Source of the DNA: Aliivibrio sp. EL58
Lineage (GTDB): Bacteria > Pseudomonadota > Gammaproteobacteria > Enterobacterales > Vibrionaceae
Direction: 5' to 3'
Assembly (NCBI RefSeq): GCF_900312675.1
Contig: NZ_OMPC01000004.1
Coordinates: 9,218-73,217 of the forward strand
Length of the DNA stretch: 64,000 nucleotides
How positions within the stretch are numbered: position 1 is the first letter of the stretch; each line of letters starts with the position of its first letter. The notes beneath the pieces are model-generated. The model was not told the origin of the DNA, ran no database searches, and saw nothing but the letters and a program-made list of their open reading frames with translations. Made by a program: the position numbers and the translations under genes. Shown here one piece after another: positions 1-64,000 of this stretch.

Positions 1-2
1 TC

Positions 3-293
3 CACCCTCGCACTTCTAAACAGAATAAAACAAAGCGAGCAGATTGTTATTGTGACGGCTGGGTAAATTCTGTTGTACGTAACTTAGATGTTGAAGAGTT
101 ACCACCAGAAGAGAAAGAACGCATTACAAATTATCGTAAACACATTGGTGCATACAGTGAGAAAAAGGCTAAATCAAGACAGCGTAAAGGTGGTTCTATC
201 TCTGATTACCTTACAGGCTCTCATGATGGTAAGAACGTTCACGTAAATACGCCAATACATGGTTCAGAAGGTGAAAGACTATGCCTTCAATAG
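3..293 (+). CDS. C-terminal part of an unrecognised mobile-element protein (5' end outside window)
   Basis: An open frame enters from the left edge and ends with TAG at 291-293, giving 96 visible residues. The text is hydrophilic and rich in Lys/Arg (for example YSEKKAKSRQRKGG), with a Cys pair near the start (CYCDG). I do not recognise a family. Its stop lies 13 bases past the start of the next gene, so the two are translationally coupled. In integrative elements of this type a replication or DNA-processing protein often sits here, but that is only positional inference. The alternative frame over bases 1-66 stops early and is less likely. Confidence 0.55.
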   Translation, partial: HPRTSKQNKTKRADCYCDGWVNSVVRNLDVEELPPEEKERITNYRKHIGAYSEKKAKSRQRKGGSISDYLTGSHDGKNVHVNTPIHGSEGERLCLQ

Positions 294-664
294 ACAAAAT
301 TAAAGAACAAAACCGTAAACGCGCTCAAAAGTTACGTAATAACAAAAAGAAACACGGTGTGATTGATCTTCGCGTTCCTTTGCACTCTGTTGAGCAAAAC
401 AAGTTAAGCAAGATTTGTGAGTTCTTCGCCTTTCCTGATAAAGCGTATAGCTGTGAAGAAGCTCTCCAATCGTTAATTCATCGGGTTTATTCCGAGATAC
501 CAAAGATTGAAGATGATCTTGGTACGTGTGAAATGTGTGGTGAGCAATTACCACAAGGTTGCGCCAAGTTGAAAGAAGGCGGCCTTTTTAAAGGTGATAG
601 CAACTGTTTCCATACTATTAATCGTGTACGAATATTTGAACCAAGCAAGGAGGCTTCACAATGA
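281..664 (+). CDS. Small basic protein with a possible Cys zinc knuckle, mobile-element gene
   Basis: The 127-residue product is not recognised. The first 30 residues are very basic (KEQNRKRAQKLRNNKKK), followed by a strand-helix-like segment (VIDLRVPLHSVEQNKLSKI). Near residue 82 comes CEMCGEQLPQGC with a further Cys downstream (SNCFH), which looks like a small metal-binding knuckle. A purine-rich GAAGGTGAAAG precedes the ATG and supports this start. The gene overlaps the upstream one, and its TGA shares bases with the ATG of the next gene (ATGA at 661-664). Context suggests a nucleic-acid-binding accessory protein of the element; function unknown. Confidence 0.6.
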   Translation: MPSIDKIKEQNRKRAQKLRNNKKKHGVIDLRVPLHSVEQNKLSKICEFFAFPDKAYSCEEALQSLIHRVYSEIPKIEDDLGTCEMCGEQLPQGCAKLKEGGLFKGDSNCFHTINRVRIFEPSKEASQ

Positions 665-738
665 GCTTAGCGATTTATGGCATTGGCTGTTTGATTTTTT
701 ATGTGTGTTATTCATTCTCAACAAAGAATAAGGGTTAA
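661..738 (+). CDS. 25-residue single-helix membrane peptide
   Basis: A short frame starts in the ATGA overlap with the preceding stop and ends two bases before the next ATG. The product is MSLAIYGIGCLIFYVCYSFS followed by TKNKG: one hydrophobic segment of about 18 residues with a polar, positively charged tail, typical of a small inner-membrane peptide. Tight coupling to both neighbours is the main support that it is translated. No homologue is recognised; chance ORF remains possible. Confidence 0.4.
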   Translation: MSLAIYGIGCLIFYVCYSFSTKNKG

Positions 739-740
739 TT

Positions 741-1025
741 ATGGAAAATAACTATCCTACAAATATGGCTTTTTCGTATTCAGTAAAGCCTTTACCATCA
801 GCTGCTCCAAGCAAAGAGATTGAAGAAGAACTTGGTGCTGATTATCCTAAATCATCAAAGCAGTTGATCTGCCATGATGAGGTTTTAGATATGTTTTGCC
901 TCACCAGTAAAGCAACTGTATATATGTGGCGTAAGAACCGAGGCTTTCCAGCACCAGTGACAAGAATGCCACTTAGATGGTTACGTTCTGCTGTTGAAGA
1001 GTGGAAATTGAAGATTGGTAGTTAA
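741..1025 (+). CDS. AlpA-family (excisionase-like) regulator
   Basis: The 94-residue protein ends in a compact winged-helix of the AlpA/MerR-like type: ICHDEVLDMFCLTSKATVYM, then WRKNRGFPAPV and a RWLRSAVEEW tail, matching the family order recognition helix, FPxPV wing, W-x-S-x-V-x-x-W. The first 40 residues are a poorly conserved extension. AAGGG eight bases before the ATG gives a good ribosome binding site. AlpA proteins activate integrase genes or act as recombination directionality factors in P4-like elements; an integrase of that class lies at 3691-4842, so a role in excision is plausible. Bases 1026-1216 after it hold no gene and must contain the promoter of the cargo operon. Confidence 0.75.
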   Translation: MENNYPTNMAFSYSVKPLPSAAPSKEIEEELGADYPKSSKQLICHDEVLDMFCLTSKATVYMWRKNRGFPAPVTRMPLRWLRSAVEEWKLKIGS

Positions 1026-1216
1026 TACTAAAATTGAATTTTAAACAAGAAAAGGCAATAAGTGCTGACGCTTTTTGTCTTTTTAGCACATAACTTAGGC
1101 TCGCAACAAATATTTTAACATAAAACATTGCTAACTTTTTTATTTTGATTAAATTAAAAAGAATACATCCATGCCATAAATGGTAATATCCTAACTGAAT
1201 TTAATAGATATGAGTA

Positions 1217-2137
1217 ATGATCGTAATGAGTAAACAGATTTTAATGATAACTAGCACATTTGATAAAACGTGTGATTATCTTATCAAAAAGTACCCTGAG
1301 ATTTTATTTTTCAGATTTAATATCGATGTATTTTCTGAATATAAAATCACTTGTGATACTGAAGGTTTTAAAATTGAGCATAATAATAATAAAATAACAT
1401 CATCTACTTGCCTATCTATCTATTTTAGAAAACCAACAATGGAAATTTTAGATGATAGATTTAATATTAAATACCATCAGTTCATACATAAAGAAGTTTA
1501 TTCCATTATAGAAGGAATTACTGAATCTTTTGAAGGAAAAGTCTTAACTCGCCCATCAATAATGAGGAAAGCCAATAATAAAATAGTACAAGCATCTCTC
1601 GTTAAAAAAGTCGGGTTTTCGCTTCCTAATATGGCAATTACAAATAATAATGAAATATTAAATAAATTCACCGTTACTAATGGAATTATTAAACCCGTAT
1701 CTGTTGGAGAAATAACCACTAACGATACAAAAGAATTTGTGCAAACAAATAAAATAAACCCCTCATTTAATACTGATTTATTTAAATTTAGTCCAGTATA
1801 TCTCCAAGATTATATAGAAAAGGATTATGAAGTTAGAGTAACTGTCATTGATAATAATTTTTTTCCTGTAAAAATAACATCTACTAATAATATCGACTGG
1901 CGAAAACCAAATAATACCGTTTCATACAGCATGTTTGATATACCTAACGAAATAAAAGAAAAGTGTTTAAATTACATGAAACTATGTAATATGCATTTTG
2001 GATGTTTTGATCTTTTAATAAAAGATAGTAATTGGTATTTCTTAGAAATGAATGCTAATGGACAATGGGCATGGTTAGAACTAGAAACTGGGTATGAAAT
2101 ATCACATGCTATTATTAACCACCTAACTGATGTATAA
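1217..2137 (+). CDS. ATP-grasp ligase, graspetide (omega-ester peptide) maturase, MvdD/TgnB type
   Basis: This 306-residue enzyme is predicted to form ester (or amide) links between Thr/Ser side chains and Asp/Glu side chains of a precursor peptide, using ATP. Landmarks of the MvdC/MvdD-like ATP-grasp family are in order: YFRKP at 69-73, IKPVS at 158-162 (ATP-binding Lys), LQDYIEKDYEVRV at 196-208, DWRKP at 227-231, D265, and EMNANGQWAWLE at 277-288 containing the metal ligands Glu277 and Asn279. Length fits the family. The start is uncertain: ATG at 1217 or 1226, neither with a clear Shine-Dalgarno. It is the first gene of a three-gene overlapping operon whose last gene encodes a matching repeat precursor. 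Base composition is much more AT-rich than the flanks, indicating recent acquisition. Confidence 0.88.
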   Translation: MIVMSKQILMITSTFDKTCDYLIKKYPEILFFRFNIDVFSEYKITCDTEGFKIEHNNNKITSSTCLSIYFRKPTMEILDDRFNIKYHQFIHKEVYSIIEGITESFEGKVLTRPSIMRKANNKIVQASLVKKVGFSLPNMAITNNNEILNKFTVTNGIIKPVSVGEITTNDTKEFVQTNKINPSFNTDLFKFSPVYLQDYIEKDYEVRVTVIDNNFFPVKITSTNNIDWRKPNNTVSYSMFDIPNEIKEKCLNYMKLCNMHFGCFDLLIKDSNWYFLEMNANGQWAWLELETGYEISHAIINHLTDV

Positions 2138-3212
2138 ATTTAAGGATCTAGATTTGCATAACCTTCCTTCTTTTCTATTAAAAATATTATTCATAACTAC
2201 CAAGTTATTTAATGTCATTCCTGTACTTCACATATCAAACGATAATAATTTTGGAACATTAGAATATAATACAAACTGGTATGAGTCTCTAAGACTATCT
2301 ATCTTAACCCTTCCTTTGGGACATACAAAACTTTATTTATTTACCGTATCAAAATACAAATTTAATTTTTTACACATAATAAAGTTAGAAAGTTTCACAA
2401 ATTTTATAACCGAAGAAAAAAAAGATGAATTGAAAACAAACTTTAGAAAACTAAAACAAAATGGTAATAAACCAGAATTAAGACTAGAATATGTAAAATA
2501 TAAATATGATGACGTTACAAATAGCATTAACATATTAAATAACAAAGTAAATAATTATGTTTCCATATCATTATTTTATGCAGGGCTATTCTCATACTTA
2601 GTTAGCATAACAATAACTTACTTTAATGGTGGCATTATAAGTTATTTATTACTATTCTTTTTATTAATGTCATTCATTCATCTTTTAAGTGGGTTAATCC
2701 TTATTTATAAATATCTACAAATTAAAAACACATTACGAAGCACATTTGCGTCAATAAAAAAATTACCAACACCATCTTTACTCGCTAATAATATTTATAT
2801 AGATTGGCAAGCAGCTAAGGATGAACAACACTTTTATGCTTCCTTAGTAAAAAACATAGAGAAAAGCTTTATGTTTAGTTTATCAATAAGTTTCTTACTA
2901 TATGTATTCATTACTATAAATCCATATGTTAATAATATAATAGATAACGAAATAGCTTCAAGAATTGATAATGAATTTATTTTAATAAATCCAGAAGGTA
3001 TGTTTTCACCTAATGAACTATCAAATTTGTCAAAAATACTAAGCCCTAATACTAATGTCTTATTCTTATTATCGAAATCAAACAAAGAAGGTGAAGATAC
3101 ACTCAAATTTGTAGTAACATCACTTAATCTATCAGATAATTACTCCGTCATTACAGTTAGTGATGACTTTGTTATTGGAGATACATTACTAGCAATAGTT
3201 AAGGAGCAATAG
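2130..3212 (+). CDS. Unrecognised membrane protein of the graspetide operon (three predicted helices)
   Basis: The 360-residue product has a cytoplasm-like N-terminal domain of about 140 residues, two closely spaced hydrophobic helices near residues 142-163 and 166-194, a loop of about 50 residues containing the aromatic/charged stretch IDWQAAKDEQHFYASL, a third helix near 246-269, and a soluble C-terminal domain of about 90 residues. No ABC ATPase, protease or transporter motif was found. It starts eight bases before the upstream stop and its TAG shares its last base with the GTG of the precursor gene, so all three genes are coupled. Export, self-protection or anchoring of the modified peptide are possible roles; none is shown by the sequence. 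Codon use is very AT-rich (14 G/C in the 60 bases 2161-2220). Confidence 0.7.
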   Translation: MYKFKDLDLHNLPSFLLKILFITTKLFNVIPVLHISNDNNFGTLEYNTNWYESLRLSILTLPLGHTKLYLFTVSKYKFNFLHIIKLESFTNFITEEKKDELKTNFRKLKQNGNKPELRLEYVKYKYDDVTNSINILNNKVNNYVSISLFYAGLFSYLVSITITYFNGGIISYLLLFFLLMSFIHLLSGLILIYKYLQIKNTLRSTFASIKKLPTPSLLANNIYIDWQAAKDEQHFYASLVKNIEKSFMFSLSISFLLYVFITINPYVNNIIDNEIASRIDNEFILINPEGMFSPNELSNLSKILSPNTNVLFLLSKSNKEGEDTLKFVVTSLNLSDNYSVITVSDDFVIGDTLLAIVKEQ

Positions 3213-3622
3213 TGAAACCATATATAATGAATTATAGTGAACAATTTGCAATTCAATCATGTAAAAAGTTAAGCTCAACAGCACAAACCTTCTCAATAGA
3301 AGGAACAGATCAAGATGAACTAATACTGGCTACCGATACAACACTATTAACTAGTACAATTGAATCTGTAGATTTTGATGAAATAAATATGCATATTTAT
3401 GACACAACAACCTTCACAAAAACTACAGAATCTGTTGATAATGATGAGATTCATTTAAGCTCAACACTCCAAACAAATACCATAGAAACAAATGATAATG
3501 ATTACGTTCATTTTGACACGACTGCTCTTACCGAAACTACGGAGCCAACAGATGACGATTTCATCTATGCAGAGCTAGCATCTACACTTAAAATAAGTAA
3601 TTCTCTTTACCACAATAGATAA
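3212..3622 (+). CDS. Graspetide precursor with five thuringinin-type core motifs
   Basis: The 136-residue product begins with a short leader (residues 1-22, MKPYIMNYSEQF...) and then carries five copies of TxxTxxxExxDxD, at residues 23-35, 44-56, 66-78, 85-97 and 104-116. Spacing is 21, 22, 19 and 19 residues, with a hydrophobic residue usually two positions after the last Asp. This is the core motif reported for thuringinin, where two Thr per copy are esterified to acidic residues to give bicyclic units. The GTG start is preceded by AAGGAG at seven bases, better than the ATG at 3227. Its position directly after an ATP-grasp maturase supports a substrate role. There is no signal peptide and no obvious cleavage site. 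An acidic Thr-rich structural protein is the weaker alternative. Confidence 0.85.
   Translation: MKPYIMNYSEQFAIQSCKKLSSTAQTFSIEGTDQDELILATDTTLLTSTIESVDFDEINMHIYDTTTFTKTTESVDNDEIHLSSTLQTNTIETNDNDYVHFDTTALTETTEPTDDDFIYAELASTLKISNSLYHNR
3278..3559 (+). repeat. Five-copy core-peptide repeat (TxxTxxxExxDxD)
   Basis: Coding repeat inside the precursor gene. All five copies keep both Thr, the Glu and the two Asp, while the intervening positions vary, so the pattern is held at protein level rather than being a recent DNA duplication. Many extra Thr/Ser and Glu/Asp lie between copies, for example at the residue after the last Asp, which is Glu in copies 1-3 and aromatic in copies 4-5. Confidence 0.85.
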
Positions 3623-3627
3623 ATAAC

Positions 3628-3651
3628 AATGCTCCATAACTTTGGAGCATT
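3628..3651. terminator. Candidate terminator between the cargo operon and the integrase
   Basis: AATGCTCCA and TGGAGCATT form a nine-pair stem with a six-base loop in the 68-base gap between two convergent genes. The following bases (TCATTATAA) are not a clean U-tract, so strength is uncertain; it could serve both directions. Confidence 0.5.
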
Positions 3652-3690
3652 CATTATAACCTTAAGCATAGAAAAATAATTTACTACCCT

Positions 3691-4842
3691 TCATAGATCC
3701 AGTCTCTCCGCATAACACTCATAAGCCTTTAACTGCTCATCTAACCAATCATGCTTATTGTATACGGATAAAACTCCTCCTAATTCATGGCCTAGCATCT
3801 TCTCCACCACATGCGGCATAACACCAAGCTCTGAAGCGCCTGTTGATAACGAACGTCTAAAGTCATGCGTTCGCCAATACTCAAGTTTTAACGTTGCTCG
3901 TAAACGACGAATATATTTGTTCGCGGCGGATATGGTTATTGGTGTATTCAAATCAAAGCCAGGGAACAACACATCGTCATACGTTGCCATTACTCGTTCT
4001 AGTATTGATCTCACTTTGGTTGGTATTGGGCGACGGATCGGCTTACCTGTTTTACTTAGCTCTTTAGGTACGGTCCAAATCCCTCTTTCCATATCAAAAT
4101 GGCTTCTTCTTGCTAATCGCAGTTCTGAAAGTCGATTACCCCATAACATAGTCAGCTGGTGCAGCGTCTTATTGGCAGTACTTGCTTGCGTCCGTTCAAT
4201 GGCTACCCAAATTTCTCTGAGTTCATCCCACGTTGGCACTCTTGTTCCTACTTCTGATGGCGTACCTACATGGCGCTGATGTAATCGCTCGAAGTTTGTA
4301 TTATCAATTAAGAATTTATGTTTGCAGTAATTTAGACAAGCTCGCATCTTGGCAAAGGTTGAATTGGCCATTTTAGGATTCTTCTCTGCGATTTTATCTA
4401 ACCATACCATCCACTCTCGCGCTGTTATGGTTTCTACATTCATTTCAGGGAACGCATCATAGAAGTAGTTTTTGGCTACAGACACATACAGCTCAATTGT
4501 TCCTTTCTTTAAATGCTTTACGTGATTATCAAACCAATAATCTAGGCACTGATTTAAAGTTACAAATTCTGTCTCACCTGTGAGCGCTATTTCTGGGTTT
4601 CTGCCCTGCTCTCTTAACTCGATCATCTCATGGTGAATGCGTCGCGCTTCTTTAATGCTGATGTTTGGGTAACGTCCAATTCTTATTCTTAGGTTTTTCT
4701 TATTGAATCGGCATCGATACTGAAAAGTTATCTTCCCTTTTGGGGTTATACGCGCCACCAAGCCTTCACCATCACTGAGTTCTGGCGTTCCTGTGTAGTC
4801 TTGCTTATGAATGGCTTTCAATTGCTTGTCTAAAATCGCCAT
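3691..4842 (-). CDS. Tyrosine recombinase, P4-type integrase
   Basis: The 383-residue enzyme should catalyse integration and excision of the element. An N-terminal arm-binding domain (LSDGEGLVARITPKGKITFQ, residues about 22-60; DUF4102 type) is followed by a SAM-like core-binding domain (about 95-195) and the catalytic domain. The tetrad is complete: Arg237 in GNRLSEL, His326 and Arg329 in HDFRR, His352 in LGHE, and the nucleophile Tyr361 in VYNKHDW. Length is typical. It follows a small Arc-like gene by nine bases, and both are read away from the operator array at 5042-5090, so control by ribbon-helix-helix proteins is likely. Intact catalytic residues suggest the element may still be mobile. 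Confidence 0.93.
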   Translation of the reverse strand: MAILDKQLKAIHKQDYTGTPELSDGEGLVARITPKGKITFQYRCRFNKKNLRIRIGRYPNISIKEARRIHHEMIELREQGRNPEIALTGETEFVTLNQCLDYWFDNHVKHLKKGTIELYVSVAKNYFYDAFPEMNVETITAREWMVWLDKIAEKNPKMANSTFAKMRACLNYCKHKFLIDNTNFERLHQRHVGTPSEVGTRVPTWDELREIWVAIERTQASTANKTLHQLTMLWGNRLSELRLARRSHFDMERGIWTVPKELSKTGKPIRRPIPTKVRSILERVMATYDDVLFPGFDLNTPITISAANKYIRRLRATLKLEYWRTHDFRRSLSTGASELGVMPHVVEKMLGHELGGVLSVYNKHDWLDEQLKAYECYAERLDL

Positions 4843-4851
4843 GTTCTTGCC

Positions 4852-5010
4852 CTAAATTGATTGCTTGGTAAGTGACTGCGTTAGTCGATAGATGATTTCT
4901 GCATTCAATGAGCGTTGTGATTCTGCTGCTTTTCCTTTTAGCTCTGCTTTTAAGTCATCCGATAATCTTAATCCGTATGGATTCGGTCTTTTTGCTGTCT
5001 TTTGATTCAT
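4852..5010 (-). CDS. 52-residue Arc-type ribbon-helix-helix protein
   Basis: A short frame, ATG at 5010 to TAG at 4852, encodes MNQKTAKRPNPYGLRLSDDL followed by KAELKGKAAESQRSLNAEII and YRLTQSLTKQSI. The strand (PYGLRLS), helix A (DDLKAELKGKAAES), turn and helix B (SLNAEIIYRLTQSL) match the Arc/MetJ fold over the whole length. It lies nine bases upstream of the integrase start, in the same direction, and opposite the second RHH gene at 5122. It probably binds the boxes at 5042-5090 and controls the integrase operon; it may also act as an accessory factor in recombination. Confidence 0.8.
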   Translation of the reverse strand: MNQKTAKRPNPYGLRLSDDLKAELKGKAAESQRSLNAEIIYRLTQSLTKQSI

Positions 5011-5041
5011 GGCTCCGCCCCAATCTTTAACTTGATTTCAA

Positions 5042-5090
5042 ATGGTATCCATTTGGCTACCATTGAATTATGGTAGCAATTGGCTACCAT
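5042..5090. promoter_or_regulatory. Four-box operator array between divergent RHH genes
   Basis: The 111-base divergent region holds four copies of an eight-base box in alternating orientation: ATGGTATC (5042-5049), GCTACCAT (5056-5063), ATGGTAGC (5070-5077) and GCTACCAT (5083-5090). Start-to-start distances are 14, 14 and 13 bases. Adjacent boxes form inverted repeats with five- or six-base spacers, the layout expected for cooperative binding of ribbon-helix-helix dimers. Both flanking genes encode RHH proteins, so autoregulation is the natural reading. Confidence 0.75.
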
Positions 5091-5121
5091 TGTCAAATTG
5101 TTCTATAAATTGGGTTAAATC

Positions 5122-5544
5122 ATGACGGCAAGACCACCACAGATTAATGTTCGTGTCCCTACTGAACTTAAAGATCAAATTCATAAAGCTGCAGAACTTA
5201 ATGGCCGCTCGGTTAACTCTGAGATTGTGAACCGCTTAGAGCAGAGTTTGATCCTGCATAGCGAGCCTGAAAGGTTAATTACTGCACAGCAAGCAAAGTT
5301 AATGGCTTTGCAGGCACAGCAGCATTTATTTGAAAATTTAAAAATTCGTTCGTTTACCGCTATTAATGATGCAATAAAGCTTGGTAAACTAAACACTGTG
5401 ATTGATATCTCATATCTTGAAATAGAAGATGAAACAGACCAAGCAGTCTATGCTTTAGTACAACCATTACGCCAATTGCTAATTGAGCTGGGCTATGTGG
5501 TTAGTGAATTAAATTCGGACAGTATTTTCGTTGAATTTAAGTGA
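5122..5544 (+). CDS. Arc-family ribbon-helix-helix DNA-binding protein with C-terminal extension
   Basis: Residues 1-45 of 140 are a ribbon-helix-helix domain: strand QINVRVPTELKD, helix A, then GRSVNSEIVNRLEQSL, the usual N-S-E-I of Arc-like repressors. The remaining 95 residues begin with a helical Ala/Gln-rich stretch (ITAQQAKLMALQAQQHL) and end in a small alpha/beta segment of unknown role, perhaps oligomerisation. It is transcribed away from the integrase operon across the four-box operator and is the last gene of the element before the chromosomal sbcB gene. Likely the element's maintenance repressor. Confidence 0.75.
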   Translation: MTARPPQINVRVPTELKDQIHKAAELNGRSVNSEIVNRLEQSLILHSEPERLITAQQAKLMALQAQQHLFENLKIRSFTAINDAIKLGKLNTVIDISYLEIEDETDQAVYALVQPLRQLLIELGYVVSELNSDSIFVEFK

Positions 5545-5548
5545 TTTT

Positions 5549-5589
5549 TTGGACGCACTAAAAGTCAAAATTGGACACCGATTTGGACG
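5549..5589. repeat. Three TTGGAC repeats near the element edge
   Basis: TTGGACG (5549-5555), TTGGACA (5571-5577) and TTGGACG (5583-5589) lie in direct orientation, with starts 22 and 12 bases apart, in the gap between the last element gene and sbcB. Direct repeats beside an integrase-type element are often arm-type recombinase sites; this assignment is inference. The core attachment site itself cannot be defined because the left end is outside the window. The rest of 5590-5711 shows only an AT-rich promoter region for sbcB. Confidence 0.35.
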
Positions 5590-5711
5590 AAAGTGCGAAT
5601 ATTAAGCGCTATTTATCTATATATGGCACATTGAATAGATAGACTTTTAATACTTTAACTCCTTGTTTAATTAGGCATATTATATGAATACGATACTTTT
5701 GGAATATAGCC

Positions 5712-7136
5712 ATGAATAGTAGTAATGACCCGTCCTTCTTCTTCTTTGATTATGAAACATGGGGAACTAGCCCATCTCTCGATCGCCCATGCCAATTCGC
5801 AGGGGTTCGTACCGATGAAGATTTCAATATCATTGGTGAGCCATTAGTTATTTACTGCCGCCCTCCAATTGATTATTTACCTTCTCCTGAAGCCTGTTTA
5901 ATTACTGGCATCACGCCACAAACTGCGGTAAATAAAGGCCTGTCTGAGCCTGAGTTCATTACTCAAATCCATAACGAACTATCAAAACCAAATACCTGCT
6001 CGCTAGGCTATAACAACATTCGTTTTGATGATGAAGTTTCTCGCTATACCTTATATCGTAACTTCTTTGAACCGTATGGTTGGAGCTGGCAGAACGGTAA
6101 CTCACGTTGGGATCTACTTGATGTAATGCGTGCTGTTTATGCCCTACGTCCTGAAGGCATCGAATGGCCAAAAGACGAAGAAGGCAAGCCAACCTTTAGA
6201 TTAGAAAAGCTCTCTCAAGCAAACGGCATTGAACATGAAAATGCCCACGATGCGATGGCCGATGTTATTGCCACCATCGAGTTAGCCAAAGTCGTTAAGA
6301 AAGCACAACCAAAAATGTTTAACTACCTGCTTTCTATGCGTCATAAAAAGAAAGCGGCAACGTTAATCGATATTGTTGAAATGACACCGTTAATGCACGT
6401 GTCTGGTATGTTTGGCGTAGATAGAGGCAATATCAGTTGGATTGTGCCTGTTGCTTGGCACCCAACGAATAACAACGCTGTCATTACGATTGATTTAGCA
6501 TTAGACCCAAGAGTGTTCCTAGAATTAGATGCAGAGCAATTACATCAACGCATTTATACCAAACGTGCTGATCTTGCGCCTGATGAATTACCGGTTCCTG
6601 TAAAATTAGTACATTTAAACAAGTGCCCTATTCTTGCGCCTGCTAAAACATTGACGGCTGAGAATGCTGAAAACCTAAATGTAGACAGAGCGGCGTGTTT
6701 AAAGAATCTTAAAGTGATCCGTGATAATCCTGAGATCAGACAAAAGCTAATTGCGCTTTACAGCATTGAGCCTAATTATGAGAAATCAACCAATGTAGAT
6801 ACCCTTCTATATGATGGTTTCTTCTCTCATGCTGATAAAACGACGATTGATATCATCCGTCAATCAACCCCTGAGCAGCTTATCGATTTTGAACCTAATG
6901 TTAGTGATCCTCGCATTAAGCCTTTATTGTTCCGCTACCGTGCGCGTAATTTCCCGCACACGCTAAACGAGACTGAGCAATTAAAGTGGCAAGCTCACTT
7001 ACAAGATTATTTCCAAACTCATTTGCCAGAATATGAATCAAGTTTTGAAAACCTATACCTTGAATCGGAAGGCAATGAAAAAAAGACTGCGATTCTTCGC
7101 GCCGTTTATAATTACGTACAACAGTTAGTATCATGA
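5712..7136 (+). CDS. sbcB: Exodeoxyribonuclease I
   Basis: ExoI degrades single-stranded DNA 3' to 5' and acts in mismatch repair and recombination in the cytoplasm. The 474-residue protein matches the E. coli enzyme (475) in length. The DEDDh exonuclease domain occupies the first ~200 residues: Asp13/Glu15 in FFDYETWG, NIRFDDE, and HDAMADVIAT with the last catalytic His/Asp. The SH3-like and C-terminal helical domains follow (RYRARNFPHTLNETEQLKW). Its TGA overlaps the ATG of the next gene (ATGA), coupling it to yohJ-yohK. Confidence 0.95.
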   Translation: MNSSNDPSFFFFDYETWGTSPSLDRPCQFAGVRTDEDFNIIGEPLVIYCRPPIDYLPSPEACLITGITPQTAVNKGLSEPEFITQIHNELSKPNTCSLGYNNIRFDDEVSRYTLYRNFFEPYGWSWQNGNSRWDLLDVMRAVYALRPEGIEWPKDEEGKPTFRLEKLSQANGIEHENAHDAMADVIATIELAKVVKKAQPKMFNYLLSMRHKKKAATLIDIVEMTPLMHVSGMFGVDRGNISWIVPVAWHPTNNNAVITIDLALDPRVFLELDAEQLHQRIYTKRADLAPDELPVPVKLVHLNKCPILAPAKTLTAENAENLNVDRAACLKNLKVIRDNPEIRQKLIALYSIEPNYEKSTNVDTLLYDGFFSHADKTTIDIIRQSTPEQLIDFEPNVSDPRIKPLLFRYRARNFPHTLNETEQLKWQAHLQDYFQTHLPEYESSFENLYLESEGNEKKTAILRAVYNYVQQLVS

Positions 7137-7483
7137 TTAAATATCTTTACTCTTTCGCATGGATTTTCGCCTCACTGTTTGCTGGAAACGGCATTCAATC
7201 TTGGCTAAATATTTCAGTACCCGGCAGTATTCTTGGAATGCTTATTTTATTCTCCGCTATGGTTATTGGTGTATGCAGGCCGGACTGGGCCGCGACAGGT
7301 TGCCAATTTTTCATGCGTAATATGTTAATTTTATTTATTCCGATCTCCGTTGGGTTAATGACGCATTTCGATTTGTTAATCAACAATGCGATTCCAATCA
7401 TTGTGAGTACCGCTGGTGGCTCATTATTGGTTTTAGTCTGCCTATCGTTATTTATTGATCGCCTTGATAGAGGAAATAAATAA
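7133..7483 (+). CDS. yohJ: CidA/LrgA-family holin-like membrane protein
   Basis: A 116-residue protein with four predicted transmembrane segments and the LrgA/CidA signature: GNGIQSWLNISVPGSILGML, then FMRNMLILFIPISVGLM and a C-terminal hydrophobic helix. In Enterobacteria YohJ and YohK sit immediately upstream of cdd, as here. The family is described as holin/antiholin-like or as pyruvate/murein-metabolism-linked transporters. It overlaps sbcB by four bases and yohK by one, so the two membrane proteins are probably made together. Confidence 0.88.
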   Translation: MIKYLYSFAWIFASLFAGNGIQSWLNISVPGSILGMLILFSAMVIGVCRPDWAATGCQFFMRNMLILFIPISVGLMTHFDLLINNAIPIIVSTAGGSLLVLVCLSLFIDRLDRGNK

Positions 7484-8160
7484 TGTGGGTTATTTTAACC
7501 GTTATTGTTTTTTATTCGGCTCGTTGGTTTGCGAAGCGTTTCCCTCACCCAATCAATAACCCATTATTATTGAGTGTTTGTATCGTTATTCCAATCTTGA
7601 TGGTCTTACAGGTGCCTTATGAAACCTATTACGCTGACAATGCGTTTTTAAGTTACTTGTTGCAACCTGCTGTCGTTGCTTTGGCTTACCCTTTATATGA
7701 GCAATTACCTCATATTCGTGAAAACTGGAAAATCATTCTGCTGGCGTGCTCTGTAGGCTCACTGTTTTCAATGCTGTCTGGTGCGTTCTTAGCAGTATGG
7801 ATGGGCGCAGATATGCAATTGGTTGCAAGTATATTACCAAAATCAGTTACCACACCGATTGCGATGGCTATCTCAAGTCAACTTGAAGGTGAAGCAGCGA
7901 TTGCGGCTATCTTGGTTTTATTAGCCGGTTTGATGGGCGCTATCTGTGCTTACCCTATCTATAATATGTTAGGAATTAAAAGCTCACTGGCAAGAGGGTT
8001 AACCATGGGGAATGTTTCTCATGCCCTTGGTACTGCCCAAGCGGCTGAGGTTGATTCTCAAGATGCGGCGTTTAGTTCTCTCGCTTTAGTTATCTGTGGG
8101 ATAATTACTTCATTGGTTGCCCCTCTTATTTACTCATTATTGGTATTTATAAAAGGGTAA
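7483..8160 (+). CDS. yohK: LrgB-family inner-membrane protein
   Basis: The 225-residue product has about six to eight hydrophobic segments and the LrgB hallmarks: VGSLFSMLSGAFLAVWMG, LPKSVTTPIAMAISSQLEG and GNVSHALGTAQAAEVD near the C terminus. It is the partner of the upstream LrgA-like protein, joined by a TAATG overlap. Proposed functions in the family include pyruvate uptake or control of autolysis. The stop is followed by the CRP-type control region of cdd. Confidence 0.88.
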   Translation: MWVILTVIVFYSARWFAKRFPHPINNPLLLSVCIVIPILMVLQVPYETYYADNAFLSYLLQPAVVALAYPLYEQLPHIRENWKIILLACSVGSLFSMLSGAFLAVWMGADMQLVASILPKSVTTPIAMAISSQLEGEAAIAAILVLLAGLMGAICAYPIYNMLGIKSSLARGLTMGNVSHALGTAQAAEVDSQDAAFSSLALVICGIITSLVAPLIYSLLVFIKG

Positions 8161-8184
8161 TCGGTTAAAATCCCACCAAACCAG

Positions 8185-8276
8185 TGTGACCTCTCTCTCA
8201 TTGATGTAAATAATGTATCTTTACATCAATGAGTGTGATATTGATCTATGTTTCTATGGCTATAGTCCCTAATAAT
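8185..8276 (+). promoter_or_regulatory. cdd control region: two CRP-like sites, inverted repeat and -10
   Basis: TGTGA-N6-TCTCA at 8185-8200 is one base from the CRP consensus. A weaker TGTGA-N6-TCTAT lies at 8234-8249, its centre 49 bases downstream. Between them is a perfect 14-base inverted repeat, CTCATTGATGTAAA (8197-8210) and its complement (8220-8233), with a nine-base loop. TAATAAT at 8270-8276 is a plausible -10, which would put the second CRP site near -41. The arrangement resembles the E. coli cdd promoter, where two CRP sites flank a CytR operator. The hairpin has no U-tract and is not a terminator. Confidence 0.6.
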
Positions 8277-8308
8277 GAGCCCAGAAGAAATTAAAAAGGA
8301 TCACACCG

Positions 8309-9217
8309 ATGACCACTCTACACTCTACCGCAGTACAACAACGCTTAGAAAATGCCCTTTCTGATCTGCCTGCAGATTTACAATCAGCACTAGCTTCTTT
8401 AATCAATACCCAATTTAAAGGCGTCATTACTAAAGCGCAGTTTCAAGCTTTACTCGCTGAGAGCAAACTCGATGATAAAGAATTACGTTTAGCCTTGCTT
8501 CCTCTTGCTGCGGCATTCTCTGTTGCTCCAATCTCTAACTTTTATGTTGGCGCTATCGTACGTGGTAACTCTGGCAACCTTTATTTCGGTGCCAATATGG
8601 AGTTTAGTGGGGTTCAGTTAGGCCAAACCATTCATGCTGAGCAATCTGCTATTAGCCATGCGTGGATCAAAGGTGAAACGGGTATTTCTGATATCACTAT
8701 CAACTTCAGCCCTTGTGGTCATTGTCGTCAATTCATGAACGAGCTAACAACGGCTGATAGCTTGATGATTCAATTGCCTGAGCGCGATGAGAAGTCTCTA
8801 CAAGAATATTTACCTGAATCTTTTGGTCCAAAAGATCTAGGCATTGAAGGCGGTCTATTGGCGTCGGTTTCACATGATCTTTCGTTAGATGCTGGCTCTG
8901 ATCTATTAATTAACGCATTGAAAGCAGCAAATCAAAGTCATGCTCCGTATTCACATAATATCAGTGGTATTGCACTTGAAATGAAGAGCGGTCATGTTTA
9001 TCACGGTATGTACGCTGAGAATGCGGCATTCAACCCAAGCTTACCACCACTTCAAGTTGCCCTAATCCATGCCAATATGTCTCGTGAATGTTTATCAGAG
9101 ATAACAGCAGCAGCCTTGGTTGAAAATCATAAAGGCGCAATTAGTCACTTAGCAATAACTAAAAGTACATTAGAGGCTCTTAGCCCTGAAGTGACTTTAG
9201 AGTACGCTGCGATATAA
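8309..9217 (+). CDS. cdd: Cytidine deaminase
   Basis: Converts cytidine and deoxycytidine to uridine and deoxyuridine in pyrimidine salvage. At 302 residues it is the long, two-domain dimeric form (E. coli 294). Zinc and catalytic residues are visible: His109-Ala-Glu111 in TIHAEQSA and Cys136/Cys139 in PCGHC. The C-terminal half is the catalytically silent repeat of the fold ([19 protein letters not shown]). AAGGA precedes the ATG. Expression is likely under CRP/CytR control from the region just upstream, and a strong terminator follows. Confidence 0.95.
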
Positions 9218-9236
9218 GTGGATTAAGAGTCAATCA

Positions 9237-9269
9237 AAAAAAGAGGAGCTAATTTGCTCCTCTTTTTTT
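9237..9269. terminator. Bidirectional rho-independent terminator
   Basis: An AGAGGAGC/GCTCCTCT stem with a six-base loop is flanked by an A-run on the left and a T-run on the right, so it can stop both cdd and the convergent gene at 9333. Confidence 0.88.
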
Positions 9270-9332
9270 AACTTCAAATCTCAACGGCTCTGTCTATTTT
9301 CTATTTCTAAAAAACGCATCAAGCAAATAAGT

Positions 9333-10496
9333 CTATTGATTTTGTTTCCAACGAATTGCTGCATCAATCAATTGTCTATCCATACCCTTTTTACCCAGTA
9401 ACGAGATCCCCCATGGTGAATCGTTTACGGAAAACCAAGGTAAATGCAGCTGAGGTAGATCAGCTAAGCTTGCTAATGAGGTGTATTTCAAAATGACTGA
9501 ATTAAGCTTATATAATTGCTCATCTGACGCGGTTACTGGTGGTGCAATGTTTGTTGTGGTTGGCATTAACAACAAGGTTTTCTCATCCAACAGTGATTCT
9601 AAAACGGATTGAACAAGATCTCGCTGCTCTAATGCAATTCTCTCATCTTTGTATTTTAATGTTGAGAGCCACTTCATTTGCATTTTAATTTCATTACTTA
9701 ACACTGGATGATTACTTTCAATCCAAGGTTCAATATTACGTAAACCTCGAACTGTTGAGATCACTTTAAAGCTTTCTGCCGCTTTGTTAGTAATGATTTT
9801 ACTGATCGCTTTACTACGAACAATTTTATAAGGTGATGAGGCGATTAATTTCTCTAATTTTACTTTTGCTTCGTCTGGAATATCTTGAAATAAGCTATCT
9901 AATACCACAATGCGATCTACTGTCATAAGCGGCGACATCGGCGTTAGTATAGTTGCAACTTTTCTAATATCGGATAAATTCTTAGCAACCCACCCCAGAG
10001 AAGTCTCTTCTTTCGCAATACAAGAAATACCATTCATATTGACGGCACTGGATGATGATTTGAACCCATATAATCCAGCATACAACGCAGGTACACGGAT
10101 CCCACCATTGAGATCAGTGCCTAAACCTATGTCGGCCTCTCCATTGATAACCGCGGCAACGGCACCGCAAGATGCGCCACCAATTAATCGACCTTCACAA
10201 TTTGAGTTTTTAATCGTTGGATAATGCGGGTTACGGCCATGCAGACCAAAACCAAATTCATCCATTTGAGTTTTACCAACAAATATCGCGCCTTTCTTTA
10301 ATAAAAGATCTACCGCTGGTGCGTTTGCTTTGGCAACGTTCTGTTGTGCTAACCATGTAGGATTTCCCAAGCCATTTGGGGTATCTTTTATGTCGATACA
10401 ATCACTTACCACAAATTTTTTATTTTCTAATGCGCCGTAAAATGCCCATTGCTGTGTCGGTCCTGAATGAGGGACATACATGGTTTTGTCATCCAT
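9333..10496 (-). CDS. Amidase-signature-fold protein with all three catalytic residues replaced
   Basis: The 387-residue protein has the amidase signature fold and most resembles the AMI1-type branch: GNPTW near residue 45, GKTQMDEFGFG at 74-84, GGASCGAVAAV at 106-116 and GLGTDLNGGIRVPA at 124-137. In active members the catalytic triad is a Lys in a KD motif, a cis-Ser in GGSS and a nucleophilic Ser in GGS. Here the aligned positions are Ser31 (VVSDCID), Ala108 (GGASC) and Gly132 (NGGIR). The spacing (77 and 24 residues) equals that of AMI1 (Lys36/Ser113/Ser137, from memory), which supports the alignment. It should therefore not hydrolyse amides by the usual mechanism. The frame is intact and well conserved in fold, so a binding or scaffold role is more likely than decay. 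Monocistronic, convergent with cdd. Confidence 0.8.
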   Translation of the reverse strand: MDDKTMYVPHSGPTQQWAFYGALENKKFVVSDCIDIKDTPNGLGNPTWLAQQNVAKANAPAVDLLLKKGAIFVGKTQMDEFGFGLHGRNPHYPTIKNSNCEGRLIGGASCGAVAAVINGEADIGLGTDLNGGIRVPALYAGLYGFKSSSSAVNMNGISCIAKEETSLGWVAKNLSDIRKVATILTPMSPLMTVDRIVVLDSLFQDIPDEAKVKLEKLIASSPYKIVRSKAISKIITNKAAESFKVISTVRGLRNIEPWIESNHPVLSNEIKMQMKWLSTLKYKDERIALEQRDLVQSVLESLLDEKTLLLMPTTTNIAPPVTASDEQLYKLNSVILKYTSLASLADLPQLHLPWFSVNDSPWGISLLGKKGMDRQLIDAAIRWKQNQ

Positions 10497-10642
10497 AAAC
10501 TAAATGCAACTATTTGTTTAAAAAAAAACAGCATACCAATCACATGACTGAATACAATTCCATATATTCACACTGCCAATAAATTACTCAATAGTGTGAC
10601 TTGCCTTCAAATTTATAAAAATTAGGATAATAAAAAAACAAA

Positions 10643-10680
10643 AGGCAAACGTTTGCGTATTTGGTGATTTTTAGTATCAT
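10643..10680 (+). promoter_or_regulatory. purT promoter with PurR box
   Basis: AGGCAAACGTTTGCGT at 10643-10658 matches the PurR operator (palindromic core GCAAACGTTTGC). TTGCGT at 10653-10658 can serve as -35 and TATCAT at 10675-10680 as -10, spacing 16, so bound PurR would cover the -35 element and repress in the presence of hypoxanthine or guanine. Confidence 0.85.
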
Positions 10681-10719
10681 GTCGATATATTCACACTCAC
10701 TATCACATGAGAATTTATT

Positions 10720-11895
10720 ATGTTTGGTACCGCTCTATCTTCTTCTGCAACAAAAGTATTATTACTTGGCTCTGGTGAACTTGGTAAAGAAGTTGCTATT
10801 GAATGTCAGCGCCTTGGTTTAGAAGTCATCGCTGTTGATCGCTACTTAAACGCACCAGCAATGCAAGTTGCTCACCGTAGCTATGCCATTGATATGTTAG
10901 ATGCGGACGCACTGGAAGCGATCATCCAAAAAGAACAGCCTGATTACGTTGTTCCTGAGATCGAAGCCATTGCTACAGATAAGTTAGTCGAGTTAGAGAA
11001 ACAAGGCCTTAATGTTGTCCCTACAGCAAATGCAACAAAACTAACAATGAACCGTGAAGGCATTCGTCGTTTAGCCGCTGAGGAATTAGAACTTCCTACT
11101 TCTCCTTATCGTTTTGTAGATACTTATGAAGAATTGGTTGAAGCGGTTAAGTTTGTTGGTATGCCTTGTGTTATCAAGCCAGTAATGAGTTCATCAGGTA
11201 AAGGCCAAAGCGTAATTAAAACCGAAGCGGACATTAAAACCTCTTGGGATTATGCTCAAGATGGTGGCCGCTCTGGTGCTGGACGAGTCATTATTGAAGG
11301 TTTTGTGGATTTCGATTATGAGATTTCACTGCTAACTATTCGTGCGGTTGATGGTGTTCATTTCTGTGCGCCAATTGGTCACAGACAAGAAGATGGTGAT
11401 TACCGTGAATCATGGCAACCACAGGTTATGACAGAAGCCGCACTTAAACTGGCTCAAGACGCTGCTGAAAAAGTAGTGAATGCACTAGGTGGTTACGGCT
11501 TGTTTGGTGTTGAGCTATTCATTAAGGGTGACAACATTTACTTTAATGAAGTTTCACCTCGTCCACACGATACTGGTTTAGTTACGCTTATTTCTCAAGA
11601 AATGTCTGAGTTTGCTTTGCATGTTCGCGCCTTTACTGGAATGCCAATTAACAGCATTACTCAATATGGCCCTTCTGCTTCTTCTGTTATTTTAGGCCAA
11701 GGAACATCAACTAATATCCGCTTTGATGGATTAGCCGACGCACTTAGCCAGCCTCAAACTCAAGTTAAGTTATTCGGTAAACCAGAGATTGATGGCCGTC
11801 GTCGTTTAGGTGTAGCGATTACTCGTCGTGATAGCCTAGAACTAGCAATTGAAGATGCAATTTCGGCTTCTAATAAAGTTAAAATCACTTATTAG
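10720..11895 (+). CDS. purT: Formate-dependent phosphoribosylglycinamide formyltransferase
   Basis: PurT makes formyl-GAR from GAR, formate and ATP in de novo purine synthesis, in parallel with PurN. The 391-residue protein (E. coli 392) is a three-domain ATP-grasp enzyme: N-terminal nucleotide-binding fold with [20 protein letters not shown], central ATP-grasp with [20 protein letters not shown] and [13 protein letters not shown]-like metal site ([19 protein letters not shown]), and a C-terminal beta domain. The PurR-type promoter 60 bases upstream fits its pathway. A single-gene transcript is likely. Confidence 0.95.
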
Positions 11896-12097
11896 TCAAT
11901 ACAGATAATCTCACAACAGAGCGGTATTTATGTGCTGCTTTGTTGTCTTTTATCCCATCTCAATTCGATTTTTATCTTTAATTAAAAAAATTTGATCATT
12001 TCGTTATCTAACCGTTGCAAACTTACAAGGTTAACAGGTATAAATAACGGATATTGATTCTTTATTTATATTTAACCTCTCACCATGGATGATGACT

Positions 12098-13288
12098 ATG
12101 TTTGAAAAAATCTCTGCCGCTCCAGCTGACCCAATACTTGGGCTTACTGACGAATTTAAAAATGACCCTCGTGCTGAAAAAATCAACCTTGGTGTTGGTA
12201 TTTATAAGAACGAAGCAGGTCAAACTCCTGTACTAAAAACAGTAAAAAAAGCAGAAGCGGTATTGCTTGATACTGAAAAAACAAAGTCATACCTAACAAT
12301 TCAAGGGACTGCTGAATACGGCCTTGCAGTTCAAAAACTATTATTTGGTGCTGATGCTCAAGTTATCACTGAAAAACGCGCTCAAACAGCTCAAGCACCC
12401 GGTGGCACAGGCGCACTACGTGTTGCTGGTGAGTTTATTAAACGTCAATTAGGCGACGTGAAAATTTGGATCAGTAATCCAACGTGGGCAAACCACATTG
12501 GTGTATTTACTGCAGCAGGAATTGAAACTGCGCAATACAGCTACTATAACGCTGAAACTAAATCAAAAGACTTCGCTGCGATGCTTTCTGATCTTCAGCA
12601 AGCAAGTGAAGGCGATGTAGTTTTACTTCACGGTTGCTGCCATAACCCAACGGGTATCGATCCAACGGCTGCTGAATGGGAAGAATTAGCAAAACTGTGT
12701 TCAGAAAAAGGGTTATTACCTTTATTTGATTTTGCATACCAAGGTTTTGCAAAAGGTGTTGAAGAAGATGCTTCTGGTTTACGTGTTTTTGCTCAGTACT
12801 GCCCTGAATTATTAGTAGCAAGTTCATTCTCGAAAAACTTCGGTCTATACAACGAACGTGTTGGTGCATTTACGCTGGTAGCAAAAGATGCAGCTGTTGC
12901 TTCTGATGCCTTCTCTCAAGTAAAAGCAATCATTCGTTCTATCTACTCTAACCCACCTGCTCACGGTGCTGCTGTTGTTACGCATATCTTAAATGATGAT
13001 GCACTACGTACAGAGTGGGAACAAGAAGTAGCTGAAATGCGTGATCGTATTCAAGAGATGCGTACCCTATTTGTAGCTACATTAAAAGAGCAAGGCGTTG
13101 CTGCTGACTTTAGCTTTATTGAAGGTCAAAACGGCATGTTCTCTTTCTCTGGTCTTTCTAAAGAGCAAGTTAACCGCTTAAAAGATGAGTTTGCTATTTA
13201 TATCGTAGGCTCTGGCCGTATCAGTGTTGCTGGCATGACAAAAGACAATATGCTTCCTTTATGTAAAGGAATTGCGGCGGTTCTTTAA
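12098..13288 (+). CDS. aspC: Aspartate aminotransferase
   Basis: Interconverts aspartate and 2-oxoglutarate with oxaloacetate and glutamate, using PLP. Starting at the ATG at 12098 gives 396 residues, exactly the E. coli AspC length, and the residues [20 protein letters not shown] align from the first position; in-frame ATGs at 12089 and 12092 would add two or three residues. Class I aminotransferase motifs are present: TPGGTGALR-like ([10 protein letters not shown]), HGCCHNPTG, the Schiff-base Lys in [15 protein letters not shown], and YSNPPAHG. A strong terminator follows. The broad-specificity TyrB is the close paralogue, but the N-terminal match favours AspC. Confidence 0.92.
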
Positions 13289-13313
13289 TCCTCCGAGCAT
13301 GCATGAAATAATT

Positions 13314-13340
13314 AAAGGCGCTTAATTTAGCGCCTTTTTT
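13314..13340. terminator. Terminator after aspC
   Basis: AAAGGCGCT and AGCGCCTTT form a nine-pair stem with a short loop, followed by a run of T. It lies between convergent aspC and the methyltransferase gene and can serve both. Confidence 0.88.
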
Positions 13341-13408
13341 TATTTCATCAATTCAACGACGACTTTTACTTTCTGTTTTACGCAACGAAAATTCGTGGGT
13401 GAATAGCC

Positions 13409-14605
13409 TTACTTAAATAGTCTTGCTTGAATAACAATGTTACGGGGCGTGTCTTCTTTTAAACAAAACTGCCCTATTCGTACTTCATAGCCTGACTCTT
13501 CCATTAATAATGCGCGATCTAAACAGAGCCACACTTCTAACGGTCTTTTAAATAAGTGTTGGATCAAGTCGCATTTCTCCATCATAACAAAAGCTGTCTT
13601 TCCTTTTTCTAGCCAGAATTCATAATCTGTGTTGTCTGGTAATATCAGTTCTTTTTTCTCAGCAGCCCAATCACAAAAGGCTTCAAAACCATCACTTAAT
13701 AATGATTTTTTAATGCTTGGGATAGAAAGATATGCATTACTCTCACTCAATGATTGTTGTAATGCCTTAAAGCCTAAACGAAAGCACATTTCTAACTCAC
13801 GGTGCTGTAAGGTTCGTTGTCCTGCAACCACCGTTTCTTGTAATGGTAAGCGTAAATCTTCTTTTGATAATACCAATGCAGATTGATTGGCTAATGCTGA
13901 GAGACTGACATAGCTTTCATCTTTTGTGAGATGGAAACAACACGGTGAAATGGTAACTGCATCAATATGATTAACGATCCCCTCTCTCAATAAATTGATG
14001 TGTAAGTCACCACACGCATGTAGCGCTACAGCATGTTGTTTTTCTTTGATTAACTCACCACAGCGTTCAGAGAGTGCATCCCCTTGCACAAAGGTCATCG
14101 CTAATTGATGTGTATCAGCATAAGCTTGTCCGCTATCACACAAGGCTTGTTGCCACTCTAAGGTTGTAACGGGTTTCGCTGTTGTCGCGTTTAATACACG
14201 CCCTAAATATCCTTTACCACCACACCACTCTAGCCATTCATTCTCTGGTTGATAGTAATCAGCCCCTAGTGCACTAAGTTTCGTAATTTGCTGCCATTTA
14301 CGACCATTTATCCCACTATCTAGGCCTTTTGGCATCTGTTTTAGAGGGGCGTGAAATTCTGGCAGTTGTCCAAGTTTATACAGTGCTTGTAATTCAGGGA
14401 TGAAGGTTGAAAGGATCTGCGCTAACTCTTCTGGTTCAGACTTTAATCGCAGCACTTCACAAGGTGCTAACGAATCTAACCACTGACTGAGCTCATTATG
14501 TGTTGAACGCCAAGGATAATCTGAACTGTGAAACGCAGAAAATTGCCAAAAAAAGACCGTCTGGGTTAACAAACGGTCTATGTCTAAAAACTGCTGAGAA
14601 TGCAT
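13409..14605 (-). CDS. SAM-dependent methyltransferase of unknown substrate (Methyltransf_32 type)
   Basis: The 398-residue protein carries a Rossmann methyltransferase domain in its middle. Motif I is WCGGKGYLGRVL around residue 130, and ALHACGDLHINLLREG with ISPCCFHL around 195-230 resembles the HACG/SPCC signature of the Methyltransf_32 family, which includes Trm13-like and GSTCD-like proteins. N- and C-terminal regions are helical and family-specific. The substrate is unknown; an RNA target is possible by family. It lies just downstream of cysB in the same direction (33-base gap), though a functional link with sulfur metabolism is not evident. Confidence 0.75.
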   Translation of the reverse strand: MHSQQFLDIDRLLTQTVFFWQFSAFHSSDYPWRSTHNELSQWLDSLAPCEVLRLKSEPEELAQILSTFIPELQALYKLGQLPEFHAPLKQMPKGLDSGINGRKWQQITKLSALGADYYQPENEWLEWCGGKGYLGRVLNATTAKPVTTLEWQQALCDSGQAYADTHQLAMTFVQGDALSERCGELIKEKQHAVALHACGDLHINLLREGIVNHIDAVTISPCCFHLTKDESYVSLSALANQSALVLSKEDLRLPLQETVVAGQRTLQHRELEMCFRLGFKALQQSLSESNAYLSIPSIKKSLLSDGFEAFCDWAAEKKELILPDNTDYEFWLEKGKTAFVMMEKCDLIQHLFKRPLEVWLCLDRALLMEESGYEVRIGQFCLKEDTPRNIVIQARLFK

Positions 14606-14638
14606 GAGAGCGGCCCTGAAAATAGTATCAGGGGGATC

Positions 14639-15637
<999 letters not shown>

Positions 15638-15897
15638 TTAAATTAAATTTTACTTATACGATATAGTTATATACTCATTCCCATCTATTTTCAAAGGCTT
15701 CAACCTAATTTTCATCAACTGTTTGTTTTTTAGCCAGAAAAATTAAAGAAATGTGAACAGCTGTCGATAAGCTTAAGGAATAACTAGTATGATAAATTAC
15801 TTTCGAGTAATTTGGTCTTAAGAATGAAGCCCTTGCTATTCATTTAGATTACAAGCTGTTACACTGGAAAAATTACTATTGGACGTATGATAAAAAT

Positions 15898-16662
15898 ATG
15901 AATATTGCTCTTATTATTGGACTTTTTGCGATTCTACTTACCTTGATTATTGGCTATAACATCATTGTTCAATACAGAACAAAGATTGAATCTGCTAAAA
16001 AACAAGAGTCTGCAAAACATATGGTTATCATTGACTCAACTGAAGAATTAATCGGTAATGCTCATCACCTACCTTACAGCAAAGAGTTATTAGTTTGTCT
16101 TAATCAACGAATTCTGGACGCATTACGCGCTATTGCAGAATTAGAGCCGAACGATCGCTCTTATCCTTCACGTATTGAAAATATGGAGCAACAGCTTCAG
16201 CAGCTAAAAACTAACTATACTGGTGGCGATAGCACAAACTTCAAAGTGCCGAGTAATGATAAACAAGCACTTATCATGCTTAAGTTAGTAAAACGTCTGC
16301 GTGATACATTACGAGCGGAACATAAAAAAGGCCGAGTGAACACTCAAGTCTTTGTTGCCGAAAATGCACGTCTTGAATCAATTCAAGTTCGCATTAATAT
16401 TGAAAATGTAGTGAAGCGTGCTAAAGAAGCAACACAACGTGGGCAAGCAGGTACTGCTCGTCAATTACTGAAAAAAGGCATCGATGCCCTATCAAGTAAA
16501 AACGATGGCTACTCAAATAAAGCACGTACTCAACTGCAAGATATGCTTGATGAACTAAACAATAAGACGAAAAAGAAACAAGACCAAGAGCTACAAGATA
16601 AATTAGATAAAAACAAAGATGATGACATCGATGTATTATTCCAACCAAAGAAAAAATGGTAA
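15898..16662 (+). CDS. Membrane-anchored coiled-coil protein of unknown function
   Basis: The 254-residue protein starts with one transmembrane helix (MNIALIIGLFAILLTLIIGY), then a largely helical, charged cytoplasmic region with heptad-like stretches at 75-110 and 130-225, and a very basic/acidic tail (NNKTKKKQDQELQDKLDKNK) ending in DVLFQPKKKW. Related Vibrio proteins are often labelled DNA repair ATPase, but no Walker motif is present, so that name is not supported. Single gene with its own terminator. Confidence 0.7.
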   Translation: MNIALIIGLFAILLTLIIGYNIIVQYRTKIESAKKQESAKHMVIIDSTEELIGNAHHLPYSKELLVCLNQRILDALRAIAELEPNDRSYPSRIENMEQQLQQLKTNYTGGDSTNFKVPSNDKQALIMLKLVKRLRDTLRAEHKKGRVNTQVFVAENARLESIQVRINIENVVKRAKEATQRGQAGTARQLLKKGIDALSSKNDGYSNKARTQLQDMLDELNNKTKKKQDQELQDKLDKNKDDDIDVLFQPKKKW

Positions 16663-16730
16663 TCTAGTTTTTAACAGCTATTAAGTGACTTAATCAGTAA
16701 GAATAAACTGATGATTGCTGAGATATTCAA

Positions 16731-16757
16731 AAAAAGATCGCACTAAGCGATCTTTTT
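16731..16757. terminator. Bidirectional terminator between the coiled-coil gene and miaE
   Basis: AAAAAGATCGC and GCGATCTTTTTTT pair around a four-base loop, with A- and T-runs on the two sides; suited to both convergent genes. Confidence 0.88.
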
Positions 16758-16784
16758 TTATATCTCCACAAACAGTTCCAATAT

Positions 16785-17582
16785 TTATACTTTTGTTGGA
16801 ACACCGCTATGAAATTTAAAATCTGTATCTGATGATTGAATAAGCTCCGCCTCTATCTTCGCAAAATGGGCGACACGCTCACTCACATCCCCACCAGCCA
16901 CTTGTTCTGCTAAGGTAAGGTAATCTTGATAGTGACGAGATTCTGAGCGTAATAAAGAGATATAGAACTTCGCTAAATCATCATCTAGGTACGGCGCTAA
17001 TTTGGCAAAGCGCTCACAAGAACGCGCTTCAATAAATGCACCAATAATTAGTTTATCAATTAACGTGCACGGCTCGTGCGTAATAATATTGGTGAAAAGG
17101 CCTTTTGCATAACGACCAGCTCTGATGTTTTGATATGGGACATTACGCTGATCCATTATTTCTAATACTTGATAGAAATGATGCAACTCTTCTTTAATCA
17201 ATAGAACCATCTTATCAATCAAATCTTGGCTGTACGGTGAGTCTTTACGTGCCGTGATCTTTTTAGAGATATTACTCTTCCCTTTAAGAGTCTCTAAAGT
17301 ACCTGTTTTTTTATAAGCAAAATCTTCGTAAGGCTTAAACCAATCAAGCAGTACATTCGTACTCTCTGCATCCACTGCGTATTTACGAATTAAGTATAGT
17401 GCACTCTGCGCAGCTTTAAGCTCGCACATTAAATGATCACGTAAAATAACAGATAAATTCTCAGGCTTTTTTGCTTCTTCAATCCACTCATCCGGTGTTT
17501 CACACAGTAAAAATGAGTTAATTGGCTCTAGTAATGATTTATCGTACATATCGCTTTTTAATCTGAAAGTTCTGTTAAGCAT
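16785..17582 (-). CDS. miaE: tRNA-(ms2io6A37) hydroxylase
   Basis: MiaE hydroxylates the isopentenyl group of 2-methylthio-N6-isopentenyladenosine at tRNA position 37, using a carboxylate-bridged di-iron centre and O2. The 265-residue protein is a ferritin-like four-helix bundle. Iron ligands fall in the expected places: Glu in DHLMCELKAAQSAL, E-x-x-H in IKEELHHFYQ, Glu in AFIEARSCERF, and E-x-x-H in RSESRHYQDYL. The start could be ATG 17582 or the ATG 11 codons later; neither has a strong ribosome binding site. Confidence 0.9.
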   Translation of the reverse strand: MLNRTFRLKSDMYDKSLLEPINSFLLCETPDEWIEEAKKPENLSVILRDHLMCELKAAQSALYLIRKYAVDAESTNVLLDWFKPYEDFAYKKTGTLETLKGKSNISKKITARKDSPYSQDLIDKMVLLIKEELHHFYQVLEIMDQRNVPYQNIRAGRYAKGLFTNIITHEPCTLIDKLIIGAFIEARSCERFAKLAPYLDDDLAKFYISLLRSESRHYQDYLTLAEQVAGGDVSERVAHFAKIEAELIQSSDTDFKFHSGVPTKV

Positions 17583-17737
17583 TATATCAAATCAATTCAG
17601 CTAGCGTTTACTCTTGATCATATTTATCTCATAACCAATAAATATCAATACGTTATAGCAGAACAATTAAATTTAATTAAAATGAAACCCCGTATAAATA
17701 CTAAAAAATAGCTTGATCAATAACCAAATTAAAAGTA

Positions 17738-17768
17738 CTGTATAAATACACACTGTATGGATGAACAG
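17738..17768 (+). promoter_or_regulatory. Tandem LexA boxes over the sulA start region
   Basis: CTGTATGGATGAACAG at 17753-17768 is a full CTGT-N8-ACAG LexA box; CTGTATAAATACACAC at 17738-17753 is a second box with one mismatch in the last half. They are offset by 15 bases and share one base. The second box ends at the ribosome binding site of the gene at 17779, so repression would be tight. Confidence 0.85.
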
Positions 17769-17778
17769 GTATTTTATT

Positions 17779-18162
17779 ATGAACAGAGCAATGACATTAA
17801 ATACGTACTCAAACTCATTTAATCACTCTATCTCACAACACGTAACTAGTGCTGCAAACTTAGTAAACGCACAGTGTGAATCGCACTTTATACAAACATT
17901 AAAAAGCTTATCAAAACAAAATAAGTGGATATTCATTACTGCAAATACATCAATGCCAAGCTGTGAAACTCTACTTATGCATGGGGTTGAATTAAATCGA
18001 TTGGTTAGATTAAAGCCATCACACCATTTATCAGAAATAGAAACCATAGAGAAGGCAAAACAGTGTGGTACCGCAAGCGCTATTATTTGTAACTCTAATT
18101 GCTACTATTTTTCAGACTCTCAATGGGTAACATTGAACCGAAAAATGACAGTGCTTCATTAG
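17779..18162 (+). CDS. sulA: SOS-induced cell division inhibitor, SulA-like
   Basis: SulA blocks FtsZ polymerisation after DNA damage. The 127-residue product shows the RecA-like fold core of the family: NKWIFITANTSMPSCETLLM, VELNRLVRLKP followed by SHHLSEIETIEKAKQCGTAS and AIICNSNCYYFSDSQW. It is shorter and more divergent than E. coli SulA (169), as is usual in vibrios. ATG 17779 is preferred because the earlier in-frame ATG at 17761 lies inside a LexA box, and ACAGGT gives a ribosome binding site for 17779. Two LexA boxes upstream strongly support the SOS role. Confidence 0.82.
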   Translation: MNRAMTLNTYSNSFNHSISQHVTSAANLVNAQCESHFIQTLKSLSKQNKWIFITANTSMPSCETLLMHGVELNRLVRLKPSHHLSEIETIEKAKQCGTASAIICNSNCYYFSDSQWVTLNRKMTVLH

Positions 18163-18248
18163 TTTCAATAAGGTAACAGTTTCAACAAGATAATAGTTTT
18201 AATAAATTAATAATTTCCGTAAAACTATTATTTACGAAAACCATAAAT

Positions 18249-18638
18249 TTATTTAAGTGATGGCTCATTTAAATGCACTAGAAGAAGATCAAACTCATCA
18301 TTTTTTTGAGATATCTCTGTATGAGTATTGTCTAAAATATAAAGGATTTGTTCATCGTCTAATGTATACGGTAACTTTATTTTTAAGTCACTAATCCCTT
18401 CAATTCGAGCTAAACGAATTAAACGAATAATATTGGATTCATCATTAATATGCGAAGAGAGGACTTGTAAAGCTTCTAGACGTAGTCTTTCTTGTGTAGA
18501 CGTTGAGTCATGTACTGACGCATTCCAAATGGTACCAAAAGTTGGGATCAAACTTTTTAGCGCTTGTGAAAACGTCCATTTTTGATTACTTGAATTAATA
18601 AGAAATGAACTGTAATCAAACTCGATGATATTAGCCAT
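18249..18638 (-). CDS. Unrecognised 129-residue protein
   Basis: No family is recognised. The protein is soluble, with an N-terminal MANIIEFDYSSFLINSSNQK, a Trp-containing helical middle (TFGTIWNASVHD), a helical segment ERLRLEALQVLSSHINDESN and an alternating beta-like stretch near ISDLKIKLPYTLDDEQILYI. It stands alone between convergent sulA and fapA. The product is mildly acidic and carries no Cys; nothing suggests a toxin or phage origin. Confidence 0.5.
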   Translation of the reverse strand: MANIIEFDYSSFLINSSNQKWTFSQALKSLIPTFGTIWNASVHDSTSTQERLRLEALQVLSSHINDESNIIRLIRLARIEGISDLKIKLPYTLDDEQILYILDNTHTEISQKNDEFDLLLVHLNEPSLK

Positions 18639-18836
18639 AATTTGCCTCGATATATTCCCACATCTACTTTCAACATCCTATTGAAAAGCACAAATGTTTT
18701 TCTTCATGGCTATAAGTATCCCGAATATTAGAACCACCGCAAGTTTTAAACTGGATAGAGATCACACTTAATAATTCTTAGCTCTTAACCTTATCATTGC
18801 TCTAACACGTTGTTTACACACCTACATTTTAATAAC

Positions 18837-18863
18837 AAAAAACCGCTACTAAGAGCGGTTTTT
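18837..18863. terminator. Terminator downstream of fapA
   Basis: AACCGCT and AGCGGTT pair around a six-base loop and are flanked by A- and T-runs; it lies 21 bases beyond the fapA stop, which is read from the right. Confidence 0.85.
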
Positions 18864-18883
18864 ATCATTGGAACAACAGGTGA

Positions 18884-20566
18884 CTAACCATCAATAAGGT
18901 TAGTATTTTTAGAGATGATGGGATCGATTTTAATCTCATATTCATTAAAATAAATCTTACATGGGCTATGCTCACGTTTTGTTGTTACCTGCTCATCTGA
19001 ATATTGAATTGTCACTTTTGGATAAACACGTTCGGTTACTTTGACAACGTTTTCGCCTAATTGTTTTCTTAACTCTTCTTCTGCAGACTGAAAGCGGTTC
19101 ATTGAAAGAGTGATCTCTTTATTTGAATCTTCTTTCATCGTTTTTACACGTTCAACTTGCTCTGGGGTACGATCTGCTTTTGGTATTTTTGCTAAATCCA
19201 TTTCTGCACGTACTACTTTCATTGTGTTTTCTTGAGCAGCTTTGTATTTAGCGTTTAGATCGGCAATGTTTTCTTTGTACTTATCAAAACGAGTAAATGC
19301 TTTTACTAACGTTTCTGTCCCTGCCGTTGCGCCTAAGTTTACCGTTGTAATATTAGCGCCAGCATAAATTTCACCACCAACTATCGAGCCATTACGACCC
19401 GATTTATCCATTACAGTGACCGAATTTTTACTTTTCACAAAACTTTGAATGGCGTGTAATCCTAATTCGATATCACCAGAGGCTTGCAGATTGGCTGATT
19501 GCACGAATTTTGCGGTAATCTTTCCACCTGCTTTGACAAAACAAGTGTGCTCCTCGCCCTCTTCAACATGGTGGCCAATGATCCCTTTCATGGCAATTAC
19601 ATCACCATGAGCCTGAACATCTGCAGATTCAATAAAGCCACCAACCGTTACACTGCCCGTTGCTTTTACGATCATATCTGCCGCAATATCACCACTAACA
19701 ATAACACTGCCTTTAAATTTCACATGGCCTGTTGAGATATCAACGTTATTTAAGCACAGCGCATTATCTACATCAGCGCCATCTTGATTGATCCAAGGCA
19801 TTCCTGACGTCGCAGCAATAACTAACTCTGGATCATTTGGAGAAATAGTTGCGCCTTTACCGGCCCTAAGCTTGATATTCTTGCCCGGTGTCGCTGAAAT
19901 TATTTCACCCGTTACCGTAAAACCATCAATGCCTTTTGTTGGAGGTATGCGACGGATGAGTTCATCTCCTTCGACCACAGTGATTGTCTCACCGAGATCT
20001 CGCATATCTACTTTATCTTCTTCGCCCTCTTTCTCTTGAGGCTGTAATGCTTGCTCACGAAAGTCTTCAACTAAAGGAGTAAAGCTTGCGTTCTCACCAT
20101 CAATTGGCTCTTTACCTTTAGCGACAAGAAGAGATATTTTCTCTCCCGCCTCTAAATTACGGCTTAATACCATAATTTTCTTTAATGCATTTTTACTAAT
20201 ACCACGAGTGATTTCCATGCTCGTCAAAGCCGATATAATATCGCTACTTTGAATATCTCGCCCACCATAAGCACCAACGACCGCCATCGTTGCTTTCATG
20301 TCTCGCTCTTCTAAAGCAATAATCACTTCTGCATCACGGCGTTCAGCTACTTGACGATTCTGATGATTGGTTACCATTCCACCTTTTATATCATGAATAA
20401 TTGTAGTGATGATTTTTTCATCAAAGAAAAAACCATTTGCACCCATCTCTTCTAAAGAATCTTTAAACCCTTTTAAAGTTGGTTCAGCATCCGGCTGAAA
20501 CTTATCAGGAAAACGTAAAACAACGCTATTGTCATCCTGTATTAACGTTAGAAGAGAATCCCACAT
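18884..20566 (-). CDS. fapA: FapA-family polymer-binding protein (DUF342)
   Basis: A 560-residue member of the FapA/DUF342 family. The N-terminal FapA domain covers about residues 80-240, ending in EGDELIRRIPPTKGIDGFTV and TGEIISATPGKNI. A right-handed beta-helix follows (about 270-420; repeated short strands such as GSVIVSGDIAADMIVKATGS, VTVGGFIES), then a coiled-coil C terminus rich in Lys/Glu. In Vibrio vulnificus FapA is linked to polar flagellation and glucose signalling through EIIA-Glc. ATG 20566 has AAGAG at eight bases; GTG 20575 and ATG 20572 are alternatives. No flagellar gene is adjacent. Confidence 0.85.
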   Translation of the reverse strand: MWDSLLTLIQDDNSVVLRFPDKFQPDAEPTLKGFKDSLEEMGANGFFFDEKIITTIIHDIKGGMVTNHQNRQVAERRDAEVIIALEERDMKATMAVVGAYGGRDIQSSDIISALTSMEITRGISKNALKKIMVLSRNLEAGEKISLLVAKGKEPIDGENASFTPLVEDFREQALQPQEKEGEEDKVDMRDLGETITVVEGDELIRRIPPTKGIDGFTVTGEIISATPGKNIKLRAGKGATISPNDPELVIAATSGMPWINQDGADVDNALCLNNVDISTGHVKFKGSVIVSGDIAADMIVKATGSVTVGGFIESADVQAHGDVIAMKGIIGHHVEEGEEHTCFVKAGGKITAKFVQSANLQASGDIELGLHAIQSFVKSKNSVTVMDKSGRNGSIVGGEIYAGANITTVNLGATAGTETLVKAFTRFDKYKENIADLNAKYKAAQENTMKVVRAEMDLAKIPKADRTPEQVERVKTMKEDSNKEITLSMNRFQSAEEELRKQLGENVVKVTERVYPKVTIQYSDEQVTTKREHSPCKIYFNEYEIKIDPIISKNTNLIDG

Positions 20567-20633
20567 ATCCATCACTCTTAGTATTTATTACAGTTATAAA
20601 TTAAACTGCAAATATTAATTAGTTAGCTGTATT

Positions 20634-20921
20634 CTACAGTTCAAAGTCATCTAAATCTATGTCGGTCTCTTGACGCTCAAAAAACGCCACTAAATCGTCA
20701 TGTCCACCAATGTATTTACCATCTAGGTAGATTTGAGGAACTGTATTTACTGCAATGCCTTCTTTTTCTTGAATTAATGACACCATTTCATCTTTACTTA
20801 AATCAACATCCAAAGTTAATACCTTGTACGCTATATTCTTATCGTCAAAAATTGCTTTTGCTTTAACACAAAATGGACATACTGTTTTTGAAAATATAAT
20901 AGTTTGGGCTGTGTCGAACAT
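20634..20921 (-). CDS. Dithiol glutaredoxin
   Basis: A 95-residue thioredoxin-fold protein with the dithiol site Cys15-Pro-Phe-Cys18, the cis-Pro motif TVPQIYLDGKYIGGHDDL and a short acidic tail (TDIDLDDFEL). It should reduce disulfides or glutathione mixed disulfides with GSH. CPFC rather than CPYC is a small variation. It lies between fapA and a YggN-type gene, all on the minus strand, with short gaps of 58 and 23 bases, so co-transcription is possible. Confidence 0.9.
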   Translation of the reverse strand: MFDTAQTIIFSKTVCPFCVKAKAIFDDKNIAYKVLTLDVDLSKDEMVSLIQEKEGIAVNTVPQIYLDGKYIGGHDDLVAFFERQETDIDLDDFEL

Positions 20922-20944
20922 TTTCTTTATCTCTTTATTTGTAA

Positions 20945-21691
20945 TTAAATGGTAAAAACGGGATACGATTGTAACTCTGGCACCAATTCGTGAAGTGTTT
21001 TTTCTTGCTCTGCAATCTCTTTTGCTGAATCACATAGCTCTTGAGCATCAGCTTTAATTTCTTTACTGTTTTCGTTCATCTTTGTCTTGATGGACGTTTG
21101 AACGTCAGCAAATTGTTGCTGCAATTCTGAAAAGTTTAACTCGCCATTTTGCATTTTATCTGACAATGAATTAAATACACTGGCGAAAAGCTCTTTATCT
21201 AAGCTTTGGATCATCACTTCAAAGTCATTCTTCCATGTTGTATCCACTTCTTTGAAGAAGTCATGCTCAAGTATTAAATCTTTTCCTTGATAGAATTTTT
21301 GCTTAGCAGTTACGCCATATTCATCAATCTTGTTTTTTACTGAATCAAATGAGCCTTGAGCATCAAACGAGATTTCGATTTCATTAACAAAATCATTAGC
21401 TGCCGCTATTCCTTTATCGGTAAAATCTACGACGGTAGGAATGTAGTTTGCAACTTGTTGTTGATACTTTTCGATGGCCAGTTTTTGCTCTTTAGTCAAA
21501 TCCATCTCTTTGCCATTAACAAAGACACGCCCTTCCTGATCAATTCTTAATTTATCTTGAGGGTTTTCAACTTTCATATCACCTGTTGGGCTTAATAGTA
21601 CATCATTTTTAACGACGACAGGACACATGCTTGCCCAACTGTTGAATGACATAACTAGAATACCTAGTGCGATGGTCTTTTTACCTAGCAT
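20945..21691 (-). CDS. YggN-like periplasmic protein (DUF2884)
   Basis: The 248-residue protein has a Sec signal peptide (MLGKKTIALGILVMSFNSWA, likely cut before SMCP) and a helical mature region with the DUF2884 features: an N-terminal beta segment VRVNGKEMDL-like (VFVNGKEMDLTKEQKLAIEK), then long amphipathic helices. Two Cys (C23 and one near residue 217) could form a disulfide. Function in E. coli YggN is unknown. It is divergent from purC across a 175-base promoter region. Confidence 0.8.
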   Translation of the reverse strand: MLGKKTIALGILVMSFNSWASMCPVVVKNDVLLSPTGDMKVENPQDKLRIDQEGRVFVNGKEMDLTKEQKLAIEKYQQQVANYIPTVVDFTDKGIAAANDFVNEIEISFDAQGSFDSVKNKIDEYGVTAKQKFYQGKDLILEHDFFKEVDTTWKNDFEVMIQSLDKELFASVFNSLSDKMQNGELNFSELQQQFADVQTSIKTKMNENSKEIKADAQELCDSAKEIAEQEKTLHELVPELQSYPVFTI

Positions 21692-21779
21692 AACTGCCCT
21701 TGTTTACTATTTATTTGGGTTGTTTAGTTTAACTTATCGCCACTCCTCATCTCAACATAGATTTTTAAGACAAAAGAAT

Positions 21780-21828
21780 AGCAAACGTTTGCTTTTGTTC
21801 TGGAAGTACAAAATAGTTCTGGTATGAT
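21780..21828 (+). promoter_or_regulatory. purC promoter with PurR box and extended -10
   Basis: AGCAAACGTTTGCTTT at 21780-21795 is a near-consensus PurR operator with the full GCAAACGTTTGC palindrome. TG-G-TATGAT at 21820-21828 is an extended -10. The box lies just upstream of the promoter core. Confidence 0.82.
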
Positions 21829-21866
21829 GCGTCCTGTATTTAAATAGTTTATATAGGAATTCAATA

Positions 21867-22970
21867 ATGAATTTTGCCGAACAAGTACTTGCTGTTAATG
21901 ATGATCTTCCGATCCGCACTGATAAACCAGTACACAGCGGAAAAGTACGCTCTGTATATTGGTTAACAGAAGAAGACAGTCGCCGCCTTATTAAAGAAAA
22001 AGGCTACAATGTTGCAGCGGATGCCCCTCTGGCTATCATGATTATCAGCGATCGTATCTCAGCATTCGATTGTATTTGGCACGGTGAAGGCGGCCTTAAA
22101 GGTATTCCAGGTAAAGGAGCTGCATTAAACGCAATTTCTAATCACTGGTTTCAGTTATTTAAAGATAACAACTTAGCGGATAGTCACATTCTTGACATCC
22201 CTCACCCATTTGTGTGGATTGTGCAAAAAGCAAAACCGGTAATGATCGAGGCTATTTGTCGTCAGTATATTACAGGTTCCATGTGGCGTGCTTACACCAA
22301 TGGTGAACGTGAATTCTGTGGTATTCAAATTCCAGAACGCTTAGAAAAAGATGAGCAATTACCTGAATTACTATTAACTCCATCAACCAAAGGCATTTTA
22401 AAAGGTATTGATGGCGTACCAGAAGTTGATGATGTGAACATCACTCGTAAAAATATTGAAGATAGCTATGAGAAATTCAACTTCTCATGCACTGAAGATA
22501 TTGATTTATACGAGAAACTTCTTAAAGAAGGCTTTGCGGTTATCTCTAAAGCATTAAACAAAATCGATCAAATCTTTGTTGATACAAAATTTGAATTTGG
22601 TTACGTTAATGATGCCGATGGCAATGAAAAACTGATTTATATGGATGAAGTAGGTACTCCTGATTCTTCACGTATTTGGGATAAAAATGCGTATCGCTCT
22701 GGCCATATTATCGAAAACTCTAAAGAAGGTTTCCGTCAGTTCTTACTTAACCATTTCCCTGATCCTGATATCTTATTAAATAAGAATCGTATGGAAGAAC
22801 GTTCTGTATTAGCTCAAGACAATGCACTTCCGTTAGAAGCGATGATGGAACTATCGAAAACGTATTTGGATATAGCGGCTAAAATTACTGGCGCACCAAT
22901 CACACTAAGTGAAAACCCAAAAGCAGAAATCATTAAAGTATTAAAAGAAGAATATCAATTAGTTGATTAA
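21867..22970 (+). CDS. purC: SAICAR synthetase (phosphoribosylaminoimidazole-succinocarboxamide synthase)
   Basis: Joins CAIR and aspartate with ATP in purine synthesis. The 367 residues are the long form typical of vibrios, against about 237 in E. coli. Conserved motifs include [58 protein letters not shown] and [14 protein letters not shown]. The C-terminal 100 residues are extra relative to the short form. It is controlled by a PurR box, as purT is, and ends in a strong terminator. Confidence 0.95.
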
Positions 22971-22988
22971 TCTTTCACTTTTAGCTTA

Positions 22989-23020
22989 AAAAAATGGCGA
23001 CCAATACGGTCGCCATTTTT
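22989..23020. terminator. Terminator after purC
   Basis: AAAAATGGCGACC and CGGTCGCCATTTTT form a long stem with a four-base loop and flanking A/T runs; it can also end the convergent gene at 23055. Confidence 0.9.
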
Positions 23021-23054
23021 GTATTCTTTCAAATAACTACGACTAATATCGTGA

Positions 23055-23528
23055 TTATAAGAAGTGTACTGTCAGGTTAACAGAAGCAAAATCAATGTTT
23101 TCACTACCAACAGTAAAGTTGTTGTAACCAGCACCTACTGTGAACATTGGTAGGATGTTGTATTCAACACCTAGGCCAAAGAATGGGTCAACGCCGTCGT
23201 CTTTACGGTAACCATCTGCTTCCCAGCTGTGCATGCCCGCTTTACCATAAACGTGTAATGGACCAAAGTCGATGCTTGGTTTAACAGCAAAGTTAACAGA
23301 AGTTACATCTGTTGTTTGGTTACCAAAATCATAAGAACCTAGGTTCCAAGCACCCATTTCTAAACCAATGAAAGGAAGAATACCAGTACCAATATGTGCA
23401 CCGTATACCGTTGAGCTTTCGCCTCTGTAATCAGCAGAACCTGCTTGTAGGCCACCATAAATTAGTGAATCAGCAGCCGCTGTTACTGATACGCTTGCTA
23501 GAGCTAACGCTAAAAGTGTCTTTTTCAT
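23055..23528 (-). CDS. Small outer-membrane beta-barrel protein
   Basis: Starting at ATG 23528, preceded by AGGATT, the 157-residue product begins with a Sec signal peptide (MKKTLLALALASVSVTAAAD). The mature part has alternating short beta strands rich in Gly and aromatics (LIYGGLQAGSADYRG, YGAHIGTGILPFIGLEMGAW, FGLGVEYNILPMFTVGAGYN) and ends with a hydrophobic strand closing in Phe-Leu, typical of eight-stranded barrels of the OmpX/OmpA-like class. Function is unknown. An upstream in-frame ATG at 23561 would spoil the signal peptide. Confidence 0.8.
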   Translation of the reverse strand: MKKTLLALALASVSVTAAADSLIYGGLQAGSADYRGESSTVYGAHIGTGILPFIGLEMGAWNLGSYDFGNQTTDVTSVNFAVKPSIDFGPLHVYGKAGMHSWEADGYRKDDGVDPFFGLGVEYNILPMFTVGAGYNNFTVGSENIDFASVNLTVHFL

Positions 23529-23637
23529 TTTCAATCCTATTTTCAAAAAAGGGAGCGGCAATCTTTGCCACTCTTTTTAATCTTATTTATAGTAAAGCAA
23601 TTAATATGCCGACATTACCTATAGTCTAGGGGATACC

Positions 23638-26600
23638 TTAACAATCGGCAATGGCATTTTTAACTCGTTTATCAGAAACTGGATACGGTGTCCCAAGTTG
23701 CTGAGCAAAATAGCTCACTCGCAGTTCTTCTATCATCCAACGGATCTCTTTTACCTTATCTGGGGTTGGCTGCCCTTTCGGGATTTTATTCAACAACTCT
23801 TTATAATCGTTATTGATACCTTCCACTTTAAGTAAATGCATACGGTCTCGATTAGGATCAATTGGCAATTTTTCCATTCGACGTTCAATCGCTTTCATAT
23901 AACGATGAATGTCTGCCAATCGCTTCCAACCACACTCTGTCGCAAAGCCTTTGAAAATTAAGTTCTCAATTTGTGCTTTAATATCAGAAAGCGCAAATGC
24001 CATACTTAAATCAACACGGCCTTTTAGTTTTTTCTGTATTTGAAATGCCGTTGTCAAAATCGTTTCAACTTGTTTGGCTATCTCAACGACCGTATCTCCA
24101 AGCTCAGCTCTAACGTGCTCTTTCATTTTCTCAAAAGCTTCAGGCTCCCATACTAGGCCGCCCTTCTCTTCAATCAACTTATCAATACCACAAGCGATAC
24201 AGTCATCAATTAAATCTAACACTCGACCGTATTGATTAAAGTACAAACCTAATTTCGACTTGTTTGGTAAATTGCTATGTAAGTACTTAATTGGCGATGG
24301 AACATTAAGAAGGATCAAGCGACGTTGACCAGCTTTCATTGCATTGTGCTGCTCTTCTTCTGTCTCAAACAGTTTGATTTCAACACTGTCTTTACCATCC
24401 ACAATTGCAGGGTAAGCTTTAACTTCAAAGCCACCACGTTTCTGTGTGTAAAGTGCAGGTAGCTCACCAAAGCTCCACGTTTTAAGCCCTTTTTGCTCAA
24501 TATCATCATCTGCGACTTGAGATAACGTCTCTTGAACTTTATCTTTTAAGCCATCTTTTAGATCATATAAATCACGGCTTTCTTTTAGCTTACGATTGCG
24601 ATGATCAACAACGCGATAGGTTACTTTTAAATGATCTGGAATTTGCTCTAACTTCCAATCTTCACGTAACACTTCTACCCCGGTCATGCGTCGCAGCTCT
24701 TTTTCAAGGCTATCTAATAACGGCGCATCAAATGGCGTTGAACGAGATAAAAACGCATCGGCATAGTTCGGAGCAGGCACAAAGTTACGACGAATCGTTT
24801 TTGGCAGTGACTTAATATAAGCAACAACCATTTCGTGACGTAAACCTGGGATCTGCCAATCAAAGCCATCCATCGTTACTTGGTTTAAAATTGGCAATGG
24901 TACATGAACAGTAACACCATCGCTGTCTTGACCTGGTTCAAACTGATAACTAAGTTTCAGTTTTAAGTTACCTTGGTGCCAGAAGTTAGGATAATCAAGA
25001 TCCGTTACATGACTTGCATCATTTCGGAATAACATCTCTTTTTCAAAGCTCAGTAAATCCGGCGTTTCTTTCTGTGCTTTCTTCCACCAAGAATCAAAAT
25101 GACGACCTGATACAACATCGGTATTTACGCGTTGATCATAAAATTCAGCAAGCTGATCATCATCAACCAAGATGTCGCGACGACGTGATTTATGCTCTAA
25201 CTCTTCAACTTCTTGCAATAGCTTACGGTTTTCTTTGAAGAATTTATGATTAGTATTCCAATCTCCTTCAACGAGTGCTGAACGAATAAATATTTCACGA
25301 CATACCGGCGCATCAATCGAACCATAGTTAATTTGGCGTTTAGGTACAATTGGAATGCCGTAAATAGTAACTTTCTCGTATGCCATTACTGCAGCAGATT
25401 TTTTCGACCAATGCGGTTCACTGTAGCTGCGTTTAATTAAATGACCTGCTAGTGGTTCAATCCATTCAGGCTGAATTTTCGCAACAATACGACCCCATAA
25501 TTTCGAGGTTTCAACGAGCTCTGCAACCATTATCCATTTTGGCTGCTTCTTAAATAAGCCAGATGCAGGGAAAATATGATAGCGCGCATTTCGAGCACCT
25601 TGGTATTCATTTTTCTCTTGGTCTTTTTGACCGATGTGAGAAAGCATACCGGCTAAAATTGCAGTATGTACGCTTTGATAACCTGCCGCTTCTTGATTCA
25701 CTTTATAATTAAGCTCTTTCATTACTTGGCTTAATTGATAGTGAACGTCTTGCCACTCACGAACACGTAAGTAGTTTAAGAAATCTTTACGACATTGCTT
25801 TCTAAATTGGTTACTTGAAAGGGCCTTTTGTTGCTCTTTCACATGTTGCCATACATTCACAAAGGTCAAAAAGTCTGAATCTTCATGATTAAAACGCTTA
25901 TGCTTATCATCAGACTGTTGTTTTTTGTCACTTGGGCGTTCGCGAGGATCTTGAATCGACAGTGCTGCCGCAATGATCATCACTTCTTGCAATGCATTGT
26001 AATTTGGCGCTTCTAGAACCATACGAGCTAAGCGTGGATCGATTGGCAAACGAGCCAATTCACGCCCCACTTTCGTTAAGCTTTTCTTTGAGTCTTTAGC
26101 GTTAGGATTAATTGCCCCTAACTCTTCAAGCAGTTTGACACCATCTTGAATATTACGATTATCTGGCGCTTCTACAAATGGGAAGGCTTGAATATCACCT
26201 AAACCTAACGCGGTCATTTGTAAAATAACAGACGCCAAGTTAGTACGTAAAATTTCAGGATCGGTAAACTCAGGGCGCGCAACAAAGTCTTCTTCTGAAT
26301 ACAGACGAATACACACACCTTCAGATACACGACCACAACGGCCCATACGCTGATTGGCACTTGCTTGTGAAATCGCTTCAATTGGCAGACGTTGCACTTT
26401 AGTTCGGTAACTATAGCGACTAATACGCGCAGTACCCGGATCAATAACGTACTTAATACCAGGAACGGTTAACGACGTTTCTGCCACGTTGGTTGCCAAT
26501 ACAATTCGACGACCAGCATGAGGTTGGAACACGCGGTTTTGCTCTTGAGATGACAAACGTGCATACAAAGGCACAATTTCAGTGTCTCGTAGGTTACGTT

Positions 26601-27531
26601 TTTCTAGTGCTTCTGCGGTATCACGAATTTCTCGTTCACCTGTCATAAACAACAGAATGTCCCCTAACCCTTCTTCACACAACTCATCGACGGCATCAAA
26701 AATGGCTTCTAATTGATCTCTATCGGTATCATCGCCATCTTCAACAATTGGACGATAACGTGTTTCTACTGGGAAAGTTCGACCTGATACTTCAATGATC
26801 GGTGCATTATTAAAGTGCTTTGAAAAACGCTCAGGATCGATGGTTGCCGAAGTTATGATGATTTTTAAATCAGGACGTTTTGGCAATAATTCACGCAAAT
26901 AACCCATGATAAAATCGATATTTAAGCTACGTTCGTGTGCTTCATCGATAATAATGGTGTCGTACTGATTTAAGTATCTGTCGTTTTGGATTTCAGCAAG
27001 TAAGATACCATCCGTCATCAATTTAACTTGTGTGCGCTCTGACACTTGATCGTTAAATCGAACTTTATAACCAACGTGGCTACCAAGCTGTGTTTCCATC
27101 TCTTCTGCAATACGATCCGCAACCGAACGAGCCGCAAGACGACGTGGTTGTGTATGACCGATATTACCGAATTTACCACGGCCTAATTCCAAACAAATCT
27201 TTGGTAGCTGTGTGGTTTTACCTGAACCCGTTTCACCGGCAACGATGACGACTTGGTTATTGGCAATGGCTTCTGCAATGTCATCTTTCTTTTGGCTAAC
27301 AGGCAGATCTGGGTATTTGATCGTCGGACGATCCATCTCACGATTATTAGCAACCTGCATAGATTGTGCAATGTCTAATGCAATTTCATCAAACACGGCA
27401 TTTCTTGATTCTTCTTTTTTAATGCGTGATGCACCATGAATGCGTTTACTTAGGCGAAAACGGTCACGCAGCATACATTCACTTAGGGCTTTTCTAAGTG
27501 TTGCTGCTGAATTTTGATTTGATTGACTCAA
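23638..27531 (-). CDS. hrpA: ATP-dependent RNA helicase HrpA (DEAH box)
   Basis: The 1297-residue protein matches E. coli HrpA in length (1300). The helicase core is N-terminal: Walker A GETGSGKTTQLPK near residue 97, DEAH in TIIIDEAHERSLN, SAT in IITSATIDPERF, and motif VI QRMGRCGRVSEG. Then come the winged-helix/ratchet, OB-fold and a long C-terminal region with DUF3418-type sequence. HrpA acts on mRNA and stalled ribosomes in the cytoplasm. The gene is monocistronic; the next gene on the right is divergent. Confidence 0.95.
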   Translation of the reverse strand: MSQSNQNSAATLRKALSECMLRDRFRLSKRIHGASRIKKEESRNAVFDEIALDIAQSMQVANNREMDRPTIKYPDLPVSQKKDDIAEAIANNQVVIVAGETGSGKTTQLPKICLELGRGKFGNIGHTQPRRLAARSVADRIAEEMETQLGSHVGYKVRFNDQVSERTQVKLMTDGILLAEIQNDRYLNQYDTIIIDEAHERSLNIDFIMGYLRELLPKRPDLKIIITSATIDPERFSKHFNNAPIIEVSGRTFPVETRYRPIVEDGDDTDRDQLEAIFDAVDELCEEGLGDILLFMTGEREIRDTAEALEKRNLRDTEIVPLYARLSSQEQNRVFQPHAGRRIVLATNVAETSLTVPGIKYVIDPGTARISRYSYRTKVQRLPIEAISQASANQRMGRCGRVSEGVCIRLYSEEDFVARPEFTDPEILRTNLASVILQMTALGLGDIQAFPFVEAPDNRNIQDGVKLLEELGAINPNAKDSKKSLTKVGRELARLPIDPRLARMVLEAPNYNALQEVMIIAAALSIQDPRERPSDKKQQSDDKHKRFNHEDSDFLTFVNVWQHVKEQQKALSSNQFRKQCRKDFLNYLRVREWQDVHYQLSQVMKELNYKVNQEAAGYQSVHTAILAGMLSHIGQKDQEKNEYQGARNARYHIFPASGLFKKQPKWIMVAELVETSKLWGRIVAKIQPEWIEPLAGHLIKRSYSEPHWSKKSAAVMAYEKVTIYGIPIVPKRQINYGSIDAPVCREIFIRSALVEGDWNTNHKFFKENRKLLQEVEELEHKSRRRDILVDDDQLAEFYDQRVNTDVVSGRHFDSWWKKAQKETPDLLSFEKEMLFRNDASHVTDLDYPNFWHQGNLKLKLSYQFEPGQDSDGVTVHVPLPILNQVTMDGFDWQIPGLRHEMVVAYIKSLPKTIRRNFVPAPNYADAFLSRSTPFDAPLLDSLEKELRRMTGVEVLREDWKLEQIPDHLKVTYRVVDHRNRKLKESRDLYDLKDGLKDKVQETLSQVADDDIEQKGLKTWSFGELPALYTQKRGGFEVKAYPAIVDGKDSVEIKLFETEEEQHNAMKAGQRRLILLNVPSPIKYLHSNLPNKSKLGLYFNQYGRVLDLIDDCIACGIDKLIEEKGGLVWEPEAFEKMKEHVRAELGDTVVEIAKQVETILTTAFQIQKKLKGRVDLSMAFALSDIKAQIENLIFKGFATECGWKRLADIHRYMKAIERRMEKLPIDPNRDRMHLLKVEGINNDYKELLNKIPKGQPTPDKVKEIRWMIEELRVSYFAQQLGTPYPVSDKRVKNAIADC

Positions 27532-27770
27532 AATATATCCTACTGAATTTTTTATTATTCATTAACTGCAAGGATTCTATCACATTCTTGGCTCTATCTA
27601 CCCTCGTGAGACAAAAATCTGTTTTACTCTATTGTAATAATCCACGACTAGAAAACGCAAAACACGCTTGATAAATAGTCAAACTATGCCGTTATTTATG
27701 GATTCGATTGCCCGAATGGAGATCCCTTTGCTAAACTTAACGCATCAATCCTAATCATTAAGATGGCTGT

Positions 27771-28097
27771 ATGGAATTTAACGGTAAGCACATTGAACGC
27801 GACGCTCAAGGGTATTTAATGAATCATACCGATTGGTGTGAAGAGTTAGTTCCACTTTTAGCACAAGAAGAGAACATCGAGCTGACGGAAGCCCATTGGG
27901 AAGTCGTTCGTTTTGTTCGCTCTTTTTATGAAGAGTTCAAAACATCGCCTGCAGTTCGTATGCTAGTAAAAGCGATGGAAAAAGCGCATGGTCCAGAAAA
28001 AGGCAACAGTAAATACCTATTTACACTATTTAAATTAGGCCCTGCAAAACAAGCAACAAAACTGGCTGGTTTACCAAAGCCAGCAAAATGTCTTTAA
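27771..28097 (+). CDS. tusE: Sulfur relay protein TusE (DsrC family)
   Basis: TusE takes sulfur from the TusBCD complex and hands it to MnmA for 2-thiouridine at tRNA wobble position 34. The 108-residue protein has the DsrC fold and the essential penultimate Cys107 in the C-terminal KPAKCL arm. GHIxRDAQGYLxN-type start ([18 protein letters not shown]) and [14 protein letters not shown] are typical. It converges on acyP as in E. coli (tusE-yccX). Confidence 0.93.
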
Positions 28098-28114
28098 GCT
28101 TTAGTTCTCCACCC

Positions 28115-28387
28115 TTAATACATTTTAAAATCAGATAATTCTGGCCACTGGGTTTCAACGCGCTCGACAGAATCTACACGAGCTAATTGAGGCCCAGTAT
28201 TCAACCACTCTTCTAACGCCTTCACTTTATCTTCTTCACCACAAGCCAACACTTCAACAGAACCATCTGCTTGATTTCGAGCATAACCTGTTAAATCAAG
28301 TTTCAATGCCGTATGTGCTGTATGAAAACGAAAACCCACACGCTGTACTTTTCCCTTTACAGTGAACTTAACTGATTTTTGTGACAT
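28115..28387 (-). CDS. acyP: Acylphosphatase
   Basis: A 90-residue ferredoxin-like-fold enzyme hydrolysing acyl phosphates. The active-site loop GKVQRVGFR (phosphate-binding Arg) and the catalytic Asn in [17 protein letters not shown] are both present, so it should be active. The tusE-acyP-(receptors)-rlmI order reflects the tusE-yccX-rlmI block of E. coli, interrupted here by two chemoreceptor genes. Confidence 0.93.
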
Positions 28388-28471
28388 AACTCACCTATAA
28401 CTGTAATTTATAATAAAAATTTCTTAATCATGAGATATTATCAATTTCCACATCATATATACGGATCTCAT

Positions 28472-29875
28472 ATGAAAGAGTCAGCATTTCGCTGGATTGA
28501 TAAATACCTTATCCATCTAAAAATTCAAGAAAAGTTTTATCTACTATTCTTACTTCCAATTATCGCCCTTTTAAGTCTAACAGCAATTATGGATTCTGCT
28601 GCTGATAGCATGATGGCTGAAACATTAGATCACGAAGTTCAATTCGTTGCCTCTATGTTGGATCAGCAAAATATTTCTCGACAAGATGCTGTGAATCTTC
28701 TCTCTCAATCCGCTGAGTTTGCAGTTGGTTCAGGCGAACATACTGCATTTGTTAATTCTGGTAATTACAGTATCAGTGCAGACTCAAATGTCACGCTTTG
28801 GTCTACTTTATCTAGCTTACAAATCTCTTTAATTGTTGCTGTTCTATTATTAATGGCTGTCGGCGTTTATTACATAATGACTTTCATTGGTGGCGCGATG
28901 TTCACTATGAATAAAGCCTTAGAAACGCTTGAGTCTGGTGACTTAACACAACGTATGAATTTCTTCCCTGTGAGAGATGAATTCAGTGTTATTGCGATTA
29001 CTATTGATAAATTGGCAGAACGCGAACAACAATTGGTTTTAGCTATGCAAGAATCTGTCGCCTTAATTCAACAGATGAGCTCTGAGTTAAGTCAAAACAG
29101 CCATAAAAGTTCAGATGCTTCTGATAAGCAACTTACACAACTCGATTTACTATCAAGTGCAACAGAAGAGATGGCGACATCAATTCAAGAAGTAGCTAAT
29201 TACACTCACGAAGCCTCTTCTCAATCTACAGATGCAATGGATTCGGCTCGTCTTGGTCAATCCCAAGTGGATTCTGCCGTAAAAGCGATTCAAGCCTTAT
29301 CAGAAGAGATAAATCAAGCTGCCCATGCTGTTCAAGAATTAGATGACAATGCAGCAAAAATTGATGATGCTGTCGCGACTATCAATGGTATTTCTCAACA
29401 AACTAACTTATTAGCATTAAATGCAGCGATTGAAGCCGCACGAGCTGGTGAGCAAGGCCGTGGATTTGCTGTAGTTGCGGATGAAGTTCGTACATTGGCA
29501 AGCCGAACTCAACAAGCCACCGTCGAAATTCAATCAATGATTGAAGCGCTACAAAATAACAGTAAATCACTCTTAACTCTGACATCGAATACAGTAAGTA
29601 ACGCTGAAACAGGTCAAGAGTTAATGCAGCAGGTACATAACGATATTTCACACATTGCCGATCGTAACAATACTATTGCACAAAGTAACAATGAAATTGC
29701 AACAGCGGCTAGCCAGCAAGGCGAAGTGGCGGTGAGTATTGCTTCAACGGTTGAAGATGTTCGAACTCAATCAAATCAAGTTCATAAGATGATCAAAGAT
29801 TCTGAATCTAATATCGAGCAACTTAGATTAAAGGGCCAAGATTTAGAATTACTGCTTAATGGATTAAAAGCATAA
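28472..29875 (+). CDS. Methyl-accepting chemotaxis protein with a small periplasmic region
   Basis: From ATG 28472 (with GGATCTC upstream) the protein has 467 residues; an in-frame ATG at 28430 would add 14. TM1 is about residues 21-42 ([18 protein letters not shown]), TM2 about 113-138, a HAMP domain follows ([15 protein letters not shown]), and the signalling hairpin has the tip [20 protein letters not shown] and [15 protein letters not shown]. The periplasmic part is only about 70 residues, too small for a standard four-helix or Cache sensor. No CheR-tethering pentapeptide is seen at the C terminus. Ligand unknown; it may sense membrane state or a partner protein. Confidence 0.9.
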
Positions 29876-30176
29876 TAATAACCTCTAGTCACTTATATGT
29901 ATTCTATATGAGTGACTTTAGATATTTCCACTAAAATATATACGTCAATGTTATTTTGACGCTTTATTACACTTAGTAACAATTTTATTATTAATAGTAT
30001 GCACACCCTCGATTTAATGATAACCACATCACGATTTTTTACTTTTTTTTACTATAAATTCCGCTCTCAAGCGCTTTGTCAATTAAGCGCCAAATACTTT
30101 TTATAATTATATACATATTATTTTTGGATATATGACGATTATTAATACTGACTCGCATATATTCAGGAGAGCAAAC
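29876..30176. other. Intergenic region between two chemoreceptor genes, with hairpin
   Basis: About 300 bases without a gene. AGTCACTTATAT (29887-29898) pairs with ATATGAGTGACT (29906-29917) as a 12-pair stem with one G-T wobble, a possible terminator of the upstream gene although the T-run after it is poor. The remainder is AT-rich, with runs of T near 30040 and a ribosome binding site CAGGAG at the right end. No sigma-28-type promoter could be assigned with confidence. Confidence 0.5.
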
Positions 30177-32138
30177 ATGAACCACTCCTTTATATTTAAA
30201 CTTTCATTAAATAAACCGTTACTTGCGTTACTTCTTGCCCCTGTTTTCACTTCATTATTCTTATTTGCAACTGTTGCTTTTTTAATCGACGGTCGAAATA
30301 ACGAGGTAGAAAGTAACATTATGCAAACAGCTGAACGAACGGCTTTAGGCCATGAAATTATGCAGCTACGCTATTTTTGGCAAGAAGTTCGAGTACAAAA
30401 TAGAGATACTATGTCTGAAACTGGACAAGCAATGTTAGATGCTCAACAAAACTTACAAAAAGCATTTATCACCACAAGTACTCATATTAAAGATCGTATT
30501 CTTATATCAGAGGTCTTAAGTGATACTGGTAAGTCAGATTTAGTACAATTACAAAAAAATTTAGATAGTTATGAAACGAGCATTAATACTTCAGTTCAAA
30601 TCTTTACTAATTTATATGAAGCTCAGATTGCAACTCCAATATTTTGGCAACCAATGGTTGAAATGCTAACTTTTATTGGTTCAGTATATAACGGTTCAGA
30701 ATCAGATTGGGAAAAAGAGCGAATTATGTTCACTACTGATATTGAGCGATTTTATGATAGTTTAAATCGAATGGTAAGTAGCAGAGATTTAGATGAACAA
30801 AAAATTGCAGATAAATACCTTGTTTCCATTCAATCATTTATAGAAAAATATAATCAACATCAAGAAGTTAAATCTTTTAATAAAAACATATTCGGTGCTT
30901 ATTTAGCGCTATACCATGAAAGTATCGAAGCTTTAGAATCAAATACAGAACAATCAAAATTTCGTTCAACACTTGTTAATGAAATTACAAGTATCATTTC
31001 AACAGTCAATGCACGTCAAATTGAATATACTCAGATATTAAATGAGCGTTCTCTTGCAGCAAGTAAAAATGTACAAAATACACAAATTTGGTCATGGTTT
31101 GGGGCTGCATTACTTTCAACCTTTATTGCCCTACTTCTAGCTCGTAATATTAATAATGTTTTAGCTTCTATTGCGAGAACGATATCAGCAATGGCTAAGC
31201 AAAATTTAACTACATTAACTAATTTATCAGGTACGAATGAACTTGCTGTGCTTGCAATTAATCTAGATGCTTCGATCAAAAACATGGCCAATATGGTTAG
31301 TTCTGTTAGAGAACAAAGCAACGATGTAGCCTCTTCTTCAACCGAACTTGCCTGTGTGATGACCCAAAGTTCAAGTAACGCAGAAGAACAAAGTGCACAA
31401 ATAGAACAAATAGCTGCAGCAGTAACCGAACTATCTGCCTCTTCAAACTTAGTTGCTGAGTCAGCTAAAAATACCGAGCTACAAGCAACAGAAGCAGCAA
31501 CGTTATGTGAGTTAGGCCAAGAAATTGCTGAGCAAAATAAAATTCGCGCTGATGATTTAACAACTCAATTAAGTGAAACCGCCTCTGTAGTCGAAAATCT
31601 ACGGACTCACTGCGTAAGTATCGAAGAAGTCGCGACCGTTATTAATAACATATCAGAGCAGACAAATTTACTTGCTTTAAATGCTGCAATTGAAGCAGCC
31701 CGAGCTGGTGAAATGGGCCGTGGGTTTGCAGTTGTTGCTGATGAAGTTCGAAATTTAGCAGGGAAAACCCAGCAATCGACAGTTCACATTAAAAAAATCA
31801 TTTCTGAACTGCAATCTTACTCTTTAGATGCAACAGAGAAAGTGGATGGGTGTTTAGAAACCATAACATTAACTCGTGAAACCTCTATTCAATCTTACGA
31901 TCACCTAGCTAATATCAACAGTGCGATTCAGTCAATCTATGGCAGTTCAACTGAAATGGCTTCTGCTGCACTACAACAATCGAATGCCGTTGAAGAAATT
32001 ACAGGTACAGTTATTGGTATTAAAGAAATTATTAACCAAAACGTAACTGGAATTGAAGAATCAAGTAAGGCATCAAATTTCTTATCTGAATTAGCTGAAC
32101 AGCAACGCTCACAACTTGAATTATTCACTATTAAATAA
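30177..32138 (+). CDS. Methyl-accepting chemotaxis protein
   Basis: ATG 30177 is chosen because CAGGAG lies nine bases upstream; an ATG at 30132 lacks one. The 653-residue receptor has TM1 at about 14-38 ([20 protein letters not shown]), a periplasmic helical sensor of about 260 residues, TM2 at [16 protein letters not shown], a HAMP, and the cytoplasmic hairpin with [20 protein letters not shown] and [20 protein letters not shown]. The sensor looks like a long four-helix bundle and its ligand is unknown. Confidence 0.9.
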
Positions 32139-32301
32139 GATTATTTAATACTTTATTATCATGGGGAGTACTAATCTCTCCATGATTACCCCCTTTTTAC
32201 TTCGATTCCCCCCCCATCAAATATATAAGTCATTTTATTCATTGCTTTTATGATACGCATCACAGAGAATATCGACTCAATTTTATCATCAGAGCATCAA
32301 T

Positions 32302-33492
32302 ATGACTGTTTCAATCTATTTAGTAAAAGGACGTGATAAAGCATTACGTCGCCGTCACCCTTGGATCTTTTCTCGTGGTATTGACCGCATTGATGGGAAA
32401 GCAGAGCTAGGTGAAACAGTTGAGATCTATTCAAACAGCGGCGAGTGGCTTGCTCGTGGTGCGTTTTCTCCACAATCTCAAATTCGTGCTCGTGTTTGGA
32501 CATTTGATAAAAATGAAGCAATTGATAAAGATTTCTTTGTTCGTCGTTTAAATCAAGCGCAAGGCTTACGTGATGTTCTTGCTGAGCGTGAAGGCTTAAC
32601 TGGCTATCGCTTAATCGCTGCTGAATCTGATGGTTTACCAGGTATCACGATTGACCGTTACCAAAACTATTTTGTATGTCAGCTTTTAAGTGCTGGAGCA
32701 GAAGCAACTAAAGATATGTTGGTAGAAGCATTAATCGAATGCTACCCAGAATGTAATATTTACGAGCGTTCTGACGTTTCTGTTCGTAAAAAAGAAGGTC
32801 TAAAACAACGCACTGGCGTTCTACACGGTGAAGAGCCACCTGAGTCTGTAATCATTGAAGAGAATGGCGTGAAAATTAGCGTTGATATCGTCAATGGTCA
32901 TAAAACAGGTTTCTACCTTGACCAACGCGATAGCCGTGAGCGCTCATGTAAATACGTAAAAGGTAAAACGGTACTTAACTGTTTCTCTTACACAGGTGGT
33001 TTTGGTTTGTACTCACTTAAAGGTGGTGCAAAACACGTTATCAATGCTGATGTTTCCCAACTGGCACTGGATAACGCAAAAAATAACACAGAGATTAACG
33101 GATTCGATTTATCTAAAGCTGAATTCTTAAACGCTGATGTATTTAAACTATTGCGAGAATACCGTGATAACGGCACAAAATTTGATGTTGTGATCATGGA
33201 CCCACCAAAATTTGCTGAATCTAAAAACCAGCTTACTGGTGCATGTCGTGGCTATAAAGACATCAATATGCTTGCTATGCAGATCCTAAATCCAGGCGGT
33301 ACGCTATTAACGTATTCTTGTTCTGGTCTGATGGATACGGGCTTATTCCAAAAAATCGTTGCTGATGCTGCTCTTGATGCTAAGCGTACGGTTCAGTTTA
33401 TCGAGCGTTTTGAGCAAGCAGCGGATCACCCTCTGGATTCTGCTTACCCTGAAGGTTTCTACCTAAAAGGCTTTGCTTGTCGCGTTGTATAA
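32302..33492 (+). CDS. rlmI: 23S rRNA m5C1962 methyltransferase
   Basis: RlmI methylates cytosine 1962 of 23S rRNA. The 396 residues (E. coli 396) comprise an N-terminal PUA domain ([20 protein letters not shown]), a central EEHEE-like domain, and a C-terminal Rossmann methyltransferase: [16 protein letters not shown] for SAM binding, [11 protein letters not shown], and TYSCSG with the catalytic Cys. Same gene neighbourhood as E. coli yccW, apart from the inserted chemoreceptors. Confidence 0.95.
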
Positions 33493-33516
33493 TATTTATT
33501 TAATACAAACATAAAT

Positions 33517-33550
33517 AAAAGGCGAGAAGGTTAACCCCTCTCGCCTTTTT
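33517..33550. terminator. Bidirectional terminator between rlmI and the giant adhesin gene
   Basis: AAAAGGCGAGA and TCTCGCCTTTTT form a stem that continues through an imperfect GGTTAACC loop region; A- and T-runs flank it. Both genes converge on it. Confidence 0.88.
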
Positions 33551-33573
33551 AGTTTCATAAAGCAGTAGTTCTG

Positions 33574-36500
33574 TTAGTCGACTTTAAATGCATTGAACTC
33601 ATTATAAAGTTTATCGAGAACATCATGATCGCTAATACTGCCTAAATCACTAATCCCTAACGCACCACTATCTACGCCTTTTAAGGTGATATTAGTTTGA
33701 CTGCCTTGATCATCAGTAATAGATAAAACCGTCTGAGCATTACCGTCATCAATGTTAACTTCTATGTGCTGTAACATATCGTCAATGGTTGATGCTGATG
33801 TCACGCTATCTGGTAGTAAATCGGCTAAATCCAAAATGTCTGCTTCATTATTTGCAGCAACTCCATCAAGGGCAAAATCTTCAACTTGAGTTTCAGCTGG
33901 ATTGATAAGATCTCCTGCAATTTCTTCAGCAAAATAAAAGACATCATTACCGCCACCACCGGTTAAAATATCATTTTGACCAGATGCATATAGGATATTG
34001 TCATCTTCATTACCAAAGCTATCTGAAACCACTAAATGTCCAGAGTTCGTTAATGAATTCAACTTTTCAGCATCCGTCATACCTGCGGTGGACTCTCCTG
34101 CTAGCTCATCAAGAGTAATACCATCAATAACAATGGTTTGTACTGTACCACCAGCTTCATTAATGTAAATTTCAGTGCTGCCATCTACCTCTGACACTTG
34201 AATTTGAGAAGCTAGCGTTGCTGAATCCCAAACAGAGGTAACATTAGCAATGTCACTTAAATCAACCTTATCGCTGTTAAGATCAAAGTCTTTTATTACA
34301 TCTCTCGCAAAATCACCACCAATAGAGGCATTTGTCCAAGTAAACGTATCAGCAGTACCAACATCAGATAAGTCTAATGGATTACCAAATAACAATTCAT
34401 CATTGGTCGTTCCGGTTAAAATATCTGAGCCACTAAATCCTTGAACGATAGTTGGCGCGGCAACAACTACGGTGATAACTTGTTGAGTGACTCCGCCTTT
34501 GCCATCAGATGCTTCTACGATAAACTCATCTGTTGTATCAGCTGCCAGCCCTAATGTACTGTCTTCAAGCAACATATATGTCCACAATCCAGCAGCATTA
34601 ATACTTAGTGTTCCATAAGCTCCTGTTGCTGAAGATGTAGAAGCAAGCTGCCAGTTTATTGAATCATTTTCAGCATCGGTTGCTGTTAATTGACCACTGG
34701 CCGTTTCAACCACGCCCTCTTTCACGTCTGCAGTGCTTGTTCCTGCTATCACTGGGGAGTCATTTTCTCCAGAAATATCAATCGTTATAATTTGTTGAGT
34801 CACTTGCCCTGTTACATCAGTTACGTCTATAACAAGAGACTCTTGGGCACCATCAGCACCAATCGCTTGTGCAAGTGTATTATCTAGATCATATTCCCAC
34901 TTACCTGTTGTTGCATTAACGATAAATGTTCCATACAAGGGGGTGGATGACGTTGAAACGGTATAGCCTATATCTGTTTCTTCTGGATCTAGATAAGTAA
35001 TTGTACCTTCAGCATGCAGTTCACCATCTTCAACAACGGCTCCTGTTGTTTCTTGAGCAACCCCTGCATTGACGATTGGTTGATCATCATTACCTGAAAG
35101 ACTCACTGTAATCTCTTGAGTTACCGTACCACCATTTCCATCAGCGATTTCTATCGTGAATTTTTCTGTCGCACCGGTAATTCCTAGAACTTGAGCTTTG
35201 TCGTTATCAAGTAAATAGGTCCACTCACCATTACCATCAACGGTTAAAGCACCGTATAAACCAGCAATATCACCTGGTGTTGTCGCTGTATTTGGGCCAG
35301 ATATAACGGTGTAAGAAAAGCTGGTATCCGTTAAATCAATATCTGACACATCTAATTGACCAATAGCCGTTGCTGTGCCGTCTTCACTAACACTGCCAAT
35401 GATGACACTTGATGCATCAATCGTTGGTGTATCATTTTCACCCGTAATATTGATAGTAATAACTTGTTGTATTGTTCCGCCAGTTTGATCTTTTACTTCG
35501 ATGGTATACGTTTCTTGAGTACCTGTAGCGCCAACCTCTTGAGCCAAGGTATTATTTAATTCATACGTCCATACACCATTCGCATCTACAGTAAGAGTGC
35601 CATAAGGTGAAGTCGGTGGATTAATCACATTGTAATCAATAAGGTCACCTTCTGGATCCACAAAAGCAACCTGCCCAGTCGCTGTCAAGGTTCCATCTTC
35701 TACAACAGTGCCTTCCGTTACTTGAGTTATGTCTGTATTGATAATCGGATCATCATCTGTACCAGTAATCTCTACGGTAACATCCTGTTCGATTACTCCA
35801 CCGTTACCATCATCGATTTGAATAGTGAACGTTTCAGTTATAACTTCATTACCGATGTTTTGAGCTTTATCGTTATCTAATACGTAAGTCCATTTACCAT
35901 TGTCATCTACAGTAACGACACCATAGGCATTTGCTGGAGAAGTAATGACATCAAACTCAAATGTCGTATCAGTAATATCAATATCTGTAATATCTAATTG
36001 GCCTGATTTACTTAATGTTCCGTCTTCTGCGACATCCACCAAAATAATACTGGTATTAACGACTTCTGGATCATCATTTGTGCCATTTACAGTGAACGTA
36101 ATATCTTGTGTACTGCTTAAACCATGTTCGTCTGTAACTTTAACGGTATAAGTTAAATCTAGCGATTCATCAACGCCAAGCTGTTGGATCTCTACCGCGG
36201 TATTATCAACAACTAATTTATAGTCACCATTTGGTTCAAAGGTAAGCGTGCCCAAAGTATCACCACTCAATACTTGCCATGAGTGTGTGTCCGATGTATC
36301 TGGATCGCCATTATCCCAGTTTCCTGTTGCTTCTATAGTGTTCGCACCTGTAACGCCACTGTCTTCTGTTAACTCTGGTGGTACGGTAACAACTAAATCA
36401 GGTGCGTCATTTTCACCATTAATAATGATGGTTATAGTCATATCAGTAGTAGCACCAAATTCATCCGTTGCTGTGATAGTAACGGTATCTGTCAGTGTTT

Positions 36501-39500
36501 CACCTTTAGATAAACTATTTACAGTAGGATCATTGCCATCTACGGTATACGTCCATTTCCCAGTTGCATCATTGACCGATACAACACCATAATTACCTTG
36601 AACTCCCGCAGTAACCGTAACATTATCTCCAACATCAACATCTGAAGTAACAAAATTACCTGTTGTTGTGCTGCCATCAGCTTCTTGAACAACGCCAGTA
36701 TCCATACCTGATATTTTAGGATCGTCATTTGTTCCTGTGATATTTACCGTTACTTTTTGTTCTGTTTTTGCTCCATGGGAATCAACAGCAAATACAGTGA
36801 ATACCTCTGAAACCACTTCACCTTCTTTTAATCCTTGAATATGAGCGGCATCGTTATCTAAGGTATAAGTCCAAACGCCATTAGTATCAACGGTAAAAGT
36901 ACCGTAAGTACCTGTTAATGTTTTAGCGTCAAAAGTGACCGTATCGCCGTTTGGATCAGTTGCTATTAGTGAATTAGAATCAGTAATTGTTTCATCTTCT
37001 TTTAGCTCCATAATGATTTGATCATCTTGAGCTATTTCTGGTGGTAAGTTTGAACCATCAATAGTTACTGTCACAGTTTTTGTAGACGTTTCGCCTGCCG
37101 CATCTTCAACTGTCACTTCAAAAGTGTCAGTTAATGTTTCTCCGATACCTAACACTTTAACTGCATCAATACTTGTATCTAGTGTATATGTCCACTTGCC
37201 ATTGATTAAAATAAGACGACCATAATCGCCTTGATTATCAGCTACAGACCAAGTGTGAGTATCTCCCGTATCCACATCACCATCATTAAGGTTTCCTGAT
37301 ATTTTACTATCTGAATCTATATTGGAGATAGTTCCATTCAACTGACCTGATATATCTGGCGCATCATTTGTGCCTGTAACCTCCACTTTGAAGATCATTT
37401 CTACCGGGTCGCCATTTTCATCCACAACCGTTTTACCAAACTTATCGACAACCGTAACACTAAAGGTATCCGTAACAAGCTCACCTTCATTTAGTTGCTG
37501 AACAGCTAACGAATCATTATCAAGAACGTAAGTCCAATTACCATTATTATCTAACGTTAAATGTCCATATGAACCATCGCCAGTAACAAGATTCCAAGTT
37601 AAATCTGGTGTTAAACCAGCAACATTATCTAATACCCCAGTTTGAGTTAGTGGACTACCATCTTCTTTAAATTCAATTTCTTTAATGATCTCAACAGCAG
37701 GCACATCATCCGCAACACCAATTACATTGATATTTATAGTCGAATCGGCACTAACCGCGCCTTTATCATCTTCAACAACAACGCGTACATACTCTTTCTC
37801 AATTTGATCTGGCGTTAAGGCTTGCACTATCGCACTGTCATTATCCAGTTTATAAGTCCAATCTCCAGTCGCTTGATCCAGTGTTAGCTCTCCATAAGTA
37901 CCTTGGATTACTATATTTTCACCACTTGAGTCTAAAGCGCCAATCTTATTTCCGTCGACATCAACTAAATACCATGTATGACTATCGCATGTATCAGGAT
38001 CAACGACTTCCAACTGACCAGAAACTTCAAGGATATCATCTTCAACAACCTCCCCTAGCTCACCCGTTGGTGTGTCAGCAACAATCACAGGAATATCATT
38101 AGAGCCTGTAATTGTGACATTAACTAAGACCTTTTCTGTTTTAGTTACAATAGTTCCATCAGGTTCAACACAACTAACTTGAACAGTAACAACCCACTTC
38201 TCTGTAACTTCTTGGCCTTCACATAATGAATCTACATACGATTTATCATCAGCAACGTTATAAACCCAATCACCATTGTTATCTACGGTTAATGAACCAA
38301 ATAATCCACCATCAACCGAGGAGGTTCCATCGACACTGGTAATTTCACAGCCACTTGGAAGATCTATAGTTCCAGAACTACCACCACCAATTGGATTACC
38401 ATCTCCATCAACACCTTCTTCTATTGAGTCGATATTTATTGTTTCATCGTATGAACCGCCACCGCCACCGCCTGGATCGGTGTTACCTTCAATCGTAATT
38501 GTTACGTCGAACGGTTCAGAGACTCCTCCATGTTTATCTGTTGCCGTAACTTGGAATATTTCAGTTCGAACGTCACCGAAATTCAATGCATTTGTATCTG
38601 GATCCGTATTATCTAATAAGTAAGTCCATTGGCCATTAGCATCAATAGTAAAAATACCGTAAACGCCACTACCATTACTAACCTGCCAGCTAACAACGTC
38701 ATCACCTAAATCAATATCATCGGCAATCACATTTCCTGTTACTTTCGTAAATTGTCCATTAAACGCTTCACCAGCAGGTAAGAAATCCTGTGCATCTTCA
38801 ATCACGGTTGCTGAATTATCACCTGATACCACAGGTAAATCATTAGTACCTGTAATGGTGAAATCTATCTGTTCACTCGTAAATCCACCGTTAGAATCAT
38901 GGACAACAGCAGTGAACGTCTCAGAAATCTTTTCACCTTCATTTAATGATTGAATAGCTGCTGAATCTTTATTTATCTCATAACGCCATGAGCCATCAGC
39001 TGCTAAATAAAACGTACCATAGTTACCTACATAAGTTCGGTCTTCAAATGAAGTAGTATCACCTGCATCCACATCGCTAGCTACAAGCTGGCCAGTAACT
39101 GTATCAGGTGATAAATCTTCTATATATTCACCTGTTGTCCCACCAGTAATTTCAGGAAGATCATTAGTACCTTGAATAGTAATAACTACATCATCAGTTG
39201 ATGCGATACCTTGTGAATCTGTTACTGTTACTGTAAATGTTTCGGTAAGAGTATCGTTAGGTCCAAGAGCTTGAATAGCCAATAATGAATTAGTTAAAGA
39301 GTAAGTCCATTTACCACTTGAATTCATGGTTAGCGAGCCATACTGACCAACACCATTATCAAGATTCCAACCATGAACATCGCCGATATCAGGATCAGAT
39401 GTTTGCAATTGTCCTTCAATAACTGTTGTTTGGTCCTCAACTACCGTACCTGTCAGTGCACCACTTAATACTGGCGCATCATTCGTTCCCTCTATAGTAA

Positions 39501-42500
39501 TTTTCACTTCAACTTCTGATACTTCACCAAATGAATCCGTAACTTTTACCATGATTGAATCGACAAGTTCTGCACCTTCTTTTAGGCCATTAACAGAACC
39601 ATTACTGTTATTCAGTGCATAAGTCCAATTACCGTCTTGATCAATGTTAAATTGACCATATTGGCCTGCTGCACCAATAATTTCCCACTCGAGAACATCC
39701 GTTGAATCTAGATCGCCAGACTTCAGCTCTCCTGTGATTTCATTGTTTACAGCGTCTTCTTTAATTTCGCCAGTAGTATCACCAATAATGCCAGGAGAAC
39801 TGTTGGTTCCTGCAATATCAATAATCACTTCAATCTGATTGGTGCCGCCATTTCCATCGTCCACTTGAACGACAAACTTATCTTGTACTATTTGACCAGA
39901 TGCGATCCCAATCGTGGCTGGTTTTGAATTATCAAGTTCATATGTCCATTGACCAGTAGTTGAATCAATACTTAAGGCTCCATATACGCCTTCAGGAGTC
40001 ATAATTGACCATGAATGAGTATCTAGATGATCAATATCAACGGCAGTTAAATCACCGGTTGCTATATCTTTACCGGTAGTCCCCTCAATGGTGCTGCCTG
40101 TTGTTGCGCCCGTAATTGATGGTTCATCATTGTCACCCACAATTGTGACAATGATGTCTTTTTGCGTACTTGCTCCGCTGCCATCCTTTACGGTAACCGT
40201 AAAGGTATCAGTAACTTCTTCACCTTCCGATAATTGTTGCACCGAATCTTTATTATTACTTAAGGTGTAAACCCATTTACCTGATGAATCGATTGAGAGA
40301 GTACCGTATGAACCAGTTTCAGAGCTCAATGCCCAAGTATGTGAATCTCCAATATCTGCATCATCAGGATCTAACTGCCCTTCAATTTCAGTAATTGCTG
40401 AATCTTCTTCAATTTTCCCTGTTAACTCACCAGATAATTCAGGGATATCATTGGTACCCTTAACTGTGACAGTAACTGTAACTGTATCAATGGCACCATA
40501 TTGATCTTCAACTTGGATAATGTATTGCTCGGTCTCTTTTTGACCCGCAAGTAACCCTTGAGTTGACGCTAACGTGTTATCAATTGTATAGGTCCATTTC
40601 CCGTTCGCATTTAGTGATAATGAGCCATAATCGCCTTGTGCGTCGGTAAGTAATGTCCAAGTATGTGAATCTGTTAAATCGACATCACCATCTTTTAATT
40701 TACCCGAAACCGAAGCAGCATCATCCTCGGTAATGGTTCTAGTTGTACGTCCACCTATGATAGGAGCATCATTTGTACCTAAGACTTCAACCGTTATCAT
40801 GATGGCATTCGTTCCACCATTCCCATCATTGACATTGATAGTAAATGTTTCAAATTCTTGTTGGTTTTCCGCTAAAGCTTGAGTGTCTAAATTCAATGGG
40901 TCTAATGCGTAAATCCAGTTCCCATCACTATCTACAGACATTGTTCCGTACTTACCAACACCGCCACCATCGACAAGCCAAGTGTGATCATCAGTAAAAT
41001 CAACATCGACTGCAGTTAATGCACCTGTTGCTGTCGGTATAATATCTTCTACGGCTGTACCTGTTGTTCTACCTGTAATTTCAGGTTTATCATTAGTACC
41101 AATAATTGATACTTCAACGATATGTTGGGCATAACCATTATTTCCATCACCAACGACAACGACAAAACTTTCAACAACTGTTTCATCTTTTGCTAATAGC
41201 TGAGCTTCGTCATTTTTAAGAACATAAGTCCACTCACCCGTCGCGGCATCAATAGAAAAGCTGCCTAATTTCGATTCCGACGCACCAATAACAAACCAAT
41301 TATGAGTATCAGAAATATCAACATCTTCCACGATTAAGGTATCTGAAATCGTTTGCACTCCATCCTCAATAACCGTTCCTGTGTCATGACTATCTACAAC
41401 AGTAGGTAAATCGTTAGTTCCTTCTAGTGAAATAACAATTTCTTTTTGCGCGGTTCCACCTTGCCCATCATTAACGGTAACGATGAATTTATCTTCACCA
41501 GGTTCTCCCTCGGCAAGTTGTTGAGTTGCGTCTAACCCGTTATTGATGGTGTAAACCCATTTGCCATTTCCATCAACAGTAATCGAACCATAGGTACCAC
41601 TCGCTGGCTGAACATCCCATGTATGAGTGTCGCTTAAATCAACGTCATCAACAATTAATTGGCCTTCAGTGGTTTCAATAGAATCTTCTTTCACCGAACC
41701 TGTTGATTGCCCTGATAATTCAGGTAAGTCATTGGTTCCGTTAATTGTGATCTCTATTGTTTCCGTAATTACGCCACCTGCGCCATCACTCAACTCTACG
41801 GTGTAGTATTCTTTTATTGGGTCATCGCCAGCACCAAGAGATTGCGCCGCATCATTATCTAAGGTGTATAACCAAACACCAGTAGCAGCATCAAGTGTAA
41901 ACTTACCGTATGTACCCGTATCTGAACCAACAATATCCCAACCGAATGCACTTGTTGCATCTTCATCTGTTGCCGTTAATGTCCCTGTTGTGGTTAGTGC
42001 TATATCTTCAGTTACATCACCGACAGTATCGCCACCAATAACAGGTACTCCATTTGTACCTACGACAGTAATGACGATTTCAATCGTATCTGTTCCACCT
42101 TGATTATCATCAACCGTTACCGTGAACTTATCTTCTACACTTTGACCTTCAGTTAAGGCTTGAGTGGCAGGTAATGTATTATCTATGGTGTAAACCCATT
42201 TACCGGTTACAGGATCAATCGCAATCGATCCATAAGTACCGCTATTACTGTCTACACTCCAAGCGTGAACATCGATTAAATCAACATCATCGACGGTCAA
42301 TTGACCTTCAGCTTCAGTTTGGGTAACCGTATCTTCTTTTACTAAGCCTATAGCTTGACCAGAAACCACAGGTTCATCATTAGTACCTGTGATTTCAATA
42401 GAAACAGTCTCTGTGGTTAAGCCACCTTGACCATCATCGACTTGAATTTGATATTCAACAGTATGAGTCTCACCATTCGCTAATGCTTGAACTTGTGCCG

Positions 42501-45500
42501 CAGTATTATTAAGAGTGTATTCCCATTTACCTGATCCATCGGGATTCGTTGTTATCGTAATTGAACCGTATGGATCAGTATTAGATGTAAGTAATGTCCA
42601 TGTATGTGAGTCTAAAGTATCAACATCATCAGCAAACAGATCGCCACTTGCACTCAGAGTAGTCTCTTCGGTTACATCTCCAGAGATCACTGACGATCCT
42701 GCAACACTCGGAAGATCATTAGTGCCGGTTACTTCTACCGTAATAGTGTGTACTTCAGTTCCACCTTTACCATCATTGACCACAACTTCAAATGTCTCGG
42801 TTTTCACTTCACCTTGTGAGATCGCTTGAGTATCTGCTTTTGTATTATTAAGGGTGTATGTCCATTTACCCGTGCCGTCCACGGTCAATGCACCAAAGGT
42901 ACCTGCACCATCAGTAACAGTCCATGCATGGGTATCTGTAATATCTGCATCGGTTGCTTCAAGTTGCCCTTCTGCAACGGCAACTGAATCTTCAACAACA
43001 GAGCCTGTGTCTGTGCCACTGATAGTTGGACCATCGTTTGAGCCTGTGACCGTAATGGTCACTTCTTGTAGATCGGTTCCACCATGATTGTCGGCAACCT
43101 CAACGACATAAATAATATCAAGAGTTTCACCCACGCCCAGAGCAATTACACTTGCTGAAGCACTGTTTAAATCAAACGTCCATTTACCACTACCATCAAC
43201 AGAGAAAGCACCTAGATCTGCATTGGAATTAGATTGCACAGCCCACGTATGAGTATCTAGCCCATCGACATCATCGACCACCAAATCACCAGTAGTGCTT
43301 TCCATTACGCGATGCTCAACGGCACCTGCGATAACTGATGTGTTGGTGATTTCTGGAAGATCATTGGTGCCGGTGACATCAATAGTCACAACTTGTGCTG
43401 CTTGTGCACCACTATTATCGGTAACAATAACGGTAAATGTTTCAGTCTCTGTTTGGCCTTGTGATAATGATTGAGTTGCTGCTAAAGAATTATCTATGGT
43501 GTAGGTCCACTTACCATTCGCATCAACCGTAATTTCACCATAAGAACCAGAACTTGGAGCTTGTACTGACCATGTAGCTGTATCAGTTGTATCTAAATCA
43601 GCAGAAACTAATTCACCAAATGCTGTTTCTACGGTGTCTTCCACGACTGAACCCGTACTGGTACCACCAATAACAGGACCATTATTAGAACCAGTTACAG
43701 TAATCGTCACTTCTTTAGTATCAAGACCACCATTTTGGTCATCAACTTGAACCACGTAAATCACATCTAAGGTTTCGCCAGCACCTAACGCTAGGAAAAC
43801 AGCTGCATTGGTATTTAAATCAAAATTCCATCGGCCATTTGAGTCAACCGTAAACGTACCTAACCCTGCATTGTCATTCGGCTCTACCGTCCATAGGTGA
43901 CTATCTAATGCATCAATATCTTCTAAAACTAAATCACCAATTGCAGAAGCACTCACTTCTGCAACATCACCAGTGACAACTGACGAATCTGTAATTTCTG
44001 GGATATCATTGGTACCTGTAACTTCAACTGTTACCGTGTGTTTAATTATCCCGCCGTTACCGTCATCAGCCACAACCTCAAATGTCTCAGTTTTAATTTC
44101 ATCTTTAGAAATAGCTTGAGTAACATCTAACGTATTGTTTAAGGTGTATGTCCACTTACCTGCGCTGTCTACCGCTAAAGAACCAAACGCTCCTGCACCA
44201 TCAGTAACTGACCATGATACTGAATCATTTTCATCTGCATCTGTTGCGATAAGTTCCCCTGACACACTTGCCAATACGTCTTCAACAACAGAACCAGTGT
44301 CTGACCCACTAATTACAGGCCCGTCATTTGAGCCAGTAATCGTAATCGTAACGTCTTGAAAATCTGTAGCGCCATTATTATCCGTGACTTCAACTCGATA
44401 TACGATATCAAGCGTTTCCCCTATGCCGAGTCCAATAACCGCTGTTGACATTGAATTAAGAGCAAACGTCCATTTACCAAAAGTATCAACAGAAAAGCTA
44501 CCTAATTCACTGTTTGAGTTTGGTTGAACCGCCCATGTATGAGTATCCAGAGTATCTACGTCTTCAAAAACCAGATCGCCCGTCGCACTTTCTGTCCCTC
44601 GATGCTCTACAGCTCCTGAAATAACAGAGGTATCAGTAATTTCAGGGTTATCATTGGTACCAGTTACATCAATAGTAATAGTGTGCGTGACTTGTCCTCC
44701 ATTACCATCATCAGCGACAACTTCAAATGTTTCAATTTGAGTTTCACCAAATGATAATGATTGAGTAGAAGATAAATTATTATCAATGCTATAAGTCCAC
44801 TTACCTGTACTATCAATAGCAAGCGTACCGTACGCACCTAGATTGGGAGCTGTGACCGACCATGATACAGAGTCGCCTTCATCAGCATCAATAGCTGTTA
44901 ATTGCCCGTCAGCAGAATCAATTAGATCTTCAACAACGCGACCTGTACTTGTACCACTAATCACAGGCTCATCATTAGTACCATTAATCGTAATAACCAC
45001 TTCTTGTTGAGCAATACCACCATTACCGTCATCAACTTGAATGGTAAATGTTTCAGTAACCTTATCGCCGACACCAAGCGCTTGAGTCTCATCACGAGAA
45101 TTATCTAGCGCATATTCCCACACACCATTATTGACCGTTAAGACGCCATACTCACCATTCCCACCGTCATCAACTGTCCAAGAATGAGTATCTAATGTAT
45201 CTACATCAGCAACGGTTAATGTTTCGCTAACTGTTGGATCTGCATCATCAACATCCCCTTCCGTTAACTCACCTATAGAAATTCCAGAGATAATAGGATC
45301 ATCATTAGTACCAACAATGGTTACTGTGACTTGTTGAGTTGATGTTAGGTTTCCACCAGCAGATACCGACACTTCAAATACATCAGTAATTATCTGACCA
45401 TTAGCTAAAGACTGAACAGACAATGCACTATTATTTAGCGTGTATTCCCATTGACCTGTTGTTGGATTTAGAGAAAGCGTACCAAATTCACTTGTCGGGC

Positions 45501-46155
45501 TACCTGTGATTGACCAAGTATAAGAAAGGTTACTTTGAGGGTTCGTGACTGCAAGTTGACCAGAAGATTCTAAAACTTCATCTTCTTTTGTTATCCCTTC
45601 ATTATTAGGAGTAATAATAGGGGTTGCGGGAGGATTACTCGCATCGCCGCCACTTAAATTATCAATGTACTCTTGATTATCATAAGAAAAGGCATTTGAA
45701 GTGGTAAAATTGGTTGTTGCGATATCTGAATAATAGCCATATTCAATAACAACAAAGCCATTGTTTGCAGAACCACCACCTTCGCCAGCTGCAGCTGCTT
45801 CTAAAATTTCAGTCGGATCTTCCCCTGCTAAAATTGCAGCCTGAATTGCGGCAATATCTAAACCATCTGTAGATTGTGTAGGATCGAATTCAACCTTCCC
45901 ATCAATGGGTTGTATTTGAAGAGGATCTTCAGGTTTCGTTTCATCGAGACAGCTGATACAGTTTTTGTCAATCGTGACCAATTTACCGTGAATTTGCACA
46001 ATAACTTTCGCCTCATAATCAGTAAACAAGACCGAATCTTGCTCAAGGTTTTGTCCAACATTAACTTTTGTTGGGACCCCTGATTTATTTAACGAATAAG
46101 CATTGCCTTCAATCGTTTTGATTTCTACTTGGGAAGGAATGATCGTCTCTTTCAT
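33574..46155 (-). CDS. Giant LapA-type repeat adhesin (type I secreted, VCBS/cadherin-like repeats)
   Basis: A 4193-residue surface adhesin. Residues 1-130 form a LapA-type retention module, with a candidate LapG cleavage site in AAAAG at 120-124 (preceded by GEDPTEILE). From about residue 180 there are 34 beta-sandwich repeats of ~90-120 residues, each ending in a G(T/S/E)ND-x-P-type linker and containing GKWTYxLDN. The C terminus has a T1SS target region: GFSGSDILTGTTNDELLFG, one RTX nonamer GGGGNDVF, and a final hydrophobic segment ending AFKVD. It should be held in the outer membrane by its N terminus, exported by a LapBCE-like ABC system, and released when c-di-GMP drops. No such export genes, LapD or LapG are present in the window. 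Cys occur only at 66/69 and in one mid-protein cluster. Confidence 0.92.
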   Translation of the reverse strand: MKETIIPSQVEIKTIEGNAYSLNKSGVPTKVNVGQNLEQDSVLFTDYEAKVIVQIHGKLVTIDKNCISCLDETKPEDPLQIQPIDGKVEFDPTQSTDGLDIAAIQAAILAGEDPTEILEAAAAGEGGGSANNGFVVIEYGYYSDIATTNFTTSNAFSYDNQEYIDNLSGGDASNPPATPIITPNNEGITKEDEVLESSGQLAVTNPQSNLSYTWSITGSPTSEFGTLSLNPTTGQWEYTLNNSALSVQSLANGQIITDVFEVSVSAGGNLTSTQQVTVTIVGTNDDPIISGISIGELTEGDVDDADPTVSETLTVADVDTLDTHSWTVDDGGNGEYGVLTVNNGVWEYALDNSRDETQALGVGDKVTETFTIQVDDGNGGIAQQEVVITINGTNDEPVISGTSTGRVVEDLIDSADGQLTAIDADEGDSVSWSVTAPNLGAYGTLAIDSTGKWTYSIDNNLSSTQSLSFGETQIETFEVVADDGNGGQVTHTITIDVTGTNDNPEITDTSVISGAVEHRGTESATGDLVFEDVDTLDTHTWAVQPNSNSELGSFSVDTFGKWTFALNSMSTAVIGLGIGETLDIVYRVEVTDNNGATDFQDVTITITGSNDGPVISGSDTGSVVEDVLASVSGELIATDADENDSVSWSVTDGAGAFGSLAVDSAGKWTYTLNNTLDVTQAISKDEIKTETFEVVADDGNGGIIKHTVTVEVTGTNDIPEITDSSVVTGDVAEVSASAIGDLVLEDIDALDSHLWTVEPNDNAGLGTFTVDSNGRWNFDLNTNAAVFLALGAGETLDVIYVVQVDDQNGGLDTKEVTITVTGSNNGPVIGGTSTGSVVEDTVETAFGELVSADLDTTDTATWSVQAPSSGSYGEITVDANGKWTYTIDNSLAATQSLSQGQTETETFTVIVTDNSGAQAAQVVTIDVTGTNDLPEITNTSVIAGAVEHRVMESTTGDLVVDDVDGLDTHTWAVQSNSNADLGAFSVDGSGKWTFDLNSASASVIALGVGETLDIIYVVEVADNHGGTDLQEVTITVTGSNDGPTISGTDTGSVVEDSVAVAEGQLEATDADITDTHAWTVTDGAGTFGALTVDGTGKWTYTLNNTKADTQAISQGEVKTETFEVVVNDGKGGTEVHTITVEVTGTNDLPSVAGSSVISGDVTEETTLSASGDLFADDVDTLDSHTWTLLTSNTDPYGSITITTNPDGSGKWEYTLNNTAAQVQALANGETHTVEYQIQVDDGQGGLTTETVSIEITGTNDEPVVSGQAIGLVKEDTVTQTEAEGQLTVDDVDLIDVHAWSVDSNSGTYGSIAIDPVTGKWVYTIDNTLPATQALTEGQSVEDKFTVTVDDNQGGTDTIEIVITVVGTNGVPVIGGDTVGDVTEDIALTTTGTLTATDEDATSAFGWDIVGSDTGTYGKFTLDAATGVWLYTLDNDAAQSLGAGDDPIKEYYTVELSDGAGGVITETIEITINGTNDLPELSGQSTGSVKEDSIETTEGQLIVDDVDLSDTHTWDVQPASGTYGSITVDGNGKWVYTINNGLDATQQLAEGEPGEDKFIVTVNDGQGGTAQKEIVISLEGTNDLPTVVDSHDTGTVIEDGVQTISDTLIVEDVDISDTHNWFVIGASESKLGSFSIDAATGEWTYVLKNDEAQLLAKDETVVESFVVVVGDGNNGYAQHIVEVSIIGTNDKPEITGRTTGTAVEDIIPTATGALTAVDVDFTDDHTWLVDGGGVGKYGTMSVDSDGNWIYALDPLNLDTQALAENQQEFETFTINVNDGNGGTNAIMITVEVLGTNDAPIIGGRTTRTITEDDAASVSGKLKDGDVDLTDSHTWTLLTDAQGDYGSLSLNANGKWTYTIDNTLASTQGLLAGQKETEQYIIQVEDQYGAIDTVTVTVTVKGTNDIPELSGELTGKIEEDSAITEIEGQLDPDDADIGDSHTWALSSETGSYGTLSIDSSGKWVYTLSNNKDSVQQLSEGEEVTDTFTVTVKDGSGASTQKDIIVTIVGDNDEPSITGATTGSTIEGTTGKDIATGDLTAVDIDHLDTHSWSIMTPEGVYGALSIDSTTGQWTYELDNSKPATIGIASGQIVQDKFVVQVDDGNGGTNQIEVIIDIAGTNSSPGIIGDTTGEIKEDAVNNEITGELKSGDLDSTDVLEWEIIGAAGQYGQFNIDQDGNWTYALNNSNGSVNGLKEGAELVDSIMVKVTDSFGEVSEVEVKITIEGTNDAPVLSGALTGTVVEDQTTVIEGQLQTSDPDIGDVHGWNLDNGVGQYGSLTMNSSGKWTYSLTNSLLAIQALGPNDTLTETFTVTVTDSQGIASTDDVVITIQGTNDLPEITGGTTGEYIEDLSPDTVTGQLVASDVDAGDTTSFEDRTYVGNYGTFYLAADGSWRYEINKDSAAIQSLNEGEKISETFTAVVHDSNGGFTSEQIDFTITGTNDLPVVSGDNSATVIEDAQDFLPAGEAFNGQFTKVTGNVIADDIDLGDDVVSWQVSNGSGVYGIFTIDANGQWTYLLDNTDPDTNALNFGDVRTEIFQVTATDKHGGVSEPFDVTITIEGNTDPGGGGGGSYDETINIDSIEEGVDGDGNPIGGGSSGTIDLPSGCEITSVDGTSSVDGGLFGSLTVDNNGDWVYNVADDKSYVDSLCEGQEVTEKWVVTVQVSCVEPDGTIVTKTEKVLVNVTITGSNDIPVIVADTPTGELGEVVEDDILEVSGQLEVVDPDTCDSHTWYLVDVDGNKIGALDSSGENIVIQGTYGELTLDQATGDWTYKLDNDSAIVQALTPDQIEKEYVRVVVEDDKGAVSADSTININVIGVADDVPAVEIIKEIEFKEDGSPLTQTGVLDNVAGLTPDLTWNLVTGDGSYGHLTLDNNGNWTYVLDNDSLAVQQLNEGELVTDTFSVTVVDKFGKTVVDENGDPVEMIFKVEVTGTNDAPDISGQLNGTISNIDSDSKISGNLNDGDVDTGDTHTWSVADNQGDYGRLILINGKWTYTLDTSIDAVKVLGIGETLTDTFEVTVEDAAGETSTKTVTVTIDGSNLPPEIAQDDQIIMELKEDETITDSNSLIATDPNGDTVTFDAKTLTGTYGTFTVDTNGVWTYTLDNDAAHIQGLKEGEVVSEVFTVFAVDSHGAKTEQKVTVNITGTNDDPKISGMDTGVVQEADGSTTTGNFVTSDVDVGDNVTVTAGVQGNYGVVSVNDATGKWTYTVDGNDPTVNSLSKGETLTDTVTITATDEFGATTDMTITIIINGENDAPDLVVTVPPELTEDSGVTGANTIEATGNWDNGDPDTSDTHSWQVLSGDTLGTLTFEPNGDYKLVVDNTAVEIQQLGVDESLDLTYTVKVTDEHGLSSTQDITFTVNGTNDDPEVVNTSIILVDVAEDGTLSKSGQLDITDIDITDTTFEFDVITSPANAYGVVTVDDNGKWTYVLDNDKAQNIGNEVITETFTIQIDDGNGGVIEQDVTVEITGTDDDPIINTDITQVTEGTVVEDGTLTATGQVAFVDPEGDLIDYNVINPPTSPYGTLTVDANGVWTYELNNTLAQEVGATGTQETYTIEVKDQTGGTIQQVITINITGENDTPTIDASSVIIGSVSEDGTATAIGQLDVSDIDLTDTSFSYTVISGPNTATTPGDIAGLYGALTVDGNGEWTYLLDNDKAQVLGITGATEKFTIEIADGNGGTVTQEITVSLSGNDDQPIVNAGVAQETTGAVVEDGELHAEGTITYLDPEETDIGYTVSTSSTPLYGTFIVNATTGKWEYDLDNTLAQAIGADGAQESLVIDVTDVTGQVTQQIITIDISGENDSPVIAGTSTADVKEGVVETASGQLTATDAENDSINWQLASTSSATGAYGTLSINAAGLWTYMLLEDSTLGLAADTTDEFIVEASDGKGGVTQQVITVVVAAPTIVQGFSGSDILTGTTNDELLFGNPLDLSDVGTADTFTWTNASIGGDFARDVIKDFDLNSDKVDLSDIANVTSVWDSATLASQIQVSEVDGSTEIYINEAGGTVQTIVIDGITLDELAGESTAGMTDAEKLNSLTNSGHLVVSDSFGNEDDNILYASGQNDILTGGGGNDVFYFAEEIAGDLINPAETQVEDFALDGVAANNEADILDLADLLPDSVTSASTIDDMLQHIEVNIDDGNAQTVLSITDDQGSQTNITLKGVDSGALGISDLGSISDHDVLDKLYNEFNAFKVD
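34455..45615 (-). repeat. Tandem array of 34 Ig-like/VCBS coding repeats
   Basis: About 11 kb of coding repeats with a period near 300-350 bases. They diverge at DNA level, so the array should be stable overall. Pairs of repeats recur as larger units: repeats 3-4, 5-6 and 7-8 from the N terminus share alternating signatures (LGxGETLDxIY in odd copies, VVED...TQxxS in even ones), and repeats 29-32 alternate in the same way (DNDKAQ... and NTLAQ...). Confidence 0.85.
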
Positions 46156-46377
46156 GTAACCACCTAAAATCCATTTAACTGCATCAACAAATTAATATTC
46201 ACTTTAGTTCCTTAATCATAGGATACTAATTCTTAAAAGCGCAAAGCCATTATGGTTAATTTGTTGTTATAAATTTATTAATTGATAGTTTTATAACATA
46301 GTTTTTGCCAAATTTAAGTATCAAAAATCTCATAATCCTTTATTATTTGTCATGTTTATTTTAATCGAGACATCATC

Positions 46378-46728
46378 ATGAGCAAATTAACGTCAGATAC
46401 TCAAGCAAACCTAGATCTTTTCATTGCAGAAACGAAAGAAACTCAGCTAGTTTGGAGTCTTTATAACGAAGAAGGTTGGATTTCTGTTGAGTCTACTGAA
46501 TTCGAAAACTCTGAAGTAATGCCGTTCTGGTCTAATAAAGAAGATGCAGCATTTCACAACGTTGAAGAGTGGGCTGATTTCGAAGTAACAGAAATTCCAC
46601 TAGATATCTTCGCTGAAGATTGGTTAGTTACTTTATCTGAAGATGGTGTTTTAGTTGGTACAAACTGGAACCAGCAACTTGAAGGTAAAGAAGTAGAAGC
46701 AAGCGATCTTGCAAAACTTTATCTATAA
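46378..46728 (+). CDS. DUF2750 family protein
   Basis: A 116-residue acidic cytoplasmic protein of a family of unknown function. Characteristic pieces are QLVWSLYNEEGWISVESTEF, VMPFWSNKEDAAFHNVEEWA and PLDIFAEDWLVTLSEDGVLV near the C terminus. It has strong codon use and a good terminator, suggesting appreciable expression. The 222 bases upstream, divergent from the adhesin, hold both promoters and no further gene. Confidence 0.82.
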   Translation: MSKLTSDTQANLDLFIAETKETQLVWSLYNEEGWISVESTEFENSEVMPFWSNKEDAAFHNVEEWADFEVTEIPLDIFAEDWLVTLSEDGVLVGTNWNQQLEGKEVEASDLAKLYL

Positions 46729-46749
46729 GATTTCATTTTAAATAATATT

Positions 46750-46778
46750 AAGGGCTGTAATTATTACAGCCCTTTTTT
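46750..46778. terminator. Bidirectional terminator between the DUF2750 gene and glpT
   Basis: AAGGGCTGTAA and TTACAGCCCTTTTTT form a perfect stem around a short ATTA loop, in the 61-base gap between convergent genes. Confidence 0.9.
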
Positions 46779-46789
46779 GTATTTGCTAA

Positions 46790-48151
46790 TTACATTGCCG
46801 CTTGTTCTTTCTCTTTTGCTTTATGGTGTGCTTTTTCACCGATGAAAGCATAAAGCAAACATATAATAGACAGAACACAAGAAGCTACTAAAATCATGAA
46901 GCCACCATCCCAACCAAAATGGTCAACGGTATACCCTAAGATAATGTTTGCCGTTACCGCCCCACCAAGGTAACCAAATAACCCGGTTAAGCCTGCTGCA
47001 GTACCTGCTGCTTTTTTAGGAACAAGCTCAAGTGCATAAAGACCAATAAGCATAACAGGGCCATAAATCAAGAAACCAATAGCCACCAAAGCAATCATAT
47101 CAATTGTTGGATTACCTGCTGGGTTAAACCAATAAACCAACACCGCAATAGTCACAAGAGCCATGAATAAAATACCAGCAGGAGCACGACGTCCTTTAAA
47201 TACTTTATCTGAGATCCAACCACACAATAACGTCCCAGGAATACCGGCCCATTCATATAAGAAATACGCCCACGATGACTTATCCACCGTGAAGTCTTTT
47301 GCTTCTTTTAAATACACTGGAGCCCAATCAAGAACACCGTAACGAATTAGGTATACAAAGGCATTCGCAATCGCAATCGACCAAAGTAACTTATTATTAA
47401 ATACGTACTTAAAGAAGATTTCTTTTGCCGTCATCTCTGTTTCATGAGACTTATTATAATCATCTGGGTAATCATTTTTGTACTCTTCAATCGCAGGAAG
47501 ACCACAAGATTGAGGAGTATCGCGCAGAGTCATCCACACAAATACAGCAACTAACGTGGCAAAAATTGCAGGAACATAAAATGCTGAGCGCCAATCATCG
47601 TTAAAAGCCCAAAGACCTAATAAGAAAAGAGGGCCAATCAAACCGCCCCCCACATTATGTGCAACGTTCCATACCGAAACTAGCTCACCACGCTCTTTAC
47701 GTGACCACCAATGCACCATCGTTCGACCACAAGCTGGCCAACCCATGCCTTGGAACCAACCGTTTAAGAACAATAATATAAACATTGCTGTAATACTGTT
47801 TGTTGCCCATGGCATAAAGCCAAAGCAAAACATAACGCCCGCAGACATTAACAAACCAGCACTTAAAAAATAGCGCGGATTCGAACGGTCAGACACACTG
47901 CCCATTAAGAACTTTGAAAGACCATAAGCAATAGATACCGCAGCTAATGCAACGCCTAAATCACCACGACTGAAACCTTGATCGATTAAATATGGCATTG
48001 CCAAGCTAAAGTTCTTTCGAACAAGATAGTAACCAGCATAACCAACAAAAATACTGATAAACAATTGCCAACGTAAACGCGTATAAGTGCCATCTATCTG
48101 ATTAGATGCGAGGCGTGTTATATGCGCTTGGGGTTTAAATATACCAAACAT
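46790..48151 (-). CDS. glpT: Glycerol-3-phosphate:phosphate antiporter
   Basis: GlpT imports glycerol-3-phosphate in exchange for phosphate across the inner membrane. The 453-residue MFS protein aligns along its whole length with E. coli Glp[30 protein letters not shown] (with the substrate-binding Arg of TM1), [39 protein letters not shown], and the second substrate Arg in [21 protein letters not shown] 48151 has GGAG six bases upstream; the ATG at 48163 does not. Control by GlpR and CRP is usual; candidate sites are in the region to the right. Confidence 0.95.
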
Positions 48152-48493
48152 AGTTAACTCCATTATTATTTTGCGATGGTATCAATAAAGCTCGAACGAG
48201 AAGCAAAAAAGCTTCGTTCGAAAGCGAGTGCATTGTGCTTTTCTAAGAGAGATAATTCTGTGATCAGTTTGGCAAGTTAATAAATTGTAGTTATTTATAT
48301 AAAATACGAACCCTTGATAACGTAATTAAATGATATTGCTGTAATACATAAATAAAGCTTTAGAAAGTAGTTGCGATGTTCGTTCATACTTTATAAATAT
48401 TAAGAAGTATACAAAAGAAACACGATATTATTCACAACACCTTCATTTTATAGGGCATAGAATAAGTTTTTTTGTATTACAGTTGGAATCATC
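48152..48493. promoter_or_regulatory. Divergent control region of glpT with GlpR-like elements
   Basis: About 340 bases without a gene. An imperfect inverted repeat at 48190-48225 brings together CTCGAACGAGAAGC and GCTTCGTTCGA, containing the palindrome TTCGTTCGAA. A separate ATGTTCGTTCAT at 48376-48387 resembles the GlpR half-site pattern (ATGTTCGWT). Their position upstream of glpT suggests repression by GlpR; the assignment is inference. The rest is AT-rich spacer with the promoter of the gene at 48494. Confidence 0.45.
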
Positions 48494-49588
48494 ATGAAGC
48501 GCACATTCTTAACTCTTTCTTTAGCTGTTATCCTTTCTGGATCTCTCTATTCAACACCAACCATTGCAGCACTGGATGCTATTCAACCACAAGTAAACTA
48601 CACAGAAATGACTTCTCAGCGTCAGGTAGTTGACCAATTACTTAATGATGCTTATCAGGTATTCAAAAATCCATCACGCATCTCTCATGCAGGCTTTACG
48701 GCGAAAATGCCAAGTAACATGGAGATGATCACTAACAACTTACTTGATGCTTATAAACTTGAACCTTATCGCGTTGATTTACTGTTTTCAGCAGCCAATG
48801 CTCAGATCTATAACAGCAATGTAGACCGAGCAATTGAGTTATTCACTCAAATTTTAGACGTTGCTCCTGATGATGTAGATGCACACTCATACCTTGTTAT
48901 TTGGCAAAACTTTAAAGACAACAAAAGCGAAGTAACCAAACATTTAAACGCTCTAGAGCAATTAAACAAAGGTCGTGTGGCTGATTTGAAAAAGATCATG
49001 TCGACTATTGATAGAATTATTGAAACACCATTAAGCAATACAATCAAAAAACCAGTCAAAGGCAACAATGCAATTATCACTTTAGGTTATGCCCTAAACC
49101 CAGATGGCAGCATGAATCAAATCTTAATTGATCGACTTAATGCAACATTGACGATGGCGAAACAGAATCCTAACACTTACATCGTAGTGACTGGCGGCGT
49201 ACCTAAAAATCACAAAACCGAAGGTAAGTTAATGGCCGATTGGTTAGTGAAAAATGGGATTGAAAAATCTCGTATTATTGAAGATAACTACGCCAGAAGT
49301 ACGGTAGAAAATGCCTTATACAGCAGCTATGCATTAGCTCGACATGATATTGACCACGCTACCATTATTAGTTCAGCAAGCCATGTTCGCCGTGGACAAA
49401 CATTATTTGAAGTGGCTAGCTGGCAGACTGGCCCTAAAGGGATCACGTTTGATACGTATGCCGCTAACGATCGTCCATTAGAAGAATTGAAAGTCCCAAC
49501 AGGCGGTGAATTATTAGGTATTTACCGTGATGCATTACGTGTTTATGGTATGTGGAGTTACCGCTCGTATCCTTTAGAGCAGCGTTAA
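48494..49588 (+). CDS. Periplasmic YdcF/SanA-type DUF218 protein with TPR-like region
   Basis: The 364-residue protein has a Sec signal peptide (MKRTFLTLSLAVILSGSLYS, cut near TIAALD). Residues about 75-150 look like TPR helices (YRVDLLFSAANAQIYNSNVD, RAIELFTQILDVAPDDVDAH). The C-terminal DUF218 domain runs from NAIITLGYALNPDG to the end, with VVTGGVPKN, EGKLMADWLVKNGI, STVENALYSSYAL and ISSASHVRR, the conserved core of YdcF/SanA/ElyC proteins. ElyC and SanA act in envelope and lipid-carrier homeostasis; the exact role of this long periplasmic form is unknown. Confidence 0.8.
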   Translation: MKRTFLTLSLAVILSGSLYSTPTIAALDAIQPQVNYTEMTSQRQVVDQLLNDAYQVFKNPSRISHAGFTAKMPSNMEMITNNLLDAYKLEPYRVDLLFSAANAQIYNSNVDRAIELFTQILDVAPDDVDAHSYLVIWQNFKDNKSEVTKHLNALEQLNKGRVADLKKIMSTIDRIIETPLSNTIKKPVKGNNAIITLGYALNPDGSMNQILIDRLNATLTMAKQNPNTYIVVTGGVPKNHKTEGKLMADWLVKNGIEKSRIIEDNYARSTVENALYSSYALARHDIDHATIISSASHVRRGQTLFEVASWQTGPKGITFDTYAANDRPLEELKVPTGGELLGIYRDALRVYGMWSYRSYPLEQR

Positions 49589-49618
49589 TTTCATTTACTT
49601 TCTATATTATAAATAAAC

Positions 49619-49650
49619 AAAAGGTGACCAATCAATACGGTCACCTTTTT
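49619..49650. terminator. Bidirectional terminator before the nucleotidase gene
   Basis: AAAAGGTGACC and GGTCACCTTTTT form an 11-pair stem around a loop of about nine bases, with flanking A/T runs, between convergent genes. Confidence 0.88.
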
Positions 49651-49664
49651 AGTTTATAGTGAAA

Positions 49665-51569
49665 TTAGTTCAGTGCTTTAGCTATTACCATATCACGGTG
49701 AATTCGTGCTTTTTCTGCTTCTGTCGTTGCCGTTTTTAGCTCTTGTTTAAGCTTAGCGAGATAAGTAGTTAATTCTTCTTCCGTTGAAAAGATCTTATCT
49801 TTCACATTAATAGACTCAACATTGGTATAACGGCCATCATCACTGGTTGGGACATTAATTTTCCCGCTGTTCACTAAGTCTTTTATAATTTCACGTTCTT
49901 TTTCATAACCATCAAGACCACTTAGTGCCCAGCGACTCATTGGTTTACCTTCGTATTTCCCATTTTTAACTTCATTTAAGTATCGAATGGTTAAATTACG
50001 AATCGTCCCTTCATCCTCACCAAATTCTTCTTCTGTATCAAACAATACAGGGAAAGTTCGTCCTTCAAGTACCCCACCGGTTTTGGTTAAATGTCCCATG
50101 CGGTAGCTATTCATCCCAATGCGAATTGGAGTCGTGTTTGTTATTGCTTTGCCATCAGAAAATTTAAGATCGGCAATACGCTCTCCCGCAGGCTTGGTTA
50201 AATCAATGGTATAAGTTACCCCGGCAAAGAAGTCATTGGTTGAATATTTTGATGAGCGACGATCAAGATTGAAACTGTAAGTCACATCCCCTTCTTTTAC
50301 ACTATTGAAATAACCTGCCGACCATTCCATGTAAGTTTTAAGCTCTTTGCCCGTCATATCATAAACAGTAATTTCACCGCCTGCGTACTGATAATTATAG
50401 GCAATGTCTTTAGCTTTAATTTTACCTACATCGAGTTCTGCCATGTCGTTATCAATTTGCAGAGCAATCACGTTTGCCAATGGTGCGTAATGCATACTCG
50501 CTTCTTGGAAAAGAGCACTGATCCCCGTATCTTGGATATGAACTTGTGGTATACCTATGATTTCATTCTCTGGTACTAAATCAACACCAAGTAGTTCAGC
50601 CACCACACGGTTTGCATTCTCACGCAAACGCTTATGATAAGGTGCATATAATTCTTCCATTTTCTCGTCTGACTCAACACCTTTTATCTTGTAGGTGAAG
50701 CTATCTTTATTAACGAGAGTAAACTGTCCATTCTTCTCTTCAAATTGTAAGTCGATACGAGAAAGTGCACGTCCATATTTATCTGGCTCGGTAATAATCA
50801 CACCATTTACTGTCGCTTTATCAATGCGAGTATGCATATGACCTGCAACAATCGCGTCAATTTCTGGGTTATCATTCGCGATGTCAGTAACACCTGTGGC
50901 TTCAATGTTATTCTCATTATCAAGCCCCATATGAGCAACTAATACAATCGCATCTACTTTATCGTCTATCTGTTTGATGACTTTTTTCACTTCAAGGGAT
51001 GGATTAGTAAACGTCATTCCCTCTAAGCGATTTGTACCTGCAGCAAATACTTGAGTCATTGGTGTATCCATACCAATCATACCGATTTTAATGCCGTTTT
51101 TTTCAATGATTTTATAGGCTGGTAAAAATGGGTTGCCGTCTTCTCGCTTGATATTTCCTGCTAATGATGTGCCTTTAAATTGAGTTAATGAGCGATTAAG
51201 TACATCTAATCCAAAATCAAATTCATGGTTTCCTAAAACCCAAATATCATACTTCATTTCATTAAAACCAAGCATCATTGGATCAGTCGGTTCATCTTTA
51301 AAGGTTTCAACAAAGTTACCTTGAATAGTATCTCCAGCATCAACTAAAATGACATTTTCTTGCTGATCTCGAATTGTTTTTACTTTTGTCGCTATCTGAC
51401 TCAAGCTGCCTTTCATATTGAGTTTATCGCTCGCATAATCCCAAGGCATGAAATGTCCATGAATGTCAGATGTACCAAGAATAGTAACATCAACGATATC
51501 GCCATCTGCCGCAATGGCATAACCACTTAATGAAAGTAAAATTGCAGACGCCAGTATGTGTTTTTTCAT
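49665..51569 (-). CDS. Periplasmic 5'-nucleotidase / cyclic phosphodiesterase family enzyme
   Basis: About 634 residues from ATG 51569 (MKKHILASAILLSLSGYAIA, a Sec signal peptide cut at AA-DG); in-frame ATGs at 51578 and 51608 are alternatives with weak ribosome binding sites. The metallophosphatase domain has all metal motifs: GTSDIHGHF, VDAGDTIQGN, GNHEFDFGLD, VAHMG and GHMHTRID. The 5'-nucleotidase C-terminal domain follows (EVARLL-type helix, AGYFNSVKEGDVTYSFNLD, MNSYRMGHLTK), then a 60-residue Lys/Glu-rich helical tail. Likely substrates are extracellular nucleotides; UshA- and CpdB-like activities cannot be told apart by eye. Confidence 0.85.
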   Translation of the reverse strand: MKKHILASAILLSLSGYAIAADGDIVDVTILGTSDIHGHFMPWDYASDKLNMKGSLSQIATKVKTIRDQQENVILVDAGDTIQGNFVETFKDEPTDPMMLGFNEMKYDIWVLGNHEFDFGLDVLNRSLTQFKGTSLAGNIKREDGNPFLPAYKIIEKNGIKIGMIGMDTPMTQVFAAGTNRLEGMTFTNPSLEVKKVIKQIDDKVDAIVLVAHMGLDNENNIEATGVTDIANDNPEIDAIVAGHMHTRIDKATVNGVIITEPDKYGRALSRIDLQFEEKNGQFTLVNKDSFTYKIKGVESDEKMEELYAPYHKRLRENANRVVAELLGVDLVPENEIIGIPQVHIQDTGISALFQEASMHYAPLANVIALQIDNDMAELDVGKIKAKDIAYNYQYAGGEITVYDMTGKELKTYMEWSAGYFNSVKEGDVTYSFNLDRRSSKYSTNDFFAGVTYTIDLTKPAGERIADLKFSDGKAITNTTPIRIGMNSYRMGHLTKTGGVLEGRTFPVLFDTEEEFGEDEGTIRNLTIRYLNEVKNGKYEGKPMSRWALSGLDGYEKEREIIKDLVNSGKINVPTSDDGRYTNVESINVKDKIFSTEEELTTYLAKLKQELKTATTEAEKARIHRDMVIAKALN

Positions 51570-51694
51570 AATTATCATTATCTTATTTGTAAGGTGGTAA
51601 AGAAGCATAAAGGCATCTCCTACTTTATAAATAATGCATGATCACATTTTTATGTAACGATGACTTTAGATTACAAGATTTATGATGAATGGCA

Positions 51695-51750
51695 CATCAT
51701 CAACAAAAAAACCGCCAAATTAAAAATCTGACGGCTTTTTTGTTGATGAT
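51695..51750. terminator. Long inverted repeat, terminator of tpm
   Basis: ATCATCAACAAAAAAACCG (51695-51713) pairs almost perfectly with the bases around 51731-51750 (CGGCTTTTTTGTTGATGAT), loop about 17 bases. Read from the right it gives a GC-rich stem followed by T-run about 20 bases after tpm. The unusually long A/T-paired outer stem is notable. Confidence 0.75.
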
Positions 51751-51769
51751 TTTAGATTTAGACTACTTT

Positions 51770-52411
51770 CTAATTCTCAATCAGCCACACTTCTTCTGCA
51801 AAGCGTGATAATCCTTTTTTAATCTTAGGATGTTCAGCATCTGCTTCATCACGCTGCAAGCGAGTAACTGTCATACCAGAAAATAGTGAACGAACTTCCT
51901 CTTCTGGCACAGAGAATGGAGGCCCTGCCATTTCAGGTTGGTCATAATCTAACGTTACCAATAAGATGCGTCCGCCCTCTTTTAAGCGAGAACGTAATAC
52001 TTGTACATATTCTTCACGCACCTCTTTCGGTAGAGCGACTAATGCTGCACGATCATAAATCAAGTCAGTGGCTTCAATTGGTGCGGTAAAATAATCACCA
52101 GAATAAATAGTCAACTCATCAAACTCGTATAACTCAAGAGTGCTAGTTAGTGCAGTAACCGTTGGTGTATATAAGCGCTCAGCAAAAAAAGCACGTACGG
52201 CTATTTTACTTAGCTCAACACCTGTGACTGAATTATGTTTTTCAGCAAGCCAGTCTAAATCCATCGACTTACCACATAAAGGAACAAATACCGTATCATT
52301 ACGTTGCGGCTTTAACGCTGACCAATATTGAGTCAAAATTGGATTTGTATCAGGTAGGTGAAAACCAATAACATTGCTTGCCCACTTACTTTCCCAGAAT
52401 TCATGTTCCAT
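51770..52411 (-). CDS. tpm: Thiopurine S-methyltransferase
   Basis: SAM-dependent methyltransferase acting on thiopurines and, in marine bacteria, on selenium and tellurium compounds. The 213 residues are typical of bacterial Tpm (E. coli-type 218). The start [20 protein letters not shown] and [20 protein letters not shown] (SAM site) are diagnostic; [20 protein letters not shown] and [20 protein letters not shown] follow. The 254 bases to the right, divergent from the TcyP-like gene, contain both promoters. Confidence 0.93.
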
Positions 52412-52665
52412 TTACTTTTCCTTCCACTCACTTTTTATTATTTAGAAATGGTACCTCATCCCCCTATTCTGTTCTACAAATACTCAATTTATCCCCTTAT
52501 TGCTTTAACCATAACCAAAAAATCAATATATATTCCATTTGGTTATATATGATAACTTTTATCACTTATCTTACCGACAGGCTTACCGTTATTATGCCTT
52601 TAAATACAAAGAGCTTGTTTCAAATCGACACATAACGAGCGCACTAAATAAACAGGAAAAGCAGT

Positions 52666-53886
52666 ATGTCATTAGCCGTTATCATCAATTTGATCGTCTT
52701 TATCGGTCTTATCTTCTTTCTTAATACCCAACAGCGCAAAGAATATACGCTGTCTCGCCTTGTTCTTATCGGCTTAATTGCTGGTAGTCTTTATGGTTTA
52801 GGTCTTCATGTAATTCATGGCGAAGGCAGTACTGTAATCAAGACAACACTTGATTGGATCAATATTGTGGGTAGCGGTTATGTTGGATTACTAAAAATGG
52901 TTATCATGCCATTAGTATTAGTTTCTATGTTTTCTGCGGTTGTTAAACTCGATAAATCAGGTTCACTAGGTAAAATCAGTGGCGTAACTATCAGTGTTTT
53001 ATTAATAACGACGATGATCTCTGCACTTATTGGTATAGGTGTAACACAGATGTTTGGACTTTCTGCTGAAGGTTTAACTGAAGGTGCTCGTGAAACAGCT
53101 CGTGTTGCCGTATTAGAGTCTCGCATTGGCAGTGTTAGTGATTTAACTATCCCTCAAATGTTAGTCAGCTTTATTCCTACTAACCCATTTGCTGATTTAA
53201 CCGGAACTCGCTCAACCTCTATTATTGCGGTTGTAATCTTCGCTATCCTTGCTGGTATCGCAGCTCGTAAAGTCAGCCAAGAGAAAGAAGAGTTAGCAGG
53301 CCCAATTAATACTTTTGTTGATGTAGCCCAATCAATTGTAATGCGTTTGGTTAAGATGATCATGGCTTTAACCCCTTACGGTATCTTAGCGCTATTAACT
53401 AAAGTTGTTGCTACATCCAATGCTGCCGATATTTTAAATCTCCTTGGATTTATTGTTGCTTCTTATGTCGCAATTCTTCTGATGTTTGTAGTTCACGGTT
53501 TATTGGTTTCATTTGTTGGTGTAAACCCTGTTAATTACTTCAAGAAAATTTGGCCTGTATTGACGTTTGCATTCAGCTCTCGTAGCTCAGCAGCAACAAT
53601 CCCACTAAACGTTGAAGCTCAAATTACTAAGCTACGTGTTCCACCGGCGATTGCGAATTTATCAGCTACATTTGGTGCCACTATTGGTCAAAATGGATGT
53701 GCGGGTATCTACCCTGCAATGGGATTGCCTGTCACAATTGCAGCTCTACTTATTTCTATCGAACCTCTTATTGATATGGCTCGTACTGCTCTTAACGTAA
53801 GTGGTGCAATGACAGCGGGTACAATTACAAGCCGAGTTCTTGGTGAAAAAAGTACTGATGAACAAGTAGAAAGTGCACAAGCGTAA
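52666..53886 (+). CDS. tcyP: TcyP-like dicarboxylate/cystine symporter with internal in-frame deletion
   Basis: A DAACS-family transporter most like E. coli TcyP (YdjN, L-cystine uptake): FLNTQQRKEYTLSRLVLIGL, VGSGYVGLLKMVIMPLVLVS, FIPTNPFADLTGTRSTSIIA, TFAFSSRSSAATIPLNVEAQ (re-entrant hairpin 1) and ATIGQNGCAGIYPAM. It has 406 residues instead of about 460. Right after Pro350-Ala351-Met352 the sequence jumps to GLPVTIAALLISIEPLIDMA, the start of the last helix. About 50 residues that normally lie between the two PAM motifs are missing, including the rest of TM7 and hairpin 2 (the SSAGVAGVGGG-type gate). The frame is otherwise intact. Transport activity is unlikely. AGGAAAAGC gives a good ribosome binding site. 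Confidence 0.85.
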   Translation: MSLAVIINLIVFIGLIFFLNTQQRKEYTLSRLVLIGLIAGSLYGLGLHVIHGEGSTVIKTTLDWINIVGSGYVGLLKMVIMPLVLVSMFSAVVKLDKSGSLGKISGVTISVLLITTMISALIGIGVTQMFGLSAEGLTEGARETARVAVLESRIGSVSDLTIPQMLVSFIPTNPFADLTGTRSTSIIAVVIFAILAGIAARKVSQEKEELAGPINTFVDVAQSIVMRLVKMIMALTPYGILALLTKVVATSNAADILNLLGFIVASYVAILLMFVVHGLLVSFVGVNPVNYFKKIWPVLTFAFSSRSSAATIPLNVEAQITKLRVPPAIANLSATFGATIGQNGCAGIYPAMGLPVTIAALLISIEPLIDMARTALNVSGAMTAGTITSRVLGEKSTDEQVESAQA

Positions 53887-53917
53887 TCTTCTATCAGTAA
53901 TTAACTACTTATAAAAC

Positions 53918-53947
53918 AAAAAGGAAGTCATTTGGCTTCCTTTTTTT
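53918..53947. terminator. Terminator after the TcyP-like gene
   Basis: AAAAAGGAAG and CTTCCTTTTTTT pair around a short loop, followed by a long T-run. Confidence 0.88.
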
Positions 53948-54042
53948 GATTCATAAAACTGACATATCTCTGTAACCCTAACGTCATTCGTCTTATTTAC
54001 TATCTAACACATAATTTCTTGTTCTATTTGTGTAGGTTATAG

Positions 54043-56070
54043 ATGAAACCCTTTCAGAAATCCCCCATTTCATTGCTTCACGTCTTCACCCTATTATTAA
54101 CCAGCATTGTTATCTGTTTTATCCTTCTCTCTTTAATTAGCAGCCGAGGAATTGATCGAGTTGGCCAGCAATTCTCTCAACTCAGCCAAACGATGTTGCC
54201 CTCTGCTTTATCCAATGCGGAACTAACAAAAAATGTACTTCAACAAGTAAAATTCATGAATGACGGCTTGCATGCTAAAAACTCAAATGATTTAACTAAC
54301 ATCCAAAATGTTATTACCGAGCTTCATCAACAATCAATAGCAGAAATTCGTCAATTACAACAACGTTCATTAAATCAAAATGGGGAGTTAACGATAAATC
54401 AAATTCATCAATTAAAAGCGCATATACAAGCATTAAACATGCAATCATCACGTATCTTATCCATTCAAAAAAACACGCTTTTACTCTCTTCAAAAATCAA
54501 AGAAAAGACCCCTTCCCTGCGTTATGGATTAAGTTCTATTGGACCTGAAATGAATCGTATCAGTGCATTCCTTATTAGTGATAATGCTAACGCTGATGAT
54601 GCATCAAACCGCTTTGTATCTAGTGCTATGGCATTAGAGACTACCTTCTTAACCTTAATAGCAGAAGATAACATAATGACTGCTCAAAAATGGTATCGTG
54701 AAATTTACAATCGAATAGCGGCATTAGAGTTAGCTTATGATGATTTATCAATCGAGTATCCAGATCTTAATACCTACATGAGTCTAAGTGCCCCATTAGA
54801 GATCGTGATGGATGAGATGCGTCAAGATGATTCAATTCCTAATCAACGACTTACTTTTTTGTCATTAGTAAAAGAACAAAAAGAGTTAATCTCTGCGGCT
54901 TCAGAGACTTCCTTTCTTGCAACGACCCTACTTAGTAAAATCGCTCTTTCAATGGAGAAATCGTTAGCCCAACGAACTGAGCTCGTCGACAATTCTATTG
55001 ATGTTTTTAAGAAGATAATTTTAATCAGCAGTTGCTTTTTAATCATTACTCTTTGGATAGCAGCTACTTGGATCCGCTCATGGATGTCAGTTGGATTAAA
55101 AAATATTACCCATCATTTAAAACAGCTTTCAGACCATAATTATAAACACAAGGTTCCCGAGGTAGGTCCTGCAGAAATGCAAATAATCGCTAAAAATTTG
55201 AACAAAGTGATTACCTCTACCACACACTCTATCGTTAATATCTCAAACAATTGTGATGTCCTGTATCAAACCTCTGAAATCACGAGTAGTGTTTCCAATG
55301 ATATTGAAGCAGGGCTAACACAACAAAATGAAGCATTACTCTCAATGGCTTCTATTGTCGGTCAATTAGATTTATCTATTAGTGAAATTGCCCAGTTAAC
55401 CCAAGAATCTCATCAGGAAACTTATAATGCGACTCAAGCGGCTACTAATGGCGTAACCGTGATTGGCAGTAATAACAGCCGATTAACTCAATTAAATGAG
55501 GCGTTAAGTAAAAACGTAATAGCGATGGAAACACTAGATCGTGAAGTCGATAAAATACAATCAATGGTTGGTGTAATTGCAAGCTTGGCAGATAACACTA
55601 ATCTACTGGCATTAAATGCGGCAATAGAAGCGGCTCGTGCAGGAGAGCAAGGCCGAGGATTTGCAGTCGTTGCTGACGAAGTAAGACAGTTAGCTGGCAG
55701 TACTTCAGCCCAAACCCGTAATATTAGAGAAACAATGACTGCATTATTGGATGCTGCAAACGAGGCAAAGTCGTCCATCGCTGTTAGCCAGACTGAAATG
55801 TCACTTGCTCTAGCGTCAAGTATGGACGTCAGCAAAACCTTTGAGCATATATCAGACGCTGTCACCCTAGTCAGTGACCGGATTTCCCAAGTCTCTGTCG
55901 CGGCTGAAGAGCAAGCTCAAGCGGCTACAGAGGTAAGCAACAATATTGGTCACATAAACAGACAAGGTGAGGAGATGGAATTACAGCTTAGTGCATTTGT
56001 CGAGTCAACCGAAGAGGTTGCAGGAATCGCGTCACAACAGAAAGAATTAATACAAAACTATCGTTTTTAA
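54043..56070 (+). CDS. Methyl-accepting chemotaxis protein
   Basis: The 675-residue receptor has TM1 at about 13-30 ([20 protein letters not shown]), a periplasmic helical sensor of about 290 residues with Gln-rich stretches ([20 protein letters not shown]), TM2 near 325-347 ([20 protein letters not shown]), HAMP, and the signalling hairpin with [20 protein letters not shown] and [20 protein letters not shown]. The C terminus ([11 protein letters not shown]) lacks the CheR/CheB tether. Third such receptor in the window; ligand unknown. Confidence 0.9.
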
Positions 56071-56142
56071 CACTAATCATTACATTAGAAAAACTAATCT
56101 TATAAAACAATTTTACTTGCTAGAAATAATATAATTTAACTC

Positions 56143-56148
56143 TATAAT
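56143..56148 (+). promoter_or_regulatory. Stable-RNA-like -10 with GC-rich discriminator
   Basis: TATAAT followed directly by GCGCGCC, the discriminator type of stringently controlled rRNA/tRNA promoters. A -35 is not obvious (TTGCTA at 56117-56122 gives a spacing of 20). It drives the unit with the small frame at 56201 and the terminator at 56301. Confidence 0.55.
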
Positions 56149-56200
56149 GCGCGCCATACGGAGACGAATAACTCGCCCAATTAATATAAAAGATAACGTT

Positions 56201-56281
56201 ATGGCTAGAAACATACTAACTAAAATTGCAACCGCTTATCAACGTTCATTTGTTGAACTATATAAGCGCGATAATAAATAA
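56201..56281 (+). CDS. 26-residue basic small protein (or part of a small RNA)
   Basis: ATG 56201 to TAA 56281 encodes MARNILTKIATAYQRSFVEL followed by YKRDNK: an amphipathic helix with Arg/Lys on one face. The frame sits between a strong -10 and a strong terminator, giving a transcript of about 175 bases. The ribosome binding site is weak (AAAAGATAACGTT), so the transcript may act as RNA instead. A small hairpin ATCTCTT/AAGAGAT follows the stop. No family recognised. Confidence 0.45.
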   Translation: MARNILTKIATAYQRSFVELYKRDNK

Positions 56282-56300
56282 TCTCTTATAAAGAGATACG

Positions 56301-56328
56301 AAAAAGGAGCTAACTTAGCTCCTTTTTT
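56301..56328. terminator. Terminator of the small transcript and of the exonuclease gene
   Basis: AAAAAGGAGCTAA and TTAGCTCCTTTTTT form a nearly continuous stem with a minimal loop and flanking A/T runs, 20 bases from the stop of the convergent gene. Confidence 0.88.
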
Positions 56329-56348
56329 ATTATCTGGAATAAATATTT

Positions 56349-56879
56349 CTACAATATTTTCAATGCTAACTGCGCAAGGTTGTAAGCATCAACATAGCCT
56401 GAATGCTGTCTACCTTCCCATTCGATATCTAGCTCTTCCATCGCTTTTCGTTGACCCATTCGTTCATTTTTCTTACGTGATTTAATGCGATAAATCGTCG
56501 CTAAATTCAAAAACTCACTAAATGGAATATCAATACCTTTCGCTCTACACTCTGCGTCAAGTATCTGCTCGTCATGTCCCCATGCTGCATATATTTTATT
56601 CGTTCCGCCGAAGTTCTTAATCATAGACTTCAATACATCAACTAATGGGCGGCCTTGCTTTTCTATTTTTCGAGGAGAGATCCCTGTCAGCTCAACACAA
56701 AACTTTGAAATTTCATCGTGTTCAGGCTTAACATAATATTGTGCACGCTTAACGACTTCACCTTTAGTCAAGTCGATCTCAGCTAACCCCACTTCAATAA
56801 TCTCCCCTGTTGTTCCTTTGCCATCGACATTCCAACAGCACATTTCTAAATCAAAACAGACGATACGATTAAAGTTCAT
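56349..56879 (-). CDS. DEDDh 3'-5' exonuclease (ERI-1/KapD-like)
   Basis: A 176-residue single-domain exonuclease. Catalytic acids are Asp10/Glu12 in CFDLEMCCW, Asp in AAWGHDEQILDAEC, and His-x4-Asp in RQHSGYVDAYNLAQ. The TGEIIEVGLAEIDL strand and FCVELTGISPRKIE match the ERI-1-like branch that acts on RNA ends. Likely a nuclease for RNA or small DNA ends; substrate unproven. Single gene. Confidence 0.88.
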   Translation of the reverse strand: MNFNRIVCFDLEMCCWNVDGKGTTGEIIEVGLAEIDLTKGEVVKRAQYYVKPEHDEISKFCVELTGISPRKIEKQGRPLVDVLKSMIKNFGGTNKIYAAWGHDEQILDAECRAKGIDIPFSEFLNLATIYRIKSRKKNERMGQRKAMEELDIEWEGRQHSGYVDAYNLAQLALKIL

Positions 56880-56969
56880 GGAGATCCTTGGTACTCAAAC
56901 AAAACAGGAGCGCTATTCTACCTAAACAAAAGACTAAGCGCGATACTATGCTAACTAACTGTTGAAAAT

Positions 56970-58487
56970 TCAATCGCAGATTGTGACTTGGTTTCTTCCT
57001 TTCATCTTACTTTGATATAACGCTTGGTCAGCCGCTTTAATTAATGCTTCTTTCGTTTCACCTTTCCATAAGGAAGCACCCAGGCTGATAGTTTGTTTAA
57101 TATCAAATCCCTCAAACTGAGTTGGCGATTTAGCAACCACATGATGAATGTCATTAGCTATTTTAGTTAACGCTTCTATGGTATCAAGCTTAATTACTAT
57201 CGAAAACTCATCACCACCAAGTCGAGAAAAAGAAGCCGATTCATCTAAATATTCAGACACTAATTGACTAATATGACACAGCACCTTATCCCCTTCAGGA
57301 TGACCATAAGTATCATTAATCTGCTTAAAGTTATCAATATCAAAGCACAGTAATGCAAACGAGGTTTTCTCTTCTATATTCCCTCGGATTATGTCTCTGA
57401 TCGCTCTGCGATTTAATAACCCAGAAAGATCATCATGCATGGCTAAATAATGTAACTCTTTAGTTCTTATTGCTAGTAACTTTTCTATCCTATATTTATC
57501 TCGTGTGACCATAAAAATAAGAATCGCAATTAGAAAAGAGATCGCCAAAGAACCAATAAACATCCAAAACAGAGTTAGGCGCTGATAATCAGTCAATTTT
57601 TCATTGGTTTTATATTCAATCTTCCACACACGGTTTTCTATTTTTATACTACTTGTATAGATTAACTCGCTAAAATCATCCCATTGGGTACTCTGAAACA
57701 TGATTGGATCATCTTCAGCATCAAAACCCGTATCGATAATACGTACCACTAAAGATTCACCTAATGAGGTTGATGAAATCAATTGCTCAAAATAGCTAGT
57801 AATACGAAGTACCCCAATCATCACTCCTTTTATATTTTGTTTATCCGTAGTAAACACGGGGTGGTACACAAGCATCCCTGTTTTTGGTGCATTCTGCTCT
57901 AAACTGTCTTGCAATAAGCGAATTTTATCCGACACACTTGGACGTCCTGTTTTCATAAACTCATCAAGAACCAATTGGAAACGCTCACGGGACGAATAGA
58001 AACCTAATAGCGGTATATTTGCTTCATCTCTTGGATAAATATCGGTTGCAACATAAATGGGCTCATGATTTTTCATCACATAACCAAACGTTTTGGGTTG
58101 ATCTTTAGGGACGGTATAAATGTTAAATGAAGGGAAAACTTGTTGAACATTTTTAGTATGTTGCTCAATTTCATTTTCTTGAATTCTTTGCATCCATTGC
58201 AATGAAATCAAACTTTCTGAACTAGAGAGTAATGAGCTGGCAAAGAGTGGGAATTGCAGCCAATCTTGCTTGGAGCCGGATTGATAAAAATTAGCTCCGG
58301 CACCAATAAAATCAATATCTTTTTCAATAAGAAGAGAGAGTAATACCGACTGACGATCAGCCTCTTTAAAGAAATTTTCCTTGTTGTTGTCTAAGTCTGA
58401 TTTATAGACAACCCTCATTGAAAGTAAGCTAAAAAAAAGCGCTAAGATAAAGCTGGTTATTACATAGAAATAACTATTTTTAAGCAC
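56970..58487 (-). CDS. CHASE-GGDEF diguanylate cyclase
   Basis: The 505-residue inner-membrane protein makes c-di-GMP. TM1 is at about 8-26, a periplasmic CHASE-type sensor at about 60-230 (FASSLLSSSESLISLQWMQR, FGYVMKNHEPIYVATDIYP, LGFYSSRERFQL), TM2 at about 310-335, and the GGDEF domain at 350-505. The active site is intact, Gly424-Gly-Asp-Glu-Phe428, with DNFKQINDTYGHPEGD upstream. The RxxD inhibitory site expected ten residues before is absent (DESA), so product inhibition is probably lost. It could feed the c-di-GMP-dependent retention of adhesins such as that at 33574, but there is no direct link. Confidence 0.92.
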   Translation of the reverse strand: MLKNSYFYVITSFILALFFSLLSMRVVYKSDLDNNKENFFKEADRQSVLLSLLIEKDIDFIGAGANFYQSGSKQDWLQFPLFASSLLSSSESLISLQWMQRIQENEIEQHTKNVQQVFPSFNIYTVPKDQPKTFGYVMKNHEPIYVATDIYPRDEANIPLLGFYSSRERFQLVLDEFMKTGRPSVSDKIRLLQDSLEQNAPKTGMLVYHPVFTTDKQNIKGVMIGVLRITSYFEQLISSTSLGESLVVRIIDTGFDAEDDPIMFQSTQWDDFSELIYTSSIKIENRVWKIEYKTNEKLTDYQRLTLFWMFIGSLAISFLIAILIFMVTRDKYRIEKLLAIRTKELHYLAMHDDLSGLLNRRAIRDIIRGNIEEKTSFALLCFDIDNFKQINDTYGHPEGDKVLCHISQLVSEYLDESASFSRLGGDEFSIVIKLDTIEALTKIANDIHHVVAKSPTQFEGFDIKQTISLGASLWKGETKEALIKAADQALYQSKMKGRNQVTICD

Positions 58488-58734
58488 GCTCTTCCCTCAA
58501 GCAATTGATATGTTTCTAATTCTAGTCCTTATTAAGAGCGAACGAAACTAAATACCCAACAAAACTAAAATTTTATTACATTAACTGCAATCTGTTCAAA
58601 ATAGCGCCAAACGGTGTCTGTTATCCATTTTTAAAGCGCTTCTTTTATCTCTTATCCCTTGAATATGCTACAATTCACCACAATTTAGTTAAAAACGTTT
58701 AGTGCATTGCACCCAAAAATATAGAGAATGAATT

Positions 58735-59367
58735 ATGAATTTTGACGTAAATGCTATTCCTTCTACTTTCGACTTAGGACACATTGTTCTATTCGGTACT
58801 TCTGCTTTGTTCGTATTACTTTACGCGATGAAAAAAGGCAAAACGGTAGAAATCGAAAAGATTGTTGAAATTGAAAAAGAAAAGATCGTTGAAAAACCAG
58901 TTGAGAAGATCGTAGAAATCGAAAAAGTGGTTGAAGTAGAAAAGATCATTGAAAAAATCATTGAAGTAGAGCCTAAAGTAAAAGCAACGGCTCCAGAATC
59001 AGCTCTACAACTATTATCGCTTCTACAAAAAGAAGCACGCTTCATTGACTTTATGCAAGAAGACCTTAAAGGCTTCGCTGATGCTGAAGTTGGCGCTGCC
59101 GCTCGTGTTATTCATGAAGGTGGTCAAAAAGTATTATCAGAATACTTCACACTTGCACCTGTTCGTACTGAAGAAGAAGAGTCTCGTCTATCAATCCCTG
59201 CTGGTTTTAACCCATCAGAAATTCGTTTAACCGGTAATGTAGTTGGTGAAGCTCCGTTTAACGGCACGCTTATCCACCGTGGTTGGAAAGTAGCCGAAGT
59301 GAAACTTCCTAAACTGGCCGACGGTTATGATGCAACAATCGTTGCTCCTGCAGAGGTAGAGCTATAA
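58735..59367 (+). CDS. DUF2760 membrane-anchored protein of the Hsp70 gene set
   Basis: The 210-residue protein has one N-terminal transmembrane helix (HIVLFGTSALFVLLYAMKKG), then a low-complexity tether of repeated (K/E)IVEIEK units over residues 38-80, and a globular DUF2760 domain (about 85-210: LLSLLQKEARFIDFMQEDLK, AARVIHEGGQKVLSEYF, ending in a beta part). Its TAA overlaps the ATG of the first Hsp70 gene (TAATG). The context implies a membrane platform or co-factor for these chaperones; no enzymatic motif is seen. TGCTACAAT near 58667-58675 may be the promoter -10. Confidence 0.85.
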   Translation: MNFDVNAIPSTFDLGHIVLFGTSALFVLLYAMKKGKTVEIEKIVEIEKEKIVEKPVEKIVEIEKVVEVEKIIEKIIEVEPKVKATAPESALQLLSLLQKEARFIDFMQEDLKGFADAEVGAAARVIHEGGQKVLSEYFTLAPVRTEEEESRLSIPAGFNPSEIRLTGNVVGEAPFNGTLIHRGWKVAEVKLPKLADGYDATIVAPAEVEL

Positions 59368-61187
59368 TGGAACAAACAAAATTTAGTATCGGCATCGATT
59401 TAGGTACTACTCACTGTGTGCTTTCTTATGTTGATTTACATAACGAAGACGCGAGTGTTCAAGTGATGCCAATTCCTCAACTAACGGCACCTGGTCAAGT
59501 TGAAGAAAAATCACAACTGCCATCATTTATGTACCAAGCACATGAAGCAGAATTGTTAGAAGGCGATACTACCCTTCCTTGGACAACTAAACCAAACGCG
59601 ATTGTAGGTAATATTGCTCGTAACCTTGGTAGCAAAACTCCTATTCGTTTAATCGCAAGTGCAAAAAGCTGGTTGTGTCATGGTGGCGTAAACCGTCGTG
59701 AAGCTTTTTTACCACTAAATAGTCCTGAAGAAGTGATCAAAGCATCACCACTAGAAGTGACTAAACGTTATTTAGAGCACCTTCAAAATGCGTGGGATTT
59801 TCAAAATCCTGAGCATCCTCTAAATGAACAAGACATTACAATTACGGTACCAGCATCATTTGACCCAGCTGCACGTGATTTAACGGCAGAAGCTGCAAAT
59901 AATCTTGGCTTTCGTAACCTTACTTTATTAGAAGAACCACAAGCTGCTGTATATAGCTGGATCAAAAACAACGGCGACTCTTGGCGTGACCAAGTTTCTG
60001 TTGGTGATGTAATTTTAGTGGTTGATATCGGTGGCGGTACTACCGATTTATCATTAGTTGCCGTGACTGAAGAAGAAGGAAACTTAAGCCTAAACCGTGT
60101 TGCGGTAGGTGATCATATTCTTCTTGGTGGCGACAATATGGATTTAGCTCTGGCTTATCGATTAAAGATGAAGCTAGCGCAAGAAGGTAAACAACTGCAA
60201 CCTTGGCAAATTCAAGTGATGACTCACGCTTGTCGTGATGCTAAAGAAGCGCTATTAAACGATGCTGAATTACGTGCAGTTCCAATTGTGGTTCCTAGCC
60301 GTGGGTCTAAATTGTTAGGTGGCACACTGCAAACAGAACTGACTCAAGAAGAAGTACAACAAACATTGGTAGAAGGTTTCTTCCCTGTTGTTCCTGTTAC
60401 TGAGCACCCTGTTCAATCTGCTCGTGGCGCACTGACTCAAATGGGTCTACCTTACGCACAAGATGCGGCGGTAACTCGTCATCTAGCTAGCTTTTTAACT
60501 CGTCAACAAGCAGCAACTGATGAAGTCTTTGGTCAACAAAATGAAGCTGATTTTATTAAACCTACTGCAATCCTTTTAAACGGTGGTGTTCTAAAATCAA
60601 ACCTTCTTGCTGAGCGTTTACTTGGCATTATTAATGACTGGTTAATCGACGCAGAAGCAGAAGACGCAAAACTACTTGAAGGTCTAGACCTTGATTTAGC
60701 CGTTGCTTCTGGTGCTTCTTACTACGGTTCTGTTCGTACTGGTAAAGGCGTTCGTATCCGTGGTGGTATCGCATCAAGTTATTACGTAGGTATCGAAAGC
60801 TCTATGCCAGCGATCCCTGGAATGGAACCACCAATGGAAGCACTGTGTGTCGCTCCATTTGGTATGGAAGAAGGTTCTCATGCTGATGTTCCTAGCCAAC
60901 AATTTGGTTTGGTAATTGGTCAGCCGGTACAGTTTAAATTCTATGGTTCAACGACTCGTCGTGACGATCAAGCGGGTACTCATCTTGATTTCTGGATGCC
61001 AGAAGAGCTAGAAGAACTTCCAGCTATTCAAGTAACGCTTCCAGTTACTGAAGGTCGCTCTGCAGGTGAAGTTGTTCCTGTTCGTTTAGCGTCTAAAGTG
61101 ACAGAACTTGGTACTCTTTATCTTGAAGCCATTGCAGCAGACAGCGGTGAGAAATGGCACGTTGAGTTTGATGTTCGTGAAGCATAA
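59367..61187 (+). CDS. Divergent Hsp70 (DnaK-like) chaperone with reduced substrate domain
   Basis: A 606-residue Hsp70. ATPase motifs: phosphate-1 GIDLGTTHCVLSY at 9-21, connect-1 region with TVPASFDPAARDLTAEAA, LEEPQAAVYSW, phosphate-2 VVDIGGGTTDLSLVAV, and adenosine motif LLNGGVLKSNLLAERL. After about residue 480 only a short beta-rich domain remains (QPVQFKFYGSTTRRDDQAGT) and there is no alpha-helical lid or EEVD-like tail. Coupled to the DUF2760 gene by a one-base overlap and followed by a second Hsp70. Likely a specialised chaperone rather than DnaK; clients unknown. Confidence 0.88.
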   Translation: MEQTKFSIGIDLGTTHCVLSYVDLHNEDASVQVMPIPQLTAPGQVEEKSQLPSFMYQAHEAELLEGDTTLPWTTKPNAIVGNIARNLGSKTPIRLIASAKSWLCHGGVNRREAFLPLNSPEEVIKASPLEVTKRYLEHLQNAWDFQNPEHPLNEQDITITVPASFDPAARDLTAEAANNLGFRNLTLLEEPQAAVYSWIKNNGDSWRDQVSVGDVILVVDIGGGTTDLSLVAVTEEEGNLSLNRVAVGDHILLGGDNMDLALAYRLKMKLAQEGKQLQPWQIQVMTHACRDAKEALLNDAELRAVPIVVPSRGSKLLGGTLQTELTQEEVQQTLVEGFFPVVPVTEHPVQSARGALTQMGLPYAQDAAVTRHLASFLTRQQAATDEVFGQQNEADFIKPTAILLNGGVLKSNLLAERLLGIINDWLIDAEAEDAKLLEGLDLDLAVASGASYYGSVRTGKGVRIRGGIASSYYVGIESSMPAIPGMEPPMEALCVAPFGMEEGSHADVPSQQFGLVIGQPVQFKFYGSTTRRDDQAGTHLDFWMPEELEELPAIQVTLPVTEGRSAGEVVPVRLASKVTELGTLYLEAIAADSGEKWHVEFDVREA

Positions 61188-61220
61188 TTTGGTTATTAAT
61201 CTTCACTAATATGCTTCTTT

Positions 61221-61258
61221 AAGAGTTCAGTCACCGTTATAGGGTCTGAACTCTTTTA
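61221..61258 (+). terminator. Terminator or attenuator between the two Hsp70 genes
   Basis: AAGAGTTCAG and CTGAACTCTTTT pair around a loop of about 16 bases, followed by TTTTATT. It may separate the two transcripts or lower expression of the second. Confidence 0.7.
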
Positions 61259-61321
61259 TTATATGCCCCTATATTTTATCGCTGCCGCCTTCTCGTTTAT
61301 TGCAGCTTCATTGGAGTTTTT

Positions 61322-64000
61322 ATGAGTTCTTCTAATCGTTATTTAATTGGTATCGATCTTGGTACTACTCACACTGTTGTGGCTTATACTGACATCTCTC
61401 TTGGTATCGAAACCAGTCCTATTGAGATCTTCAATATTGACCAATTAATTGGACCAGGAGAAGTTGCTCGAAAACCTCTACTCCCTTCGTTTCGCTACCA
61501 TGCGTCACAAAGCCAGATTAGCGATAACGATTTAACGCTACCTTGGAATGTAAAAGCGATTGATGGCGAAATAAAGAACGCAATCATTGGTGAATGGGCA
61601 CGTGAATTAGGCTCAAAGGTAGAAGGTCGCCAAGTAGTCAGTGCTAAAAGTTGGTTATCTCACACTAAAGTCGATCGCACCTCAGATATTCTGCCTTGGG
61701 CAGGCGCAGAAGATGTTGAAAAAGTCTCTCCCATTGTTGCCAGTGCGAGTTATTTAAATCACGTTCGTCAATCTTGGAATTACCACCACCCTGATGCCCC
61801 TATGGAACTTCAAGAAGTGGTTGTTACTGTTCCTGCTTCGTTTGATGAGAGTGCTCGTTCATTTACTATACAAGCCGCAAAACTGGCAGGTCTTGATAAG
61901 ATCATTCTATTGGAAGAACCACAAGCCGTTTGTTATGACTGGTATCACCATCATCAAGACACTGCAAAAGACATTCTAAAGAACATACCATTAATGGTGG
62001 TGTGCGATGTAGGCGGCGGCACTACCGATTTAAGTTTAATCCAAGCGCGTTTTAATAAAGACGAATTGGCACTTGACCGTATTGGCGTTGGTGATCACCT
62101 AATGTTAGGCGGTGACAACATCGATTTAGCCTTAGCGCATTTGGCTGAACAACGCTTAGATAGCGGTAAGAAAATGACGGCAGCCGCGTTAACTAAACTT
62201 ATTCAACAAACGCGTAAAACCAAAGAACGTTTACTGTCAGCTAATGCACCAGAATCTGGCCATATCACTCTATTAGGGTCTGGCTCTAAATTATTAGGTG
62301 GCAGTCGTAAAGTTGAGTTAACTAAAGAAGAAGTTCATCAAATTGCGCTTGATGGGTTCTTACCACTGACTGACTTTAATGAGCGCCCAAATCAACGTCA
62401 AGCCGCTGTTGTTGAGTTTGGCTTACCTTACGCTTCTGATCCTGCGATCAGTAAACATCTTGCGCAATTTTTAGATAATCATAAAGAAGTCTCAGCAAAA
62501 GCATTAGGTTGGGATGATAGTGATTTAGCTGCTCATCAAGATCGTGCTATTCCTGTTGGCCTATTATTAAACGGTGGCGTATTTAACAGCCCTCTCCTTG
62601 CTGAACGTTCACTTGAATTAATGAATAACTGGAAAGGTGACACTGTCACTCAATTATCTAACCCTCATCCAGATTTAGCTGTTGCTTATGGTGCCGTAGC
62701 TTATGGTAAAGCACGCCATGGTGCACAATTAAAAATTGGCGGTGGCTCTGCGCGTTCATTCTATTTACAGTTAGAAGAGAAAAATAAACAACCACAAGGT
62801 TTATGTTTATTGGCAAAAGGCAGCGACGAAGGTGAAGAAATTCGTATGACGAGCCGCCGTTTTTCGTTAACTTTAGGTGAGCCAGTTCGATTCAACCTAC
62901 TCTCAACGACAAAAGACCAACTTGCTACCTCGGGCATGATCACTGAGTTAGCCGATCCAAGTTTTGTTAGCTTACCGCCTTATGTCGTAACACTTGAATC
63001 AAGTAAATCAAAAGAAGAATTACACGCCAACCAAAAAGATCGCGTTGAAGTAACCTTAGCTTGTCAATTTACTGAAGTCGGCACCATTAAGATTGAATGT
63101 GTTTCTGTTGAGGATGATTCGCAACGTTGGTTAGTAGAATTTGAAGTACGTAACCAAGCTTCGAATAAAGGAGCTAACCTTGCAGACCAGATTAGCCTTC
63201 CCCCTCGCCTTCCAAATGCAATTGCAAACATAAAAGAAGCCTATGGCGGTAGTAAGCTAAATCCTAATGCGATTAAAGCCTTTTCTAAAAACATAGAGAA
63301 GCTGATAGGTAAACGTGAATCATGGGATTTAATTACCTCTCGGGAACTAGCAACCGCATTACTAGACAGTAAAAAACGTCGTCGTCGCTCTGATAAACAT
63401 GAACAAAACTGGTTAAAAATGACCGGTTTTGCACTACGCCCTGGTTTTGGATACCCTGCTGACGAATGGAAAATTAGCCAAGCATGGGAAACCTATCAAC
63501 AAGGTATTCAGTTTGAATCAAAGCAATCTTGGAATGATTGGTGGACATTCTGGCGTCGTATCTCTGGTGGTTTAAGCCAAGAGCAACAAGAAACCATTTT
63601 GGCAGATATTGCTAAATATTTGCATCCAGCTTCTTTACGTAACCCTAAAACACTAGAAGATGCGACAAACAAAAGCTATGAGGCGATGGTTCGCTTAGCT
63701 GCAGCTCTAGAACATCTAGATGTTGAAGATAAAACATTAATCTCAACGTGGGTGTTAGGTCATGCTAAAAATGGCAATCAAGCGCAGGTACATTGGTGGG
63801 CATTGGGTCGTATTTGTTCTCGTTCTCCATTTTATGGAAGTCAGCATAACCTTATTCCGGCAAGCCAAATTGCTCAGTGGCTACCTACACTGCTAGAACA
63901 AGATTGGAAAGCACAACCAATGGCAGGTTTTGCCGCTGTTATGATGGCACGATTAACCGGTGATAGAACTTTAGATGTCTCTGATGAGCTACGTCAAAGT
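61322..64000 (+). CDS. Long Hsp70-family protein with C-terminal extension (3' end outside window)
   Basis: The frame opens at ATG 61322 and is still open at the window edge (893 codons visible). The N-terminal ~520 residues are an Hsp70 ATPase plus short beta domain: GIDLGTTHTVVAY, TVPASFDESARSFTIQAAKL, LEEPQAVCYDW, CDVGGGTTDLSLIQ, LLLNGGVFNSPLLAERSLEL. After about residue 620 a long alpha-helical extension of the DUF3731 type begins (PPRLPNAIANIKEAYGG, LDSKKRRRRSDKHEQNWLKM, FALRPGFGYPADEWKISQ, then helical repeats rich in Trp). A second gene of the same fold in tandem suggests a two-chaperone complex with the DUF2760 protein. Confidence 0.88.
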   Translation, partial: MSSSNRYLIGIDLGTTHTVVAYTDISLGIETSPIEIFNIDQLIGPGEVARKPLLPSFRYHASQSQISDNDLTLPWNVKAIDGEIKNAIIGEWARELGSKVEGRQVVSAKSWLSHTKVDRTSDILPWAGAEDVEKVSPIVASASYLNHVRQSWNYHHPDAPMELQEVVVTVPASFDESARSFTIQAAKLAGLDKIILLEEPQAVCYDWYHHHQDTAKDILKNIPLMVVCDVGGGTTDLSLIQARFNKDELALDRIGVGDHLMLGGDNIDLALAHLAEQRLDSGKKMTAAALTKLIQQTRKTKERLLSANAPESGHITLLGSGSKLLGGSRKVELTKEEVHQIALDGFLPLTDFNERPNQRQAAVVEFGLPYASDPAISKHLAQFLDNHKEVSAKALGWDDSDLAAHQDRAIPVGLLLNGGVFNSPLLAERSLELMNNWKGDTVTQLSNPHPDLAVAYGAVAYGKARHGAQLKIGGGSARSFYLQLEEKNKQPQGLCLLAKGSDEGEEIRMTSRRFSLTLGEPVRFNLLSTTKDQLATSGMITELADPSFVSLPPYVVTLESSKSKEELHANQKDRVEVTLACQFTEVGTIKIECVSVEDDSQRWLVEFEVRNQASNKGANLADQISLPPRLPNAIANIKEAYGGSKLNPNAIKAFSKNIEKLIGKRESWDLITSRELATALLDSKKRRRRSDKHEQNWLKMTGFALRPGFGYPADEWKISQAWETYQQGIQFESKQSWNDWWTFWRRISGGLSQEQQETILADIAKYLHPASLRNPKTLEDATNKSYEAMVRLAAALEHLDVEDKTLISTWVLGHAKNGNQAQVHWWALGRICSRSPFYGSQHNLIPASQIAQWLPTLLEQDWKAQPMAGFAAVMMARLTGDRTLDVSDELRQS

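Follow-up and report, generated by a model that had tools for sequence, protein, structure and literature searches.

Graspetides are made by maturases that join Thr or Ser to Asp or Glu side chains, and thuringinin uses the core motif TxxTxxxExxDxD. Few roles other than protease inhibition are known for graspetides. Thuringinin-type clusters with a membrane protein are already known: according to PMC8939145, such loci have a single ATP-grasp ligase, repeated Thr/Glu/Asp cores in precursors of cluster 13, a Phhx(1,2)h-type leader and an uncharacterized membrane protein of cluster 18. The 'cluster 18' membrane proteins are described there as specific for thuringinin loci (198 occurrences), and transport of the peptide is guessed from the fact that known transporters are mostly absent from these loci. 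The words defense and phage are absent from the main text of that paper. A survey from 2026 predicted 21,584 graspetides and took DNA helicases near group 10 graspetides as a sign of self-resistance (PMC13097080). Two further systems invite comparison. Anti-phage lanthipeptides of Actinomycetota are RiPP gene sets found near defence systems and acting inside the cell; 8.8% of those clusters lay near defence systems, a survey figure that is incomparable with the small sample presented here (PMC12360287). In Pycsar defence (PycC and PycTM), PycTM disrupts membrane integrity (PMC11224242).

Here, we analysed a stretch of 64,000 nucleotides from Aliivibrio sp. EL58 (hereafter the window), which carries what its sequence indicates to be a thuringinin-type graspetide operon in the integrase-side slot of a prophage. 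We tentatively propose that the most likely job of this operon is anti-phage defence and not the supply of a secreted antibiotic. The operon shares with described thuringinin loci the features listed above and differs from them in its gene order, ligase-membrane protein-precursor, and in its setting within a prophage and among defence genes. A sequence-only reading had described a complete graspetide operon of three overlapping genes at 1217-3622; its coordinates and reading frames were correct on re-reading, and the ligase family, the five-motif precursor and the membrane protein were all found, on the + strand throughout (Table 1). An in-frame ATG at 1226 offers an alternative start for the ligase, whose reading frame overlaps that of the membrane protein by 8 bases. 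AAGGAG lies shortly before the precursor, whose start codon has one base in common with the stop codon of the membrane protein. No tRNAs were detected across the window by ARAGORN.

Table 1 Features of the graspetide-type operon and of the genes bordering its slot, in window coordinates
Feature	Position	Strand	Basis
AlpA/Xis-like HTH gene bordering the slot	741..1025	+	Pfam HTH_17 0.0038, weak, below cut-off
Graspetide-type ATP-grasp ligase	1217..2137	+	306 aa; NCBIfam and PDB matches; tree clade
Membrane protein	2130..3212	+	360 aa; hydropathy, low-confidence AF2 model, profile-profile match
Repeat precursor	3212..3622	+	136 aa, GTG start, net charge -19; homologues at the same position in nine other loci
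Leader MKPYIMNYS	3212..3238	+	8/9 residues invariant in 6 and in 10 precursors
Core repeat 1 TAQTFSIEGTDQD	3278..3316	+	exact TxxTxxxExxDxD
Core repeat 2 TLLTSTIESVDFD	3341..3379	+	exact TxxTxxxExxDxD
Core repeat 3 TTFTKTTESVDND	3407..3445	+	exact TxxTxxxExxDxD
Core repeat 4 TLQTNTIETNDND	3464..3502	+	exact TxxTxxxExxDxD
Core repeat 5 TALTETTEPTDDD	3521..3559	+	exact TxxTxxxExxDxD
Tyrosine integrase bordering the slot	3691..4842	-	Phage_integrase 2.7e-19, Arm-DNA-bind_3 1.1e-15

The ligase motifs named beforehand (YFRKP, DWRKP and EMNANGQWAWLE) were all located in the protein. A profile search against graspetide maturases placed RiPP maturases first and the RimK family far lower: the best NCBIfam match was GRASP_SAV_5884 (2.5e-50), followed by MvdC (8.8e-38), MvdD (1.4e-34), grasp-with-spasm (2.4e-23) and rimK_fam (4.3e-14), with all five scores under the curated cut-offs (350 bits in the case of GRASP_SAV_5884). 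In Pfam, the RimK ATP-grasp domain was matched above its cut-off (7.3e-08) and the MvdD pre-ATP-grasp domain below its own (5.3e-05). Among solved structures, graspetide ligases were the best relatives: CdnC came first (6.3e-24), the next two chains being titled 'ATP grasp ligase' and AMdnB. The host genome holds a single copy of the ligase, and its identity to five relatives is 47-62%.

We then placed the ligase in a tree of 30 rows, in which the outgroup consisted of the RimK of the host and another relative matching the RimK profile, presumably glutathione synthetase. Ligases of the window type, labelled ST1, formed one clade among the RiPP ligases (support 99/100), and the RimK outgroup was split off from the RiPP ligases with support 97/99. 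Branching order among the RiPP ligases is unsure owing to long branches, and the ST2 ligases introduced below did not form one clade. The sequence-only reading had named grouping with RimK or glutathione synthetase as the outcome that would count against it; this did not occur, the tree setting the ligase apart from the host RimK. By its sequence, the protein is thus a graspetide-type RiPP ligase that ranks with RiPP maturases. It resembles the ligases of the microviridin (MvdC/MvdD) and tgmB systems in family and fold, but it falls in a separate clade, and the window has one ligase with no methyltransferase or efflux genes beside it.

Adjacent to the ligase and membrane protein genes lies a precursor with a core of Thr and Glu/Asp, as expected of a graspetide. 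Exact TxxTxxxExxDxD motifs occur five times in it, beginning at residues 23, 44, 66, 85 and 104. When the residues of the precursor were shuffled 20,000 times, each shuffle contained at most one motif and none (0/20,000) reached five. An alignment of the first six precursors revealed 30 invariant columns, namely eight leader residues, the T, T, E, D and D of four repeats (20 columns) and two others. All ten ST1 precursors begin with MKPYIMxYS and contain three to six exact motifs (three to six in the nine relatives, five in the window). The leader stretch PYIMNY at residue 3 agrees with the pattern Phhx(1,2)h given for leaders in PMC8939145, and a motif of this type was present in 18 of 24 precursors tested. 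Together, the exact motifs and the conserved leader and repeat residues bear out the earlier description of a Thr/Asp/Glu repeat peptide of the thuringinin type.

The same operon was found in nine other loci, and the order ligase-membrane protein-precursor was kept in all 10. The loci belong to an uncultured Shewanella (L042), Marinomonas pollencensis (L043), Photobacterium sanguinicancri (L044), Aliivibrio sp. S4MY1 (L045), two genomes of another family of the order (L032 and L083) and three viral contigs from IMG/VR (L113, L114 and L117); the membrane gene of L113 is read as a pair of ORFs. This search for co-occurrence shows that the gene order, which the sequence-only reading had taken as unfamiliar among described clusters, is real, although the company of a membrane protein had already been described (PMC8939145). 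The operon is rare, with 3 of 329 Vibrionaceae genomes positive at ≥59% identity and 19 carrying any related ligase. Scans of genome contigs and viral contigs with the single ligase sequence retrieved no relative; alignment queries retrieved four relatives from genome contigs and two from viral contigs. Plasmid searches with the window's membrane protein and with the precursor of a relative returned none.

Two further types of graspetide operon likewise include a membrane protein. In ST2, the order is precursor-ligase-membrane protein and the cores are of the TKT..E.DD type; its hosts include Vibrio-family genomes, plasmids of Croceicoccus, Pseudomonas aeruginosa and Sinorhizobium, and Leptospira phage LE1 (precursor, ligase and TM protein), besides an unverified gut phage record. 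ST3 was present in two Vibrio-family genomes and has a short precursor. When 72,556 plasmid records were queried with the membrane protein of an ST2 operon, five records were returned, and each match adjoined a graspetide-type ligase by coordinates. Among ST2-like IMG/VR contigs, 5 of 21 carried the precursor together with the ligase and a TM protein, one contig among them being divergent; no TM protein lay downstream in the remaining 16 of 21, which counts against a role in defence.

The membrane protein is less readily assigned. Hydropathy placed hydrophobic segments near residues 144-192 and 246-264, with three such segments counted overall. An AF2 model suggested helices at 115-164, 169-202 and 215-278, with a mean pLDDT of 50.1, a low confidence that makes it too poor for a fold search. 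Neither Pfam nor NCBIfam assigned the protein to a family at E ≤ 1. PADLOC, its PycTM profile included, likewise yielded no match at E ≤ 10, which counts against a role in defence. Searches with the membrane profile found its own genome alone among 369 across the class and one other genome among 394 across the order. In profile-profile comparison, ST1 and ST2/ST3 membrane proteins aligned over the TM region (probability 69.5, E value 4.2e-5); earlier, smaller alignments had given probabilities of 12.8 and 61.4. The cluster 18 proteins of thuringinin loci resemble the window's membrane protein by description, and ST2 may correspond to them.

The comparison with Pycsar concerns the membrane proteins. 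PADLOC PycTM matched 5 of 8 ST2/ST3 membrane proteins weakly (the best, from ST2, at 3e-5), and the membrane proteins of some ST1 relatives gave values of 0.009-0.027. Unlike in Pycsar, no cyclase was detected by Pfam or NCBIfam among the operon genes and adjacent genes, and the window's own membrane protein lacks a PycTM match. Direct profile comparison was negative as well: a three-sequence PycTM-like alignment built from proteins of the order matched neither the ST1 nor the ST2/ST3 profile (probability 0.05 and 0.72), which also counts against a role in defence.

To place the operon in its genomic setting, we read the contig 5' of the window, which has the appearance of a prophage with endolysin-like, ApeA, DnaC-like, replication-type, Cro-like and repressor genes. 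The repressor is of the S24/CI type; names other than ApeA were assigned by reading ORFs, and ApeA matched PADLOC at 7.1e-245. After the repressor come small phage genes, followed by the AlpA-like gene, then the operon and finally the integrase. The sequence-only reading had spoken of an integrative element; carriage by a mobile element stands, but the element is identified as a prophage, as can be seen from the contig upstream of the window. The proposed flanks, an AlpA-type regulator and a tyrosine integrase, fared unevenly: the integrase match is strong and that of the AlpA-type gene weak, yet related integrases are repeatedly flanked by a similar small protein on that same side. The ST1 operons on the IMG/VR contigs likewise place this gene set in viral sequence.

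Relatives of the integrase at E ≤ 1e-120 occurred in 27 of 325 Vibrionaceae genomes. In one genome of the same genus (G004), the integrase is 99% identical, and the flanks correspond to the window at 89.8% identity on the integrase side (3704-7643) and 93.8% on the AlpA-like side (691-1027); between them, the slot holds two other genes, one of them SIR2-like (3.2e-07). In 4 of 8 related loci, cargo proteins matched PADLOC at E ≤ 1e-5 (5 of 10 proteins scanned), including a Hachiman pair at L159 (HamA 3.3e-131, HamB 5e-227), a CBASS nuclease effector-like protein at L162 (3.9e-09) and a PDC-M54A-like protein at L165 (4.5e-33). The other 5 of the 10 scanned proteins had no PADLOC match, which counts against a role in defence. 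Judged from these sequence comparisons, cargo is exchanged at the integrase-side slot of the prophage.

We next compared the neighbourhoods of ST1 operons with random segments of the same genomes. Seven of the 10 ST1 loci, including the window, were scanned with PADLOC (62 proteins); the three IMG/VR loci and L118 lay outside this set. ORFs were picked by a longest-first rule with no gene finder; ORFs holding N, operon ORFs and short ORFs were dropped, the length floor being 130 aa for ST1 and the first control set and 180 aa for ST2/ST3 and the second control set. At least 5 of the 7 loci had a defence-gene match at E ≤ 1e-60 within about 9.5 kb or less, with locus-level matches resting on single-protein PADLOC scans. 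The five sets of neighbours were BrxL/PglX (L085), GajA/GajB (L086), HamA/HamB together with a Cas8/5f protein (L042), a type IV restriction enzyme (L043) and, for the window's own prophage, ApeA. Two loci count against a role in defence: among the best 25 of 145 PADLOC families listed, no defence gene was seen at L083, and L030 had a weak helicase match alone (PbeA, 4.6e-11).

The controls were 19 random 19-kb segments (one of 20, L112, was left out), unmatched for mobility, and defence genes are in any case abundant on mobile elements. Eight segments (113 proteins; best 25 of 80 families listed) contained one type I restriction-modification system (L099), along with mad2/mad5 matches that were untraced to a locus. 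RtcR and DpdF matches in this set (L102 and L094) were rejected as specific defence genes, since each of four genomes contains 2-13 proteins that these profiles match. The other eleven segments (133 proteins) had no PADLOC match at 1e-60. Positive controls thus numbered 1 of 19 clearly and at most 5 of 19. With at least 5 of the 7 loci positive and 1, 3 or 5 positive controls among 19, one-sided Fisher tests gave 0.0018, 0.0138 and 0.051; leaving out the window's own locus, the values were 0.0055, 0.032 and 0.097. An excess of defence genes near ST1 operons is therefore likely from these scans, with few loci and controls unmatched for mobility. Around 11 ST2/ST3-like loci, 99 neighbour proteins matched 23 PADLOC families at 1e-60, not all of which were traced to loci; they include Gabija, type II restriction-modification, AbiEi, Tmn and Cas13-ApeA, and Gabija was confirmed at one ST2/ST3-like locus (L084) by a single-protein scan.

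Because of the slot, the defence neighbours and the carriage by prophages, we regard a role in defence as the best single reading. Following known graspetide chemistry, the ligase would bind the leader of the precursor and spend ATP on linking Thr with Glu/Asp side chains. Each repeat would receive two esters, for a total of ten, and the product would be a chain of stapled hairpins. The least certain step is that the stapled peptide might work with the membrane protein within the lysogen, for which the anti-phage lanthipeptides offer a precedent, albeit one of other chemistry and from other hosts. The membrane protein could perturb the inner membrane when infection disturbs the peptide/protein pair, or it could anchor the peptide where the incoming phage is blocked; the outcome would be superinfection exclusion or abortive infection. 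More speculatively, graspetide operons with a small membrane protein may form a phage-defence family, in which a stapled repeat peptide acts intracellularly with a PycTM-like effector, prophages and defence islands trade the operons as cargo, and subtypes differ in core motif and gene order.

The main rival to defence is that this is an ordinary graspetide cluster that happens to lie on a prophage, with an exported peptide, a membrane protein serving as exporter or partner, and a protease inhibitor or competition factor as product. The transport suggested for cluster 18 proteins points this way, as does the fact that characterized graspetides have so far been protease inhibitors (both from PMC8939145); moreover, the stretch from the AlpA-like gene to the integrase contains neither a peptidase nor an ABC transporter gene. 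We nevertheless consider export less likely, as the membrane protein has three hydrophobic segments and matches no known transporter family in Pfam or NCBIfam, and the defence-gene neighbourhood and the slot would be left unexplained.

It is more doubtful still that the operon is an addiction module akin to toxin-antitoxin systems, in which a toxic membrane protein restrained by the ligase-modified peptide, or the reverse, keeps the prophage in place. A small, translationally coupled operon on a mobile element would suit this role, and one of the viral loci (L114) sits among genes that read as toxin-antitoxin pairs (names by reading); however, the precursor is a long repeat protein with a leader, unlike the usual antitoxin, and Pfam, NCBIfam and PADLOC gave no match to a toxin family. 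A lysogenic-conversion trait with neither a defence nor a secretion role, for instance one affecting the lysogen's surface or its control of proteases, is improbable: the prophage location and the low G+C of the operon (0.27 vs 0.385 for the window) fit any acquired accessory gene set, but it would remain unexplained why defence neighbours recur and why the operon is exchanged for Hachiman and SIR2-like genes at the slot.

We found no report of graspetide operons in a prophage slot or a defence setting, and none linking graspetides, a membrane protein and Vibrio, or ATP-grasp RiPPs and anti-phage defence, in the literature searched, which leaves out most subscription papers. The prophage-slot setting raises the prospect that the peptide may contribute to immunity instead of being secreted as an antibiotic. 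Should these operons prove to protect lysogens, bacterial immunity would gain a class of cross-linked peptides, the membrane proteins of thuringinin loci would have a function to investigate, and further peptides of this kind could be sought in prophage slots.

The prophage that carries the graspetide operon also contains, upstream of the window on the same contig, an anti-phage gene, ApeA. Next to a more distant graspetide-type ligase (L084), the adjoining genes are those of Gabija; this stretch bears an integrase, and an smpB-like gene adjoins it.

Genes near operons and ligases of the graspetide type
Feature	Locus and position	Length (aa)	PADLOC match
ApeA, own prophage upstream of the window (L082)	G000:C9:1943-3760	605	7.1e-245
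Unmatched ORF with hydrophobic segments, adjoining ApeA (L082)	G000:C9:1043-1816	257	
GajA and GajB, adjoining the more distant ligase	L084:4895-10656		
Cas6f-, Cas7- and Cas8/5f-fusion-like genes, adjoining the Shewanella operon	L042:8720-12895		

Beside the operon of the uncultured Shewanella, the Cas8/5f-fusion-like protein matched at 3.3e-285 in a single-protein PADLOC scan, while the Cas6f- and Cas7-like genes were named by reading. Judged by reading, the set recalls a CRISPR-associated transposon of type I-F3.

In G162 (L088), an operon of the second type (ST2, order precursor-ligase-membrane protein) has two neighbours named by reading: a protein of 209 aa that resembles SLATT-type membrane effectors, and one of 1206 aa that looks like a KAP-type NTPase. 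In G302 (L036), transposase-like genes interrupt an ST2 ligase, leaving a 173-aa remnant followed by an intact membrane-protein ORF.

Leptospira phage LE1 (KF114876.1) has the ST2 precursor, ligase and TM protein, the precursor ORF being only partially annotated in the record. ST2-like ligases are further encoded on 21 IMG/VR contigs (L179-L197); judged by composition and reading, most of those without a downstream TM protein look actinobacterial.
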